Below, one piece after another: positions 1 through 54,106 of a stretch of DNA of 54,106 nt. Each line of letters opens with the position of its first letter. Positions within the stretch are counted from its first letter, which is position 1. The DNA is taken from positions 1 to 54,106 of the forward strand of contig PLMK01000023.1 in assembly GCA_003142475.1 (NCBI GenBank). Direction: 5' to 3'. Made by a program: the position numbers and the translations under genes. The stretch comes from Ignavibacteriota bacterium (GTDB lineage Bacteria > Bacteroidota > Ignavibacteria > UBA10030). Under the pieces are notes generated by a model. It was given only the letters and a program-made list of their open reading frames with translations, did not search any database and had not been told where the DNA came from.

Positions 1-420
1 GATTTTGATAATAACGGTGTTCTCGATTTTTTGATGTTGGCAGGAGATCCAGTGAATTATTTATTGATTGCTAAAGGGGAGGGAAATGGCTGTTTTCGAG
101 ACCCTAAAATTATTACAAGTGGTTTGTCGATTGAAGAGAGGTCGGATTTACAAATTGTTGATGTAGACGGCGATGGACTTCCCGATATTGTTATTGGTTC
201 ACAAAAGCTTGGGCGTGTGGGATGGTTTCGCAACCGCGGCTTCTGTAATTTTGATGCTGATCAAACATTGGCGATACAACCCGGCTTTAATCATTACGCC
301 ATTGCCGATATAGATGCAGATGGTATAAAAGATTTAGTGATGACGCTTGGTAAGCAGGGTGTTTTGAAAATTATTAATGGAAAACAACTGTCTCTTCAAA
401 GAAAGACAGGTACGCGATGA
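1..420 (+). CDS. FG-GAP/VCBS repeat protein, C-terminal part (5' end outside window)
   Basis: The reading frame is open from the first base, so this is the 3' end of a longer gene; a methionine at base 31 is internal. The 139 visible residues hold at least three DxDxDGxxD-type loops (DFDNNGVLD, DVDGDGLPD, DIDADGIKD) spaced about 45-60 residues apart. These are the calcium-binding loops of FG-GAP/VCBS beta-propeller blades. Such proteins are usually secreted or surface-exposed, often as adhesins or as accessory domains of exported enzymes. No C-terminal sorting domain is visible, since the protein ends soon after the last blade. The next gene, 52 bases downstream, is also a secreted protein. 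The substrate or partner cannot be read from this fragment. Confidence 0.8.
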   Translation, partial: DFDNNGVLDFLMLAGDPVNYLLIAKGEGNGCFRDPKIITSGLSIEERSDLQIVDVDGDGLPDIVIGSQKLGRVGWFRNRGFCNFDADQTLAIQPGFNHYAIADIDADGIKDLVMTLGKQGVLKIINGKQLSLQRKTGTR

Positions 421-472
421 AGATACATCGGACTGCTGCATGAACAATTCATTATAGTATTGTAATGAGAAA

Positions 473-2149
473 ATGACATCCCGTCAATTCAAATACTGTT
501 CGGTAATTCTGTTATTTCTTGCTGCGTCAAGTTGGATCAGAGCGCAAGTGATACACTCTTCCCACCAGTTAAGTGCTGATCAATTGCTTCAGTACTATCG
601 TTCGCTGAAAAATTTATCACAGATGGAAGCGCTTTCAAATGATCTTCACGACAGGAAATGTGGTTTTGGGATTAGAACGCAGGTTCATAGTCAGTGGAAT
701 GCTTTTTCTGTTCTGCAAAAAATCGAACTTAAGCAGTTAATGGCTGATGATTCCATGCAAAAGAACCGAATAATTGGTCGTTTCAAAATTCTGTATGACA
801 CTTCTGGAACTTCAAATGTACCTGCTTTATTAGATGTGAACAACCAACCAATACCCAATACTGCTGAGGCGTATGTGGATTCTGTTGGAGCTATATTTAA
901 TTATATTTATTCGGTTGAAATTGACGGACTTGGATATCAAGCACCGCCGCATGAGCAGGGCGAATCGTCCTATCGAATATATATCAAAGACCAAGGCAAA
1001 GATGGCTATGGACTTACTGATTGGGATTCTGATGCGCCGAATCTTAACCCGAACGGAAACCCTCCGCGATACGCGTGCTATGTAGAGGTTGATAACGATT
1101 TTAAGGATCAATATACAAAAGGAATCAATGCTCTTAAGGTAACGGCAGCACATGAGTTTCATCATGTTATTCAGGTGGGATCCTACGGTTATTGGGACGA
1201 GGACATTTTTGTGCATGAACTCACTTCTACATGGATGGAGGATGTTGTTTACACCGAGGTGAACGATTACTATCAATATCTTCCAAATTATTTCAATCTA
1301 TTTTCTGCCGGAATTTCGTTTAACTATTATATTCCATCGGATGATCATTATGGTGGCTATGAACGCTGTATTTTTGCGCATTGTCTCGCAAGAATATACG
1401 GCGTAGATATTATGAAAGATATATGGACTGGAATGCGGACCCTTCCGTTTCTAGAAAGTGCTGATGCTGTACTCGCGAACCGTGGATCTAGTTTGCAATA
1501 TGCATTTGCAGAGTTCACAAAGTGGAATTATTTTACCTGGGATCGTGCTGATACAGTGAATTATTATCCTGAAGGGAATCATTACCCACGTTTTCAGCCT
1601 CTTCAGAAGACAACTTTTTGCAATACAACAAGCGGTAACGTTGAACCGCTGTCATCGTCGATGTACGAGTTTGATTTACAACAAGATACTATTACCGCAA
1701 TAATTGCGAATTTGGATGTGAGCAGTGCGATCAATAGAAGTACGACACAGCAACAGATTGATGTTACTCTATCTTCTGGGCTGCAAACCAAAATTTCTGC
1801 CGAGAATCTATCTCTTTGGAGCTCGTTTTTTATACAATCTTCAACTCGGAAAGATATTCCGCGCATGCAATCAAATGCGGCGCCCAATCCTTTCCGGCTT
1901 GCAGATGCAAAATGGTTGAAACTTCCGATCAATCAAGATGCAGCAAAAACGGCTGAAGTATTTTTCTTTACTTCATCGTTCCAACTTGCTTATTCGGGAT
2001 CTCTCGGTGTGAATAGTGAAGACGGAGGATTTAGAGCAATTGTGATTCCGACGTCAGAAGTCAAGTCAAAACTCGCATCAGGTATCTATTTCATAATCGC
2101 AAAAACAGCGAACAGTGACTACAAATGGAAAGTTGCAGTAATCCGATGA
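473..2149 (+). CDS. secreted HExxH metalloprotease-like protein with type IX secretion-like tail
   Basis: The 558-residue protein starts with a signal peptide: basic N-terminus, then a hydrophobic stretch around residues 9-24 ending AQV. A zinc-binding HEFHH motif lies at residues 227-231. Acidic residues follow in FVHELTSTWMED (about 247-258), where a third zinc ligand could lie. This arrangement resembles the MXAN_6640-type putative metalloproteases, a family I recognise only by pattern. The last ~95 residues begin with an APNPF motif and end with SGIYFI...KVAVIR, the form of a type IX secretion (Por) sorting domain, so outer-membrane export is inferred. Its stop codon overlaps the ccmA start by four bases, an odd coupling for an exported protease. 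Activity and substrate are unknown. Confidence 0.75.
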   Translation: MTSRQFKYCSVILLFLAASSWIRAQVIHSSHQLSADQLLQYYRSLKNLSQMEALSNDLHDRKCGFGIRTQVHSQWNAFSVLQKIELKQLMADDSMQKNRIIGRFKILYDTSGTSNVPALLDVNNQPIPNTAEAYVDSVGAIFNYIYSVEIDGLGYQAPPHEQGESSYRIYIKDQGKDGYGLTDWDSDAPNLNPNGNPPRYACYVEVDNDFKDQYTKGINALKVTAAHEFHHVIQVGSYGYWDEDIFVHELTSTWMEDVVYTEVNDYYQYLPNYFNLFSAGISFNYYIPSDDHYGGYERCIFAHCLARIYGVDIMKDIWTGMRTLPFLESADAVLANRGSSLQYAFAEFTKWNYFTWDRADTVNYYPEGNHYPRFQPLQKTTFCNTTSGNVEPLSSSMYEFDLQQDTITAIIANLDVSSAINRSTTQQQIDVTLSSGLQTKISAENLSLWSSFFIQSSTRKDIPRMQSNAAPNPFRLADAKWLKLPINQDAAKTAEVFFFTSSFQLAYSGSLGVNSEDGGFRAIVIPTSEVKSKLASGIYFIIAKTANSDYKWKVAVIR

Positions 2150-2775
2150 ATTCGATTTCCATTACGGCAAATGGACTATCGAAAGATTACAACCATAGTT
2201 CAATCTTTAAAGATATTTCGTTCTCTTTGTCTTCGCCGGCATCGCTATCAATTACTGGAAAGAATGGCGCAGGGAAATCAACACTTTCGAAAATTATTGC
2301 AGGTTTGTTGAGTTTAACACGCGGATCCATTACCTATTCGGTAAATGGGAAGCAAATTGGAATTGAGGAATTCAAGCATCACATCGGCTTTGTTTCGCCA
2401 TATTTGAATTTGTACGACGAGTTCACAGCATTAGAAAATCTTCAATTCCTTTCCCACATTCGATCAACAACTCAACAGAATAGTAAAAGAATAAAGGAAA
2501 TGCTTACACTTGTCGGATTGTGGAATCGTAAAGATGATATTGTTGGCACATTTTCTTCTGGGATGAAACAACGATTAAAATATGCCTTTGCTCTTCTGCA
2601 CAATCCAGCGGTTTTGATTCTTGATGAGCCAACCAGCAACCTTGATATAGAAGGCATCGATGTTATATGGCAAATCATTTTGGAACAAAAGAAATCGAAT
2701 ATTCTGATTATCGCAACGAATAACAATGAGGAAGCTCATTGGTGTGCACAACAAATTCAAGTTGGAACAACTTAG
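2146..2775 (+). CDS. ccmA: heme exporter ATP-binding protein CcmA
   Basis: This is the ATPase subunit of the CcmAB transporter of cytochrome c maturation system I. It powers release of heme-loaded CcmE from CcmC on the outer face of the inner membrane. The 209-residue protein has a Walker A motif GKNGAGKST near residues 38-46, an ABC signature FSSGMKQR near 136-143, and a Walker B motif LILDEP near 155-161 followed by the D-loop SNLD. I chose the ATG at 2146, which overlaps the upstream stop as ATGA; an ATG at 2125 would add seven residues inside the upstream gene. ccmB follows after 34 bases. Identity as CcmA rather than another small ABC ATPase rests mainly on the ccmB, ccmC and ccmE neighbours. 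Confidence 0.88.
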   Translation: MNSISITANGLSKDYNHSSIFKDISFSLSSPASLSITGKNGAGKSTLSKIIAGLLSLTRGSITYSVNGKQIGIEEFKHHIGFVSPYLNLYDEFTALENLQFLSHIRSTTQQNSKRIKEMLTLVGLWNRKDDIVGTFSSGMKQRLKYAFALLHNPAVLILDEPTSNLDIEGIDVIWQIILEQKKSNILIIATNNNEEAHWCAQQIQVGTT

Positions 2776-2809
2776 CAGCAGTTGATTTTTTAACATTTAT
2801 AAAAGAACT

Positions 2810-3481
2810 GTGAACATCATTACAAGCACATTGGCGATTGTTTCGAAAGATGTTCGTTCAGAGCTGCGAACACGTTATGCTATGAACGCGCTCCTGATGT
2901 TCGTTGTTACCTCGGTGGCAACAATTTTGTTTGCTCTTCGAGAAGATGAAGTAAGCACAGAAGTTCTCTCCGGAATGTTCTGGGTGGTTGTTTTCTTTAC
3001 AGCGATGTCGGGACTTTCTCGAATATTCGTCAGCGAAGAAGAACGCGGAACGACAATGACACTTCAGCTTATTGCTTCGCCCTCTATAGTCTATTTCGGG
3101 AAATTGATATTCAACTGCGGTTTGACGCTTGTACTTTCTTCAGCGGTAACTATTTTATATATAGCAGTTTTTCCAGCGTTTGTGATCAAGTCAATGGGTA
3201 TCTTTATACTGACAATCTTTCTAGGAAGTCTTGGATTCGCAGCCGCTGCAACCATTATTGCGGCTATCATTGCCAAGGCGAATACAAAAGGAACTTTGTA
3301 TCCGGTGCTTTCGTTTCCAATTCTGATTCCGTTGCTCATGACAGTGATGAAATCAACTGCCCGCGCTTTGGATGGCGAGATGTTCATTGCGGCGATGAGC
3401 GAATTCCAGATTCTTGTTTCATATTTAATGATCATGATTGCCGGCTCGTATCTTTTATTCGATTATGTGTGGAAGGAATAA
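2810..3481 (+). CDS. ccmB: heme exporter membrane subunit CcmB
   Basis: This 223-residue membrane protein is the permease partner of CcmA. The start is GTG. It has about six hydrophobic segments: near residues 25-42, 54-70, 95-118, 123-150, 160-183 and 197-218. The N-terminal LAIVSKDVRSELRTRYA and the SEEERGTT loop at about residues 72-79 fit the CcmB family. The length matches the usual ~220 residues. It sits between ccmA and ccmC, and its last codons overlap the Shine-Dalgarno region of ccmC, so translation of the two is probably coupled. Known role: CcmAB uses ATP to free holo-CcmE from CcmC. Confidence 0.9.
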   Translation: MNIITSTLAIVSKDVRSELRTRYAMNALLMFVVTSVATILFALREDEVSTEVLSGMFWVVVFFTAMSGLSRIFVSEEERGTTMTLQLIASPSIVYFGKLIFNCGLTLVLSSAVTILYIAVFPAFVIKSMGIFILTIFLGSLGFAAAATIIAAIIAKANTKGTLYPVLSFPILIPLLMTVMKSTARALDGEMFIAAMSEFQILVSYLMIMIAGSYLLFDYVWKE

Positions 3482-3483
3482 GC

Positions 3484-4188
3484 TTGAGGTTTATTAAATA
3501 CTCATCAATTGCGTTTATCACCTTCGTGATTCTTGCCGGTATTGCGATACCGATGGTACCGCAGCCGCAAAGCTGGCTGGAATTTCCGATCATTCCCGGG
3601 CTTGAAGAAAAAGCGCGAAATATTTTCTTTCATGTGCCAATTGCATGGGTGTCAGTGCTTGGATTTATATTCGCGCTCTATTATGGATTTCGATATCTGC
3701 GGACAAAGGATTTTGATTATGATATTAAATCTGTTTCTTCAGCAGGACTTGGAATGATGTTCTGCATCCTTGCGACGGTAACCGGTTCGATTTGGGCTAA
3801 GTTCAACTGGGGTTCCTTCTGGAATTGGGATCCACGTGAGACTTCTATCTTTATTCTTCTTCTCATTTATGGTGCATACTTTGCGCTTCGTTCAGCGCTC
3901 GGCCAAGAAGAAGTCCGCGCTCGTCTCTCAGCAGTCTATTCCATTCTTGCAGGATTGACAGCGCCATTCTTTATTTTCATCATGCCGCGCATCGTTGGCG
4001 GATTGCATCCAGGTGCAAAAGGTGATACAGCAGGTTCTACACCGATGGCACAGCTTCACATGCCGCCCAATATGCGCTTCGTGTTTTTGATCGGGATAAT
4101 TGGATTCAGTTTATTATTTGTGTGGCTTCTTAATATGCGCGTTCGTATTGCACGAATAGAATATCAAATTTCTAAAAAAGAGAATTGA
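3484..4188 (+). CDS. ccmC: heme handling protein CcmC
   Basis: CcmC loads heme onto CcmE. It belongs to the heme-handling-protein family marked by a tryptophan-rich WWD-type motif, here WGSFWNWDPRET at about residues 109-120. Conserved histidines that would hold heme occur in FFHVP (near residue 50) and in GGLHPGAKG, on either side of that motif. About six transmembrane segments are visible. Two starts are possible: GTG at 3469, which overlaps ccmB by 13 bases and lacks a ribosome site, or TTG at 3484, which sits six bases after a GGAAGGA site at 3471-3477. I prefer the TTG, giving 234 residues. Confusion with CcsA or CcmF is unlikely, given the short length and the ccmABE neighbours. Confidence 0.9.
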   Translation: MRFIKYSSIAFITFVILAGIAIPMVPQPQSWLEFPIIPGLEEKARNIFFHVPIAWVSVLGFIFALYYGFRYLRTKDFDYDIKSVSSAGLGMMFCILATVTGSIWAKFNWGSFWNWDPRETSIFILLLIYGAYFALRSALGQEEVRARLSAVYSILAGLTAPFFIFIMPRIVGGLHPGAKGDTAGSTPMAQLHMPPNMRFVFLIGIIGFSLLFVWLLNMRVRIARIEYQISKKEN

Positions 4189-4195
4189 GGAAGTT

Positions 4196-4333
4196 ATGTA
4201 CGAATTTTTAAATCAAAACCAAATGTACATCGTACTTGTTGTAACGATGCTGATCTGGTCCGGCATTATCTGGTATCTTGTGCGTATTGATAAAAAGATT
4301 GGACGGATCGAAAAGCGAATGAAGAAGGATTAA
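4196..4333 (+). CDS. CcmD-like small membrane protein
   Basis: This 45-codon frame starts with ATG at 4196, seven bases after the ccmC stop, behind a GAGGAAG ribosome site, and stops just before ccmE. The product has a short polar N-terminus (MYEFLNQNQ), one hydrophobic segment at about residues 11-29, and a strongly basic C-terminal tail rich in Arg, Lys and Glu. That is the size, topology and position of CcmD, the small protein that joins CcmABC and helps release holo-CcmE. CcmD sequences are poorly conserved, so the assignment rests on context and topology. The tight spacing on both sides argues that it is a real gene. Confidence 0.75.
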   Translation: MYEFLNQNQMYIVLVVTMLIWSGIIWYLVRIDKKIGRIEKRMKKD

Positions 4334-4337
4334 TGAG

Positions 4338-4727
4338 ATGAATGTAAAAGTAGTCGTCGGTGGTTTAATTATTGTTTTTGGTATTGTATTGGGAACGATA
4401 AATTTCCTTGATTCAAATGTCGAGTACGGCGATTTTGCTCAGGCGAAGAAAACACAAAAGAAAATTCAGGTTAAGGGCGAATGGGTGAAAAATCTGGAGA
4501 GTTCTTTTGATGCGGAAAAAATTCAATACACTTTTTACCTGAAGGACGACAGCGGTGAGATTCTCAAAGTTGTATTAGATGGCGCAAAACCAAATAACTT
4601 CGACCTTGCGACCAGTGTCGTTATCAAAGGGAAGTATATGAACAATCACTTCCATGCAACAGAAGTGCTGACTAAATGCCCATCGAAGTACGAAGGTAAG
4701 ACTGGTGTGATGAAAAAGCAATCTTGA
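4338..4727 (+). CDS. ccmE: cytochrome c maturation heme chaperone CcmE, cysteine type
   Basis: CcmE is the periplasmic heme chaperone of system I. The 129-residue protein has an N-terminal membrane anchor (about residues 4-24) and then an OB-fold beta domain (about 30-110). The classical heme-linking motif is HxxxY. Here the matching place, after the ATEVL strand, reads CPSKY, with cysteine 114 and tyrosine 118. Cysteine-type (CXXXY) CcmE proteins are known from some archaea and Desulfovibrio, in Ccm systems that lack CcmG and CcmH. In agreement, no ccmF, ccmG or ccmH follows here. The start codon lies four bases after the CcmD-like gene, so all five genes form one operon. A strong hairpin with a T-run lies just downstream. 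Confidence 0.92.
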   Translation: MNVKVVVGGLIIVFGIVLGTINFLDSNVEYGDFAQAKKTQKKIQVKGEWVKNLESSFDAEKIQYTFYLKDDSGEILKVVLDGAKPNNFDLATSVVIKGKYMNNHFHATEVLTKCPSKYEGKTGVMKKQS

Positions 4728-4739
4728 TGTTCGTTGTAG

Positions 4740-4763
4740 GGACGTGATTTATCACGTCCTTTT
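4740..4763 (+). terminator. intrinsic terminator after the ccm operon
   Basis: A perfect 9-base-pair stem (GGACGTGAT / ATCACGTCC) with a two-base TT centre is followed by TTTT, starting 12 bases after the ccmE stop. The T-run is short, so it could also be one of the palindromes of the repeat-like cluster that follows. Confidence 0.55.
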
Positions 4764-4782
4764 GAGCCTCCTCCTTCTACAC

Positions 4783-4806
4783 AGGGATTTGATGAATCAA
4801 ATCCCT
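4783..4806. repeat. perfect 11-bp inverted repeat
   Basis: AGGGATTTGAT and ATCAAATCCCT flank a GA centre. It is the second of several palindromes in this gap; the others are GGACGTGAT/ATCACGTCC at 4740-4759, CGTTCAGCTGAACG at 4816-4829 and AACCAATTTGGTT at 4944-4956. It has no T-run on the plus strand. It looks like a REP-type or MITE-like palindromic unit, but copies elsewhere in the genome cannot be checked here. Confidence 0.5.
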
Positions 4807-5022
4807 ACTTATCCTCGTTCAGCTGAACGTTTCTACATTCCTGCCTCGTAAAATCTCCAATACCTGAAGTAACAAATCGATCCGTGATTTCTACGAAAGC
4901 GAAGCTGGTACATAACTTCGATAATAAAGCATTACGTATATCCAACCAATTTGGTTACATGGACGAACTAAGGCGCGCTGAATTGGTATGAATCTATTCC
5001 GAATTTTTATTTCAAATCAAAC

Positions 5023-5088
5023 TTACCCGCTATTCACGATAAAATTGAACGGATTGTTGATAGCAGAAGGCGGAGCGTATGGTTTAGA
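5023..5088 (-). pseudogene. 3' relic of a second bshB1-like gene
   Basis: Read on the minus strand, bases 5061-5023 give INNPFNFIVNSG followed by TAA. The intact bshB1 at 6462-7190 ends IDNPFNFIVNRG followed by TAA, so 10 of the last 12 residues agree. The reading can be followed upstream to about 5088 (SKPYAPPSA), with weaker likeness to the KYGEPF region of BshB1. The differences in the matching part are mostly third-position changes, so this is not a fresh copy of the neighbour. It is more likely the tail of an older or foreign bshB1. It lies in the same frame as, and directly after, the stop of the 5095-5835 gene. No start or catalytic part remains. Confidence 0.65.
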
Positions 5089-5094
5089 AAAAAA

Positions 5095-5835
5095 TTACTT
5101 CTTCTCGTAAATAATCGGGTCGTTCGTTTTCACTTTCTCAGATTCAAATATATACTTTCCATTTTCAGCGATAATGAGTTGTATCGATCCAAAGTTAGAA
5201 ATTTTTTGAACTTTGCAGGACTTTATAAAATCACCCCAGAATGCTCTGCAGAGATTGCCTTGGTCGCCGCTGATATCACCCTTGATCTCCTTTCCACCCT
5301 TCATATATACACAAGTTCCGATGAATGACACCGGCTTTGGAGCCGTAAGTCCCATAACAGTCACACTAAGTGACTTTTCTTTTGTTGCCGGCTCATAGAC
5401 TCTTTCTTCAACGGTGCCGGCTAAGTAGAAGGCGTTATTCTTCTTGCCATAGGGAATCTGCGGTTCCATCGAGTTTCTTCCTTGTGCAAGCTTCACACTA
5501 ATGTAACCACTGATATCAACATTGGGATGGTACCGAACACCATTAACCATGTTTTCAGATTCGAAATCCACCGGTAAAGAGGTCAGCTTTATATCCTTAA
5601 CTTCCATTTGGAATATCGGATCGAAAATACCTTGCAGCTGTAACTTCATTTCATTGGTTACATCCTGCCAGTTAACCAGCTTCATTACGGCCTCTTTGTC
5701 TTTTGCTTTGACGGCTTCTTTAAATTGTTTTAATAAATCTTCAGCACTCTTAGGAGCACCAATTGTTTGAGAATAAAGTGGCTGTGAAAGAACAATGGAT
5801 ATCGCCACAAATAGCACCACCTGTAAGTATCTCAT
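5095..5835 (-). CDS. exported protein of unknown function
   Basis: I do not recognise this 246-residue protein. It begins with a clear signal peptide (hydrophobic residues about 5-20, cleavage likely after LYSQ). The next part, about residues 30-65, is a charged helical stretch rich in Lys, Glu and Ala (AEDLLKQFKEAVKAKDKEAVMKLV). The rest is mainly beta-like. Two cysteines (in IGTCVY and NLCRAFW) could pair. An AAGGA ribosome site lies about ten bases before the ATG. It sits 63 bases downstream of a lipoprotein gene on the same strand, so the two may be co-transcribed. The helical start resembles the nuclear-transport-factor-like folds that often occur in exported proteins, but this is a guess. 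Confidence 0.65.
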   Translation of the reverse strand: MRYLQVVLFVAISIVLSQPLYSQTIGAPKSAEDLLKQFKEAVKAKDKEAVMKLVNWQDVTNEMKLQLQGIFDPIFQMEVKDIKLTSLPVDFESENMVNGVRYHPNVDISGYISVKLAQGRNSMEPQIPYGKKNNAFYLAGTVEERVYEPATKEKSLSVTVMGLTAPKPVSFIGTCVYMKGGKEIKGDISGDQGNLCRAFWGDFIKSCKVQKISNFGSIQLIIAENGKYIFESEKVKTNDPIIYEKK

Positions 5836-5898
5836 TTATTTTATTTCCTTTGATGAAAATAGTACCAGACAACATCTCATTCAGATTGTCGAGAAAAA

Positions 5899-6411
5899 TT
5901 ATTCCTGCTTAAATGTAACGTTCTCAAAAGAGCCTTTTAAAATTACAACACTCGGTCCCGCCGGTTTTTGGACAGCTCGAAATTCAAATGTTCCTGATAC
6001 TTTTTTATCTTCTTCATTAAATGATGTAATAATAACAGTTCCAGTATTATCCCTGTTTGTAGTATGGAATATTGAATTTGCCCCTGTATATGGATCTCCG
6101 GTGACCGTATACCATGCCACATTTCCACCTTTAGAATGTTCATGATTATTGTAAGTGAATGTTCCCTCATTGCAGGGATAAGTTCCTGGTCCTTTTGTAA
6201 ATATAAAAATTGAAAGATGAGCTAAGTATGGGTCTGCCCGGCCTGCACTTATAGTTAATACATATCCATCATATTCTGCCTCAAAGTGAGAAATTTCGGC
6301 CGCCACTCCGTTGACCTCAAAGATAAAGCTGGCCTGCTTGCTTGTACATCCAGCGAAAGTGAGTGCGAAGATACATATTACTGTCTTGCAAATGTGAGAA
6401 TACGTTTTCAT
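5899..6411 (-). CDS. lipoprotein of unknown function, DUF6252-like
   Basis: This 170-residue protein has a lipoprotein signal: a hydrophobic stretch at about residues 8-20 followed by a lipobox ending FAGC, so cysteine 22 would carry the lipid. The mature part is predicted beta-rich, with the closing pattern KVSGTFEFRA followed by ...LKGSFENV. That pattern resembles a family of Bacteroidota lipoproteins (DUF6252-like) that I recognise only by style. A strong AGGAGG ribosome site lies six bases before the start, on the complement of 6418-6423. It lies between bshB1 (upstream on the same strand) and the 5095 gene. Role unknown; an outer-membrane or periplasmic location is inferred. Confidence 0.7.
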   Translation of the reverse strand: MKTYSHICKTVICIFALTFAGCTSKQASFIFEVNGVAAEISHFEAEYDGYVLTISAGRADPYLAHLSIFIFTKGPGTYPCNEGTFTYNNHEHSKGGNVAWYTVTGDPYTGANSIFHTTNRDNTGTVIITSFNEEDKKVSGTFEFRAVQKPAGPSVVILKGSFENVTFKQE

Positions 6412-6461
6412 GTCACGCCTCCTATGTTAATGAACATCATCGGTTGTTTGATAGAAGGGAA

Positions 6462-7190
6462 TTAGCCTCTGTTCACAATAAAGTTGAATGGATTATCAAT
6501 CCCCAGTGACCATTTTGAAATGAACGGTTCGCCATATTTTACGCCGATTTTTGAACCGAAATATCGACATCGGGTTCCGATCACTTCTAAAAAATCAGGC
6601 CTGCTCAACTTTGTCTCGCTTTCTTTGCTTTCCGGATTGAAAAATTGCGAGGCATGGGCGCGCACGGACTTCATTTTCAAATCGAATGAGTCACTAATGT
6701 CAACAATAAATGCCGGTTCGAATTCCATCCATTGCATGAACTCAAAGTAGTGGTGTGGGCGGTGGCGTTCTTGTACTTTGCCACTGAGTTTTGTTTTCAT
6801 CTTTTCCAAGCCGCTATAGTACCATGCTTCACGGCAAAGTTCGCTTGTGTGCACGTGATCTGGATGTCGCTCAACACCATAAGGAATGATAAGAAGAGCA
6901 GGGCGAAGCTCTCGAATGAGAGTGATAATCTTTAAAAGATTTTTTTTGTTTACTTCAACATTTCCATCAGGGATTTGCAGATTCCGTCGTGTTACGGCTC
7001 CAAGAATTTTTGCTGCCTGCTGTGCTTCTTCTCTTCTAATCTCTTTCGTGCCGCGTGTACCAAGCTCGCCTTGTGTCAGATCGCAGAGAGCAACCTTATA
7101 TCGTTGCTGAACTAATTTAGCGACTGTTCCGCCGCAAGCAAGTTCAATATCGTCCGGATGTGCGCCAATTGCTAAAATGTCTACGTTCAT
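6462..7190 (-). CDS. bshB1: bacillithiol biosynthesis deacetylase BshB1
   Basis: This zinc-dependent LmbE/PIG-L deacetylase removes the acetyl group from GlcNAc-malate in the second step of bacillithiol synthesis, in the cytoplasm. The 242 residues hold the zinc motif AHPDD (residues 10-14), the conserved TQGELGTRG segment (about 39-47), and a second histidine motif HPDHVHTS near residue 113. Length and motifs match BshB1 rather than generic LmbE proteins. A GAGGAA ribosome site lies six bases before the ATG. The gene is divergent from xseA. bshA and bshC are not in the window. A remnant of a related gene tail lies 1.4 kb away at 5023-5088. Confidence 0.9.
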   Translation of the reverse strand: MNVDILAIGAHPDDIELACGGTVAKLVQQRYKVALCDLTQGELGTRGTKEIRREEAQQAAKILGAVTRRNLQIPDGNVEVNKKNLLKIITLIRELRPALLIIPYGVERHPDHVHTSELCREAWYYSGLEKMKTKLSGKVQERHRPHHYFEFMQWMEFEPAFIVDISDSFDLKMKSVRAHASQFFNPESKESETKLSRPDFLEVIGTRCRYFGSKIGVKYGEPFISKWSLGIDNPFNFIVNRG

Positions 7191-7359
7191 AGATATTCCT
7201 CGATATGTGTAAATGAAATATAGACAAGAGAAGAGGGAAAGACAAGGAGCGCACCTTCGAAAATATAAAGTGATCCTATCTTCGCAGAATTAATGTATTG
7301 TCATTTTCCAGAGTTGAATGTGGTGCCAACATTCGGTACTTTGGGATTGGAGTTACTGC

Positions 7360-8556
7360 ATGGCAATCGAAAAGAATGTAATTACCATTACCGAACTTAC
7401 GCGGCAAATTAAATTCTCGTTGGAATCGAGTTTTCCACGTGTATGGGTTGAAGGCGAAATATCCAACTTCAAACAGCATACTTCAGGGCATCTATACTTT
7501 ACATTAAAAGATGAAGGTGCTCAGCTTTCTGCGCTTATGTGGCGCAGTCGTGTTGCGAATCTTACTTTTCAACCGGAAGATGGCATGAAGGTAATTGCCC
7601 GCGGTTCAATTACCGTGTATCCGCCACGCGGCAATTATCAACTTGATGTAGATCAGATTCAGCCGATTGGGCTTGGAGAACTTCAGCTTGCGTTTGAGCG
7701 TCTAAAACAAAAGTTAGATAGAGAAGGATTGTTCGATGCTGAACATAAGAAACGAATTCCAGAGTTTCCCGAATGCATTGGTCTCGTCACATCGGAGACA
7801 GGAGCGGCACTACAGGATATTCGGAGCGTACTTTCGCGCCGCCATCCATCTGTTGAAGTAATTCTTGCGCCGGTACGCGTGCAAGGCGTAGGTGCGGCAG
7901 AAGAAATTGCCGATGCGATCAAACATATGAATCAATATGGTGGAATTGATGTGATGATTGTTGGACGCGGCGGGGGTTCGCTGGAAGATTTATGGGCGTT
8001 CAATGAGGAAGTTGTGGCTCGTGCTATATATGCTTCAAAAATTCCAATAATAAGTGCTGTTGGGCACGAAATTGATTTTAGCATTGCGGATTTTGTAGCT
8101 GATCTGCGTGCCCCAACACCATCAGCAGCGGCAGAACTAGTCGTTCGAGATCGTTCAGAACTTCTTGAAGATATAGGTAACTTGTGCTATACTATGCGCG
8201 GTGCATTCGACAATCAAGTGTCTGCACTTCGTGAGCAAACGACAAGTTTGATAACAAGTTATTCTTTTAATCGACCCAAAGATTTAGTCCGGGAATTTTC
8301 TCAGCGTATCGATGAACTTGAACGCAGTCTTGGAATTTCTTTTGCTCATGCTGCGCAAATAGTGCATCAAAAATATAATTCACTTCAGCGACAATTGCAG
8401 GCATTGAATCCAGGCGGAGTACTCAAACGCGGTTATGCAATTGTGAGGAAGGAAGGACGGATTGTTCCGAGTGCGGATTTGCTTGGCTATGGTGACGAAG
8501 CAGATATTCAATTCCACAATGGCACTGTCGGAGTGAAAGTAGAAAAAGGACATTAA
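7360..8556 (+). CDS. xseA: exodeoxyribonuclease VII large subunit
   Basis: XseA is the catalytic subunit of exonuclease VII, which degrades single-stranded DNA to oligonucleotides. The 398-residue protein has an N-terminal OB-fold (about residues 8-100, with the VWVEGEISNFKQH signature near 25-37). The family catalytic domain follows (about 120-320), with GLVTSETGAALQDI, a VGRGGGSLEDLWAFN segment and PIISAVGHEID. A coiled-coil part leads to the C-terminal GYAIV motif. I chose ATG 7360 because a GGAG site lies seven bases upstream; an ATG at 7318 would add 14 unrelated residues. xseB follows two bases after the stop. Confidence 0.95.
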   Translation: MAIEKNVITITELTRQIKFSLESSFPRVWVEGEISNFKQHTSGHLYFTLKDEGAQLSALMWRSRVANLTFQPEDGMKVIARGSITVYPPRGNYQLDVDQIQPIGLGELQLAFERLKQKLDREGLFDAEHKKRIPEFPECIGLVTSETGAALQDIRSVLSRRHPSVEVILAPVRVQGVGAAEEIADAIKHMNQYGGIDVMIVGRGGGSLEDLWAFNEEVVARAIYASKIPIISAVGHEIDFSIADFVADLRAPTPSAAAELVVRDRSELLEDIGNLCYTMRGAFDNQVSALREQTTSLITSYSFNRPKDLVREFSQRIDELERSLGISFAHAAQIVHQKYNSLQRQLQALNPGGVLKRGYAIVRKEGRIVPSADLLGYGDEADIQFHNGTVGVKVEKGH

Positions 8557-8558
8557 TT

Positions 8559-8798
8559 ATGACGGCAAAGAAAGCGGTGAAGAATTCATTAGAAAGTTCT
8601 CTTAAGCGGCTTGAGGAAATTGTGGAAACGCTGGAACGTGGTGATACATCATTGGATGACGCCGTGATTTTGTATGAAGAAGGCGTTCTAATTTCAAAAG
8701 GATGCGCTGAGAAATTAAAAGCCGCTGAACTGAAAATAAAAAAACTATCGAAAGAAATTGATGGACAATTTACACTGAATGAGTCTGATGAAGCATGA
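8559..8798 (+). CDS. xseB: exodeoxyribonuclease VII small subunit
   Basis: This 79-residue protein binds XseA in several copies. It is entirely helical, with the family pattern LESSLKRLEEIVETLERGD...LDDAVILYEEGV and then CAEKLKAAE. It lies directly after xseA. Its end overlaps the dxs start as ATGA, so exonuclease VII and the first isoprenoid enzyme are translationally coupled. The same xseB-dxs linkage (with ispA between) is known from Escherichia coli. Confidence 0.93.
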   Translation: MTAKKAVKNSLESSLKRLEEIVETLERGDTSLDDAVILYEEGVLISKGCAEKLKAAELKIKKLSKEIDGQFTLNESDEA

Positions 8799-10729
8799 GC
8801 AATATTAATTTTCAATTTCTTAATTCTATTAATCTTCCGGAAGATTTGCGCAAATTGGATGTCCAAGACCTCCGGACAGTTTGTGCTGAAGTACGAGAGT
8901 ATCTGATCGATTGTGTCTCGAAAACAGGCGGTCATTTGGGTGCCGGACTTGGTGCGGTGGAACTTACCGTGGCGCTTCATTATGTTTTTAACACACCGGA
9001 AGATAAACTTGTATGGGATGTCGGACATCAAGCATATCCGCATAAAATTCTCACCGGACGAAAAGACAGAATGCAGACAATCCGCAAGCTTGGTGGATTG
9101 AGCGGTTTTCTGAAGCGGACAGAAAGCGAATATGATACATTCGGTGCTGGTCACGCAAGCACAGCAATCTCGGCGGCGCTTGGTATTGCGGCGGCTCGTG
9201 ATTTTGAAAAGAAGAATTTCAAAGTTGTAGCAATTGTTGGCGATGGCTCCATGACAGGCGGCATGGTGTACGAGGCAATGAACAACGCCGGTGTGCTGAA
9301 AAAAAATCTTATCGTTGTACTCAATGACAACCAAATGGGTTCGCTTTCATCGTTAGAACCAAGCGTCTGGTCATTCCACAATTATTTTACAAAGATGCTT
9401 ACACATCCTACATACAACAAATTCAAAGCGAATGTGTGGGACTTGACAGGGAAACTTGATACGTTTGGCGACCGGCTTAGAACAGTTGCCCAGCAAATGG
9501 AAAAAGGAATTAAAGCAGTCGTTACACCGGGTATGCTCTTCGAGGCACTTGGATTTCGATACTTTGGTCCGATCAATGGGCATAATGTTGTAAAGCTGGT
9601 AGAGATATTTAGGCAAGTCAACGACCTTAACGGTCCTATTCTCGTTCACGTAATCACTGAAAAGGGAAAAGGATATGCGCCAGCAGAGCGCGAGGTAACA
9701 CGTTTGCACGGAGTGACACCATTTGATAAAATTACCGGCATCTCTCCAAAGAAAAATGGCCAACAGCCAGTTTACACGGATATCTTTGGTAAAGCTCTCG
9801 TTGAAATCTGCAAACAGAATACGAAAGTTGTTGGTGTTACCGCTGCAATGTCGGATGGAACTGGCCTAATACAACTTCACGAAGAACTGCCGGAACGTTT
9901 TTTTGATGTGGGTATTGCTGAACCTCATGCTGTAACTTTTGCGGCAGGAATGGCAACGGAAGGATACATTCCGGTTGTTGCGATTTATTCTACTTTTATG
10001 CAGCGTGCATTCGATCAGGTAGTGCACGACTGTGCGATTCAGAAATTACATATCGTTTTAGCGATGGATCGCGGCGGATTAGTTGGCGCGGATGGCGCAA
10101 CGCATCATGGTGCATTAGATTTTTCTTTCTTACGCTGTATTCCAGGTATGGTTATAATGGCGCCGAAGGATGAACAAGAATTGCGCGATATGCTCTTTAC
10201 TGCTGTTGAGTACAAACAAGGACCGATTGCTCTTCGGTATCCGCGCGGTCATGCACTTGGCGTTCCGGTACGTGATGGATTTCAGAAGCTGGAAATCGGT
10301 AAAGCCGAAACAGTTCGCACCGGTAAGGATATTGCTCTGCTTGCTATCGGAAATATGGTGCCGAATGCTCTCAAGGCGGCAGATTTGTTGAGTAGTGAAG
10401 GAATTGAAGCGGAAGTTGTGAATATGAGGTTTGCGAAACCGATTGATGAAGAATTGCTGAAATCATTAACTCAACGGATCAATACATTTATCACCATCGA
10501 AGATAATGTAATTCACGGCGGATTCGGGGCTGGAGTATTGGAAGCACTCAGTCATTGCGGCATTTCCAACGTTTCTGTTAAAGTGCACGGACTGCCGGAT
10601 GAATTCATAGAACAAGGTTCTCCCGAGGAGTTAAGACGGATCGTCAAGCTTGATGTTGACGGGATTGTTGAAGTAACAAAAGAATATTTAAAAATAACTC
10701 GCGGAATTTCCGCGTTGCATACTACGTAA
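8795..10729 (+). CDS. dxs: 1-deoxy-D-xylulose-5-phosphate synthase
   Basis: Dxs joins pyruvate and glyceraldehyde 3-phosphate to make 1-deoxy-D-xylulose 5-phosphate, the first step of the MEP isoprenoid pathway and a precursor for thiamine and pyridoxal. The 644 residues carry the thiamine diphosphate motif GDGSMTGGMVYEAMNN starting near residue 149. They also carry the KTGGHLGAGLG segment near the N-terminus, the pyrimidine-binding domain with AMDRGGLVGADGATHHG near residues 423-439, and a C-terminal transketolase domain. Length is normal for the family. The ATG overlaps the xseB stop by four bases. A Gfo/Idh oxidoreductase follows after 19 bases. Confidence 0.96.
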   Translation: MSNINFQFLNSINLPEDLRKLDVQDLRTVCAEVREYLIDCVSKTGGHLGAGLGAVELTVALHYVFNTPEDKLVWDVGHQAYPHKILTGRKDRMQTIRKLGGLSGFLKRTESEYDTFGAGHASTAISAALGIAAARDFEKKNFKVVAIVGDGSMTGGMVYEAMNNAGVLKKNLIVVLNDNQMGSLSSLEPSVWSFHNYFTKMLTHPTYNKFKANVWDLTGKLDTFGDRLRTVAQQMEKGIKAVVTPGMLFEALGFRYFGPINGHNVVKLVEIFRQVNDLNGPILVHVITEKGKGYAPAEREVTRLHGVTPFDKITGISPKKNGQQPVYTDIFGKALVEICKQNTKVVGVTAAMSDGTGLIQLHEELPERFFDVGIAEPHAVTFAAGMATEGYIPVVAIYSTFMQRAFDQVVHDCAIQKLHIVLAMDRGGLVGADGATHHGALDFSFLRCIPGMVIMAPKDEQELRDMLFTAVEYKQGPIALRYPRGHALGVPVRDGFQKLEIGKAETVRTGKDIALLAIGNMVPNALKAADLLSSEGIEAEVVNMRFAKPIDEELLKSLTQRINTFITIEDNVIHGGFGAGVLEALSHCGISNVSVKVHGLPDEFIEQGSPEELRRIVKLDVDGIVEVTKEYLKITRGISALHTT

Positions 10730-10748
10730 TTTTCATTCCGGACATTGT

Positions 10749-11756
10749 ATGGAAAAAGCACGCATTGGTATAGTTGGACTAGGGTCCATCGCACAGACCA
10801 TTCATCTTCCAATCCTCAGTAAATTTCCAGATGTCGAAATTGTAGCGGTTTGCGATTTGGATCGGGCAAAAGCGCAATTTGTAGCAGATAAATTCAAAGT
10901 GCGGCGTTATTACAATAACTTCGAGAAAATGATGGCGATTGAACAAGATCTCGATGGAATTGATATATGCACTCCGACGATATTGCACAAAGACATGGCG
11001 ATTGCGGCACTAGGGGAGAAGAATAACGTTCTAATAGAAAAACCATTAGCAAGAACCTCAATCGAAGCTGAAGAAATTGCAGCAGCTGCAAAAAAATTCC
11101 ATCAAACGCTAATGGTTGGTATGAATAATCGCTTCCGCCCGGATACGATGATTCTAAAAAGTTTTATTGAAGATAAAGCGCTCGGAAAGCTTTTTTATGC
11201 AAAGGCAGGATGGTTTAAAAAATTGAATGCGGAAAGCGCATGGTTAACAAAGAAAACGCAATCCGGCGGCGGTGTCGTGCTCGACCTTGGCATCGTCATG
11301 CTCGATCTTGCTTTCTGGATGATGGGATTCCCCGAGGTAAAAGAAGTCTCGGCAACAAATTATTCGCATCATACAAAAGACGTAGAGGATTCATCGGTAG
11401 CATTCCTCAGAATGAAAAACGGTTCTACCTTATCTATTGAAGCAAGCTGGTCGTTTGAATCGACATCAGATTTTTTCTACTGCGATTGTTTTGGTACGGA
11501 TGGAAGCGGTTCCCTCAATCCATTTCGCATCGTCAAACGTATGCATGATAGTCTTATCAATGTCGCACCTGCTTCGATCGAAACGCCGCAGAGTCTTTAT
11601 CGCAAATCATATGAGAACGAACTTAAGCATTGGATTGGTGCGTTGCGCGGATTGCATTCGGTTATTTCTAGCGGCGATGAAGCAGTGCAGCGAATGAAGA
11701 TTATAGATTTGATTTACAAATCCGCCAGGCGAGGCAAAGCCGTAGCAATAAAGTAG
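10749..11756 (+). CDS. Gfo/Idh/MocA family oxidoreductase
   Basis: This 335-residue protein has an N-terminal Rossmann fold starting GIVGLGSIAQTIHLP (about residues 7-21) and the family signature EKPLA (about 97-101). It ends in the usual C-terminal alpha/beta substrate domain. Members oxidise or reduce sugars and sugar-like compounds with NAD(P). The substrate cannot be read from the sequence. It sits in a run of genes from xseA to ribE with short gaps, so it is probably part of a long operon. A WbpB-like role in nucleotide-sugar synthesis is conceivable, because WbpE-like aminotransferases occur at 40370 and 46527, but those are 30 kb away. Confidence 0.85.
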   Translation: MEKARIGIVGLGSIAQTIHLPILSKFPDVEIVAVCDLDRAKAQFVADKFKVRRYYNNFEKMMAIEQDLDGIDICTPTILHKDMAIAALGEKNNVLIEKPLARTSIEAEEIAAAAKKFHQTLMVGMNNRFRPDTMILKSFIEDKALGKLFYAKAGWFKKLNAESAWLTKKTQSGGGVVLDLGIVMLDLAFWMMGFPEVKEVSATNYSHHTKDVEDSSVAFLRMKNGSTLSIEASWSFESTSDFFYCDCFGTDGSGSLNPFRIVKRMHDSLINVAPASIETPQSLYRKSYENELKHWIGALRGLHSVISSGDEAVQRMKIIDLIYKSARRGKAVAIK

Positions 11757-11774
11757 CTTTCTATAAGAATAACG

Positions 11775-12617
11775 ATGACTCGTTCAATTCATAAAGCTAC
11801 GCGATATTATTCTAAGAGGAAGAAATCTGTTCAAATAATTGCACTCCTCACAGATTTTGGGTCGCGAGATCAGTACGTCGCAGCGATGAAGGGTGTAATT
11901 CTTTCTATTAATCCTGCAGTGCAGATCGTGGATATTACGCACGAAGTTCAACCTCAGAGAACTCGACAAGCCGGTTACTTACTTTGGTCGGTGTACAAAT
12001 ATTTTCCCAAGGGATCAATATTCATAAACATTGTTGATCCGGAAGTTGGAAGTGTGCGTCGCATAATCGGTGTGAGGACGAATCATTTTACATTTCTTGC
12101 TCCGGATAATGATTTGCTCGATTTTATTTTTAGTGAAGAAAAAGTGATGGAAGAAATTGAAGTAACTAAAGAAAATGCAAAGAAATATATGCTTGGTGAA
12201 ATTTCATCGACATTTCACGGGCGTGATGTGTTTGCACCTTTGGCGGCACATCTTTCAAAAGGGCTTCCGCTGAAACGATTAGGTGTTCCTCTGAAACCGA
12301 AATCGGTTTCACCGCAGTTTGTCCATTCAGAAGAGGATACGACAAACTGTTGTATCCTGCATATCGATCGCTTTGGAAATATTATTACAAATCTGAAGAT
12401 GAATGACACAGGGCAAGTTATCGAAAAACTGAAAGTAGTTTCAGTTGGCATTAACCTTATTTCTCGAGTGATTAATTGCTATGACGAAGCACCGACGAAT
12501 ACACCTTGTCTGATTGTCGGCAGCAATAAACTTGTAGAAATATCGGTTAAGAATAAGAGTGCGGCGCATCTTCTCGACGCAACGCTTGATACTCCAATGA
12601 AGGTTTATTGGCAATGA
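11775..12617 (+). CDS. SAM hydroxide adenosyltransferase family protein (DUF62)
   Basis: The 280-residue protein belongs to the DUF62 or SAM hydrolase family, which splits S-adenosylmethionine with hydroxide into adenosine and methionine. Visible family marks are the N-terminal LLTDFGSRDQYVAAMKG (about residues 24-40), VDITHEV (about 53-59), the VDPEVGS segment, and FHGRDVFAPLAAH near 150-162. These match the SAM-binding trimer interface known from the fluorinase and hydroxide adenosyltransferase structures. It overlaps ribD by four bases (ATGA). The N-terminus carries about 20 extra basic residues before the core; an internal start is possible. The biological purpose of this enzyme family is not well understood. 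Confidence 0.87.
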   Translation: MTRSIHKATRYYSKRKKSVQIIALLTDFGSRDQYVAAMKGVILSINPAVQIVDITHEVQPQRTRQAGYLLWSVYKYFPKGSIFINIVDPEVGSVRRIIGVRTNHFTFLAPDNDLLDFIFSEEKVMEEIEVTKENAKKYMLGEISSTFHGRDVFAPLAAHLSKGLPLKRLGVPLKPKSVSPQFVHSEEDTTNCCILHIDRFGNIITNLKMNDTGQVIEKLKVVSVGINLISRVINCYDEAPTNTPCLIVGSNKLVEISVKNKSAAHLLDATLDTPMKVYWQ

Positions 12618-13714
12618 AAGCGTTCGACGAAAATATAGTTATGCGGCACTGTCTTGGACTTGCGCGGCAGGGCGCAGGCAAAGTCAATCCCAATCCAATG
12701 GTGGGATGTGTAATAATACAAAACGGCAAAATTATCGGAGAAGGATTCCACAGAAAATTTGGCGGACCACACGCAGAAATTCTTGCGCTGAAACAAGCCG
12801 GTAACAAAACAAAAGGTGCAGTGCTATATGTCAGTTTGGAACCGTGCGCGCATTTTGGCAAGACGCCGCCGTGCACTGAAGCAATCATTCAATCTGGAAT
12901 TTCTCAGGTAGTCATTTCTTCGAAGGATCCCAATCCTCTTGTAAGCGGAAAGGGAATCCGACGATTACGCAGAGCAGGTATTCAGGTGAAGGTTGGATTA
13001 CTTCAGAAAGAAGCGGAACATCTGAATGAAAAATTCTTCAAGTTTATGAAAACTGGTTTGCCTTTTGTCGGCATCAAGCTTGCACAAACACTCGATGGCA
13101 GAATTGCCGATGTTTCAGGGAAATCAAAATGGATTACATCAACAAAAGCGCGAGAAGAAGTACATCGCTTGCGAAGTGATTATGATGCGGTTTTGGTTGG
13201 AGCGAATACCGTTCTTCAGGATAATCCAGAGTTGACAGTCCGACTGATGAAGGGAAATAATCCAGTACGCATCGTAGTTGATGGACATCTTTCGCTTCCG
13301 ACAACTAGAAAGATATTCAATACATCTGCCGCGCCAACGTGGATATTAACATCTGCAAAAGCTGTGAAAGCAAATATTAGAAAAGTTCAGAAGCTTATTT
13401 CGCAAGGTGTGCGTGTGCTTCCAGTTTCATTCGCTTACTATTTGAATGCAGAGTCAATACTCCATATACTTGCGGCTGAAGGTGTCTCTTCTTTACTCAT
13501 AGAGGGTGGTGCTTACACTGTGGATAAGTTCGTTAATCGTTTTCTTGCCGATAAACTTTATCTATTTGCTGCGCCAAAAATAATAGGAGATGGTCTAAAT
13601 GGATTCAATTTTAAAACTCCAAGATTTCTCAGCAAGCCGATGAATCTGATGATGGAAAAAGTTTCGCTCGTTGGAGAAGATGTACTTATTGAAGCAAAGT
13701 TTATTCACGAATGA
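12614..13714 (+). CDS. ribD: bifunctional riboflavin deaminase/reductase RibD
   Basis: RibD carries out the second and third steps of riboflavin synthesis: deamination of the pyrimidine, then reduction of the ribosyl side chain. The 366-residue protein has an N-terminal cytidine-deaminase-like domain with the zinc motif HAE (H53, E55) and cysteines C78 and C87 in EPCAHFGKTPPC. The C-terminal reductase domain includes KLAQTLDGRIA, GANTVLQDNPELTVR and a LLIEGGAYT segment. I chose ATG 12614, which overlaps the upstream stop as ATGA; a TTG at 12608 would add two residues. ribE follows after 13 bases. ribBA and ribH are not in the window. Confidence 0.95.
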   Translation: MKAFDENIVMRHCLGLARQGAGKVNPNPMVGCVIIQNGKIIGEGFHRKFGGPHAEILALKQAGNKTKGAVLYVSLEPCAHFGKTPPCTEAIIQSGISQVVISSKDPNPLVSGKGIRRLRRAGIQVKVGLLQKEAEHLNEKFFKFMKTGLPFVGIKLAQTLDGRIADVSGKSKWITSTKAREEVHRLRSDYDAVLVGANTVLQDNPELTVRLMKGNNPVRIVVDGHLSLPTTRKIFNTSAAPTWILTSAKAVKANIRKVQKLISQGVRVLPVSFAYYLNAESILHILAAEGVSSLLIEGGAYTVDKFVNRFLADKLYLFAAPKIIGDGLNGFNFKTPRFLSKPMNLMMEKVSLVGEDVLIEAKFIHE

Positions 13715-13727
13715 AAGAAAAAAAAGT

Positions 13728-14336
13728 ATGTTCACTGGACTAATTGAGGAAACTGGAACCATCAAGTCTATCAAACAAAAAGGCGGAAGTGTCGTTTTTA
13801 CTATTCAAGGTAAAAAAACTATCAAGACTTTACGCATCGATCACAGCATTGCGGTAGAAGGCGTTTGTTTGACAGTGATTAAAAGAACTACAAAGACATT
13901 CGATGTACAAGCGGTAGAAGAGACATTAAAAAAAACAACGCTTGGTCAATTGCGAAAAGGAAGTCTTGTTAATTTAGAACGGCCGTTATTGCCGTCAGAT
14001 CGACTTGGTGGTCATTTCGTTCTTGGTCATGTGGACGGACTTGGCAAGGTGATAGAGTTGAAATATCGTGAAAGCAGCTGGATTTTCTGGATTCAAGTGC
14101 CGAAGAGATTCGCAAATCACCTTGTGCCTGTGGGTTCCATCGCTGTCAACGGTGTAAGTTTAACAATGGCAGAAGTGAAGGGTAATTCTATCGCTGTTTC
14201 CATCATTCCACATACAATGGAAGTAACAACATTTAAATTGCTTCAGCCTGGAAAAGCGGTTAATCTTGAATTTGATGTTCTTGGCAAGTATGTAGAACGC
14301 CTCTTTGAGGTAAGAGGGATTCAGATTAAGAAATGA
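13728..14336 (+). CDS. ribE: riboflavin synthase alpha chain
   Basis: Riboflavin synthase dismutates two 6,7-dimethyl-8-ribityllumazines into riboflavin. The 202 residues begin with the invariant MFTGLIEETG and hold two lumazine-binding repeats, about residues 1-95 and 96-190. The second repeat includes GHFVLGHVDGLGKV and VNGVSLT. I chose ATG 13728, since this N-terminus is conserved throughout the family; an upstream ATG at 13671 lies inside ribD. The gene ends 60 bases before a GC-rich terminator, which probably closes the long xseA-to-ribE transcription unit. Confidence 0.95.
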   Translation: MFTGLIEETGTIKSIKQKGGSVVFTIQGKKTIKTLRIDHSIAVEGVCLTVIKRTTKTFDVQAVEETLKKTTLGQLRKGSLVNLERPLLPSDRLGGHFVLGHVDGLGKVIELKYRESSWIFWIQVPKRFANHLVPVGSIAVNGVSLTMAEVKGNSIAVSIIPHTMEVTTFKLLQPGKAVNLEFDVLGKYVERLFEVRGIQIKK

Positions 14337-14396
14337 TAGAGAACGAACTTTCGTTCTTGCATTTCGAGCGAATTTTTTTTATAATATAATTCACAG

Positions 14397-14421
14397 CCCC
14401 ACTGTTGGTGGGGATTTTTTT
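14397..14421 (+). terminator. intrinsic terminator between ribE and secG
   Basis: A 6-base-pair GC-rich stem (CCCCAC / GTGGGG) with a five-base loop is followed by A and seven T. It lies just before the secG ribosome site (TTGAGG). Confidence 0.8.
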
Positions 14422-14440
14422 AGCTTGAGGAACGACATCA

Positions 14441-14773
14441 ATGTACACATTTGCAATCATTATTGAAGTCATAATTGGAATTTTACTGATGCTCGCGATT
14501 CTAATGCAGTCGAGCAAAGGTGGTGGATTAGCTGGAGGTTTTGGTGGTGCCAATATTGGCACTGTCTTTGGAGTCCGGCGCACTTCGGATTTCCTCACCA
14601 AGTTGACACAATGGCTGGCTGGTACTTTCATGGTTCTTGCTTTGGTCATCAACTTATGGTTATTGCCGCGTGGTGAGATGAAGAAAGAGAGTGTTATTCA
14701 ATCTGGTCCTCCTCCGGCAGCATTACCGCCGACACAGCAAGCTCCAGCATCACCAATACAGGGTAGCAAATAA
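14441..14773 (+). CDS. secG: protein translocase subunit SecG
   Basis: SecG is the small auxiliary subunit of the SecYEG channel in the inner membrane. The 110-residue protein has two transmembrane segments (about residues 2-21 and 55-75). Between them lies the conserved family loop MQSSKGGGLAGGFGG, followed by GVRRTSDFLTKLT. The C-terminal ~25 residues are rich in Pro, Ala and Gln, a common variable tail. A TTGAGGAACG ribosome region lies about ten bases before the ATG. A tRNA-Lys gene begins seven bases after the stop, so both could be on one transcript. Confidence 0.92.
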   Translation: MYTFAIIIEVIIGILLMLAILMQSSKGGGLAGGFGGANIGTVFGVRRTSDFLTKLTQWLAGTFMVLALVINLWLLPRGEMKKESVIQSGPPPAALPPTQQAPASPIQGSK

Positions 14774-14779
14774 TCATTT

Positions 14780-14852
14780 GCACCCATGGCTCAATTGGTA
14801 GAGCAACTGACTCTTAATCAGTGGGTTGCAGGTTCGAGTCCTGCTGGGTGCA
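14780..14852 (+). tRNA. tRNA-Lys (anticodon CTT)
   Basis: The 73-base gene folds as a complete cloverleaf. The acceptor stem GCACCCA pairs with TGGGTGC, with A as discriminator. The D arm has GCTC and GAGC. The anticodon stem ACTGA/TCAGT encloses loop CTCTTAA with anticodon CTT at 14813-14815. The T arm is GCAGG-TTCGAGT-CCTGC. It would read AAG lysine codons. CCA is not encoded. It lies between secG and rplM. Confidence 0.97.
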
Positions 14853-14938
14853 CGAAGCAATAGTGGACTCGTTGTTTTGATGAGATCTTCAGGAAGTAGA
14901 ATTTTTTTTGAATCAAGATTTAGAGTAGGAGAATTCGA

Positions 14939-15379
14939 TTGAACACGTCACCGAAAACACATTTTTTTAAACCAGAGGAAATAAATCAGAAATGGTTTCT
15001 TGTTGATGCAGACGGACAAACTTTAGGTCGTATTGCATCACACGTTGCACATATTCTGCGTGGCAAGCATAAACCGGAATTTACACCGAATCACGACTTG
15101 GGAGATTTTGTCGTGATCGTTAATATCGAAAAAGTGAAGCTGACCGGAAAACGGCCTGAGCTGAAAGAACTTTTTCATAATACGGGTTATCCAGGCGGCG
15201 CACGTTTTGAATCCTTTAAGGAATTGATAAAAACAAATCCAGAGAAGGTTATGGAGCATGCCGTAAAAGGAATGCTGCCACATAACCGTTTAGGACGCCA
15301 GATGTTTAAGAAATTGAAAGTATATCGGGGAGCGCAACATCCCCATGCCGCACAACAACCAGAACCTATTTCTTTTTGA
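14939..15379 (+). CDS. rplM: 50S ribosomal protein L13
   Basis: The 146-residue protein matches L13 throughout: KWFLVDADGQTLGRIAS near residues 18-34, then HVAHILRGKHKPEFTP, and MLPHNRLGRQMFKKLKVY near 107-124. The start is TTG at 14939, behind a strong TAGGAG site; no ATG fits the family N-terminus. L13 is an early-assembly protein of the large subunit. It lies seven bases before rpsI, the standard L13-S9 pair. The region between the tRNA and this gene has no clear terminator, so read-through from secG is possible. Confidence 0.96.
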   Translation: MNTSPKTHFFKPEEINQKWFLVDADGQTLGRIASHVAHILRGKHKPEFTPNHDLGDFVVIVNIEKVKLTGKRPELKELFHNTGYPGGARFESFKELIKTNPEKVMEHAVKGMLPHNRLGRQMFKKLKVYRGAQHPHAAQQPEPISF

Positions 15380-15386
15380 GTAAGGA

Positions 15387-15785
15387 ATGAACAACTCCAT
15401 GCAACCAAGAACTACAGTTGGCCGTAGAAAAAATGCCATTGCTCGAGTAAGACTGATCGATGGTTCCGGAAAGATTACGGTTAACAAGCGAGAATTTGAG
15501 AATTATTTTCCGCTGGAGATTCAGCGGGATGAAATCATGAAACCATTTAAGGTCACCGACACAATGGGACGGTACGATGTAATGATACGCGTCAACGGTG
15601 GCGGACCTGTTGGACAAGCCGGTGCAGTTCGGCTTGGCATTGCGCGTTCCTTAGTCGCAATTGATGAAGATGCCCGCACAGCGCTTCGCGGGGCCGGACT
15701 TCTTACGCGCGATCCACGTATGGTAGAACGAAAAAAATATGGGCAGAAAAAAGCACGTAAGCGGTTCCAGTTCTCCAAACGTTAA
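15387..15785 (+). CDS. rpsI: 30S ribosomal protein S9
   Basis: The 132-residue protein shows the S9 pattern: [14 protein letters not shown] near residues 9-22, [21 protein letters not shown] near 70-90, and the basic C-terminal tail [17 protein letters not shown] whose end reaches the P-site tRNA. It follows rplM after seven bases. An ATG at 15399 is a possible alternative start (MQPRTT), because the AAGGA site touches the first ATG and is 12 bases from the second. The final residues KR are the conserved end of the family. Confidence 0.96.
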
Positions 15786-15858
15786 TTTGTATTTTCAATC
15801 TGCAATGATCATATGATTATAGCAGAAGTTTAATCACAAATCATATTCTCTGATTCAA

Positions 15859-15890
15859 CCGGCAGTGTGGTGCCTGAGGCACCATTCCGG
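15859..15890 (+). promoter_or_regulatory. stable hairpin in the rpsB leader
   Basis: A perfect 7-base-pair stem, TGGTGCC / GGCACCA with loop TGA, is framed by CCGG on both sides. It lies 46 bases before the rpsB start and 74 after the rpsI stop. It has no T-run, so it is not a typical terminator. Leaders of rpsB-tsf operons in other bacteria bind S2 for feedback control. This hairpin could have that role, but the idea rests only on position and structure. Confidence 0.45.
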
Positions 15891-15935
15891 AAGAAAATGA
15901 CGAGAGTAGTAGTATAACTGAAAGGATGTTTTATT

Positions 15936-16694
15936 ATGCCTCGTGTAGAACTCGATGCGTTGCTTCAAGCTGGTGCCCATTTTGGACACTTGACCCGCCG
16001 TTGGAATCCCAAAATGAAGCCCTATATTTTCATGGAGCGCAATGGGATTCATATAATCGATTTAAAGAAAACCCAAGAGATGCTCGAAGTGGCGTGCAAT
16101 GCTGTCTCGAACAGCGTTGCTGAAGGAAAGAAGCCGCTCTTCGTCGGCACGAAACAACAGGCAAGTGACGTAATGAAGCAGGAAGCACAGCGATGCCATG
16201 CACATTATGTGACGGAACGCTGGCTGGGTGGTATGCTGACAAATTTTAGTACCATCCGAAAAAGTGTTAAGCGTCTTACGAACATCGAAAAGATGGAAAC
16301 TGATGGCACATTTGAAAACATAACGAAGAAAGAAAGGCTCTTCTTAACACGTGAACGCGATAAACTTCAAGCAGTGTTGTCTGGTGTTGTCGAGATGTCG
16401 CGTCTGCCCGGTATTGTATTCGTTGTCGATATTAAAAAGGAAGCCATTGCAGTGAAGGAAGCAAAACGGCTTGGCATTCCGGTCGTTGCAATCGTGGATA
16501 CGAATACCGACCCAGATCCGATTGATTATCCGATTCCCGCTAACGATGATGCTCTTAAATCAGTGCAGTTGATTGCAAAAGCTATTGCCGATGCAGTGCT
16601 CGATGGTGTTGAACGTGCATCTGCAAAACAACAAGCAGAAGCGGAAGAACGTGCAACAGTAGAAGCCGCAGAGAAAGCTTCAGAAAAAAAATAA
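15936..16694 (+). CDS. rpsB: 30S ribosomal protein S2
   Basis: The 252-residue protein matches S2: [24 protein letters not shown] near the N-terminus, [18 protein letters not shown] near residues 94-104, and [27 protein letters not shown] near 183-209. The C-terminus adds ~25 charged residues rich in Glu, Ala and Lys (about 225-252), as in several related phyla. tsf follows after 23 bases, the conserved rpsB-tsf order. A GAAAGGA ribosome site lies ahead of the ATG. Confidence 0.97.
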
Positions 16695-16717
16695 TTGAAA
16701 GAAGGAAGTGAATACGT

Positions 16718-17320
16718 ATGGCAGTAATTTCTAGTGAAGTAGTAAAAAAACTTCGAGATAAAACCGGTGCAGGCATGATGGATTGCAAAAATGCCCTGAC
16801 GGAAACCAATGGTGACATGGAACTAGCTATTGACTATCTTCGCAAAAAAGGTGCTGCGGTTGCCGCAAAACGTGCCGACCGTGAAACGAACCAAGGCGTT
16901 GTGGAAGCATACATTCACGCCGGCGGAAGAATAGGTGCGATGGTAGAGTTGAACTGTGAGACAGATTTTGTCGCAAAAACACCAGGCTTCAGACAATTGG
17001 CGCATGATATTGCGATGCAAGTTGCCGCAATGAGTCCGCAATATGTATCGCGCGAACAAATTCCGCAAGCAGTTATCGAAAAAGAATTGGAAATATATAA
17101 AGTACAAGCACAGAATGAAGGCAAACCGGTGCAGTTTGCAGAAAAGATTTCGCAAGGACGCCTTGAAAAATTCTATCAAGAAACAGTGCTGATAGAGCAA
17201 AGCTTCATCAAAGATTCCGGAAAAACTATTAAAGATATTATTGATGAAGAAACAGCGAAGGTTGGCGAAAAAATCACTGTTCGCCGATTCCTTCGTTATC
17301 ATCTTGGTGAATCAAATTAA
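16718..17320 (+). CDS. tsf: translation elongation factor Ts
   Basis: EF-Ts catalyses GDP release from EF-Tu. The 200-residue protein begins with the UBA-like domain (VKKLRDKTGAGMMDCKNAL, about residues 8-26). The core Tu-contact motif MVELNCETDFVAKTP follows near 73-87. At about 200 residues it is the short form with one core subdomain, common in several phyla, while the E. coli form has about 283. A GAAGGA ribosome site precedes the ATG. A strong terminator follows directly. Confidence 0.96.
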   Translation: MAVISSEVVKKLRDKTGAGMMDCKNALTETNGDMELAIDYLRKKGAAVAAKRADRETNQGVVEAYIHAGGRIGAMVELNCETDFVAKTPGFRQLAHDIAMQVAAMSPQYVSREQIPQAVIEKELEIYKVQAQNEGKPVQFAEKISQGRLEKFYQETVLIEQSFIKDSGKTIKDIIDEETAKVGEKITVRRFLRYHLGESN

Positions 17321-17328
17321 AAATCAAA

Positions 17329-17356
17329 ATCCCGAAAACAATTCGGGATTTTTTTT
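17329..17356 (+). terminator. intrinsic terminator after tsf
   Basis: An 8-base-pair stem (ATCCCGAA / TTCGGGAT) with loop AACAA runs straight into seven T, nine bases after the tsf stop. It closes the rpsB-tsf unit just before pyrH, whose ribosome site begins within three bases of it. Confidence 0.9.
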
Positions 17357-17368
17357 GTGGGGGCAAGT

Positions 17369-18103
17369 ATGGCAAACCTCAAATACAAACGCATTCTGTT
17401 AAAACTCAGTGGTGAATCACTTATGGGTAATCGAGAGTATGGGATCGATTCTAAAATAGTGACTCGTTATGCTGAAGATATTGCAACGGTCGAAAAGCTC
17501 GGTGTGCAGATCGGTATTGTTATCGGCGGCGGAAATATTTATCGCGGTATAGAAGGATCTGCTGACGGTATAGATAAGGTAACCGGCGACCAAATGGGTA
17601 TGCTGGCAACTGTTATCAATGCACTGGCTCTGCAAAATGCACTGGAGCATAAGGGAGTGAAAACTCGCTGCTTAAGTGCCATCAATATGGAGCAAATTGC
17701 CGAGCCGTTTATTCGGCGACGAGCGATTCGGCATTTGGAAAAAGGCCGTGTAGTTATTTTTGCTGCAGGCACAGGAAATCCATACTTCACAACCGATACT
17801 GCCGCGGTATTGCGTGCAATCGAAATAGAAGCAAATGTGATTATTAAGGGAACACGTGTAGATGGAGTATACGACAGTGATCCTGAAAAAAATTCTGCTG
17901 CAATCCATCTCCCCGAAATAACCTATGCAGAAGTCTTAAAAAAAGACCTTCGTATTATGGATCTTACAGCAATTACGCTTTCCAAAGAAAATAACCTCCC
18001 GCTCGTTATATTCAATATGAATATTCAGGGGAATTTAAAGCGTGTGGTCTGTGGAGAAGCAGTCGGATCGAAAGTAGTTGAAATCTCAACACAAAAATCG
18101 TAA
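17369..18103 (+). CDS. pyrH: UMP kinase
   Basis: PyrH phosphorylates UMP to UDP at the start of pyrimidine nucleotide supply and belongs to the amino-acid-kinase fold. The 244-residue protein shows [11 protein letters not shown] near the N-terminus, the glycine loop [11 protein letters not shown] near 48-58, [15 protein letters not shown] near 73-87, and [14 protein letters not shown] near 132-145. I chose ATG 17369, behind GGGGG; a GTG at 17357 would add four residues but touches the terminator. frr follows after 35 bases, and both are separated from tsf by the terminator, so pyrH-frr may have its own promoter or depend on partial read-through. Confidence 0.95.
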
Positions 18104-18138
18104 CATCACTCATCCATTCACTAATTGATGGGACGCCT

Positions 18139-18702
18139 ATGACAAACTCAAAAGAAATTCTAAAACAAGCAGAAGACAGAATGAAGAAAGCCGTGGAGGT
18201 TGTGCGGGATGAACTTATAAAAATCCGTACAGGTAAAGCCACTACAGCACTGTTAGATGGAATCAAAATCGATTACTACGGCACCATGACTCCATTGAAT
18301 AAAGTCGCAAACCTCAGCATACCGGATGTGCATACGATTGCCGTTCAGCCGTGGGAAAAAAATATCATCCCGATCATTGAGAAGGCAATTTTAACAGCCA
18401 ATCTTGGTTTGAATCCTGTTTCAGACGGGACGGTTGTCCGTGTTCCAATTCCTGCACTTAATGAAGAGCGCCGTCGTGATCTGGTGAAGTTAGTAAAAAA
18501 GTTTGGAGAAGATGGAAAGATTGCTATACGCAACATCCGTCGCGATGCAATCGAGCATCTCAAGAAAGCGGAAAAAGGCGAGCACATGTCTGAAGATGAA
18601 CGAAAGCGCGGCGAGCAAGATGCACAAAAGCTTACAGATAAACATACTAAAGATATCGACAACCATCTTGCTATGAAGGAAAAAGAAATAATGGAAGTTT
18701 GA
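18139..18702 (+). CDS. frr: ribosome recycling factor
   Basis: RRF splits the post-termination ribosome together with EF-G. The 187 residues match the family length and show DELIKIRTGKATTALLDGI near residues 24-42, PLNKVANLSIPD near 51-62, and PLPALNEERRRDLVK-like PIPALNEERRRDLVKLVKK near 107-125. The long three-helix bundle is evident from the heptad-like charged segments at both ends. It ends 31 bases before a 15-base-pair terminator. Confidence 0.96.
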   Translation: MTNSKEILKQAEDRMKKAVEVVRDELIKIRTGKATTALLDGIKIDYYGTMTPLNKVANLSIPDVHTIAVQPWEKNIIPIIEKAILTANLGLNPVSDGTVVRVPIPALNEERRRDLVKLVKKFGEDGKIAIRNIRRDAIEHLKKAEKGEHMSEDERKRGEQDAQKLTDKHTKDIDNHLAMKEKEIMEV

Positions 18703-18733
18703 TATGGATAAAGTATTGGATGTTTAGTGAAAT

Positions 18734-18775
18734 GAAATCCCGATTTCGAAAAAACGAAATCGGGATTTCATTTTT
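18734..18775 (+). terminator. intrinsic terminator after frr
   Basis: A perfect 15-base-pair stem (GAAATCCCGATTTCG / CGAAATCGGGATTTC) with an AAAAAA loop is followed by a T-run at 18771-18775. It is the strongest hairpin in the window. Because of its A/T flanks it could work in either direction. Confidence 0.93.
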
Positions 18776-18853
18776 CATAGGCTGTATACGTAACTTTCAC
18801 AACTGACATCCGTATTAAAAAAATGTGACTGATGTAACAAACAGGAGATGTCC

Positions 18854-19564
18854 ATGACAAACCAACAACGCCGCCTTTATCGAAATCAAACAAATAAAGT
18901 GATTGCCGGAATATGCGGCGGTCTCGGTGAATATTTGAATATAGATGTCACCGTCGTCCGCCTCGTTTGGATTCTCTTGACACTTCTTGGTGGTTCAGGA
19001 GTTATTGCATATATCCTTGCATATTTTATTATTCCAGCAAAACCAAATGAATCCGGCGAGACAACTCCATCGCAGATTCATGATTTTACAGCGGTGCGGA
19101 TTTTTGGAATTCTCTTCGTCGGTGTCGGTGTCGTTATTCTTCTTGACAATCTTGAGATTTTATCATTTCATCGTTGGTGGCATATGTCGTGGGAGTTTGT
19201 GTTCCCAGGGCTTCTAATTCTTGCCGGAATTTACTTTCTTTCAAAGCGTAACGACATTTCAACGTCTCAGCATGCACAAGAACCGCCAATAACTACGGAA
19301 CAGCCTTCTCAAGATCAGACTCCACCGACGGCTTCTTCATCAAATGAACAACCGAAAATGAAGATGTTTCGCCGTTCGATTACAGATAAAAAGCTTTTTG
19401 GGATTTGTGGAGGAGCGGGAGAATATTTTGAAATCGATCCGACGATCATCCGTATTGCGTATGCGATCTTTGCGATACTTTCTGGCGGAGCTGGAATTTT
19501 GATTTACTTGTTGATGTATTTGATCATTCCTGAAGGTCAAACGCAAACGAGAACACAACAGTGA
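18854..19564 (+). CDS. PspC domain protein with two PspC modules
   Basis: The 236-residue membrane protein carries two PspC domains. The first is at about residues 4-60 (IAGICGGLGEYLNIDVTVVRL then a hydrophobic helix ending YFIIPAKP). The second is at about 172-232 (KLFGICGGAGEYFEIDPTIIRI ending LMYLIIPEGQ). Between them lie two hydrophobic segments (about 77-93 and 112-128) that resemble the LiaI/LiaF-type membrane region, then a polar Pro/Gln/Thr-rich linker. PspC proteins sense or counter envelope stress. I chose ATG 18854, six bases after AGGAG; the ATG at 18848 touches that site. The next gene begins seven bases after the stop and is also membrane-bound. Confidence 0.85.
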   Translation: MTNQQRRLYRNQTNKVIAGICGGLGEYLNIDVTVVRLVWILLTLLGGSGVIAYILAYFIIPAKPNESGETTPSQIHDFTAVRIFGILFVGVGVVILLDNLEILSFHRWWHMSWEFVFPGLLILAGIYFLSKRNDISTSQHAQEPPITTEQPSQDQTPPTASSSNEQPKMKMFRRSITDKKLFGICGGAGEYFEIDPTIIRIAYAIFAILSGGAGILIYLLMYLIIPEGQTQTRTQQ

Positions 19565-19571
19565 GGAAATG

Positions 19572-20090
19572 ATGGAAACGATTACACGAAAACGGTCCGG
19601 CAGATTTTCAATCTTTGGTATTTTCCTGATTCTACTTGGGGCAGGACTAATCCTGAGCAAGCTCAATCTATTGCATTATAACTGGGGGATTATTCTTTGG
19701 GTATGCCTCGGTATTGCAGGATTAACGGCGGCTGTTCAAGCATTTATTACGCGAAGACGTGGAGTAGTTTTCTGGGGAAGTTTTTTATTCTTTTCAAGCA
19801 TCGCAATGCTTGTTCATAGATTTGAGCTTTTAGATTTTGCTCCATGGGATTTCCCGGCAACATTTTCTCTTGCACTCGGCATTTCTTTTTTGGTGTTATT
19901 TTTTTATGAGCCGCGTCGTTTTGGTGTGCTCGTTCCGGTTCTCTTATTCGGTGGTTACGGTGTTCTGTACTATTTATGGTGGTGGGATGTGATTGATTGG
20001 TTCGAAATGAAACACTACGTGCAAACTTACTGGCCCGTACTGATTATTTTCTGGGGAATATCGCTCATCTTCCGCCCAAGGCGACAGTGA
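19572..20090 (+). CDS. LiaI/LiaF-like integral membrane protein
   Basis: This 172-residue protein is almost entirely membrane. About six hydrophobic segments are visible: residues 12-28, 37-55, 64-82, 93-109, 116-134 and 150-165. The pattern of short helices with conserved Gly and Trp resembles the LiaI-LiaF-like transmembrane region (DUF5668-like) found beside PspC proteins. I chose the second of two adjacent ATG codons, because GAGG lies five bases upstream. The preceding PspC gene ends seven bases earlier, so the two form an operon and probably work together in envelope-stress response. The stop is only two bases from the end of the convergent polA. Confidence 0.7.
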   Translation: METITRKRSGRFSIFGIFLILLGAGLILSKLNLLHYNWGIILWVCLGIAGLTAAVQAFITRRRGVVFWGSFLFFSSIAMLVHRFELLDFAPWDFPATFSLALGISFLVLFFYEPRRFGVLVPVLLFGGYGVLYYLWWWDVIDWFEMKHYVQTYWPVLIIFWGISLIFRPRRQ

Positions 20091-20092
20091 AA

Positions 20093-22891
20093 TTAATGCG
20101 CTTCTAACCAGTTCTTACCAACACCGAGATCAACTTCAATTGGGACAGAAAGAGGAAGCGCTTGGCGCATTTCCTTTTCCGCAAGTATTTTTATTGCTGT
20201 TTCTTCTTTTATCCGCACTTCAAAAACCAATTCATCATGAACTTGCAGAAGCATGGAACTGGTAAGTTTCTGTTTGATCAGTTCTGCGTCAATATGAACC
20301 ATTGCGAGTTTAATCATGTCAGCCGCAGTTCCTTGAATCGGCATATTGATTGCTTGCCGCTCGGCATTCTGGCGGACGTTTTGATTGTCACTGCGGATGT
20401 CTGTAATGTATCTCCGACGGCCAAGGAGCGTGCTGACATATCCTTCTTTTCGCGCACCTGCAATCGTGTCGCCGATGTATTGCTGAACTTTTGGGAAGCG
20501 GGCAAAGTAACGTGCAATAATTTCTTTTGCTTCGCTCTGACTAATTTCTAACCTGGTTGCAAGTCCGTAAGCACCGATACCGTACATAATTCCGAAATTC
20601 ACCTCTTTTGCTTTGCGTCGCATCTCGCGAGTGATATCTTCTACGGCAACGCCGAACACCTTTGCAGCAGTTGAGGTATGTATATCTTCATGATTGCGAA
20701 ATGCCTGGGTCATGCCTTCGTCACCGGAAATGTGCGCCATTACACGTAATTCGATTTGCGAATAATCTGCAGAAAGAATGAGTGATTCAGGATCACCTGC
20801 GATGAACGCTTTTCTAATCGATCTGCCAATCTCTGTACGGATGGGAATGTTTTGAATATTTGGATCGCTGCTGGATAATCTTCCCGTTGTTGTGACTGTT
20901 TGATTGAACGATGTATGTACTCGTCCTGTGCGAGCATTGATCAGTTTCGGGAGCGCGTCGATGTATGTTGATTTCAATTTTGTCGATTGTCGGAATTCAA
21001 GCAGCATCTCGATAATAGGATGTGTGCCTTTTAATGCCTCAAGCACAGCGACATCGGTGGAAAAGCCCGATTTGGTTTTACGTACCGGCGTTAATTTGAG
21101 TTTGTTAAAAAGTATTTCCGCAAGCTGTTGTGTGGAATTGATATTGAAAGAAATACCGGCGGCTAAATGAATTTCACGTGTAAGATTTTCAAGCTGGTGC
21201 TCAAGCTTCTTCGACATAATTGCAAGACAATCAACATCAATAGCAACTCCGGTGCGCTCCATTCGAGCAAGAACAGAAACAAGCGGAAATTCCATTTCTT
21301 CGCATAGTTTTATCATTCCAAGTTCATTCAATTTCTTTTGAAAATATTCGTATAACTGAAATGTGATATCGGAATCTTCACATGAATAATCAGAAAGACG
21401 CTGTAAAGAAATTTCGCGAATATGTTTTTGTTCTTTACCGGTTCCCACTAAATCCGAAAAAGAGACGGTCTTATACGAAAGATATTCAGCGGCGATATCA
21501 TCCATATTATGCTGGCCATCTGCACGAACAATGTAGCTGGCGATCATCGGATCGAACAACGTGCCTTCGACCTTGATTCCATATTGTGATAACACCAATA
21601 TATCATACTTAATATTGTATCCTATTTTTTTGATGTGTGAATTTTCTAAAATTGGCTTAAGTTCTCCGCAAACCAATTCTAATGGCAAACCAACTGAAGT
21701 ATCTAAGTGTTCTGAACCATTGCCAAATAATCCGCTTTGTCCTTGTTGTATTTTTCCGGAAACCGCAATGTAGAATGCCTCGTGTGGTTTGAGTGCGAAC
21801 GAAATTCCCACAAGTTCAGCGTTCAGCGAATCAGTAGAAGTCGTTTCTGTATCGAAAACAAATTCTTGCGCAGATTTTAGCTTGCTACAAAGTGTCGTAA
21901 ATTCACGTTCGGTTGTGATGAGTTGATATACATGTTTATCTGTTGTAATATCGGAAAGAGGTTCTGGCGGCGTAAATTTAATGTCCAGATTTACATTAGC
22001 TGGCGTTTCCGGTATTTCCATTTGAAGTTTACTGAGGAGCGATCGGAATTCAAGCGCTCTAAATAATTCCATCAGTTTGACAGTGTTTCGTTTTTCCGCT
22101 TTCAGCGAATGGAAGCTGATGGGAAGTGGAACATTGATATCAATTGTAACGAGTCGCTTTGAAAGAAATGCCAGTTCTTTGTTGGCTTCTAATTTAGCGC
22201 GAATGCCTTTTTGAGGAATTTCATCAAGATGGTGATAAAGTTCTTCAATGCTACCATATTTCTGAATCAGCGGAATCGCGGTCTTTTCACCAATTCCTGG
22301 AACCCCCGGTACATTGTCGGATGCATCGCCGGTGAGTCCCATTATTTCAATAACTTTATCCGGCATAACGCCAAATTTTTGTTTCACTCCGTCGTAATCT
22401 ATGATCTCAACATCAGTACCTTGTTTGCCGGGTTTATAAATTTTGATAGTGTCTGACACAAGCTGCATAAAATCTTTGTCAGGAGTAACAAGGAAAGTAA
22501 GAGCGCCTTCACGCTCGGCTTGTTTTGCTAATGTGCCGATTACATCGTCAGCTTCATAACCCTCCATTTCTATGGTAGGAATATTATACGCACGCACAAC
22601 TTCCTTGATGATAGGAATTTGAGTAATCATATCGTCCGGCATTTTTTGCCGTGTAGCTTTGTACTCTTTGTATTCTTTGTGCCGGAAATTTGGTCTGCCG
22701 GTGTCGAATACAACTGCAATATGATCAGGAAATTCCTGCGAGAGAATGCGGTTTAAAAAGGTAACGAATCCATACACGGCGCTTGTATTTTCACCCTTCG
22801 AATTCATCAACGGCTGACGAATAAATGCAAAGTACGCACGATACGCCAGCGCCATCGCATCTATTAAATATACTCGTTCAATTTTCGACAT
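20093..22891 (-). CDS. polA: DNA polymerase I
   Basis: The 932-residue enzyme has all three Pol I domains. The 5'-3' exonuclease covers about residues 1-300, with LIDAMALAYRAYFAF, VTPDKDFMQL and GIGEKTA. The 3'-5' exonuclease covers about 325-530, and its metal ligands look intact: FDTET (motif I), YNIKYD (motif II) and YSCEDSD (motif III), so proofreading is likely. The polymerase spans about 550-932, with motif A DYSQIELRVMAHIS, motif B including RRKAKEVNFGIMYG, and motif C LQVHDELVFEV. It fills gaps in repair and removes RNA primers. It faces the PspC pair tail to tail with a two-base gap and no terminator between them. Confidence 0.97.
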   Translation of the reverse strand: MSKIERVYLIDAMALAYRAYFAFIRQPLMNSKGENTSAVYGFVTFLNRILSQEFPDHIAVVFDTGRPNFRHKEYKEYKATRQKMPDDMITQIPIIKEVVRAYNIPTIEMEGYEADDVIGTLAKQAEREGALTFLVTPDKDFMQLVSDTIKIYKPGKQGTDVEIIDYDGVKQKFGVMPDKVIEIMGLTGDASDNVPGVPGIGEKTAIPLIQKYGSIEELYHHLDEIPQKGIRAKLEANKELAFLSKRLVTIDINVPLPISFHSLKAEKRNTVKLMELFRALEFRSLLSKLQMEIPETPANVNLDIKFTPPEPLSDITTDKHVYQLITTEREFTTLCSKLKSAQEFVFDTETTSTDSLNAELVGISFALKPHEAFYIAVSGKIQQGQSGLFGNGSEHLDTSVGLPLELVCGELKPILENSHIKKIGYNIKYDILVLSQYGIKVEGTLFDPMIASYIVRADGQHNMDDIAAEYLSYKTVSFSDLVGTGKEQKHIREISLQRLSDYSCEDSDITFQLYEYFQKKLNELGMIKLCEEMEFPLVSVLARMERTGVAIDVDCLAIMSKKLEHQLENLTREIHLAAGISFNINSTQQLAEILFNKLKLTPVRKTKSGFSTDVAVLEALKGTHPIIEMLLEFRQSTKLKSTYIDALPKLINARTGRVHTSFNQTVTTTGRLSSSDPNIQNIPIRTEIGRSIRKAFIAGDPESLILSADYSQIELRVMAHISGDEGMTQAFRNHEDIHTSTAAKVFGVAVEDITREMRRKAKEVNFGIMYGIGAYGLATRLEISQSEAKEIIARYFARFPKVQQYIGDTIAGARKEGYVSTLLGRRRYITDIRSDNQNVRQNAERQAINMPIQGTAADMIKLAMVHIDAELIKQKLTSSMLLQVHDELVFEVRIKEETAIKILAEKEMRQALPLSVPIEVDLGVGKNWLEAH

Positions 22892-23134
22892 AGTCGGATT
22901 TTGTTACTTCGATTAATAGTGTTTTCGTCAGTGCGAAGAAAATATACGGAAAGCTGGTTTCAAAACAAAAGACATCCAGATATTGCGATGCTGATATATT
23001 TATATTCATCTTTAATTGCTCTTGATTGGCGGTCATGTAACGCAGGCAATAGTGTTTTTGCGAACCAATGAAAGCTGTTTCATTCATTATGCTGGAACAA
23101 TCCTGTAACAGATTTCGTCTTTAAAGTTGCAACC

Positions 23135-23163
23135 TTGACAATCACTCCAGTTTTGAGTACAAT
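23135..23163 (+). promoter_or_regulatory. sigma-70-type promoter
   Basis: TTGACA at 23135-23140 and TACAAT at 23158-23163 are separated by exactly 17 bases: a perfect -35 box, and a -10 box with one mismatch. The start of the next gene is 24 bases downstream. It is the best promoter I see in the window. The 243 bases between it and polA (22892-23134) show no other signal. Confidence 0.75.
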
Positions 23164-23187
23164 TATTTCAGAAAAGAAGGTGCGAAA

Positions 23188-23691
23188 ATGAAGATTCTCA
23201 TTAAAACAACAATGGTGCTATTGATCTTCAGCGCGATGGTTGTTTGCCAATTCAGATCTCAACCTGAAGCGAGATCATCGGCAGGTGAATCATTGCTTCG
23301 TCCGGACGACGGTAACCTCCTTTTTGGATGGTTTGATCCAAGCCGATTAACGGTTCACAACAGTTATTCGCTCAGTTATACTACATCCGGTGGTAAAGGA
23401 TATTCACTTGGCGAACTGACAAGCAATATTGCATATCAGATCTCAAATCCACTTTCGGTGCAGTTTGATGTGAGTTTGATGCATTCTCCGTTCAACAATA
23501 TTGGTGGCAATTTTGCAAATAATATTTCCGGTATTTATTTAACACGAGCGGCATTAAATTATCAACCTAGCAAAAATATGTTGTTGCAAATTCAATATCA
23601 ACAATTACCCGCAATGTATTGGCTCAATAACTACGACAGATTTGGTTTTATGTCGCAGTATGATCGAATCGAAGAGGAGGAGAGTCACTGA
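23188..23691 (+). CDS. exported protein of unknown function
   Basis: I do not recognise this 167-residue protein. It has a signal peptide (hydrophobic residues about 8-21, likely cleaved after VVC or CQF). The mature part alternates polar and aromatic residues in a way typical of outer-membrane or periplasmic beta structure (HNSYSLSYTT, AYQISNPLSVQFDVSL, NMLLQIQYQQLP). The C-terminus is acidic (RIEEEESH). Cysteine 21 could be a lipid site, but the preceding residues (MVVC) are not a strong lipobox. A near-consensus promoter precedes it and an intrinsic terminator follows, so it may be a single-gene unit ahead of the LytR_C-rsfS-argS genes. Confidence 0.6.
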   Translation: MKILIKTTMVLLIFSAMVVCQFRSQPEARSSAGESLLRPDDGNLLFGWFDPSRLTVHNSYSLSYTTSGGKGYSLGELTSNIAYQISNPLSVQFDVSLMHSPFNNIGGNFANNISGIYLTRAALNYQPSKNMLLQIQYQQLPAMYWLNNYDRFGFMSQYDRIEEEESH

Positions 23692-23720
23692 ACGTCAAGT
23701 TAAAACAAGTGTATGTATGT

Positions 23721-23771
23721 GAACCGAGTCAGGCTGGATGGCTTGCTATCAGCTTTCTCGGTTCTTTTTTT
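23721..23771 (+). terminator. intrinsic terminator before the LytR_C gene
   Basis: GAACCGAG at 23721-23728 pairs with CTCGGTTC at 23757-23764, followed directly by seven T. The 28-base loop can form an inner pairing. Because it overlaps an ATG at 23738, it also argues that the next gene starts at 23783. Confidence 0.8.
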
Positions 23772-23782
23772 GTCAGGCAGGA

Positions 23783-24331
23783 ATGAAGCAACCCGAGCAT
23801 TCAGACACTACTGTCCACTCTGACCTTGAATCATCAGCATCAAGTAAACGTGTACGCAAAAGCCATCGACTAACTGTGTTGGGCGGGAAGATGATGAAGG
23901 GTACGCTTATCGTTCTCAGTGTGGCTCTTTGTATTACAATCTATGTACTGGCGAATAGAAGAAATGTCATTAACGGTAAGGATGGCGAATTTATTCCGGT
24001 TGTGAATAGCCGATCACTCGAAGTAGAAGTGCTGAATGGTGCGGGAAGTATGAGTGCGGCACAGTACCTGACGAATGTCTTGCGTGCACAAGGATATGAT
24101 GTTGTGGAAATGAAGAAAAATGGTGGTGAAGTTGAAGAACGTACTTTTATATTTGATCGTTCTGGTAAATTAGATGCCGCAAGGAAACTTGCAACGGCGC
24201 TCGGAGTCTCTCAGGACAAAGTATTTCAGAAAATCGATCGCACTCTCTATCTTGATATAACCATAGTGCTGGGAAAAGATTATTCCCGGCTCAAAGCGTT
24301 TCAGTTATCCACTGAAAGGAATATACATTGA
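23783..24331 (+). CDS. LytR C-terminal domain membrane protein
   Basis: The 182-residue protein has a polar, Ser-rich N-terminus with a basic patch (SKRVRKSHR), one transmembrane segment at about residues 41-59, and a LytR_C domain at about 77-168. That domain begins with the family hallmark VEVLNGAGSMSAAQYLTNVLRAQGYDVVEM. LytR_C domains occur at the end of LCP cell-wall glycopolymer ligases, but here there is no LCP domain, so a direct enzymatic role is unlikely. I chose ATG 23783 behind AGGCAGGA; an ATG at 23738 lies in the terminator. The stop overlaps the rsfS start by four bases (TTGA), a link seen in related genomes. Confidence 0.8.
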   Translation: MKQPEHSDTTVHSDLESSASSKRVRKSHRLTVLGGKMMKGTLIVLSVALCITIYVLANRRNVINGKDGEFIPVVNSRSLEVEVLNGAGSMSAAQYLTNVLRAQGYDVVEMKKNGGEVEERTFIFDRSGKLDAARKLATALGVSQDKVFQKIDRTLYLDITIVLGKDYSRLKAFQLSTERNIH

Positions 24332-24756
24332 TTGCACGCACATTAGCAAAACAAATTGCCGACTTGATGATTTCAAAGAAGGCATTCGATGTTGTGATTT
24401 TAGATTTGAAAAAGCTCACAAGTGCAACAGACTATTTCGTGATTTGCTCAGCGGACTCAGATACACAAGTTAAAGCCATCGCCGATTCAGTGCAGGATGG
24501 AATGGAAGCATTCGGTGAACGCGTATGGCACCAAGAGGGTTATCACGCATTACGCTGGATTTTATTAGATTATGTTGATGTGGTAGTGCACGTTTTTCAT
24601 AAAGAAGAAAGATCGTTCTACAACCTCGATCGTCTTTGGGGCGATGCGAAGAGAACAGAAGTACAAGATCCATTAGTGGCTCCAAAGCAAGCGGCAAAAA
24701 GAACGCGAGCAGCTATACACAGACCAATAAAGAAGAAACAAACAGAGACAGAATGA
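24328..24756 (+). CDS. rsfS: ribosomal silencing factor RsfS
   Basis: RsfS binds L14 on the large subunit and blocks subunit joining when nutrients are scarce. The 142 residues show the family core: KAFDVVILDLKKLTSATDYFVICSADSDTQVKAIADSV (about residues 18-55), WHQEGYHALRWILLDYVDVVVHVF and EERSFYNLDRLWGDA (about 92-106). A basic tail of ~30 residues (about 113-142) is extra and not conserved in the family. The start is TTG at 24328, behind AAAGGA and overlapping the upstream stop. The end overlaps argS as ATGA. Confidence 0.92.
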   Translation: MIARTLAKQIADLMISKKAFDVVILDLKKLTSATDYFVICSADSDTQVKAIADSVQDGMEAFGERVWHQEGYHALRWILLDYVDVVVHVFHKEERSFYNLDRLWGDAKRTEVQDPLVAPKQAAKRTRAAIHRPIKKKQTETE

Positions 24757-26405
24757 AGAAGTATCTTACGGATAAAGTAGGTGGAGCACTCAAATCACTT
24801 TCGTACGACGGCATAACAAAGTTGACATTTGAGAAGCCGAAGGATGAGACGCACGGCGATATTACAACTAATATAGCAATGCTATTAGCGAAGTCGGTAA
24901 AGAAAAATCCGCGTGTGGTAGCGCAGGAAATTATTGGCAAACTTGAAGTAGATCCGAAATATGTTTCAAAAGTTGAAATTGCTGGGCCAGGTTTTATTAA
25001 TTTTCGTTTTACGGATGAATTCTACACTGCACAAATTGGCAACATCCTCAAACATGCAGAATCATTTGGGAAAATAAATATTGGCAACGGTAAGAAAACG
25101 CAGGTGGAGTATGTTAGCGCAAATCCGACCGGACCATTAAGTGTTGGTCATGGCCGTCAAGCGGCGGTTGGAGATACGATAGCAAATCTGCTTGAGTGGA
25201 CGGGACACGATGTGACCCGTGAATATTATTATAATAATGCAGGTCGCCAGATGCGTATGCTTGCAGAATCAACTTATGCACGTTATCGGCAGTTGTTCGA
25301 TTCTTCATATATATTTCCAGAGGATGGTTATCAAGGCGATTATATCTGTAAAATTGCAGATGATTTAAAGAAAGATCGCGGTGATTCTATCGTTGCAATG
25401 CCATCAGAAGAAGCTTTGACAATATGTAAAGAATTTGCGGAACAGGAATTATTTGGGGCAATTAAAAAAGTACTGGCGCGGATGGGCGTTGTGCATGATG
25501 TTTTTTTCAATGAAGATTCGCTTTATAAAAGCGGAAAGATTGAAGAAGTGATTACAGAATTTCGCAATAAAGGACTAGCGTACGATCAGGATGGTGCCGT
25601 TTGGTTGAAAACAAGTGCACTAGGCCTTGATCAAGATCGCGTTATTGTCAAGTCCACCGGTGAACCGACATATCGTTTACCTGATATTGCGTATCATCGT
25701 GAAAAGTTCAGACGTGGCTTCGAACTCATTGTAGATGTTTTCGGGGCAGATCACATTGCTACAATTCCGGATGTCCTTGCTGGTGTAAAAGCGCTTGGTT
25801 ACGATCCTGAAAAAGTGAAGGTTGTCATTCACCAATTTGTAACGCTTATGCGCGATGGCGAACAAGTGAAGATGTCCAAGCGGCTTGCGAACTTTGTTAC
25901 ACTTGATGAATTGATAGACGAAGTAGGGTCAGATGCAGTACGCTTCTTCTTTTTAATGCGTTCTACGTCCAGTCATCTGGAATTCGATTTGAATCTCGCA
26001 AAAGAGCAATCGGAAAAAAACCCGGTTTATTATTTACAATATGCTCATGCCCGAATTGCCAGCATTCTTCGTTTTGCGGAAGAACAAGGAACATTTAACA
26101 TGGCGGATATTTCCACAGGCATCGATTATAGTTTGCTCAAAGGACCGACTGAAATCGCGCTGACCAAACTGCTCCTTGATTTTCCCGAGACTATTGAATC
26201 CTGTGCGATGCATTTTGAACCGCATCGACTGACGACGTATTTGCAGGATATAGCAGCCGCATTTCATAGGTTTTATCACGAACACCGCATTGTCATCCCC
26301 GAGTTGGATATTGCAAAAGCACGGCTTGTGCTCTGTCTTGCCGCGAAAACAGTACTCGCCAATGGATGCGCCATTCTTGGTATTACTGCCCCTGAGCGGA
26401 TGTAA
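24753..26405 (+). CDS. argS: arginine-tRNA ligase
   Basis: ArgS charges tRNA-Arg. The 550-residue class I synthetase has the N-terminal Add1 domain (about residues 1-85), then the HIGH-type motif ANPTGPLSVGHGRQAAVGD (about 120-138). The KMSK motif appears as VKMSKRLANFVTLDEL (about 371-386), and the DALR anticodon domain occupies about 430-550 and ends with ...GITAPERM, the usual ArgS C-terminus. I chose ATG 24753, overlapping the rsfS stop; a start at 24636 would add 39 unrelated residues in another gene. The ~235 bases that follow (26406-26640) show no clear gene or terminator and separate it from the polysaccharide locus. Confidence 0.96.
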   Translation: MKKYLTDKVGGALKSLSYDGITKLTFEKPKDETHGDITTNIAMLLAKSVKKNPRVVAQEIIGKLEVDPKYVSKVEIAGPGFINFRFTDEFYTAQIGNILKHAESFGKINIGNGKKTQVEYVSANPTGPLSVGHGRQAAVGDTIANLLEWTGHDVTREYYYNNAGRQMRMLAESTYARYRQLFDSSYIFPEDGYQGDYICKIADDLKKDRGDSIVAMPSEEALTICKEFAEQELFGAIKKVLARMGVVHDVFFNEDSLYKSGKIEEVITEFRNKGLAYDQDGAVWLKTSALGLDQDRVIVKSTGEPTYRLPDIAYHREKFRRGFELIVDVFGADHIATIPDVLAGVKALGYDPEKVKVVIHQFVTLMRDGEQVKMSKRLANFVTLDELIDEVGSDAVRFFFLMRSTSSHLEFDLNLAKEQSEKNPVYYLQYAHARIASILRFAEEQGTFNMADISTGIDYSLLKGPTEIALTKLLLDFPETIESCAMHFEPHRLTTYLQDIAAAFHRFYHEHRIVIPELDIAKARLVLCLAAKTVLANGCAILGITAPERM

Positions 26406-26640
26406 AGTAAAGCGTTGACATTCATAAATTATTTCTGTAGTTTTTCCTCAACAAAAATTAATAAAAGGTTATCGAATCCTTCCATTGTTACTGCGTTCGT
26501 AGTACTTCTGGTATTATTTTGAATGTTCAGATTCGCCTCTGAATTGGTGAGTTACGTTTTTACTTCATTAAGATAAAGTGTATTCAGGTACTCTGTTTTG
26601 AAATGCGGGCATTCTTTTGTAGATTTATACAGGAATTGTA

Positions 26641-27120
26641 ATGATGAACTTTAAGAATGGTATTATTCAAGACGTAATTATCTGCGATTTGACGAAATAT
26701 CAAGATAATCGCGGCTGGCTGATGGAATTGTTCCGGAACGATGTAATTTCGGAAGAATTTCTTCCCGCTATGTCGTACATCTCGCAGACAGAACCAGGTG
26801 TTGCACGTGGACCGCACGAACACAAAGATCAGGCAGATTTATTTTGTTTTATTGGGCCTTCCACATTTCGGTTGTATTTATGGGATACGCGGAAATCTTC
26901 GCCTACAGTTGGTTATAGGATGGTTCTTGATGCCGGAGAACATAAACCGCAAGCAGTGATCGTTCCGGCAGGCATCGTCCATGCCTATAAAAATATAGAA
27001 TCAAAACCGGGGTGGGTCATTAACCTCCCGAACAAATTGTATGCAGGTAAAGGACGCAAAGATGCTGTTGATGAGCTTCGATATGAAAGCGATCCCAATT
27101 CACCTTATCAATTGGATTAA
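26641..27120 (+). CDS. RmlC-like cupin, dTDP-4-dehydrorhamnose 3,5-epimerase family
   Basis: The 159-residue protein is a single cupin of the RmlC type: NRGWLMELFRND near residues 22-33, then VARGPHEHKDQADLF near 55-69 in place of the RmlC RGLHFQ stretch, and VPAGIVHAYKNIE near 112-124. The region where true RmlC has its catalytic tyrosine (about 130-140) reads GWVINLPNKLYAGKG. It is thus uncertain whether it does the full 3,5-epimerisation or a single epimerisation or ketoisomerisation. It is followed after six bases by rfbB, so it most likely acts on the dTDP-4-keto-6-deoxyglucose made there. rmlA and rmlD are not in the window. Confidence 0.75.
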   Translation: MMNFKNGIIQDVIICDLTKYQDNRGWLMELFRNDVISEEFLPAMSYISQTEPGVARGPHEHKDQADLFCFIGPSTFRLYLWDTRKSSPTVGYRMVLDAGEHKPQAVIVPAGIVHAYKNIESKPGWVINLPNKLYAGKGRKDAVDELRYESDPNSPYQLD

Positions 27121-27126
27121 CTCTTA

Positions 27127-28158
27127 ATGAATCTTCTTGTGACAGGCGGCGCAGGTTTCATAGGCAGTAATTTTGTTCGGTATATTCTGGATAAATATCC
27201 TGAGTATCGCGTTATCAATCTTGATAAATTAACCTATGCAGGCAATCTTGAGAACTTAACCGGCGTCGAAAAGGATCCACGTTATGCTTTTGAGAAAGGC
27301 GACATCTGCGATAAAACCAGAGTGCAGATGTGCATAGTTCGATATGAGATTGATGCTATTGTCCATTTTGCAGCGGAGTCGCATGTTGATCGAAGTATTC
27401 TTGGCGCATCGGAATTTGTACAGACGAATATAGCAGGCACGAATGTTCTGTTGGAAGTTGTTAAGGAAATGAGGATTAAACGGTTCCTGCAAGTCTCCAC
27501 AGACGAAGTATACGGGTCGCTTGGTGCTACAGGATTATTCACGGAAGAAACATCGTTGCACCCTAATAGCCCATATTCAGCAAGTAAGGCTTCTGCAGAT
27601 ATGCTTGCGTTGGCATACCATCATACTTTCGATTTGCCGATTGTTGTAACGCGCTGTTCGAACAATTACGGCCCATATCAATTTCCGGAGAAGTTAATTC
27701 CGTTGATGATTGCGAATGCACTGAACGATAAGCCGTTGCCAGTATATGGGGATGGAATGAATGTGCGTGATTGGTTGCACGTGAAAGATCATTGCACGGC
27801 GATCGATACGGTGTTCCACCGGGGTCGGGTAGGAGAAGTGTATAATGTAGGAGGGAACAACGAGAAGCCGAATATTGAAATCGTTAAACTCATTTTACAA
27901 AATCTCAATAAACCGGAATCACTCATCACCTACGTGAAAGATCGCCTAGGACATGATCGGAGGTATGCGATTGATTCAAGCAAGATTCAAAATGAGCTTA
28001 GCTGGACTCCATCATACACGTTTGAGCGCGGGATTGCAGAGACAGTAAAATGGTACACTAGCAACAAACAATGGTGGGAACGGATTATAAGCGGTGAATA
28101 CCAGAAATATTATCAAATGTTGTATGGTGGCAGAGAAGTGGTAAAAAAGATGGAGTGA
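27127..28158 (+). CDS. rfbB: dTDP-glucose 4,6-dehydratase
   Basis: RfbB converts dTDP-glucose into dTDP-4-keto-6-deoxyglucose, the branch point to dTDP-rhamnose and other deoxysugars. The 343-residue SDR has the NAD motif [12 protein letters not shown] (about residues 6-17), [12 protein letters not shown], and AESHVDRSI (about 84-92). It also has the substrate and catalytic segment [10 protein letters not shown] (about 124-133) and YSASKASAD (about 152-160) with the catalytic Tyr and Lys. [20 protein letters not shown] is the family hallmark. The upstream cupin ends six bases earlier. The locus lacks rmlA, so dTDP-glucose must come from elsewhere in the genome. Confidence 0.94.
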
Positions 28159-28252
28159 TGAGTTGTCAAAAAAACGGGATGAAGTTGACTATGCCCAAAT
28201 TGGAAATGCCCGGAAGTTATAGGTGGTCAAGCACGATGGTGCGAATTACCTC

Positions 28253-28280
28253 TTGTCTAAAGTGAAGATATGTATACAAT
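28253..28280 (+). promoter_or_regulatory. possible sigma-70-type promoter for the export gene
   Basis: TTGTCT at 28253-28258 and TACAAT at 28275-28280 are separated by 16 bases, 29 bases before the ATG of the exporter gene. The -10 box is good and the -35 box has four of six bases. It lies in the ~150-base gap after rfbB. Confidence 0.4.
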
Positions 28281-28309
28281 TCCGCAAGGAATGAACTCAT
28301 TAACTAGAA

Positions 28310-30031
28310 ATGGTAAAAATGATGAAAGAAACGCATTCACTATTCCAAGAAAAGAAAATATTAATCGGTGTGTTCGTCTTTTGCTTGATGACGAGTATAT
28401 CTTCTGCTCAATGGATGACGAATACAAAGAAAGATGTGACAGACTCGAAGACAGATTTATTGGACGCAAAACCAGATCTGAAGAGTATGTTACAGACACC
28501 TTCAACCATCGCACCGGCGTTAGAAGGACCTGTTGATCCAGATAAATATTTTGTGGGCCCATCAGATGTGTTTTCTGTGAATATATGGTTGAGTCTACCT
28601 ATTAATTTTTCTGTTACTGTGACCCCTGAAGGGACACTCATTGTTCCGACAGTAGGAGAAATTCGAGTTGCAGATTGCACGTTACGAGAAGCGAAGAAAA
28701 GAGTGATAGAGGAAATTAAAAAGAAATATCAAACTGGTGTAGCGTCTGTTACGCTCATTAGTCCAAGACAAATAATCGTGACGGTTACTGGAATGGTTCG
28801 AAATCCAGGCAAATATGTGGTGTATGCCACGGACAGGGTTGATAAAGCTATAGCTATGGCTGATAGAGTACAAAAAGATCAGATAGTCGAAAATACTGAA
28901 GAATGGTGGCAGAAAATACTGCATGAGGGCCAACAATCCAAGCGAAATATTCATCTTACCAGGCGAACCGGAGAGAATTTACGTGTTGATATACTGCGTT
29001 ATTATGCTACGCAATATGATCAATTGAATCCCTTGCTTCGCGAGGGCGACGAAATATTTGTTCCTCGAGTGGATATGAAAAAAAGCGTATTTGGAGTGTA
29101 TGGCGGTGTTAATGTACAGGGTAGTTTTGAATTAGTGGACGGAGACAGTCTGCTTGATGCTATTAAATTAGCTTATGGCTTTACTGTCCGCGCCCAAATG
29201 GATAGTATAGGATTGTATCGGTATAATGGGCAAACGAATGATCAAATCTTTACCAATTACGATTTTAATCAAGTCAAGCATGGTTCACGCAATAATATCA
29301 AACTAATTCCTGGTGATCGTATCGTCGTCAAAGAACATGTGGATATGCGTGAAGATTACAAGGTGTATATTGAAGGCGAAGTAAAATTTCCTGGTTTTTA
29401 TCCCATCGCGAAAGACAGTACAAAACTTTCTGTCACTTTAAAAATGGCAGGTGGATTTACAGAATATGCATCTCTTCCTTCGGCTCAAGTTTATCGCGGG
29501 ACAATATCGTGGCAAGAATTAGAGATCGAGCGGCTTTTAAGTTTACGTGGAAATATATCACAGGAGGATAGCGCATATTATCTTCTTGAAACCGAACTGC
29601 GAACAAAACGTCAAGTAGTTAATGTCGATTTTAAAAAATTGTTTGTCAATAACGATCCTTCTGAAGATATCTATATGAAAAACGGTGATGTTGTATCCAT
29701 ACCCTCGATTCTCCGGACAATTTACATTTTCGGTCAGGTCGTCAATCCCGGTAATGTACCGTTTATTTCTGGGATGGATTACCAATATTATATTCAGAAA
29801 TGCGGTGGTTTTACTGAAAATGCTAGAACGAGTGACGTCATGATTATCAAAAGAGCAACCCGTCAATGGTTGTCTCCCAAGGAAACAAAAGTTGAAGAGG
29901 GTGATTATGTGTGGGTGCCAAAAGAACCCCAACGTACTTTTGCATATTGGATGAATATTTTCAACCAGACTGCTGCTGTAGTTACAGCGGCAGTGAGTAT
30001 TGCACTGTTGGCGGTTCAGTTGAACAAATGA
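28310..30031 (+). CDS. polysaccharide export outer-membrane protein, SLBB domains (Wza-like)
   Basis: The 573-residue protein has a signal peptide (hydrophobic residues about 16-33, ending SSAQW), then the Poly_export domain at about 75-160, where VDPDKYFVGPSDVFSVNIW begins. Several SLBB-type beta-grasp repeats follow, at about 160-260, 270-370 and 470-530, each with motifs such as VTGMVRNPGKYVV, IEGEVKFPGFYPI and IFGQVVNPGNVPFI. The C-terminus has one hydrophobic helix (about 550-570). Wza-type proteins form the outer-membrane channel of Wzx/Wzy capsule or exopolysaccharide export. At 573 residues it is longer than Wza (~380) and closer to the longer exporters of Bacteroidota. A Wzz-like gene follows. 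Confidence 0.87.
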   Translation: MVKMMKETHSLFQEKKILIGVFVFCLMTSISSAQWMTNTKKDVTDSKTDLLDAKPDLKSMLQTPSTIAPALEGPVDPDKYFVGPSDVFSVNIWLSLPINFSVTVTPEGTLIVPTVGEIRVADCTLREAKKRVIEEIKKKYQTGVASVTLISPRQIIVTVTGMVRNPGKYVVYATDRVDKAIAMADRVQKDQIVENTEEWWQKILHEGQQSKRNIHLTRRTGENLRVDILRYYATQYDQLNPLLREGDEIFVPRVDMKKSVFGVYGGVNVQGSFELVDGDSLLDAIKLAYGFTVRAQMDSIGLYRYNGQTNDQIFTNYDFNQVKHGSRNNIKLIPGDRIVVKEHVDMREDYKVYIEGEVKFPGFYPIAKDSTKLSVTLKMAGGFTEYASLPSAQVYRGTISWQELEIERLLSLRGNISQEDSAYYLLETELRTKRQVVNVDFKKLFVNNDPSEDIYMKNGDVVSIPSILRTIYIFGQVVNPGNVPFISGMDYQYYIQKCGGFTENARTSDVMIIKRATRQWLSPKETKVEEGDYVWVPKEPQRTFAYWMNIFNQTAAVVTAAVSIALLAVQLNK

Positions 30032-30165
30032 CTTTTAAATCATTCCTCATAGATCTTGAGAACACCTAGGTAACGCAAGAAGAGCCTGCGTTCAAGAATG
30101 CGGTGAAGACTGAGTAAAGAGTAGGATAAGGCGTTGTCAATGATAGTCAAAGAAAGTGAATAGAT

Positions 30166-31248
30166 GTGACAAAAAATAAAAATTTTGATAATTCTCCGAT
30201 GGATATACAAATGGGACAACAACAGAGATCGTTTCTTGAATTGATCTTAAGCTTTTTTAATACGCTGAATGCTCATGCAAAGAAAGTGTGGATGTACAGG
30301 AAACAATTATTCATCGTTAATGGAATCATTCTCGTACTTACGACGCTCATCCTTTTCTTTGTCGTAAAACCGTATTTCCAAAGCAATATTTTTATCATGC
30401 CTGACTATGGAAACAAGACTTCGGATTTAATGTCACAATTTTCCGGGCTTGCATCTCTGGCTGGAGTTAATGTCAATGACAATTCTTCAACGCTCCTGTA
30501 CCAGACTATCATCACGAGTGAAACGGTGATGTCCGATGCTATTTATCAACAATATCAAACCAAAGTGTACAAGGATCCCGTCAATCTGATACAATATTTT
30601 GCGCTCGAACCAGACGAATCGCTCCCTGACAGTGTCCAGAAACGAAAGTTGTTTTTAAAGATGTATAAAAAACTCACGAAAGAATTGATCGAGGCGGATT
30701 ACGACAGACAAACAAAGATCCTTTCGATTATGGCAGAAATGCCCGAATCGGATTTATCTGCGGAAGTCGCCAATACCTTGGTTGTATCGTTGGATAAATA
30801 TGTACGAACACAGCGAAAATCTTACGCAACGGAACAACGAAAATATTTGGAGGCACGCGTAAAACAGGTGAAAGACACGTTGACTGATTGCGAGGAGAGT
30901 TTGAAAAGATTCCGAGAAAAGAACAGACAAATTTTACAATCGCCCGAACAGCAGCTGGAACAGGCAAGATTGGTTCGGAATTTTGAAATTCAACAAACTA
31001 TCTACAGCGAATTAATTAAACAGCTTGAGCTCATAAAATTACAGGAGATTAAAGATACGCCGGTGGTGAACGTTTGTGAATATGCAAAAGAACCGGTGCT
31101 GAAAACCGGGCCTCCCCGGGTATTAATTATCATTTGTATACTTTTATGTTCTTTTATTATATCCAGTGGATGGATTCTCTCTCGAGATAAAATAAGGCAA
31201 GGGTGGATGCAGATGCGGGCAGGGTCGAAGGCGCAAGGAGACTCTTGA
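30166..31248 (+). CDS. Wzz-like chain-length determinant protein
   Basis: The 360-residue protein has the Wzz topology: a transmembrane segment at about residues 48-67, a large periplasmic domain, a coiled-coil stretch at about 215-300 rich in Glu, Lys, Gln and Arg, and a second transmembrane segment at about 322-345. The first membrane segment is followed by KPYFQSNIFIMPDYG, like the Wzz domain start. There is no cytoplasmic kinase domain, so it is not a full Wzc. The start is GTG at 30166; an ATG at 30199 is possible. It likely sets polymer length together with the Wzy-type protein at 36607. A gap of 134 bases upstream shows no terminator. Confidence 0.8.
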   Translation: MTKNKNFDNSPMDIQMGQQQRSFLELILSFFNTLNAHAKKVWMYRKQLFIVNGIILVLTTLILFFVVKPYFQSNIFIMPDYGNKTSDLMSQFSGLASLAGVNVNDNSSTLLYQTIITSETVMSDAIYQQYQTKVYKDPVNLIQYFALEPDESLPDSVQKRKLFLKMYKKLTKELIEADYDRQTKILSIMAEMPESDLSAEVANTLVVSLDKYVRTQRKSYATEQRKYLEARVKQVKDTLTDCEESLKRFREKNRQILQSPEQQLEQARLVRNFEIQQTIYSELIKQLELIKLQEIKDTPVVNVCEYAKEPVLKTGPPRVLIIICILLCSFIISSGWILSRDKIRQGWMQMRAGSKAQGDS

Positions 31249-31310
31249 TGTAATATCTGTTTAGATCAATAATGGTTATTTTGTCTTTATCAATTGACCA
31301 ATAGAAAACT

Positions 31311-32612
31311 ATGAAAGACACATTACTTAAAAAAATTGAAACAAAGAATTATACCGTCGGTGTAGTGGGGATGGGATATGTGGGCCTGCCGCTTGTTCTC
31401 TGCTTTGTCGAAAAGGGTATTCGAGCAATTGGAATTGATATTGATCAATCGAAGGTGGATGTTCTTGCGAACGGCAGATCATATATTAAACATATTCTTG
31501 CTGAACGTGTTCAAAACGCGATTACTTCACGCCTTTTTACCCCGACCACTGATTTTTCCAAAGTGAGTGAATGCGATGCAATTCTCATCGCTGTTCCCAC
31601 TCCTCTGAATAAAAATCGTGAACCTGAGTTGCAGTATATTGTTGCGACGTGTGAATCGATGTACCCCTATATTCGGAAAGGACAACTTATTGTTTTGGAA
31701 TCCTCGACCTATCCAGGTACCACAGATGAACTGGTCGTTCCCATACTGGAAAAAAGCGGATTCAAAGTCAATCGCGATTTTTTTGTCGGGTTTTCGCCAG
31801 AACGAGAAGATCCCAATAATAAGGATTATCGTACAGAAACAATTCCTAAAGTGATTGGTGCAACCTCGCAGGATAGCTTGGCTGTTGCAGAAAAACTTTA
31901 TCAACAGGTGGTCATAAAAACAGTACCAGTGTCTTCCACGCGTGTTGCCGAAGCAACAAAATTAATGGAAAACATTTTCAGATCTGTCAATATTGCACTG
32001 GTGAATGAATTAAAAATTACCTTTATGAAAATGGGCATCGACGTCTGGGAAGTTATCGAAGCTGCAAGAACAAAACCATTTGGGTTTATGCCCTTTTATC
32101 CGGGTCCAGGACTCGGCGGACATTGTATTCCCATTGATCCCTTCTATCTGACATGGAAAGCAAGAGAATATGGATTGCATACTCGGTTTATAGAATTAGC
32201 TGGTGAAATTAATACCGCCATGCCGGATTTTGTCGTTCACAGAGTCATAGAGGTCCTGAATGGATTTGGAAAATCCTTAAAAGGAGCAAAGATTCTCATC
32301 CTCGGTCTTGCCTATAAAGCTAATGTAGACGACGATCGGGAATCTCCAAGTTATCATTTGTTAAGTAAGCTGGAAGCCTTAGGTGCATCCGTTCAGTATA
32401 ATGATCCCTATATTCCAGTGATACGTCCGACAAGAGAATTCCCTGACTATGCTGGAAGAACATCAAAAGAAATATCAACAGGCTATGATTTATTTCTGAT
32501 TGCGACACCGCATGATGAGTACAAAAAAATGGATCTAACCCAATTCAACACTCCTATCGTAGATACAAGGAATCTTGTGCGCATAAATTCCCCTCTCATA
32601 TTTAAAGCCTAA
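31311..32612 (+). CDS. nucleotide sugar dehydrogenase, UDP-GlcNAc 6-dehydrogenase type (WbpA/TviB-like)
   Basis: This 433-residue enzyme oxidises C6 of a UDP-sugar to the uronic acid with two NAD. It has the Rossmann motif VVGMGYVGLPLVL (about residues 18-30). The catalytic segment is GPGLGGHCIPIDPFYLTWKA, in which cysteine 272 is the thioester nucleophile, followed by the C-terminal UDP-binding domain (about 320-433). The reading GHCIPIDPFYL rather than GHCIAVDPWF points to the WbpA/TviB group acting on UDP-GlcNAc rather than the WecC group on UDP-ManNAc. The next gene, two bases after the stop, is a UDP-GlcNAc 2-epimerase, so a ManNAcA- or GlcNAcA-type sugar is expected. Confidence 0.88.
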   Translation: MKDTLLKKIETKNYTVGVVGMGYVGLPLVLCFVEKGIRAIGIDIDQSKVDVLANGRSYIKHILAERVQNAITSRLFTPTTDFSKVSECDAILIAVPTPLNKNREPELQYIVATCESMYPYIRKGQLIVLESSTYPGTTDELVVPILEKSGFKVNRDFFVGFSPEREDPNNKDYRTETIPKVIGATSQDSLAVAEKLYQQVVIKTVPVSSTRVAEATKLMENIFRSVNIALVNELKITFMKMGIDVWEVIEAARTKPFGFMPFYPGPGLGGHCIPIDPFYLTWKAREYGLHTRFIELAGEINTAMPDFVVHRVIEVLNGFGKSLKGAKILILGLAYKANVDDDRESPSYHLLSKLEALGASVQYNDPYIPVIRPTREFPDYAGRTSKEISTGYDLFLIATPHDEYKKMDLTQFNTPIVDTRNLVRINSPLIFKA

Positions 32613-32614
32613 GG

Positions 32615-33715
32615 ATGAAAAAATTTATTTCAGTCGTAGGTGCGCGGCCTAATTTTATGAAGGCTGCCCCTCTCCATAAAGCATTACTACACAATCGCGA
32701 TCGCGTACAGCATTTGATTTGCCATACAGGACAGCATTATGATGAAAAGATGTCCAGGATATTTTTCGAAGAGCTAGAGTTGCCAAAACCGGATTTTTAT
32801 CTTGGTGTGGGCTCGGGTACTCATGCTGAACAGACCGCAAAAGTGTTGATCGAGTTTGAACAAGTGGTTTTACAGGAAAAACCGGATCTCGTTATAGTGT
32901 ACGGTGATGTCAATTCGACACTTGCCTGCAGTTTGGTTGCCTCAAAATTAGGCATTAAGATTGCCCATGTCGAAGCAGGATTACGGAGCAATGATAGAAG
33001 TATGCCTGAGGAGATCAATAGAATCGTGACGGACGTACTTTCCGATTACTGCTTCGTATCAGAAAAGAGCGGAGTGGATAATCTCTTGCACGAAGGTGTG
33101 TCGGCTCAAAAAATTTTTCTCGTCGGCAATGTTATGATTGATAGCGTCTTGCATTATCTTCCAAAGACAGAACACTCGGCAATATTATCGGTTCTCGGAC
33201 TCAAAAAGGATGATTTTATTTTAGTCACTATTCATCGTCCAAGCAATGTTGACTCAAAGAAGAGTTTACAAGATATTCTTGCTATGTTAAATGTCCTTTC
33301 GGAGAAATATCCCGTCGTCTTTCCCGTTCATCCAAGAACAAAAAAGAATATCAATACCTATGGATTATCGGAATACATTGCGAATAATGTCTTGATGATA
33401 GAACCTTTGGGCTATATTGATTTTCTCGCATTGATGAAATATTCTAAGCTGATTGTTACAGACAGTGGAGGTATTCAAGAAGAAACCACGTACTTGAATA
33501 TTCAGTGCGTGACGACACGCGACAATACAGAGCGCCCCATTACGATAGAAGTCGGCACGAATCATTTAGTAGGAACGAATTGGGGAAAAGTTCAAGAAGT
33601 TTCTCTTGAAATATTAAATGGAATGAAAAAAAATGGTTCCATACCAAAGCTGTGGGATGGTCTTGCAAGCGAGCGGATCGTTGATGTTCTGCTAGGATCG
33701 TTGGCCTATCGTTAA
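32615..33715 (+). CDS. wecB: UDP-N-acetylglucosamine 2-epimerase (non-hydrolysing)
   Basis: This 366-residue GT-B-like enzyme interconverts UDP-GlcNAc and UDP-ManNAc or their derivatives. Family marks: VVGARPNFMKAAPL (about residues 7-20), HTGQHYDEKMS (about 37-47), VYGDVNSTLA (about 94-103) and HVEAGLRSNDRSMPEEINR (about 117-135). Others are TIHRPSNVD (about 206-214) and DSGGIQEE (about 284-291). It directly follows the dehydrogenase. A second, clearly different copy lies at 44004, so the locus holds two. Whether this copy acts before or after the dehydrogenase (WecB- or WbpI-like) cannot be settled by eye. The 228 bases that follow (33716-33943) hold no gene I can support. Confidence 0.88.
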   Translation: MKKFISVVGARPNFMKAAPLHKALLHNRDRVQHLICHTGQHYDEKMSRIFFEELELPKPDFYLGVGSGTHAEQTAKVLIEFEQVVLQEKPDLVIVYGDVNSTLACSLVASKLGIKIAHVEAGLRSNDRSMPEEINRIVTDVLSDYCFVSEKSGVDNLLHEGVSAQKIFLVGNVMIDSVLHYLPKTEHSAILSVLGLKKDDFILVTIHRPSNVDSKKSLQDILAMLNVLSEKYPVVFPVHPRTKKNINTYGLSEYIANNVLMIEPLGYIDFLALMKYSKLIVTDSGGIQEETTYLNIQCVTTRDNTERPITIEVGTNHLVGTNWGKVQEVSLEILNGMKKNGSIPKLWDGLASERIVDVLLGSLAYR

Positions 33716-33943
33716 TTCGTTTGACCATTTATTTGTTGCCATTTCTAAATACTATGAGGTGTTTGCTAAACATAATCAGACATGAAGCCAATACATCGAC
33801 GAAACCCTGGGCCGTGACAACCCAGGCTGAAAATCTCTCCTGTCCGTTGCGGTCGTTATCGATGAACTCGCACATGGCCAATGATGTCGCGCTCCCTAAC
33901 AATCCATGAATTATAATGATCGTCCATATTGTGCATCGTTCCA

Positions 33944-35299
33944 ATGATGAACCTCCTGCGAAAGAAAATACTCTACTACGCTAAACGGCCTATGCTGAAA
34001 GAAATGGCGGCCAGTGCGGTAGGGGCGGGCATAGCAAGAAGTTTTGGATCGCTCATCCCAATCGTTATCGCATGGTTTTTCGGCATCGGAGGCGATACGG
34101 ATCTCTTCTTTTTCGCATTTGCGATTATTATGTTTATGACTTCTGTTCTCTCGATTACCATGGAAACCGTTTCGATCCCGTTCTTTGCGAGTATCAAAAG
34201 CGATGGAGACGATATAGGAGCATTTGTCGGAGTACTCTTTTTCATTATTCTTCTTGCAACATCTCTCTTGGCTGTTTTCTTATATTTTGCTATTCAACCA
34301 GTTTTATTCTGGTTGACTCATTTTTCCCTTCAACAAATTGAAGAAATTCGAACGTTGATTTTCTTCATTCTTCCCGTGTTTACGTTTGTCGTGTGCTCAT
34401 CGATTTTTGTCGGTTCACTCAATGCCCAATCTTTTTATTTTGTCCCGTCATTATCAACCGCCCTTCGCTCTGCTGTGGTCGTCATTGCTATTTATTTTGG
34501 CTCAAAACGCTATGGTATCATTGCGTTGTCAGCAGCGTATGTCATCGGGGAAGGATTTCGGTTCCTGTTACTCTATTGGTACATTGTTATTAAAAGACTG
34601 TATGTCATTAAAATGACAAAAAACATTTTACCTCAGGTAAAGCATTTTTTTAATAAAGGATCATATCATATTGCTTCAGCACTCTTAGGGGGTATAAATC
34701 CACTCATCGATAAATCAGTTGCTCTTTGGGTCGGATTGGGGAGCATATCCGTCATAGAATATGCAGATCGACTCAACGGTCTTCCTATGATGTTTTTTAG
34801 CAGTCTTCTGCCGGTCCTCTTATCCCGGTGGTCAAAAGCATATTATTCTGATTCAATTATCGATCTAAGGGAAAAAGTGGCGACGACAATCAAATATATT
34901 ACCATCCCCATCGTGATCATCAATATCATTGTCCTTTGTTTTTCAGAACATATCGTTCGTCTCGTCTATCTCCATGGAGATTTTCCTGCTGATAAAGTGT
35001 CGTTAGTCTCCCAAACATTTTCGGCCTACATGATAGGTTTGTGGCCGTATTTGGTTGCCCAGACTATTATCAGAGGGTATATGGCAATGAAAATCACCAA
35101 GATACTAATGACCTTGGCCGTAGCAAGAGTATTTATGAATATTATTTTCGATATTGTTTTTGCAAAATTATTTGGAGTTTTTGGAATCGCGTTATCAGCT
35201 ACGCTCTGCACAAGTATTCTTACCGCGATTCTCGCGTTTCGCTATTTTAGAAAGGACGAATTCGGAAAGAGTAAGAATGCCATGGTTACGGTCGTTTGA
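33944..35299 (+). CDS. MurJ/Wzx-type lipid-linked oligosaccharide flippase
   Basis: This 451-residue membrane protein has about 12-14 transmembrane segments spread over its whole length, with few charges outside the loops. The N-terminal ASAVGAGIARSFGSLIPIVIAW and the mid-protein LLGGINPLIDKSVALWVG fit the MATE-like MOP superfamily (MurJ, Wzx). MurJ-type proteins flip lipid II; because this one sits among polysaccharide genes, it more likely flips the undecaprenyl-linked repeat unit of this locus. A second flippase-type protein lies at 51953. I chose the ATG at 33944 (second ATG at 33947); a TTG at 33929 is possible. A terminator lies about 76 bases after the stop. Confidence 0.78.
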   Translation: MMNLLRKKILYYAKRPMLKEMAASAVGAGIARSFGSLIPIVIAWFFGIGGDTDLFFFAFAIIMFMTSVLSITMETVSIPFFASIKSDGDDIGAFVGVLFFIILLATSLLAVFLYFAIQPVLFWLTHFSLQQIEEIRTLIFFILPVFTFVVCSSIFVGSLNAQSFYFVPSLSTALRSAVVVIAIYFGSKRYGIIALSAAYVIGEGFRFLLLYWYIVIKRLYVIKMTKNILPQVKHFFNKGSYHIASALLGGINPLIDKSVALWVGLGSISVIEYADRLNGLPMMFFSSLLPVLLSRWSKAYYSDSIIDLREKVATTIKYITIPIVIINIIVLCFSEHIVRLVYLHGDFPADKVSLVSQTFSAYMIGLWPYLVAQTIIRGYMAMKITKILMTLAVARVFMNIIFDIVFAKLFGVFGIALSATLCTSILTAILAFRYFRKDEFGKSKNAMVTVV

Positions 35300-35375
35300 A
35301 ATACGCTGTATTCGTCCATTTAGAGATATCTATGTGAGATGTTAGTTTGTGCTGAGGATCGAAAGGAGTAGTGGG

Positions 35376-35401
35376 ATCGGGATGATGTTCCCGGTTTTTT
35401 T
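35376..35401 (+). terminator. intrinsic terminator after the flippase
   Basis: ATCGGGA pairs with TCCCGGT (one G-T pair) around a TGATGT loop, followed by seven T. It separates the flippase gene from the glycosyltransferase gene that starts at 35444. Confidence 0.7.
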
Positions 35402-35443
35402 CAAGATTACAAAATCGCTTAATGACCTGAGATTAATGATGCT

Positions 35444-36607
35444 ATGAATGTACTCATATTACCTTCATTCTATACAAGTGCCGAATGGCCTGTGAGAGGC
35501 ATCTTCTTTAAGGAGCAGGCGCTAGCTCTCCAAAGGAATGGTCAGAGCGTGAGTGTGGCTTATGTTGAGCCACGCAGTCTCCGTAGTTTTGCATTTCATA
35601 AAATCCGCGAAAATCATTTCCAAACCAGTCTTTCTTATGAGGACGGTTTACCGACCTTGCGAGCGCATGACTGGAATCTTTTAACGCAAACAATACCAGG
35701 TGCATATGTGTGGTCTTGGTTTTCCGAAAAATTGGTAAATCAATTTATTCGCCGTTTTGGCCTACCCCATATAATTCATGCACATAATTCATTATGGGCA
35801 GGATATACAGCGTCGAAGGTGACGAGGACATACCACATTCCATTCGTCATTACTGAGCATTCAACTGGATTTCCAATGAATTCTCTTTCGACAATGGAAA
35901 AATATTTTGCAAAAAAATCATTTGCTAAGGCTGATGCAATTATCTGCGTCAGTCAAGGACTGGCAAATTCGGTGCAACCGTATTGTCCAGAGAGACACAT
36001 TACGGTAGTGCCCAATGTTATTCAAACCGACTTCTTTTTTTTGCCGCCGCAACGATCTCAAACCTCACCTTTCGTTTTTTTGGGAATAGCACATCTTGTA
36101 GAAAGGAAAGGTTTTAGGATGTTGATTAACGCCTTCGCTCAGGTGCTTCGTATCAACTCCAATGTTCACCTCGAAATTGGAGGGGATGGTCCTGAACGCG
36201 AGAAGCTTCAAGAGTTATGTAAAACCCTGGGTATCGAGCGTTCTGTTTTATTTCTTGGGTCACTCTCACGCGAACAGGTTCGCGATGCCTTGTGGCGTGC
36301 TCATGCATTTGTGCTCCCAAGTTATTTAGAAACTTTTGGAGTGGTGCTGATTGAGGCAATGTCGACAGGATTACCGGTGATTGCCACAAAATGTGGCGGA
36401 CCTGAATACTTTGTCGACTCAAAATCGGGTATCATCATAGAGCCAGGTGATGAACATGGCCTCGCAGAAGCAATGCAAACCGTCATGCACAGTACTCATT
36501 TCTCGGCCGAATGTATCCGTCGCCGTATCGTGGATAATTTTAGCGAAAAAGTATTCGCGGAATCCCTCATGAGTATTTATGAAAACGTTCTCCGAGATAG
36601 AAAATAA
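35444..36607 (+). CDS. glycosyltransferase family 4
   Basis: The 387-residue protein has the GT-B fold of family GT4. The N-terminal half carries HAHNSLWAGYTASK near residues 110-123 and ITEHSTGFPM. The C-terminal half has GIAHLVERKGFRMLINAFA near 208-226, LEIGGDGPEREKLQELC near 244-260, and the nucleotide-sugar motif SYLETFGVVLIEAMSTGLPVIA near 290-311. The two Glu of that ExFGxxxxE pattern are present. The sugar and linkage cannot be read. Its stop shares one base with the next start (TAATG), so it is coupled to the O-antigen ligase-type gene. Confidence 0.88.
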   Translation: MNVLILPSFYTSAEWPVRGIFFKEQALALQRNGQSVSVAYVEPRSLRSFAFHKIRENHFQTSLSYEDGLPTLRAHDWNLLTQTIPGAYVWSWFSEKLVNQFIRRFGLPHIIHAHNSLWAGYTASKVTRTYHIPFVITEHSTGFPMNSLSTMEKYFAKKSFAKADAIICVSQGLANSVQPYCPERHITVVPNVIQTDFFFLPPQRSQTSPFVFLGIAHLVERKGFRMLINAFAQVLRINSNVHLEIGGDGPEREKLQELCKTLGIERSVLFLGSLSREQVRDALWRAHAFVLPSYLETFGVVLIEAMSTGLPVIATKCGGPEYFVDSKSGIIIEPGDEHGLAEAMQTVMHSTHFSAECIRRRIVDNFSEKVFAESLMSIYENVLRDRK

Positions 36608-37941
36608 TGTCACTATTGATGACGCATAATCCGATATCGTTCATGCAAAAAAAATATGATTGGAATTCCGTGATCATCTGGCTGATCCTTGCGTTTCTTG
36701 CGGCAGGATCAGCGGTCGGTAATATGCAGCCGAGTCGCTTGTTAGCTATCGCCGTCTTTGTCTATCTTCTCGTTCAGGGCAAATTGGTAGAGCCCATGTC
36801 TATGCCAAGCAGGGTATTAGTATTCACGTTGTTCTTTTGGATCGTATGGGGAATCATCTCGCTGATCTGGACAAGCGATTTAACAAATGGTGCAAACGAG
36901 TTAATCATTATTGCGATCGGATTCATCATTATTTTGACCCTTTTAAATTTGGCAAATAATACCTCCAATGTTTTATTGATCATTCGATCTGGATGGATTT
37001 CCGCATTTATAATAACCCTTCCATTGGCTTTCTGGGAACTTTTTACATTTCAACATATACCAGATGCGGGTGGCTTACTGCCGGGAAAGTCAGATCTCGT
37101 AGAAACAGGAGGTCCAGCTTCTACCATCATGATATATGCCGGTGCGACCTTTGGAAATAGGAATAACTATTGTGCTTTTATAGTTCTCTGTATCCCATTC
37201 CTTTTATGGGCGTTCGAACAAGCAAAGAATAGATCCAAGAAGACAAAGTATGCGATTCTTATGGTGCTGGGAGTATTCATCGTGGTTGTAGATGGAAGCC
37301 GTTTGGGAATGTTTTGCCTTGTCCTTGAATTGATATTTTGGCTTATGCTTCAAAGACGTGGAAGTACCGTTACATTCAAGAAATGGTCCATCATTCTTTT
37401 GATAGCATTGATATTTTATCTTGCGTTCGAGTTCCAGGAACATACATTGTCGCGTTTGGAAGATTTGCAGGAAGGGCTTTCTGGTAAAGGTCAAGTAGGA
37501 AGGACAAATTTGTTCATCAACGGATTACGGCTTATTAAAAGTACAGCGGGCTTAGGAGTTGGCGCTGGTGGATTCATGACCAGCGTTAGGACTGGATCAA
37601 ATATGCTCCCGACGGAAAGAATATATGCATCGCATAATCTATGGATTGAAATTCTGGCAGATTATGGAGTGTTTGTATGGTCATTATTTATTTTCTGGCT
37701 TATTGCAACATTTAGCTACGTTGTCAAGGCGCGGAATATTGCCAAAAAAATAGAACATGACGATATTGAAAATGCTTTGCGTTATACCATCATTCTCATG
37801 GTCACTTTTCCATTTTGTTTTTTGATGAACAGCTCTATTTTTCGATGGACCATTTTATGGTCAATGTTTGGATGTCTTGCGGTAATAACCGAAATCGCTT
37901 GGAAAGCTATAAGGAGGTATCAACATGACACTGTTCAATGA
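36607..37941 (+). CDS. O-antigen ligase / Wzy-type polymerase family protein
   Basis: This 444-residue protein has about 11-12 transmembrane segments. The large periplasmic loop with the Wzy_C/WaaL features lies at about residues 275-345: GKGQVGRTNLFINGLRLI, then GVGAGGFM and ASHNLWIEILADYGVFVW, where the histidine of SHN is the conserved one of the family. These proteins either polymerise lipid-linked repeats (Wzy) or transfer them to lipid A core (WaaL); the sequence alone does not decide which. In this locus, with Wza and Wzz genes and only one such protein, a Wzy role is favoured. Confidence 0.82.
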   Translation: MSLLMTHNPISFMQKKYDWNSVIIWLILAFLAAGSAVGNMQPSRLLAIAVFVYLLVQGKLVEPMSMPSRVLVFTLFFWIVWGIISLIWTSDLTNGANELIIIAIGFIIILTLLNLANNTSNVLLIIRSGWISAFIITLPLAFWELFTFQHIPDAGGLLPGKSDLVETGGPASTIMIYAGATFGNRNNYCAFIVLCIPFLLWAFEQAKNRSKKTKYAILMVLGVFIVVVDGSRLGMFCLVLELIFWLMLQRRGSTVTFKKWSIILLIALIFYLAFEFQEHTLSRLEDLQEGLSGKGQVGRTNLFINGLRLIKSTAGLGVGAGGFMTSVRTGSNMLPTERIYASHNLWIEILADYGVFVWSLFIFWLIATFSYVVKARNIAKKIEHDDIENALRYTIILMVTFPFCFLMNSSIFRWTILWSMFGCLAVITEIAWKAIRRYQHDTVQ

Positions 37942-37953
37942 GGTGAATGCATA

Positions 37954-39132
37954 ATGCGGATCGTTATTATAACAGAATATTATTCCATTGGAATGGGACA
38001 TACAGAAAATTGTCTGCCGAAGGCACTTGCACGCTTGGGACATGAAGTGCATTTAATATCTTCCAATCTTAACATCTACGGCAATCTACCCACCTATAAA
38101 GACATCTACGAAAGACATCTTGGAACATCCGAACAGCCAGTCGGTTCGTTTCAAATTGATGGTTATACTGTCCATAGACTTCCCTATCGTTTAGTAGGAG
38201 GGTATATTTTTATTGAAGGATTGACAAAAAAAATAGAATCTCTTGCACCGGATATTCTGCAGCTGACCTCTGCGGTTTCGCTGAATTTATGCATTCTCGC
38301 TTTGTTTCAGAAGAAGTTCACATACCGAATATTTTCTGAATGTCATCAACATATGTCTATCATACGCCCATTTCTAAAACATGAGCATGGAAATTATATC
38401 AGGAAATCTCTCTATTATCTCACCCGGACTTTGCCTGGTCGTTATGCGAATCGCGTGGTACAAAAATGTTATGCCATTGCGCCGGATTGTATGGAAGTTG
38501 CACATCACTTATACGGAGTTCCGGAAAATAAAGTTGAATTGCTCCCTCTTGGAACAGATATAGATCTTTTCCAACCCCTCAATAATGAGGAACGAAGGAA
38601 GGCGTATAGAAATGAATTTGGTTTCACCGATGACGACATTGTCTGCGTTTATACCGGAAGATTTTCCCACGACAAAAACCCGTATATCATTGCCCAGGCC
38701 GCATCTCTTCTGCAAGACGAAGGGAAGACCTTCAAAGTCCTTTTTGTAGGAGATGGTCCGCAAAAATCATCTATCGAAGCAATGAAAGGAACGAAGGTTT
38801 TACAGTTCGCTAAACATACAGACCTCCCGAAATATTACCAACTGGCGGATATTGGAATTTGGCCGACGCAAGAATCCATGTCAATGCTTGATGCGTTATC
38901 ATGCGGATTACCGATTATTGTGAGTGATCGTATCGGAGAAATCGATCGCGTCGATAATACTGGATTAACGTACAAAGAAGGGGATGTTCAAGATTTGGCC
39001 CGCGCAATGAAAAAACTCATGGATCACACATATCGGAAGGAATTGAGTTTAAGGGGTCGGGAAAAAATGGTAATAAAATATAGTTGGGAAGAAAACGCGA
39101 AAAAAAGAATACAAGACTATATTGCTCGTTAA
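37954..39132 (+). CDS. glycosyltransferase family 4
   Basis: The 392-residue protein has the GT4 pattern. Its N-terminus, IITEYYSIGMGHTENCLPKALARLGHEVHLI, is typical of the acceptor half. Its C-terminal half includes VYTGRFSHDKNPYIIAQA near residues 230-247, VLFVGDGPQK near 261-270, and the short ExxxxxD-type segment PTQESMSMLDALSCGLPIIVS near 306-326, in place of the more usual ExFGxxxxE. It follows the O-antigen ligase-type gene after 12 bases. Sugar unknown. The ~210 bases after it (39133-39342) hold no gene I can support. Confidence 0.85.
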   Translation: MRIVIITEYYSIGMGHTENCLPKALARLGHEVHLISSNLNIYGNLPTYKDIYERHLGTSEQPVGSFQIDGYTVHRLPYRLVGGYIFIEGLTKKIESLAPDILQLTSAVSLNLCILALFQKKFTYRIFSECHQHMSIIRPFLKHEHGNYIRKSLYYLTRTLPGRYANRVVQKCYAIAPDCMEVAHHLYGVPENKVELLPLGTDIDLFQPLNNEERRKAYRNEFGFTDDDIVCVYTGRFSHDKNPYIIAQAASLLQDEGKTFKVLFVGDGPQKSSIEAMKGTKVLQFAKHTDLPKYYQLADIGIWPTQESMSMLDALSCGLPIIVSDRIGEIDRVDNTGLTYKEGDVQDLARAMKKLMDHTYRKELSLRGREKMVIKYSWEENAKKRIQDYIAR

Positions 39133-39342
39133 CGCCGTAAGATCGCATAGACAGATATCCAATTTCTCTATTACATGAGGAAGCCCATTTAATCCAAATG
39201 TTTGAAATATGTAAGAGCAAAGTTTTTGGAAGAAAGTGTGAATAAGTTGGAATGATAGAATAGCGATAGTTGATTCATAAGAAGAAATGTAACATAATAA
39301 TAAACTTAAGTGTACATTAAGAACATTCATGAAAGAGAACTC

Positions 39343-40350
39343 ATGATCATGGAAAATTCCAATAAGACGTTTGAATTATTCCGAAATAAAAAGGTGATTA
39401 TCACTGGTGGATTAGGGTTTATTGGCTCGAATTTAACAAAAAAACTTGTGGAGTTAGGAGCTAAAGTTACCCTGGTCGATAGTCTTATCCCCGAATATGG
39501 CGGCTCCATGTTTAACATCCATGGACTTGAAGATAAGGTCTGGCTAAATATTTCGGATGTTCGTGATCATTATAGCATGGAATACTTAATTCAGGGTCAG
39601 GACTATCTTTTTAACCTTGCGGGTCAAACGAGTCATATTGACTCGATGAAGAACCCTAAAACCGATTTGGATATCAATTGTACGTCTCAACTTTCTATCT
39701 TAGAAGCATGTCGGAATCAGAATTCTTCTATCAAGGTGGTCTTTGCTAGCACTCGCCAAATATATGGCAAACCAGACTACTTACCGGTCAATGAAGATCA
39801 CCCGTTGAGACCGGTAGATGTCAATGGAATCAATAAAATGGCTGGCGAATGGTATCACATCCTTTATAATAATGTGTATGGTATTGGAACTTGTGTCTTA
39901 CGATTGACCAATACGTATGGACCACGAATGCGCATAAAGGATGCGCGACAGACATTTGTAGGAATTTGGATCAAGCTGATCTTGCAGAACAAACCTTTTG
40001 AGGTTTGGGGTGGCTGTCAATTGCGTGATTTTACATATATCAACGATTGTGTTGATGCGCTCCTTCTTGCAGCATGCAATGATGAAACGAACGGACAGGT
40101 ATTCAATTTGGGTGGTGCATGTGTCGTGAGTTTAAAAGATCTTGCGGACCTCCTGGTGGACGTCAATGGTGGTGGATCTTATTCGATACATGAGTTCCCT
40201 GCGGAACGAAAAAAAATCGATATTGGTGATTATTATTCGGACTTCAGCAAATTTGAAAAAGCAGTGGGTTGGAGACCGCAAATTGATTTGAGAGAGGGAT
40301 TGACGAGAACGTTGGAATTCTTCAAAACCAATATTGCAGAATATATCTGA
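39343..40350 (+). CDS. NAD-dependent epimerase/dehydratase family protein with altered active site
   Basis: This 335-residue extended SDR binds NAD through GGLGFIGSNLTKKL (about residues 23-36) and has the usual ASTRQIYGK segment holding the serine/threonine (about 135-143). Where classical members have YxxxK, this protein reads NGINK, with asparagine 161 and lysine 165, so the catalytic tyrosine is missing. The following MAGEWYHILY and RLTNTYGPRM are typical of a subgroup that, to my memory, shares this NGINK reading. It may be a true subfamily and not a broken gene. Substrate is unknown, but the position before an aminotransferase points to a nucleotide sugar. I chose ATG 39343; a GTG at 39310 would add 11 residues. 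Confidence 0.8.
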   Translation: MIMENSNKTFELFRNKKVIITGGLGFIGSNLTKKLVELGAKVTLVDSLIPEYGGSMFNIHGLEDKVWLNISDVRDHYSMEYLIQGQDYLFNLAGQTSHIDSMKNPKTDLDINCTSQLSILEACRNQNSSIKVVFASTRQIYGKPDYLPVNEDHPLRPVDVNGINKMAGEWYHILYNNVYGIGTCVLRLTNTYGPRMRIKDARQTFVGIWIKLILQNKPFEVWGGCQLRDFTYINDCVDALLLAACNDETNGQVFNLGGACVVSLKDLADLLVDVNGGGSYSIHEFPAERKKIDIGDYYSDFSKFEKAVGWRPQIDLREGLTRTLEFFKTNIAEYI

Positions 40351-40369
40351 ACGTATGATGGAGATTGTA

Positions 40370-41497
40370 ATGATCGAGAAGACATTTCTACCTGCGAATC
40401 CTGGCGCAAATTATCATGCTCGAAAAAATGAAATTGATAATGCAGTCTTGTCCGTGTTGAATAGCGGATGGTATATTCTGGGTAATAATGTTTCATCATT
40501 TGAAAATTCATTCGCCCGTTATATCGGGGCAACGTATGGGATTGGAGTCGCTAATGGAACGGATGCCCTCTTGTTGGCAATAAAAGCATGCGGCATCGGT
40601 TCGGGTGATGCCGTTGCGACAGTTTCTCATACTGCGATTGCGACTGTTGCCGCCATTGTCATGGCAGGTGCAGTACCTGTTCTTATTGATATTGACGAAT
40701 CGACATTTACGATGAATGTCGATCTTTTAAGAGACACGCTCCGTAAACATCCGGAATTACACATTCGAGCAGTGATACCTGTCCATCTCTATGGCCATCC
40801 TGCAGATATGAATGCTATAATGAGCATCGCACAAGAACAGAACTTGTTCGTAATAGAAGACTGTGCGCAAGCGCATGGCGCCAGGATCAATCATCGGAAG
40901 GTCGGTGCCATTGGACATATAGGCGCGTTCAGCTTCTATCCGACAAAAAATCTCTCAGCTCTTGGAGATGGCGGAGCGATCGTAACCAGCGATCAAAATT
41001 TATTTGAACGAATTCACATGCTGCGCCAGTATGGCTGGAGGGAAAGGTATATCAGTGAAATTGCAGGGATGAACTCTCGGCTGGACGAAATACAAGCTGC
41101 AATTCTTCAAGTCAAATTAAAATATCTTGATGCAGATAATTCACGTCGCCGAGGTATTGCCAAACTTTATGGTGAAAAATTATCAACCGGTTCCATCATC
41201 CTCCCTTCCGAAAAACGAGAATGCCAGCATGTGTATCATCAATTTACCATACGTAGTTCGCAAAGAGATGAACTAAAGAATTTTCTCGCAAAGGAAAAAG
41301 TAGGAACAGCAGTACTGTATCCGCAACCTGTTCACTTGCAGCCCGGCTATAAATCAATGGTATTGCATGGTGAAGGTGGTTTAACTGTGACGGAAAAGAT
41401 TTGTACCGAGATTTTGTGTTTACCGGTGTACCCGGAACTGAGCAATGACGATGTGTTATATATCTGTGACAAAATCCTCCAATGGCATCATGAATAG
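40370..41497 (+). CDS. DegT/DnrJ/EryC1/StrS-type aminotransferase
   Basis: The 375-residue PLP enzyme transfers an amino group to a keto sugar linked to a nucleotide. Visible motifs are GVANGTDALLLAIKA (about residues 61-75), PVHLYGHP (about 137-144), EDCAQAHGA (about 163-171), and SFYPTKNLSALGDGGAIV, where lysine 193 binds PLP. The C-terminus has GMNSRLDEIQAAIL and the dimer-forming tail. A GGAG site lies six bases before ATG 40370; starts at 40355 or 40358 are possible. It is paralogous to the gene at 46527. In the WbpE/FdtB-type setting, the substrate would be a 3- or 4-keto sugar made by the neighbouring SDR or rfbB. Confidence 0.9.
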   Translation: MIEKTFLPANPGANYHARKNEIDNAVLSVLNSGWYILGNNVSSFENSFARYIGATYGIGVANGTDALLLAIKACGIGSGDAVATVSHTAIATVAAIVMAGAVPVLIDIDESTFTMNVDLLRDTLRKHPELHIRAVIPVHLYGHPADMNAIMSIAQEQNLFVIEDCAQAHGARINHRKVGAIGHIGAFSFYPTKNLSALGDGGAIVTSDQNLFERIHMLRQYGWRERYISEIAGMNSRLDEIQAAILQVKLKYLDADNSRRRGIAKLYGEKLSTGSIILPSEKRECQHVYHQFTIRSSQRDELKNFLAKEKVGTAVLYPQPVHLQPGYKSMVLHGEGGLTVTEKICTEILCLPVYPELSNDDVLYICDKILQWHHE

Positions 41498-42479
41498 CAT
41501 GATGTACTTCTGCACATATTTCGACATTAATTATTTGCCGAGGGCATTGGCGATGTATAGTTCATTGGTGCAACATTGTCCAGTGTTCCATCTGTACATG
41601 CTTTGTTTTGATGATGCGAGTGTCATACAGCTTCAATCGTTGAACCTTCAACATACGACGATTATTCCCTTAGAACGTTTTGAGGTAGGGGACGATAAAC
41701 TGCTCGAGGTCAAGGGGAGTAGAACGCGGTTGGAATACTATTATACCTGTAGTCCATCATTGCCACTGTACATTTTTAGAGAATATTCCCACATAGATGT
41801 GCTGACATATCTGGATGCCGACTTGTTCTTCTTTTCAGATCCATCACCATTACTCAAGGAACTCAACGGCTATTCCATAGGTATCACGGTACACAATTTC
41901 CCGCAATATAGACCTGCCCCCAGTACTGGCAAATATAATGTCGGATGGCTCAGCTTTCGTCGTGACAGCCATGGTCTAGAATGTCTAAACTGGTGGCGCC
42001 ACAAATGTATTGAATGGTGTTATGAGCGATTTGAAGACGGCAAATATGCTGATCAGCTCTATCTCGATGTGTGGCCGGAATTATTCCAGGGTGTCAAGGT
42101 GCTCGAACACAAAGGAGCAAATGTCGCGATGTGGAATATCGCCGATTATAAAATATTTGAAGAGCAGGGAAAAATATTTGTCTCTGGTGATCCTCTTGTG
42201 TTTTACCACTTTCACGGATTTAAACAGATCGCGCCTAGGGTCTACAATACGAATCTTGGTCTGACGTACCATTTTCCATGTAAGATTCTTAAGAGAAAGG
42301 TTTTTCTCCCTTATATCATCGAATTGGAAAAAAATTCATTTAATAGCAGTTTCACTTCAAGCATCCGTGTTAAAAGGATTCGGGCAAAATGGATTCAGGC
42401 CATAAGAACATTCATCAGAACGTTGATAGGAATTGTGTTTAGACAGTATGTCGTGGTGATAAATAATAAAATATATTGA
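41490..42479 (+). CDS. putative glycosyltransferase (nucleotide-diphospho-sugar transferase fold)
   Basis: The 329-residue protein has a GT-A style core: FCTYFDINYLPRALAMYSSL near the N-terminus (about residues 7-26), LYMLCFDD, and a DxD-type metal motif in LTYLDADLFFFSDPSPLL (about 106-123). NVGWLSFRRD and EHKGANVAMWNI follow. This pattern occurs in a family of uncharacterised glycosyltransferases in surface-glycan loci. The C-terminal ~45 residues are basic (KRIRAKWIQA) and could touch the membrane. The start at 41490 overlaps the aminotransferase stop by eight bases; ATG 41499 is an alternative. Sugar and acceptor are unknown. Confidence 0.75.
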   Translation: MNSMMYFCTYFDINYLPRALAMYSSLVQHCPVFHLYMLCFDDASVIQLQSLNLQHTTIIPLERFEVGDDKLLEVKGSRTRLEYYYTCSPSLPLYIFREYSHIDVLTYLDADLFFFSDPSPLLKELNGYSIGITVHNFPQYRPAPSTGKYNVGWLSFRRDSHGLECLNWWRHKCIEWCYERFEDGKYADQLYLDVWPELFQGVKVLEHKGANVAMWNIADYKIFEEQGKIFVSGDPLVFYHFHGFKQIAPRVYNTNLGLTYHFPCKILKRKVFLPYIIELEKNSFNSSFTSSIRVKRIRAKWIQAIRTFIRTLIGIVFRQYVVVINNKIY

Positions 42480-42793
42480 ATGAGAAGATTGTCTGAGATG
42501 AAGTCCTTATTGCCATCAGACATAAGAGATGTGTATGTAGTTTATAAGCAATAACGAACACTATGGTCAGCGGTATCAAAAATTGCTCGCTCTATAATTT
42601 CTCGCAAATATTTTTCATAAGTAATCTTTACACTCTATATCCATGTAGAATACAGGTAAGAATGAAAGAGCAAAATTGTTTGACAAATGAAATCTGTGTA
42701 GAGAGGCTTTACTGATGGTATATTTGAAATATAACTATGTTTTTGAAACCAGATTCCATGCTCACCGTTTAATATACTTGTTGGAACGATGAC
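42480..42793. other. 314-base gap without a supported gene
   Basis: This AT-rich stretch between two glycosyltransferase genes has no plausible reading frame and no clear terminator. A TTGACA occurs at about 42680, but no matching -10 box stands at 16-18 bases. It may mark the join of two glycan modules: the genes before and after it are organised in tightly packed groups. Confidence 0.45.
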
Positions 42794-44011
42794 ATGAATA
42801 ATCGAGTTTGGATTGTATCGGAGTTCTATTATCCCGATGAAAACGCGACAGGATATTTGCTTACCCGAATTGCCGAGGATATCGCTCATTCCGAAGAAGT
42901 GCGGATACTCTGTGGGCCGCTTGCGTATGCACAAGATCAATCCGAATCTTCAGTTTATACACACCATAAGGTTTTTATCGAACGTGTTGATTCATCAACG
43001 TTCAACAAAGATTTCCTTTTTCTCAGGTTAATCAATAATATTACACTGAGTTTTAAAATATTGATACGGTTGATCAAAGAATTGAATCCTCAGGATAAAG
43101 TTTTAGTCGTAACCAATCCACCGTCTCTTCCTTTTGTCGCCGCTATTGCTTGTAGGTGGAAGAAAGCGCTCTATTTTGTATTAGTATTTGATATCTATCC
43201 AGAAGTGCTCGTGGCTGCGGGCGTGTTCAACAAGCATAATCCCATGGTCTATTTGATGAAAAGGATGACACGGATTCTTTTTTCCAAGGCACAAAAAGTG
43301 ATTGTGCTGGGAAGAGACATGTATGGGCTTCTTCAGAGAAATTATCGAGTGGCATGTGATCGCTTGGTCGTTATTCCTAACTGGGGAGAGGTAAATGTAA
43401 TTAAGCCAAAGAAAATAGGTGAAAATGCAATTTTGAAAGAATTATCGATCAGTAATAAGTTTGTTGTTCAATATGTTGGAAATATAGGACGAACACATAA
43501 CGTAGAGCTGCTCTTAGAATGCGCTGAATTGCTGAAGGATAAAACCGATATTTGTTTCTTGTTTATTGGAGATGGTGCAAAGAAAAAATGGTTAACTGAA
43601 TCGGTGGAGAAAAGAAACCTAAACAATGTTATTATTCAAACTTTCTATTCTCGAGAAAGACAATCGGATGTGCACAACGCCTGTGATATTGCTGTTGTGT
43701 CGTTTATTCCTGGGATGGCAGGTATATCAGTACCAAGCAGGATATATAATATTATGGCAGCTGGAAAACCGATACTGGCGATAACCGATCCTGAGTCAGA
43801 GCTAGCAATGGTTGTACAGGAAGAGAATATTGGCTGGGTTGTGACTTCCTATCGAGCTCGTGATGTTGTTGACAATATTTTGGCAGCACATGGGAATAAT
43901 GCAACGGTATTTGAAATGGGAAAACGAGCACGGAAAGCTGCTGAAGCGAAATATTCTTTTGACAAAATAATTCCGATTTATCGAAATGTAATAATGAAAC
44001 ACAATGCATAA
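42794..44011 (+). CDS. glycosyltransferase family 4, WcaI/WbuB-like
   Basis: The 405-residue GT-B protein begins VWIVSEFYYPDENATGYLLTRIAEDI, the N-terminus typical of WcaI/WbuB-type transferases that add Fuc, FucNAc or related sugars. Further marks are VTNPPSLPFVAA (about residues 102-113), a DIYPEVLVA stretch (about 132-140), VQYVGNIGRTHNVELLL (about 224-240), FLFIGDGAKKKWL (about 255-267), and SVPSRIYNIMAAGKPILA (about 312-329). The donor half lacks the classical ExFGxxxxE and instead has the SRIYNIMAAGKP form of this subgroup. Its stop overlaps the next gene. The sugar is not certain. Confidence 0.85.
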   Translation: MNNRVWIVSEFYYPDENATGYLLTRIAEDIAHSEEVRILCGPLAYAQDQSESSVYTHHKVFIERVDSSTFNKDFLFLRLINNITLSFKILIRLIKELNPQDKVLVVTNPPSLPFVAAIACRWKKALYFVLVFDIYPEVLVAAGVFNKHNPMVYLMKRMTRILFSKAQKVIVLGRDMYGLLQRNYRVACDRLVVIPNWGEVNVIKPKKIGENAILKELSISNKFVVQYVGNIGRTHNVELLLECAELLKDKTDICFLFIGDGAKKKWLTESVEKRNLNNVIIQTFYSRERQSDVHNACDIAVVSFIPGMAGISVPSRIYNIMAAGKPILAITDPESELAMVVQEENIGWVVTSYRARDVVDNILAAHGNNATVFEMGKRARKAAEAKYSFDKIIPIYRNVIMKHNA

Positions 44012-45119
44012 TGATATGAAAACTATCCTTCTTGTTGCCGGCACACGTCCGGAAATTATTAAAACTGTACCTGTTGTCATTGAAGCGCAAAAAAGAAATG
44101 ATGTCAAGATAGTCTATTGCCTTACAGGCCAGCATAAAACTATGGCGATGGAAGCATTGTCAATTTTTGGAGTCAAACCGGATGACGATCTTCAAATTAT
44201 GCGTCCGAACCAGACTTTAAACATGATCTGCGAATCAGTCTTTGCAAAATTACCGTCAGTAATTGAACATACAAAACCGGATGTAGTTATGGTGCAGGGG
44301 GACACGACCACTGCAGCAATGACGGCTCTATGCGCATTCAATATGAAAGTTACTGTTGCACACATTGAAGCAGGATTGCGTTCATTCAATATGGAAGCAC
44401 CGTATCCGGAAGAATGCAACCGACGGCTTGTTGGAGTGGTCGCGAAATATAATCTCTGTCCAACAACGATGGCGCGGGAAAATTTGCGCCGCGAAGGAGT
44501 GTCCGAAAATACATTGTATGTTACAGGCAACACAGTTGTAGACGCATTGCGTTTGATTCAAGAAAAGCACAACCTCGATAAACTCGATCGTATCCTGCCG
44601 GATGTAAAAAAACCATTTGTGCTTATTACCGCACATAGACGTGAAAGCTTCGGCGGGGGATTCCAAAATATCTGCACAGCAATCCGTGAATGCGCTTTGC
44701 GATATCCTAGTTTCCAGTATATTTATCCTGTGCACCTAAATCCCAGCGTTAAAGGACCGGTGCATGAAATGTTAGGGAAAATTAGCAATGTGAAGTTGAT
44801 TCCGCCAATTCCGTACCTTGAAATATTAACATTGATAAAACATTGCGAGTTTGTGCTTTCCGATTCTGGAGGCATTCAAGAAGAAGCACCGTCGTTTGGT
44901 AAGCATTGCATAGTGATGCGTGAAGTAACAGAACGGATGGAAAGTGTGAATCTTGGAATGTCAGAGCTTGTCGGTACAAATGTTTCAAAAATCCTCGATG
45001 CAATTCAGCGCACAGTCGAAGGAAATATCAAGCATGATACCGGTCAGAATCCGTATGGCGATGGTCATGCATCGGAAAAGATATTAGACATTTTAACTCA
45101 TCACTCTACGATTCAATGA
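44004..45119 (+). CDS. wecB: UDP-N-acetylglucosamine 2-epimerase (non-hydrolysing), second copy
   Basis: The 371-residue protein is a second member of the family seen at 32615. It has LLVAGTRPEIIKTVPVV (about residues 9-25), VMVQGDTTTAAMTAL (about 95-109) and HIEAGLRSFNMEAPYPEECNR (about 117-137), then TAHRRESFGGG (about 209-219) and DSGGIQEEAPS (about 290-300). The catalytic acidic and histidine residues look intact. It differs widely from the first copy, so the two probably do not come from a recent duplication and may serve different sugars. The ATG at 44004 overlaps the previous gene by eight bases; ATG 44016 is an alternative. It overlaps the following transferase by four bases. Confidence 0.88.
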   Translation: MHNDMKTILLVAGTRPEIIKTVPVVIEAQKRNDVKIVYCLTGQHKTMAMEALSIFGVKPDDDLQIMRPNQTLNMICESVFAKLPSVIEHTKPDVVMVQGDTTTAAMTALCAFNMKVTVAHIEAGLRSFNMEAPYPEECNRRLVGVVAKYNLCPTTMARENLRREGVSENTLYVTGNTVVDALRLIQEKHNLDKLDRILPDVKKPFVLITAHRRESFGGGFQNICTAIRECALRYPSFQYIYPVHLNPSVKGPVHEMLGKISNVKLIPPIPYLEILTLIKHCEFVLSDSGGIQEEAPSFGKHCIVMREVTERMESVNLGMSELVGTNVSKILDAIQRTVEGNIKHDTGQNPYGDGHASEKILDILTHHSTIQ

Positions 45120-46534
45120 ACACCCAGCGTGAACATATCGTTACGCTGCTGATCGATGTTCTCACTATCAATCTTGCCTATTTCGCATATTATTGTTTTC
45201 GTGTACGAAGCGGATGGATTCCATACAGCATTGAACCTGAACTTCTATTGCCTATGGTGTTCGTTTGTGTGTACTGGCTAATCTGGTTTGGTATCTTCGG
45301 TCTTTATCATTCATGGTACGAGCAATCCCGTATCGATGAGATCCTCACGATAGTCAGGGTAACCATTATTGGTGCATTGATTTTATTCTTTTTAATTTTT
45401 CTTGATGATACCTCCAGCGATACAATCGTCCACTCTCGGCTTTTAATTCTTGGATATTGGTTTGTGTTAATGATATTAGTTATCACCGGCAGAATAACGA
45501 GACGATTTGTTCAACGGAGATTACTATTGGCAGGAGTTGGACTGCGCAATACAATTATCGTTGGTTGGTCAGAAAAAGCTTTTGAGTTGTGCGATATGGT
45601 ATTAAAATATCCGGCTTTGGGATATAAGGTAATTGGATTTATAAAGGTAGGCGCGAAGAGTGCAGTTGCTCCTCGAGTGAAAGAGAGCAATTACAAAGGT
45701 ATTCCAATTTTGGGAACGATGAAGGAATTATCTGTGATTATCAAGAAGGATGCAGTTAGCGAAGTGCTGATTGGACTTGACCCCTCTGAACGAAGGCAGC
45801 TTACCGATATCCTGCGTCAATGTGATTCTGTTGATGTGGGCATGAAAATAATGCCAGATTTGTATGATATTGTCAGCGGGCAGGCGCGCATCAGTTCGCT
45901 CTATGGCTTGCCGCTCATGGAAGTACGTCCGCAGTTGATGAAGCCGTGGGAAGAAGTGGCAAAACGTACGCTTGATGTTCTTTTTTCATTATTAGTGCTG
46001 ATTATCGGACTTCCGCTATGGCTTATTGTTGCGTGTTTTATAAAACTTGATTCTCATGGACCTGTACTATATCGCCAAATGCGCGTTGGCAAGAATAGTA
46101 ATCATTTTAGGATATTGAAATTTCGTTCGATGCGTTCGGATGCTGAAAGAAAGTCCGGTCCAATTTGGGCTGGAAAAAACGATCCACGCGTTACGAATGC
46201 CGGACGCATTCTTCGGAAAACGCATTTTGATGAAATCCCACAATTTATCAATGTACTCAAGGGAGATATGAGTTTAGTAGGACCACGACCCGAGCGCCCC
46301 TTTTTCGTGGATAAATTGACGAAAGAAATTCCGCTCTACAATCATCGTCATCGCGTACGTCCTGGAATTACCGGTTGGGCACAAGTAAAACATAAATACG
46401 ACGAGAATATAGAAGATGTGCGCGCAAAGATAAAATATGATTTATTCTATATTGAAAATATTTCATGGCGCTTGGATTTGAAAATTCTTTTTAACACTAT
46501 TTATGTGATGATTACGGGAAAAGGGCATGCCTGA
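45116..46534 (+). CDS. undecaprenyl-phosphate glycosylphosphotransferase (initiating transferase)
   Basis: This 472-residue enzyme moves a sugar phosphate from a UDP-sugar onto undecaprenyl phosphate and so starts glycan assembly. It has about four N-terminal transmembrane segments (about residues 10-28, 42-64, 80-99, 113-128), then a Rossmann-like CoA-binding-type domain (about 140-270). The catalytic bacterial sugar transferase domain follows (about 282-472). That domain has the membrane re-entrant helix, [10 protein letters not shown] (about 339-348), [27 protein letters not shown] (about 375-401) and [13 protein letters not shown]. The KFRSMR Arg and the DE of FDEIPQ are the catalytic sites known from PglC-type folds. 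It is the intact counterpart of the degenerate module fused to GT2 at 48382. Confidence 0.92.
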
Positions 46535-47642
46535 AATGAAACCTATTCACATGGTTGATGTAGTTGGTCAATATCAAAAAATAAAAACAGAAATTAATGA
46601 AGCCGCCTTACGTGTTATTGGATCTGGTCAGTATATTCTCGGTAAAGAAGTATCGGAATTCGAAAATGAAATTGCACAATACTTGAATGTGAATCACGGA
46701 ATTGGATGTGCTTCCGGTACTGATGCACTGATGGTCTCAATGATGGCACTGGGAATTGGTCAAGGTGATGAAGTGGTCACAACACCATTCACATTTGCCG
46801 CTACTACAGAAACGATTATGTTACTTGGTGCCAAACCGATTTATGTTGATATAGATCCAAAGACATTTAATCTTGATCCATCAAAAATGGAAGCGGCAAT
46901 TACAAAAAAGACGAAAGCGATTATTCCGGTGCATTTGTACGGGCAAACAGTAGATATGGATCCGTTGGTAACGGCGGCAAATCAGCATAACATTCCTATC
47001 ATAGAAGATATGTGCCAGGCGATTGGTGCGGATTATAAGGGCAAGAAAGTTGGCGGTATTGGCACTATGGGCTGTATCAGTTTCTTTCCCAGTAAGAATC
47101 TCGGTGCGTTTGGTGATGCCGGTATGGTCGTGACAAATGATGCAGCCTTAGCAGAGAAGTTACGGATGATTGTTGTGCACGGATCGCGTGTGCGTTATGA
47201 ACATGAAATTATCGGTGTGAACAGCAGATTGGATGCGCTGCAGGCTGCAATGCTTCGTGTGAAACTTCACTATTTAGATAAGTGGATTGAGGCACGACGC
47301 AAGGCAGCTATGTTGTACAATTGCCTATTTGCTGGGTCCGATGTCGTGATTCCATATGAGGCACCATATGGTAGGCATGTATTCCATCAATATACAATTC
47401 GACTTAAAAATCGAGATCAAGTTGCACAATATTTAAGTGAGAAAAAAATTCCATACGGTATTTACTATCCGATATCTTTGCATATGCAAAAAGCTTATAG
47501 CGCGGCAGGGAAACCCAAAGGAACATTCCCTATAACTGAGAGTGCAATAGACGAAGTTCTCTCGTTACCGATGCATACGGAACTTGATGAAGAACAACAA
47601 AAGTTTATCGTCCAATCAATATTAGATGCTATGAAGAAATAA
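46527..47642 (+). CDS. DegT-type aminotransferase, WbpE-like
   Basis: The 371-residue PLP enzyme has GCASGTDALMVSMMALG (about residues 66-82), IPVHLYGQTVDMDPL, IEDMCQAIGADYKGKKVGG (about 158-176) and FFPSKNLGAFGDAGM, where lysine 190 binds PLP. Its overall pattern resembles WbpE, which aminates the 3-keto group of UDP-GlcNAc-3-keto-uronate. That would fit the dehydrogenase at 31311, but a WbpB-like oxidase is not in the locus. It overlaps the initiating transferase by eight bases. It is clearly more distant from the first aminotransferase (40370) than a recent copy would be. Confidence 0.9.
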   Translation: MPEMKPIHMVDVVGQYQKIKTEINEAALRVIGSGQYILGKEVSEFENEIAQYLNVNHGIGCASGTDALMVSMMALGIGQGDEVVTTPFTFAATTETIMLLGAKPIYVDIDPKTFNLDPSKMEAAITKKTKAIIPVHLYGQTVDMDPLVTAANQHNIPIIEDMCQAIGADYKGKKVGGIGTMGCISFFPSKNLGAFGDAGMVVTNDAALAEKLRMIVVHGSRVRYEHEIIGVNSRLDALQAAMLRVKLHYLDKWIEARRKAAMLYNCLFAGSDVVIPYEAPYGRHVFHQYTIRLKNRDQVAQYLSEKKIPYGIYYPISLHMQKAYSAAGKPKGTFPITESAIDEVLSLPMHTELDEEQQKFIVQSILDAMKK

Positions 47643-47654
47643 CTTGGTGTTTCT

Positions 47655-48377
47655 ATGAAACGATCTCTTATTATTATCCCAACCTATAATGAAGCGGACA
47701 ATGTGTCCAAGATCATCCCTGAGGTGTTGGCACAGGATGAAGGATTCAATGTGCTGATTGTCGATGACAACTCACCGGATGGAACTGCGAAGTTAGTAAA
47801 AGAAATGCAGAAGACAAATTTGCGTATTCATCTGATCGAGCGCCCCAATAAGTTAGGACTTGGCACAGCGTACGTGGCAGGTTTCAGGTATGCGCTAACA
47901 CATGGATTCGATTTAGTGTTCGAGATGGATGCCGATTTCTCACATGATCCCAAGTCGTTGGTGAAACTTTTAGCAAAAGCAGGAGAATATGATCTGGTTA
48001 TCGGTTCGCGGTACATATCCGGAGTAAATGTTGTGAATTGGCCTATGCGGCGATTGATTCTAAGTTATTCTGCAAATCTTTACACACGGATTATCACTGG
48101 CCTGCCTGTTAAAGATGCAACCGCGGGTTTCAAATGTTACCGTCGCGCTGTGCTGGAGACTTTCGATCTTGACTCGATCAAATCAAACGGATACAGTTTT
48201 CAGATTGAAACAAATTACCTTGCTTGGAAACACGGGTTCCGTATATATGAAGTGCCTATTGTCTTTACCGATAGACGAGAAGGTGTCTCGAAAATGTCGA
48301 AGCATATTGTTTTTGAAGCAGCGTGGATGGTGTGGAAGTTAAAGTTCAGGGGTCTGTTTTCAAAAGAGAACGATTAA
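47655..48377 (+). CDS. polyprenol-phosphate mannosyltransferase-like GT2 (DPM1-like)
   Basis: The 240-residue enzyme is a GT-A family 2 transferase of the dolichyl- or polyprenol-phosphate mannose synthase type. Marks are IIPTYNEADNV (about residues 7-17), VDDNSPDGTA (about 35-44), a DAD motif in EMDADFSHDP (about 90-99), and the DATAGFKCYRR segment near 151-161. It lacks the C-terminal transmembrane helices found in some members, so it is a soluble or peripheral form. It probably supplies a lipid-linked monosaccharide for protein or glycan modification outside the membrane. The gene lies four bases before the GT2 fusion gene. Confidence 0.88.
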   Translation: MKRSLIIIPTYNEADNVSKIIPEVLAQDEGFNVLIVDDNSPDGTAKLVKEMQKTNLRIHLIERPNKLGLGTAYVAGFRYALTHGFDLVFEMDADFSHDPKSLVKLLAKAGEYDLVIGSRYISGVNVVNWPMRRLILSYSANLYTRIITGLPVKDATAGFKCYRRAVLETFDLDSIKSNGYSFQIETNYLAWKHGFRIYEVPIVFTDRREGVSKMSKHIVFEAAWMVWKLKFRGLFSKEND

Positions 48378-48381
48378 GCAT

Positions 48382-50415
48382 ATGGCTGTCGCACATAAAC
48401 AAGCACCGCCTGATGTTTCGGTCATTATCGTCAACTACAATGTCCGCGATTTTCTGCATCAATCGCTCTTATCCATTCAGAAAGCTTTGAAGGGAATCCG
48501 TTCGGAGATTTTTGTTGTCGATAATGCTTCTGATGATGGCAGTGCAGAGATGGTGCGGCGGCGATTTCCTCGCGTCCGACTTATTGCTAATACTACCAAT
48601 CTTGGTTTTGCCAAAGCAAACAATATTGCACTAAAACAAGCGCGTGGTAAATTCCTCCTCCTAATCAATCCTGATACAATTGTGCAGGAAGATACAATCC
48701 GTGTAATGGTAGAGTTTCTCCAAAACCATCCAGAAGCCGGACTTGCGGGATGCAAGATTTTGAATCCTGACGGCAGTTTTCAACTAGCATGCCGCCGCGG
48801 TTTTCCAACACCATGGGTTGCATTCACAAGAATTATCGGACTTAGTAAACTTTTTCCCAAAACAAAGTTATTTGGAAAATATAATCTTACGTATTTAAAT
48901 ACGGACGAAACTTATCCGGTTGATGCTGTGAGCGGTTCGTTTATGATGGTACGAAAAGAAACGTTCGAGCAAATTGGCGGTTTGGATGAAAGTTACTTTA
49001 TGTATGGCGAGGATCTTGATTGGTGCTACCGCATTCGTCAAGCAGGCTGGCGAATATTATATGTACATTCAACACAAATTATTCATTACAAAGGCGAGAG
49101 TACGCGGCGAAGCAGCTTGGATGAGATTCGTACATTCTACGATGCAATGCATCTCTTCGTCGAAAAAAATTTTCAGTCTTCAAGACTTTTCAAGATTGTT
49201 TTACGGTTATCCATTGGCATTGTCTCATTCGCTGCATTCATAACCTCGGTACTACGCCCTTTGAAAATCGCTATTTTCGATTTTATCGCTGTGACGATAA
49301 GTCTTCTTATAGCAGAAGAACTTTGGCGGGGAGCACTTTTCAGATATCCGGCTTACGCATATTCGATTGTTTTCACTATTCCAGCTATCATTGTTATCGG
49401 TAGTTTGTATGTTGCGGGAGTATATACACAACGGCGCATGTCCATCTCTCGATCCATCGGCGCTATTATTCTCGCTTATGTTTTTATTTCTGCACTGACA
49501 GCTTTTTTTAAGAACTATGCCTTCAGCAGAATGATTGTTGCGATTTCCGGAGTTCTATCGATGGTCTTTATCCCCGGATGGCGGTTGGTATTCCGATTGG
49601 TTAGAAAAACGTCGGCATATGGAAGGGGAACATTGTTCGGCAAACGAACGTTAATTGTGGGCACGGATAAAGACGCCATTGGGCTGCAGCAAAAATTGCG
49701 GACAAGGATTGGAGAAGGATACGAGATAGTAGGATTTGTCGGGACTACACACGAGCAGATTGGTGAGATGTTGAATAGTGTCCCAGTGATTGGCAGTATC
49801 GACAACGTTGGAAAAATAGTCAAAGAGCAAAAGATCAGCGATGTTATATTTTCACCGAAAGCACTCAGCTATGCACAAATTCTTTCAGTGATCAGCAAGA
49901 GCCGTGAGCAGATTGTGAATTTTCATCTTGTTCCAACGACGATGGAAGTAATTGTAGGGAAGGCAAGTGTAGATAGTCTTGATGATTTACCATTAGTGCA
50001 AATTGCATACAATATCGACAAGCCGTCCCATTTGTTTACAAAACGGATGTTTGATATCGTTCTTTCTGGATTGCTCTTGATAACGGTTTATCCTATTTTT
50101 AGATTGTCGTCAGCGATGACGAAAAAGAGAAAAAGCGGATTTCTTGCAGGGTTGCCGCGTGTGTTCAAAGGAACCCTGAGTCTTGTTGGTACGCCCGTGA
50201 ATGAATCGCGTGTACCAAAGCAGATTGGAGATATTCTCTTTCTTGGTAAGCCTGGCCTCAGCGGTTTGGTACAACTTCAGCAAGACTGTGCATTGTCGGA
50301 TGAAGAACTTACACAATACGATCTTTATTATGCGCGCAACCAGAGTGTGCTGCTTGATCTTGAAATTCTTATTAAGACGTGGCTGCAATATCGGACGATG
50401 CGAAAGAACGCGTAA
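48382..50415 (+). CDS. GT2 glycosyltransferase fused to a catalytically stripped glycosylphosphotransferase module
   Basis: This 677-residue protein has two parts. The N-terminal ~240 residues are a GT2 (WbbL/rhamnosyl-like) domain: VSVIIVNYNVRDFL (about 12-25), FVVDNASDDGS, NPDT (metal site) and YFMYGEDLDWCYRIRQAGW (about 209-227). Next come about five transmembrane segments (about 270-405) and a Rossmann-like domain (about 420-550) as in polyprenyl-phosphate glycosylphosphotransferases. The C-terminus has the membrane helix MFDIVLSGLLLITV (about 556-569), then GTLSLVGTP, KPGLSGLVQLQ and YDLYYARNQSVLLDLEILIKT. Compared with the intact enzyme at 45116, the catalytic segment with KFRSMR and FDEIPQ is missing. 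It therefore cannot start glycan chains in the usual way and may tether the GT2 domain at the membrane. Confidence 0.85.
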   Translation: MAVAHKQAPPDVSVIIVNYNVRDFLHQSLLSIQKALKGIRSEIFVVDNASDDGSAEMVRRRFPRVRLIANTTNLGFAKANNIALKQARGKFLLLINPDTIVQEDTIRVMVEFLQNHPEAGLAGCKILNPDGSFQLACRRGFPTPWVAFTRIIGLSKLFPKTKLFGKYNLTYLNTDETYPVDAVSGSFMMVRKETFEQIGGLDESYFMYGEDLDWCYRIRQAGWRILYVHSTQIIHYKGESTRRSSLDEIRTFYDAMHLFVEKNFQSSRLFKIVLRLSIGIVSFAAFITSVLRPLKIAIFDFIAVTISLLIAEELWRGALFRYPAYAYSIVFTIPAIIVIGSLYVAGVYTQRRMSISRSIGAIILAYVFISALTAFFKNYAFSRMIVAISGVLSMVFIPGWRLVFRLVRKTSAYGRGTLFGKRTLIVGTDKDAIGLQQKLRTRIGEGYEIVGFVGTTHEQIGEMLNSVPVIGSIDNVGKIVKEQKISDVIFSPKALSYAQILSVISKSREQIVNFHLVPTTMEVIVGKASVDSLDDLPLVQIAYNIDKPSHLFTKRMFDIVLSGLLLITVYPIFRLSSAMTKKRKSGFLAGLPRVFKGTLSLVGTPVNESRVPKQIGDILFLGKPGLSGLVQLQQDCALSDEELTQYDLYYARNQSVLLDLEILIKTWLQYRTMRKNA

Positions 50416-50448
50416 GGGACATAAAAGCGTGACAAGGAGATCTGCCCT

Positions 50449-51402
50449 ATGGCAAAAGTTATACTGGATTTTGAACGTCCAATTCTTGAGCTTGAACAAA
50501 AAATTTTGGAGATGCGCAATTACGCAGACAATCTCGATATTGCCGACGAGATTGCCACACTCGAACAAAAAGTGGATCAGCTTCGTATGAATGTTTATAC
50601 TAATTTAACGCGATGGCAGAGAGTCCAACTTGCCCGGCATCCAGATCGTCCATACACATTGGATTACATTCAACTGATGACAGAAGATTTTATTGAATTG
50701 CATGGCGATCGTCGATTCGGCGATGATAAAGCAATTGTCGCTGGTTTTTGCAGAATTGATAAAGAAACAGTGCTTATCGTTGGACATCAAAAAGGAAGAG
50801 ACACACGCTCCAACATCTATAGAAATTTTGGCATGCCTAATCCAGAAGGATACCGTAAAGCACTTCGTCTGATGCAACTTGCGGCTAAGTTTGGAAGGCC
50901 TATTATAACTCTGCTTGATACACCAGGAGCATATCCAGGAATTGGCGCAGAAGAACGCGGTCAGGGTGAAGCGATTGCACGCAATATGTTCGAGATGTCG
51001 CATCTTCCCGTACCAATTATCATCGTTATTATCGGAGAAGGAGCTTCAGGCGGAGCGCTGGGCATTGGCGTAGGTGATCGTGTGCTGATGTTTGAAAACG
51101 CATGGTACTCTGTCATTTCTCCAGAGTCTTGTTCAAGCATTCTTTGGCGGAGTTGGGAATATAAAGAACAAGCAGCTGAAGCGCTGAAGTTGACTGCGCC
51201 TGATTTATTGGAACAAGGGATCATTGATCGGATTATTCCAGAACCGAAAGGCGGTGCACATCGCAATCCAAAGCTCATGGCGCAAACCCTTAAAAGTACA
51301 CTGTTGGAAGAACTGAAAACGCTGCAAAAGATAAAACCAGATCGGCTCGTTCATCTTCGAGTCGAAAAGTTTTCGAAGATGGGTGCATGGAAAGAACGAT
51401 GA
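50449..51402 (+). CDS. accA: acetyl-CoA carboxylase carboxyltransferase subunit alpha
   Basis: AccA, with AccD, moves the carboxyl group from biotin to acetyl-CoA to form malonyl-CoA, the first step of fatty acid synthesis. The 317-residue protein shows [15 protein letters not shown] at the start, [18 protein letters not shown] (about residues 83-100), [14 protein letters not shown] (about 116-129), [20 protein letters not shown] (about 151-170), and [15 protein letters not shown] (about 199-213). An AAGGAG ribosome site lies ten bases before the ATG. It sits at the end of the polysaccharide locus with no terminator in the 33 bases before it. accD is not in the window. Confidence 0.96.
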
Positions 51403-51448
51403 AGAAACTGATAGTATCAAATAAAATATCTAATTTTAAAATCTGTAA

Positions 51449-51886
51449 ATGATAAAACACACCGCGCAAATCCGTGTTCGATATGCAGATACGGATCAAA
51501 TGAAAGTTGTCTATCATGGAAAGTATCTCGAATATTTTGAAGTAGGGCGCGCTGCATTGATCCGTTCGCTTGGATTACCTTATTCGGAACTTGAAACTCG
51601 CGGTATTCTTCTACCGGTTATTGAAGCATTTGCGAGATATCGAAAACCTGCCCGTTACGACGATCTGCTTTCTATTGAAGCACTTGTTTCAGAATTACCC
51701 AAAGCGACACTCAAAATTCAATATCAAGTATTCCGAAGTCACGAGGAAGAACCGCTTGCGGAAGGGTATACTATTCATAGTTTTTTAAATGTCATCACAG
51801 GGAAGCCAACACGACCACCGTTATATTTCATGCAAATTATGGAGAAGGCGTTCACTGTACCTGTAGATTCCGTAGGACAAGATTGA
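51449..51886 (+). CDS. YbgC/FadM-type acyl-CoA thioesterase
   Basis: The 145-residue protein is a single hotdog domain. Its N-terminus, IRVRYADTDQMKVVYHGKYLEYFEVGRAALIRSLG (about residues 7-41), is the 4HBT signature, with Asp in TDQM as the expected catalytic residue. The usual TDxxGxVY glycine is lysine here. Members hydrolyse acyl-CoA thioesters, and YbgC is tied to the Tol-Pal envelope system in some bacteria, but tol genes are not here. It follows accA after 46 bases, so a link to acyl supply is plausible. Confidence 0.85.
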   Translation: MIKHTAQIRVRYADTDQMKVVYHGKYLEYFEVGRAALIRSLGLPYSELETRGILLPVIEAFARYRKPARYDDLLSIEALVSELPKATLKIQYQVFRSHEEEPLAEGYTIHSFLNVITGKPTRPPLYFMQIMEKAFTVPVDSVGQD

Positions 51887-51952
51887 TGTCTATTCCTGAA
51901 TATTTGCTAACTCTTCGAACACATATTAGCTGTTTTCCTTCTAATAAAAATC

Positions 51953-53458
51953 ATGCTCAATAAAATTATCCGCCTCGGAAAAGAGACAGCTATATACGGC
52001 TTGAGTACAGTTGTTGGGCGATTGTTAAACTTTCTCATTGTTCCATTCTACGCTAACGTTCTCTTGCCGGCTGAAAATGGCGTCATCTCTAACATCTATG
52101 CTTACATTGCTTTCGCATATGTCATTTTTTGCTATGGAATGGAACCGGCATATATGCGCTTTGTATCATCCCTGGAACTTGGCGATAAGAAACAAAACTT
52201 CAGTGTTCCGTTTCTTTCATTGTTTACGACATCAGTTATGTTTGCGCTGGCGATCCATTTTAATTCCATTGCACTAGCATCACTCTTAGGCATCGATCCT
52301 GTACAGCATTATTTCATTCAATATGCGGGATGGATTCTTTGCTTAGATGCGTTGACAGTGATTCCGTTCGCATCTTTGAGAATGGAACAGAAGGCGAAGC
52401 GATTTGCGGCATTAAAAATTTTCAACATCACTGCGAATCTTCTTCTCAATCTCGGATTGATACTTGGCCTCGGTATGCATGCCGAAGGAGTATTTCTGGC
52501 AAATCTCATAGCATCCGGTCTCACCCTCCTTGCGATGATTGGCATGGTGCTTCGACGGTTGACTCTCAAACTTCCGGCCGGATTATATAAAGAGATTCTG
52601 AAGTTTGGTCTTCCATATATTCCTGCCGGACTTGCAGGTATTGCGATGCAGGTGATCGATCGTCCAATCGTTAAAGCATTAACAAACGATGCGACGCTTG
52701 GAATCTATCAACTCAATTACCGGCTTGGAATTTTTATGATGCTCATTGTTGGGATGTTTGATTATGCATGGCGGCCTTTTTTCCTCAATCATGCCAAAGA
52801 TACTGATGCAAAGCAGCTCTTCTCGAAGGTATTCACATATTTTATACTTGGCGCAATGTTTATTTTTCTTACCATATCGTTATTTATTGAAGACATCGTT
52901 CGGATGAAATTCTTTGGGAAACAATTTTTTCCGCCGATCTACTGGCAGGGCACTGAAATAGTTCCGTGGGTGTTGCTGGCTTATGTCTTCACAGGAGTGT
53001 ACGTTGTATTTGTAGTTGGTGTGTATCTTGATAAGAAGACAAAATATCTTCCATTCATTACTGGCGCTGGGGCATTACTAAATGTCGGTGCAAACTTATT
53101 TCTAATTCCGAAAATAGGAATTCTTGGCGCAGCTCTTTCAACATTACTTAGTTATATCGTAATGGCGGTGGGTATGTATTATGCTTCTCAGCGATTCTAT
53201 AAGGTGGATTACGAATGGAATAAAGTTTTAAAGATTGCCGGATCAGCAGCATTCATATTTATATTATTCCGTTTCCTGCATTTGCACCCGCTTGATTATG
53301 CCGGCATCTTAGTGAAGTTTATACTAGTGATTGCATTTGGAGCCGCATTAGTATTCCTGAAAGTGATCGATTCAAGAGAGATGACTGAGATGAAGTCGAT
53401 TGTTCAGAGGATATTTACACGATCCTCCAATTCGAAGTCCACAGAAGAACTTCCTTAA
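51953..53458 (+). CDS. polysaccharide biosynthesis flippase (Wzx/RfbX-like)
   Basis: This 501-residue protein has about 12-14 transmembrane segments from residue 12 to 475. The N-terminal TAIYGLSTVVGRLLNFLIVPFYANVL and the later LKFGLPYIPAGLAGIAMQVIDRPIV (about 211-235) are typical of the polysaccharide_synt (Wzx) family of MOP flippases. The C-terminal ~25 residues are charged (RIFTRSSNSKSTEELP). It is the second flippase-type gene in the window and differs from the MurJ-like one at 33944. It starts 66 bases after the thioesterase, with no obvious ribosome site. It ends ten bases before the minus-strand Mut7-C gene. Confidence 0.83.
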   Translation: MLNKIIRLGKETAIYGLSTVVGRLLNFLIVPFYANVLLPAENGVISNIYAYIAFAYVIFCYGMEPAYMRFVSSLELGDKKQNFSVPFLSLFTTSVMFALAIHFNSIALASLLGIDPVQHYFIQYAGWILCLDALTVIPFASLRMEQKAKRFAALKIFNITANLLLNLGLILGLGMHAEGVFLANLIASGLTLLAMIGMVLRRLTLKLPAGLYKEILKFGLPYIPAGLAGIAMQVIDRPIVKALTNDATLGIYQLNYRLGIFMMLIVGMFDYAWRPFFLNHAKDTDAKQLFSKVFTYFILGAMFIFLTISLFIEDIVRMKFFGKQFFPPIYWQGTEIVPWVLLAYVFTGVYVVFVVGVYLDKKTKYLPFITGAGALLNVGANLFLIPKIGILGAALSTLLSYIVMAVGMYYASQRFYKVDYEWNKVLKIAGSAAFIFILFRFLHLHPLDYAGILVKFILVIAFGAALVFLKVIDSREMTEMKSIVQRIFTRSSNSKSTEELP

Positions 53459-53467
53459 TTCCACTTC

Positions 53468-54106
53468 TCAATTATTATTATTTAGATATTCAGCGTGTGA
53501 CCGCTCATTTAGGATATTCCGTATAAAAGCATTCATATGTTGATAGTGTGCTCCTTTCCAGTAGACTCTGTCGCACGATGAGCAACACTGAAATTCGGTG
53601 CACCGATCATTTACCTTTTGTGGAATTCGTGAAAGTATCGATTCTTTCTCCACATGCAGAAGATTTGAATTGCATTCGATGCAACGAGTAAATGGGTGTG
53701 CCGAACTGTAAAGGTCAAACCACTCAATTACTTCAATAAGTTGATAGCAAGGATGTGTGTCCTTTATTAGATAAACATGGGTGAGTGATTCGGTTTCCAA
53801 CAAAGACTTACTTCTGCTTCAGAGTGTCCGATTTTCGTTTCTGGAAATTGTAATGAGGGATTCCTTCGTCCAATTGTTTTCATAGAGTGTGTCGAAACCG
53901 AACATCCGTAAGTAATGAGCGAGTTTTCCCAGATGCACCTCAAGGATGAGCTTCAATTGACGAAGAGGATGATCTCGTATTTTTGTTACAGATGAAATGT
54001 CGAAGTTCTCAAATACTGGATAGAAGGCGACCCGATCGTTTTCCTCCAAGTGGTACGATAGGCCAACTGGGTTGCTATTTACAAGGACTAAATCGATAAG
54101 GTCGGA
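53468..54106 (-). pseudogene. Mut7-C RNase domain gene broken by an in-frame TGA; 5' end outside window
   Basis: Read on the minus strand from the window edge, the frame starts inside a ubiquitin-like Mut7-C N-terminal domain (LVLVNSNPVG...ENDRVAFYPVFE). It continues into the RNase domain (HLGKLAHYLRMFGFDTLY), hits TGA at 53821-53819, and goes on in the same frame with LLETESLTHVYLIKDTHP. It ends with the zinc-ribbon part: RCIECNSNLL, then CSSCDRVYWKGAHYQHM. The TGA replaces a residue in the usual RILLTRD segment. Acidic catalytic residues also look lost: LEVHLGK in place of the usual D-x-x-L, and SRS where TRD is expected. I call it a pseudogene; a sequencing error could explain the stop but not the other changes. 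Confidence 0.75.

Follow-up and report, generated by a model that had tools for sequence, protein, structure and literature searches.

A cysteine-type CcmE operon without ccmF in an Ignavibacteria genome and its probable complement by a CcmF of a second paralogous clade

The ccmABCDE unit and the region downstream

The window, that is, the whole stretch of 54,106 nucleotides analyzed here, carries on its plus strand (2125-4727) the genes ccmA, ccmB, ccmC, ccmD(alt) and ccmE. The preliminary description of this DNA had presented them as a unit packed end to end, and both the order of the open reading frames (ORFs) and the Pfam matches agree with it (Table 1). The Pfam matches of all five proteins exceed the curated cut-offs, and the ccmD-like product also exceeds that of TIGR04391 (2.1e-06). 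The NCBIfam models of CcmA, CcmB, CcmC and CcmE gave matches under their cut-offs (TIGR01189 for CcmA, 114.8 bits against a cut-off of 131.6; TIGR01191 for CcmC, 1.8e-28), so the proteins of the window are divergent. In the translation of ccmA, the Walker A (GKNGAGKST), signature (SSGMKQ) and Walker B (LILDEP) motifs are found, and the WWD-type block of CcmC reads GSFWNWDPRETS. Thus, CcmA, CcmB and CcmC, the components looked for in assigning the locus to System I*, are all present. A recent foreign origin of the operon was rejected on its genes and gene order, which agree with those of class relatives.

Table 1. Features of the locus (positions in the window)
Feature	Position	Strand	Evidence or remark
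ccmA, heme-exporter ATPase	2125..2775 (alternative ATG 2146, the start in the preliminary description)	+	ABC_tran 1.6e-28
ccmB, membrane subunit, GTG start	2810..3481	+	PF03379 CcmB 1.9e-16
ccmC, heme-handling protein	3469..4188	+	PF01578 (Cytochrom_C_asm) 1.7e-24
ccmD-like, 45 aa	4196..4333	+	PF20077 CcmD_alt 3.7e-07, over cut-off
ccmE, cysteine type, 129 aa	4338..4727	+	PF03100 1.4e-14
C114-Y118 codons, heme-linking motif	4677..4691	+	sequence; invariant in aligned relatives
73-base palindromic element 3′ of ccmE, GTAGGG...CCCTAC	4736..4808		left arm is the hairpin described earlier
Stretch from ccmE to the bshB1-like gene, where relatives have ccmF-A	4809..6461		gene order: L105 versus window, L070 and L264
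bshB1-like gene downstream of the operon	6462-7190	-	

The unit had been said to end after ccmE with a hairpin. The hairpin itself (4736-4759) is real, and nothing comparable arose in 100 shuffles, but it is only the left arm of the palindromic element. Similar elements also stand 3′ of ccmE in genus relatives, and the hairpin is absent from the list of the terminator scan. It need not be a terminator, and its reading as a plain one was rejected.

No ccmF, ccmG or ccmH was recognized by eye among the ORFs listed for the 54-kb window, and a profile search of the window with PF01578 and PF03918 gave no match beyond those in the operon; the earlier statement that none of them lies nearby thus holds for the window.

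The cysteine motif of CcmE

CcmE reads LTKCPSKY, with C114 and Y118 in the motif. The replacement of HxxxY by CPSKY, as first described, is borne out by the sequence and by the alignment of relatives, in which cysteine stands throughout and HxxxY in none: all 24 aligned relatives carry LTKCPSKY unchanged, as do 40 of 40 members of a second set that was partly seeded on the same peptide. Among the 80 loci of named relatives, 79 have CPSKY and one has CPSRY, counts with a degree of circularity, since LTKCPSKY was the seed of the scan. All of the 60 Ignavibacteria CcmE loci read were of the cysteine type, and none was of the histidine type (HxxxY); the motif count in the family of the window comprised 30 loci. 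Profile searches matched CcmE to the structures 2KCT, 8CE8_E, 1SR3 and 1J6Q, the motif cysteine being aligned with that of 2KCT, and the AlphaFold2 model (pLDDT 87.5) had CcmE structures as its best Foldseek matches.

CcmE is present in 367 of 391 Ignavibacteria genomes, so the system is normal for this class, and the setting is less noteworthy than had been supposed. In the literature on CcmE, CcmF and cytochrome maturation of Ignavibacteria, we found no description of System I* in the class; a passage of PMC5492636 has CcmF of Melioribacter roseus (MROS_0623) among the proteins of a proteome comparison. According to section 8 of PMC3601427, CPSKY was already the commonest CcmE motif of System I* in 2011, and passages of the same source place CcmH in about one third of these systems, its absence being common but not obligatory.

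CcmF and the other maturation proteins in the genome

For ccmF and the apocytochrome-reducing genes, it had been proposed that they lie elsewhere or are absent, and profile searches of the genome (98.98% complete) found both situations. The ccmF gene is on contig C39, and its absence from the genome was therefore rejected; the product matches Cytochrom_C_asm and CcmF_C and retains the WWD block and all four heme histidines (both P-His and both TM-His). A CcmG-like TlpA domain fused to DsbD is encoded on contig C60 and is likely the reducing arm. CcmH (PF03918), ResB and a second CcmE were not found at the profile level. PF01578 proteins are only three: CcmC, the C39 CcmF and a HemX-like protein adjoining hemA. 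System II as a substitute was rejected, since ResB is lacking and the sole CcsA-like protein is the one adjoining hemA. Accordingly, the genome has neither the HxxxY CcmE with CcmH of the classical System I (E. coli type) nor the ResB/CcsB with CcsA of System II (CcsBA/ResBC); the single cysteine-type CcmE, the lack of CcmH and the lack of HxxxY in the 60 loci support the variant System I originally suggested.

As for CcmH in relatives, PF03918 matches occurred in 4 of 32 family genomes, none linked to ccm genes, and all four were rejected as zinc-ribbon or CxCGxCG proteins near efflux-type or unrelated genes. In the class, matches occurred in 9 of 149 genomes (of these, only G011 was inspected). 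It is possible that CcmF-A (defined below) or CcmH lies in the missing ~1% of this genome, or that a diverged CcmH or CcmI falls under detection in these MAG assemblies.

The structure of the operon in relatives provides a clue to why it stops after ccmE. In 67 of the 80 loci of named relatives, ccmF is in the same stretch as ccmE, on its 3′ side. Most family genomes have two CcmF paralogues: one in the operon and another ending a cluster of multiheme-cytochrome and barrel genes, respectively referred to as CcmF-A and CcmF-B hereafter. The C39 protein is a CcmF-B. Only CcmF-B is found in the genus of the window (g1; six genomes), in all of which CcmF-A is absent, and in two other genomes of the family, G003 and G017. 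In G017, a decayed ccmF-A of about 90 codons with an in-frame stop stands 3′ of ccmE in mid-contig. In the window, tblastn of CcmF-A revealed no ccmF remnant at 4809-6461; the best 5 of the 21 matches lay in ccmC or started just upstream. The operon thus stops after ccmE because ccmF-A was lost in the genus.

The two paralogues form separate clades. For the SH-aLRT/UFBoot trees, 10 of 80 rows were removed beforehand (two under 600 aa and eight duplicates). The A|B split obtained 100/100 in the unrooted tree, from which L078 and L197 were additionally left out (neither the outgroup rows nor L197 are in it), while clade support was weak in the outgroup-rooted tree (B, 17/65; A, 84/64). In a FastTree tree, for which the short fragment L077 was dropped and the 'sep'-labelled L194-L196 were taken as operon copies by their coordinates, it was 0.979 for B and 0.93-0.999 for A. 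The median identities were 0.53 for B-B, 0.63 for A-A and 0.39 for A-B.

The role of CcmF-B and comparison with known systems

We are confident that the locus is the export and chaperone half of a System I*, with CcmF-B as the probable synthase, working without CcmH, the TlpA-DsbD fusion as the likely reductant, and CcmF-A lost by the genus while the paralogue ending the cytochrome cluster was kept. In this mechanism, CcmABCD would move heme across the inner membrane and onto Cys114 of CcmE, where Tyr118 is the probable axial ligand, judging from the homologues of D. desulfuricans, M. acetivorans and E. coli. Holo-CcmE would then pass the heme to CcmF-B for attachment to apocytochromes, whose CXXCH cysteines the periplasmic TlpA-DsbD fusion would hold reduced. 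Non-covalent heme binding has been reported for D. vulgaris CcmE (in a passage of PMC3884852), which leaves the covalent step in some doubt.

The surroundings of CcmF-B bear on what it serves. CcmF-B adjoins multiheme genes in 19 of the 19 loci inspected, with 34 CXXCH sites in five adjoining genes in the genome of the window, and the cluster cytochromes have CX4CH sites in 18 of the 19 (we found no literature using the term CX4CH). The physical linkage to target cytochromes seen in a dedicated CcmF is therefore present, and CcmF-B may be suited to the CX4CH sites of its neighbors. This raises a serious alternative, to which we give somewhat less than an even chance: CcmF-B is a cluster-bound specialist like NrfE or SirE for the adjoining CX4CH/CXXCH cytochromes, and the genus lost ccmF-A since scarcely any other c-type cytochrome remains. 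The place of CcmF-B as the last member of a conserved cluster fits this, as does the barrel gene, present in 23 of 26 genomes with CcmF-B and in 2 of 6 without it (Fisher p = 0.012, kinship ignored). Moreover, no other clear c-type cytochrome was found outside the cluster in 954,807 bases (26.6%) of the genome, where the single-CXXCH ORFs, judged by eye, resembled ribosomal L31, thymidine kinase or RadA or looked spurious. Three observations oppose it. One is that G007 keeps CcmF-B with no barrel gene and just one 4-heme gene beside it. Another is that the barrel gene occurs with CcmF-A alone in G001 and G016, which argues against a strict need of CcmF-B and suggests that CcmF-A can probably serve the cluster. 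The last is that G002, which has both CcmFs, likewise has few cytochromes outside its cluster: its 400,000-base sample gave an 8-heme piece adjoining the cluster (L344:1-832), two ORFs resembling a sensor (with a single CXXCH) and a ferredoxin, another ORF of 1056 aa in which CXXCH occurs twice, and several single-CXXCH frames taken as spurious. The contrast in cytochrome number between the two genomes does not account for the loss of CcmF-A.

That CcmF-A is merely unassembled or unbinned, the split being an assembly artefact, is very improbable: the genus genomes are all drafts (~20 to 400 contigs), but the gene is lacking in all six, the next gene after ccmE, with no contig break, is the same bshB1-like one in the window, G008 and G003, and the decayed copy of G017 is not at a contig end. 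Hardly credible at all is an operon that no longer matures cytochromes and whose heme export or storage serves some other purpose, as its lack of ccmF and the few cytochromes sampled outside one cluster might suggest, given an intact CcmF beside the CXXCH-rich genes in the same genome and the retention of both halves, the CcmE operon and CcmF, in all six genus genomes.

Beyond System I*, which is itself known, the locus points to an exchange of the final enzyme that is specific to the lineage. We lean slightly toward the view that CcmF-B, originally associated with a cluster of the extracellular-electron-transfer type with lipoprotein-like CX4CH cytochromes, took over from the operon CcmF and became the only synthase in several family lineages, sharing the cysteine-type CcmE and working without CcmH. 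The cysteine CcmE poses a puzzle, because thioether bonds are stable and yet the heme has to leave. A class that seemingly uses the cysteine CcmE only, and for the most part lacks CcmH, is rich in natural variants: with genomes having CcmF-A only, CcmF-B only or both beside one CcmE, the CcmF features for heme release and for acceptance of CXXCH or CX4CH become testable.

As described in passages of PMC3601427 and PMC9084895 (citing Goddard 2010 and Allen 2006), System I* of Desulfovibrio likewise has CcmABCDE, a cysteine CcmE and CcmF and does not need CcmH, whereas here ccmF is at a distance from ccmABCDE and its product falls in the second of two paralogous clades. Ignavibacteria, to which the present host belongs, are also not among the groups named in section 8 of PMC3601427. 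CcmABCEF of Methanosarcina acetivorans resembles the present system, in the passages of PMC9084895 concerned, in the CXXXY CcmE, the lack of CcmH/CcmI and the scattered genes; archaea are without CcmD there and the M. acetivorans CcmF is split, whereas the present genome has CcmD_alt and an undivided CcmF. NrfE and SirE are also CcmF homologues dedicated to cytochromes with atypical heme sites (passages of PMC6976685). In that account, their motifs are CXXCK and CX12NKGCH, in contrast to CX4CH here, they act together with CcmH-like partners, and a general CcmF is present alongside SirE, unlike the situation of CcmF-B in this genus. Finally, CcmF2 of ANME adjoining MHC-B is a divergent CcmF paralogue beside multiheme cytochromes, for which specialization was proposed (passages of PMC9012536); ANME retain other CcmF paralogues, whereas the present genus has none left but the copy linked to the cluster.

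The cysteine-type ccm operon

The preliminary description had proposed a cysteine-type ccm operon running from ccmA to ccmE, and this was confirmed: the five genes form one tight unit, and CcmE carries C114 and Y118 at the position of H130/Y134 of E. coli. Its C-terminal end is LTKCPSKYEGKTGVMKKQS. A CcmE profile from 24 relatives matched D. vulgaris CcmE 2KCT best (1e-7), followed by E. coli 8CE8_E and 1SR3, and by 1J6Q. The AlphaFold2 model (pLDDT 87.5) shows a beta domain and a single helix at the N-terminus (3-26), and CcmE structures were matches 1-4 and 6 in the Foldseek search.

CcmE was found by profile search in 30 of 32 family genomes and 367 of 391 class genomes. The motif was read in 60 loci, i.e., 30 of the family (own included) and the 30 top scorers from the class search, which are not a random draw and were retrieved with a general Pfam profile, not a cysteine-specific one: 58 have CPSKY, one CPSRY, one CGSRY and none a histidine. 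No second CcmE was found by profile search of the own draft genome (3,583,110 bases, 81 contigs, completeness 98.98%). By CcmE (identity 78-82%), the nearest named relatives are the Ignavibacteriae MAGs fen_1299, fen_1287 and metabat2.334, followed by relatives labelled Ignavibacteria or Bacteroidetes. Two class genomes carry, besides another CcmE, a different, better-scoring cysteine-type copy adjoining a distant ccmF (L035 in G309:C44; L036/L078 in G364:C331); a second system, transfer and contamination are the alternatives.

Downstream of ccmE lie two minus-strand ORFs, then a bshB1-like deacetylase gene, a neighbour shared with relatives, and xseA (both named by eye). Palindromic GTAGGG...CCCTAC elements with differing cores stand directly 3′ of ccmE in the genus (window 4736-4808, L032:1789-1856, L079:6400-6467).

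Coordinates of the features in the window and on other contigs of the same genome (G000)
Feature	Location	Strand	Profile
MXAN_6640-type metalloprotease gene, upstream of ccmA	window 473-2149		
ccmA-ccmB-ccmC-ccmD-like (45 aa)-ccmE	window 2125-4727	+	
CcmF (CcmF-B), 749 aa	contig C39, L005:7198-9447	-	PF01578
Multiheme cytochrome/barrel cluster, conserved, with ccmF-B at its end	contig C39, L005:7198-16808		
TlpA-like domain and complete DsbD in one 767-aa frame	contig C60, L069:364-2667		

CcmF paralogues and the cytochrome/barrel cluster

A same-strand ccmF match occurs in the ccmE stretch in 67 of the 80 loci of named relatives; some of the other 13 lack it because the stretch is short. The own genome has three PF01578 proteins: CcmC in the window, a HemX-like protein adjoining hemA (named by eye) on contig C4, and one CcmF. 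The last matches Cytochrom_C_asm and CcmF_C and retains the WWD block and all four histidines, two periplasmic and two in the membrane.

Two kinds of CcmF exist in the family: CcmF-A is linked to the operon, CcmF-B is encoded at a different locus, and the two share 35-43% identity over aligned columns; the own copy is CcmF-B. FastTree separates them (B support 0.979, 26 rows), as does IQ-TREE (68 rows, 100/100). In a separate tree with an outgroup, the window's genus, G003 and G017/G018 cluster inside B at 98.9/100. CcmF-B occurs in 26 of 32 family genomes, and a working CcmF-A was not found in eight, namely the six of the genus, G003 and G017. In G017 a ccmF-A relic of about 90 codons with an in-frame stop lies mid-contig, directly 3′ of ccmE; none was seen in the window, where the best CcmF-A tblastn matches land on ccmC. 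The single CcmF of G020 (L197, G020:C22:179898-182111) falls outside both clades and is unlinked to ccmE; the CcmE of that genome likewise ranks with the most divergent in the family.

The cluster order on C39, found whole or partial in relatives, is a NapC-type gene (six CXXCH and CGTMCH), a c554-like gene (four), a 432-aa gene that lacks heme sites and by eye resembles an outer-membrane barrel, a 14-heme protein, a pair of 5-heme lipoprotein-like cytochromes and, last, ccmF-B. Heme-biosynthesis-like genes (named by eye) adjoin it in G004 and G017. CX4CH sites (C.NT[FY]CH, C..[ST]GCH and similar) were found in the lipoprotein-like cytochromes of 18 of the 19 CcmF-B loci inspected among 26, the exception being G007. 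Among the 26 genomes with CcmF-B, 23 have the barrel gene, against two of the six without (Fisher p = 0.012, the genomes being related), which makes 25 of 32 in all. CcmF-B is the sole CcmF of G007, which lacks the barrel gene, and G001 and G016 have the barrel gene with CcmF-A only. Thus, over evolution one CcmF seems able to stand in for the other, and the link between CcmF-B and the cluster is not a strict one.

Probable reducing arm and proposed working

The preliminary description had held that ccmF and the reducing genes lie elsewhere or are absent. The genome-wide profile search located ccmF elsewhere and detected neither CcmH (PF03918) nor ResB (PF05140) in the own genome; for the reducing arm there is a candidate. 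The only PF02683 protein, a DsbD on C60, begins with a TlpA/AhpC-TSA domain, continues with DsbD_N and DsbD_TM and ends in a thioredoxin domain; it probably serves as the CcmG/CcdA-like reducing arm. Since tlpA-like and dsbD parts are adjacent but parted by a stop or a coordinate gap in G008, G017, G014, G030 and G002, the single frame of the own genome is a fusion, unless a stop was lost in the draft. Some family genomes encode membrane proteins that have a zinc ribbon and FxCxCGxCG segments resembling CcmH (L066:1171-2142, L067:1114-2007, L068:1129-2094).

Probably, CcmAB, CcmC and CcmD load heme onto Cys114 of CcmE, CcmF-B carries it to the apocytochromes, TlpA-DsbD reduces these, and maturation proceeds without CcmH. 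The cysteine-heme link is predicted from homologues: heme is reported to be bound via the CcmE cysteine in D. desulfuricans and M. acetivorans (PMC3601427, PMC9084895). Non-covalent ferric heme binding is reported for D. vulgaris CcmE (PMC3884852), so a covalent bond cannot be assumed for all cysteine-type members.

Comparison with known systems

The window operon is a member of System I*, the cysteine-CcmE variant of System I, for which one report gives CPSKY in 25 of 36 bacterial genomes, CcmH in about a third, and delta-proteobacteria, Chloroflexi and Firmicutes among the hosts it names (PMC3601427). A literature search of partial coverage found no description of System I* as the norm for Ignavibacteria, or of a lineage with a cluster-linked CcmF as its only remaining copy. 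The finding is mostly explained already; the paralogue swap lifts it slightly over the ordinary. As a cluster-linked paralogue, CcmF-B resembles CcmF2 of ANME archaea (PMC9012536) and NrfE/SirE (PMC6976685), as these reports describe them.

Follow-up and report, generated by a model that had tools for sequence, protein, structure and literature searches.

A GT2 glycosyltransferase family fused to a large phosphoglycosyltransferase that has lost its catalytic core

The window, a 54,106-nucleotide stretch of DNA from an Ignavibacteriota bacterium, encodes a GT2 glycosyltransferase fused to a large phosphoglycosyltransferase (Lg-PGT) without a catalytic core, and this loss is a property of the whole protein family, not of a single gene. 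Fusions of a glycosyltransferase to a phosphoglycosyltransferase (PGT) are known as bifunctional enzymes; here, an entire family keeps the fusion and drops the PGT chemistry. Selection has kept the dead PGT half, whose most persistent piece is the dimerization domain. The family isolates the noncatalytic parts of an Lg-PGT as something that selection keeps by itself.

RESULTS

A GT2 domain joined to a pseudo-Lg-PGT

The reading frame of the fusion begins with ATG and is open and intact. From the N to the C terminus, it encodes a GT2 domain, a four-helix bundle, a PF13727 domain, a domain-swap hairpin, a re-entrant helix, and a WbaP-type Lg-PGT C-terminal tail, as follows (all on the forward strand).

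48382..50415, +: GT2-pseudo-Lg-PGT fusion protein, 677 amino acids (Pfam; full-length homologues)
48409..49101, +: GT2 (GT-A) catalytic domain, residues 10-240 (PF13641, E = 4.8e-24; PF00535, E = 6.4e-24; motifs; Foldseek)
48667..48675, +: N96-P97-D98, GT2 metal/nucleotide-site motif (invariant, 65 members)
49006..49020, +: G209-E-D-L-D213, GT2 catalytic-base-type motif (invariant, 65 members)
49183..49602, +: four-helix membrane bundle, residues 268-407 (AlphaFold2 model m220001fc744e; WbaP bundle alignment)
49612..49938, +: PF13727 "CoA-binding_3" domain (Lg-PGT DUF), residues 411-519 (Pfam, model, WbaP alignment)
49957..50010, +: GKASVDSLDDLPLVQIAY, residues 526-543, aligned to the WbaP domain-swap beta-hairpin (8t53 alignment)
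50023..50121, +: re-entrant-membrane-helix segment of the PGT domain (KRMFD...P571), residues 548-580 (alignment, model)
50122..50151, +: short linker replacing the missing catalytic core (profile and WbaP alignments, spacing)
50152..50385, +: C-terminal PF02397 remnant (SLVG, PGLSG, closing helices), residues 591-668 (PF02397 match)

An earlier note on this DNA had called the N-terminal GT2 domain intact, and its invariant motifs and the Pfam GT2 match over residues 10 to 240 bear this out. The GT-A fold and the D-N, N-P-D, and E-D-x-D motifs are all present, and D47-N48, like the two motifs listed above, does not vary among 65 members. On the strength of these motifs, the GT2 domain is probably catalytically active.

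The AlphaFold2 model (pLDDT 79) contains a GT-A fold, four membrane-type helices (residues 268-316, 324-344, 355-375, and 383-407), a Rossmann domain, and the re-entrant and terminal helices. A Foldseek search with this model returned WbaP (8t53) as the top PDB match (E = 1.8e-14), followed by GT-A enzymes that include WrtF and GalNAc-T2. Pfam places PF13727 at residues 343 to 518 (E = 7e-17), and the PF02397 match covers only profile positions 94 to 175 of 179 (52 bits). G526 and K527 of the hairpin segment are invariant. The re-entrant helix still has its K-R-x-x-D start, with K554 and D558 invariant, and its proline break, with P571 nearly invariant; S600, G603, and D659 of the dead half are invariant as well (65 members).

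The missing segment carries the catalytic residues

We compared the fusion with an intact Lg-PGT encoded upstream in the window.

45116..46534, +: intact Lg-PGT (WcaJ/EPS_sugtrans type), candidate partner (PF02397 1-178; TIGR03025 above cutoff; model m7bd3619015d5)
46052..46240, +: approximate segment of the intact Lg-PGT that is absent from the fusion, with KFRSM (335-339) and D372-E373 inside (profile-profile, BLASTP)

In BLASTP, residues 359 to 666 of the fusion align with this protein (23% identity, E = 2e-18), with an internal gap over KFRSM...FDEIPQ, and a profile-profile comparison of the fusion family with the intact family (probability 100%, E = 8e-39) places the gap over the same residues. 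The two proteins are thus homologous from the bundle through to the C terminus, and the fusion is without about 55 to 65 residues bearing KFRSM and the catalytic Asp-Glu. The PRPE/R motif that follows SLVG (G389-R394, invariant in the intact family) is likewise gone. Against solved WbaP chains, the fusion-family profile aligns over chain positions 6-310 and again over 382-466, and skips the catalytic part. The likeness to the 45116 enzyme described in the earlier note was confirmed for the membrane helices, Rossmann domain, SLVG strand, PGLSG/PGITG turn, and closing helix, and the reported absence of the KFRSMR/FDEIPQ segment is borne out by the truncated Pfam match and by the gap in the BLASTP and profile-profile alignments.

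Among the features of an Lg-PGT, the fusion has the four-helix bundle before PF13727, PF13727 followed by the hairpin segment, and the re-entrant helix; the Asp-Glu dyad and a complete PF02397 domain are absent by Pfam, alignments, and spacing. Among those of a bifunctional PGT (Bi-PGT), a second enzyme domain on the chain (GT2) is present, whereas a functional PGT domain is not.

The core is missing throughout the family

The earlier note had proposed a search for this architecture across genomes, and the fusion recurs in close relatives, in named contigs, and across the phylum. Strong matches were found in 59 of 60 relatives searched, several of them ending at contig ends; the remaining genome (G020) has only a weak GT2 match (E = 6e-36) that lies outside the fusion family. 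The fusion is also present in 80 named contigs of Ignavibacteria and KSB1, and 211 of 296 genomes in a phylum sample match it at E <= 1e-60. We rejected a local deletion or an assembly error because other genomes carry this architecture too.

None of approximately 145 fusion homologues, drawn from Ignavibacteria, other sampled members of the phylum, and KSB1, has an intact core. The core is missing in all 89 of the 92 aligned sequences that reach this region (two stop before it, and the sequence of L100 is scrambled at this point, probably owing to a frameshift), as well as in 40 phylum representatives and 15 further reduced forms. The deletion is therefore common to all members, in that no homologue keeps KFRSM and the Asp-Glu dyad, and the possibility raised earlier that homologues retain the catalytic segment falls away.

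The extent of the deletion is graded. The KRxxD-to-SLVG spacing is 97 to 98 residues in most intact enzymes, 33 to 47 in most fusions, and 58 to 71 in L151, L152, L167, L169, and L185; because a simple regular expression misses or mis-anchors some sequences, aligned tails were used for those. KSB1 forms, represented by three contigs only, are about 25 residues longer than Ignavibacteria forms at the core site and keep a longer stump, as do a few other lineages; in KSB1, the catalytic DE position reads RK, RR, or DK. In L185 (4956-9431), the fusion makes up the last ~640 residues of a 1,492-codon open frame and the GT2 start is missing, which may reflect a gene fusion, a deletion, or a frame problem.

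The fusion lies in a conserved gene neighborhood with an intact Lg-PGT

The locus order in Ignavibacteria is Lg-PGT, often DegT, DPM1-like GT2, fusion, accA, thioesterase, and Wzx, and parts of this order persist in other classes. The immediate neighbors in the window are as follows.

47655..48377, +: GT2 of the DPM1-like, polyprenyl-phosphate hexose synthase type, immediately upstream of the fusion (Pfam)
50449..51402, +: accA, conserved downstream neighbor (PF03255; synteny)
51449..51886, +: 4HBT thioesterase, conserved downstream neighbor (PF13279; synteny)

The intact Lg-PGT lies upstream in most Ignavibacteria loci, usually by 2 to 5 kb, and at least one complete PF02397 PGT was found in 41 of 41 genomes tested, although a complete PF02397 alone need not mean an Lg-PGT with the hairpin. 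These data agree with the earlier view of the fusion as a GT2 on a membrane scaffold beside an intact enzyme. In several lineages outside Ignavibacteria, the fusion does not adjoin an Lg-PGT. Each of 30 genomes searched from across the phylum has a single match to the DPM1-like protein, whose gene adjoins a complete PGT in several genomes in which the fusion lies elsewhere.

Several other features of these loci were recorded. In most Ignavibacteria loci, the two fatty-acid genes, accA and the 4HBT thioesterase, lie directly 3' of the fusion within a glycan operon. A MurJ-type (PF03023) protein is encoded within the polysaccharide cluster of the window (33929-35299), besides the Wzx-type protein at 51953. 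The same genome contains a broken PF02397 gene (G000:C49:39451-40017), seen as two partial hits, of which one carries an in-frame stop. A different GT2 is fused to an Lg-PGT with a complete PF02397 at L203:1072-3438 (reverse strand), where it adjoins a DPM1-like gene; this genome (G081) also has the pseudo-PGT fusion.

Independent reductions stop at PF13727 and the hairpin

Some members have lost more than the core. L148 and L149 keep PF13727 with only a stub of the PGT tail, and L171-L173, L187, and L188-L202 (about 390 to 430 amino acids) have neither bundle nor tail. In these reduced forms, the GT2 domain is followed by one hydrophobic stretch and then by a PF13727 remnant, which in most cases ends in an IIGSxS-like motif that corresponds to the hairpin start. 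The pooled remnant profile matches the family DUF in hhalign with a probability of 91% (E = 1e-6; column-shuffled controls, 0.2 to 0.75), and subgroups alone give weaker matches (62% for the L173/L188-type group, under 5% for the others). The reduced state needs four changes on the GT2 tree, at least three of them forced by well-supported branches; this tree omits fifteen sequences dropped by motif and is midpoint-rooted only, because the motif filter removed all four outgroups. At least three lineages thus lost bundle and tail, each retaining a PF13727 remnant that ends at the hairpin.

The fusion is under purifying selection. In L009, the one close pair with all four regions computable (dS is mostly saturated in distant pairs), dN/dS is 0.077 for GT2, 0.104 for the bundle, 0.051 for the DUF, and 0.195 for the PGT remnant, so that the DUF has the lowest value of the four.

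These results bear on two alternatives. The dead half could be a fossil left by an ancestral bifunctional GT2-Lg-PGT whose PGT step was lost, with the remaining sequence now functionless and decaying. The graded shortening of the KRxxD-SLVG interval (97-98 to 58-71 to 33-47), the longer KSB1 stump with its DE replaced, the further loss of parts in several lineages, and the existence of an independent GT2-Lg-PGT fusion with an intact core (L203) are all consistent with such a history, which probably does describe how the family arose. It explains the present function poorly, and in that role we regard it as very improbable, given that a full-length remnant is kept over much of the phylum, dN/dS in the close pair is 0.05 to 0.20, and K554, D558, S600, G603, and D659 do not vary.

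Alternatively, the dead half may be a membrane anchor and homodimerization module that serves only the GT2 domain and makes no contact with an Lg-PGT. WbaP is itself a homodimer (PMC10942596) and the fusion has the same elements; the fusion is also sometimes far from an Lg-PGT in the genome. However, if anchoring were the purpose, the bundle would be expected to go last, and the opposite is seen in at least three lineages, which lost the bundle yet kept the PF13727/hairpin remnant. Co-variation of the DUF with the PGT, described below, likewise argues against this explanation, and we consider it unlikely, though a serious contender.

Co-variation is strongest between the two PF13727 domains of fusion and intact Lg-PGT

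The WbaP dimer depends mainly on hairpins exchanged between its PF13727 domains (swap hairpin N251-Q268), and AlphaFold misplaces this hairpin in the WbaP monomer model (PMC10942596). In our single-chain models, pLDDT falls below 50 at the hairpin of both the fusion (520-541) and the intact Lg-PGT (249-267), much like the poor placement of the hairpin described for monomeric WbaP.

Across 44 paired loci, the fusion DUF and the PGT DUF show a residual r of 0.53 once the distances of accA, DPM, and thioesterase have been regressed out, compared with 0.04 to 0.29 for the other eleven cross-domain pairs; distances between loci are nonindependent. The residual r is 0.48 when FUS_GT2 and PGT_cat are also removed and 0.50 in 25 nonredundant loci, and DUF-DUF is the top pair in 295 of 300 subsamples. 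Finer splits, which are exploratory because they were examined after the first result was seen, place the signal between the fusion DUF_C/hairpin and the PGT DUF (0.41 to 0.45), with the PGT re-entrant helix also at 0.33 to 0.40; taken alone, the two hairpins correlate weakly (residual 0.20).

Gene conversion can also produce a DUF-DUF signal. Similarity within the same locus shows a slight excess for the hairpin (z = 3.0) and the TM bundle (z = 2.8), but not for the C-tail. The signal can also arise from shared compositional drift or from a shared ligand, since the PF13727 domain of WbaP senses uridine nucleotides (PMC10942596).

A shared ligand leads to a further explanation, by analogy with WbaP, in which the PF13727 half acts as a nucleotide sensor and UMP or a UDP-sugar would tune the GT2 domain to the flux through step one. 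In WbaP, PF13727 is stabilized by UMP, UDP, and UTP, and the enzyme is inhibited by UMP (PMC10942596). This nucleotide response, the low dN/dS of the DUF in the one close pair (0.051), and a ligand-based account of the DUF-DUF co-variation would all fit a sensor; the much shortened PF13727 remnant in reduced forms does not, and we judge sensing as the main role to be quite improbable. It could nevertheless coexist with docking on a partner and is not exclusive of it.

DISCUSSION

Docking, whether on a live Lg-PGT or on a second copy of the fusion, is in our view the most economical mechanism, and the DUF signal favors a live Lg-PGT. The dead half keeps the parts that would seat it in the membrane and allow it to dimerize (bundle, PF13727, hairpin, re-entrant helix, and C-terminal interfacial helices) and lacks those that would serve catalysis (sugar-nucleotide loops, Asp-Glu dyad, and PRP motif). 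Through PF13727 and the hairpin, the fusion would dock on the Lg-PGT encoded a few kilobases upstream, placing the GT2 active site beside the Und-PP-sugar freshly made by its partner, so that the lipid intermediate would receive its second sugar from GT2 before it diffuses off. We give an even chance to this model of a working GT2 carried on a dead Lg-PGT. The GT2 subfamily and the genomic context point to a second step on Und-PP-sugar; hetero-pairing, acceptor, and order of steps are what we infer from these patterns. The scaffold pairing with the intact enzyme suggested in the earlier note thus stands in part, as a candidate: the retained hairpin and the DUF-DUF signal speak for it indirectly, and a homodimer may form instead.

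In at least three lineages, reduction stops at PF13727 and the hairpin, and what was seen in the WbaP structure thereby becomes a claim on the role of this domain that can be tested. A complete PGT and the DPM1-like enzyme occur with the fusion family across a phylum for which the machinery behind conserved glycans is only partly known, and the enzymes of its shared O-glycan core have been called unidentified (PMC12871550). It is a long shot, but by pairing with a live Lg-PGT, the pseudo-PGT may link steps one and two in the synthesis of a lipid-linked glycan conserved across Bacteroidota/Ignavibacteriota, making this set, with the DPM1-like GT2, candidate phylum-wide glycan machinery, for example for the O-glycan core.

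We found no published description of the fusion family and no PGT pseudoenzyme in the open-access literature searched; FpgA of Flavobacterium psychrophilum (PMC4293000) was considered as a possible characterized relative. Among known systems, the GT2 domain shares its GT-A fold and motifs with rhamnosyl/fucosyltransferase-like enzymes (TIGR01556 below cutoff; WrtF, 9omm), which, unlike the fusion, stand alone. With the Lg-PGTs WbaP and WcaJ (PF13727 plus PF02397), the fusion shares the bundle, PF13727, hairpin position, re-entrant helix, and SLVG/PGxxG tail; it differs from them in lacking KFRSM, the Asp-Glu dyad, and the PRP motif and in carrying an N-terminal GT2 domain. In Bi-PGTs, functional domains are fused to a PGT core (PMC10942596), and like the fusion, they can join a glycosyltransferase to a PGT-type polypeptide, the GT2-Lg-PGT of L203 being one such protein; in contrast, the PGT core is absent from every member of the fusion family, which can therefore perform only one of the two reactions. 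In Myxococcus, the response regulator EpsW activates the Lg-PGT EpsZ, a precedent for a partner that contacts the DUF of an Lg-PGT (PMC12802240); there the partner is a response regulator, whereas here it would be a glycosyltransferase that is itself derived from a PGT.
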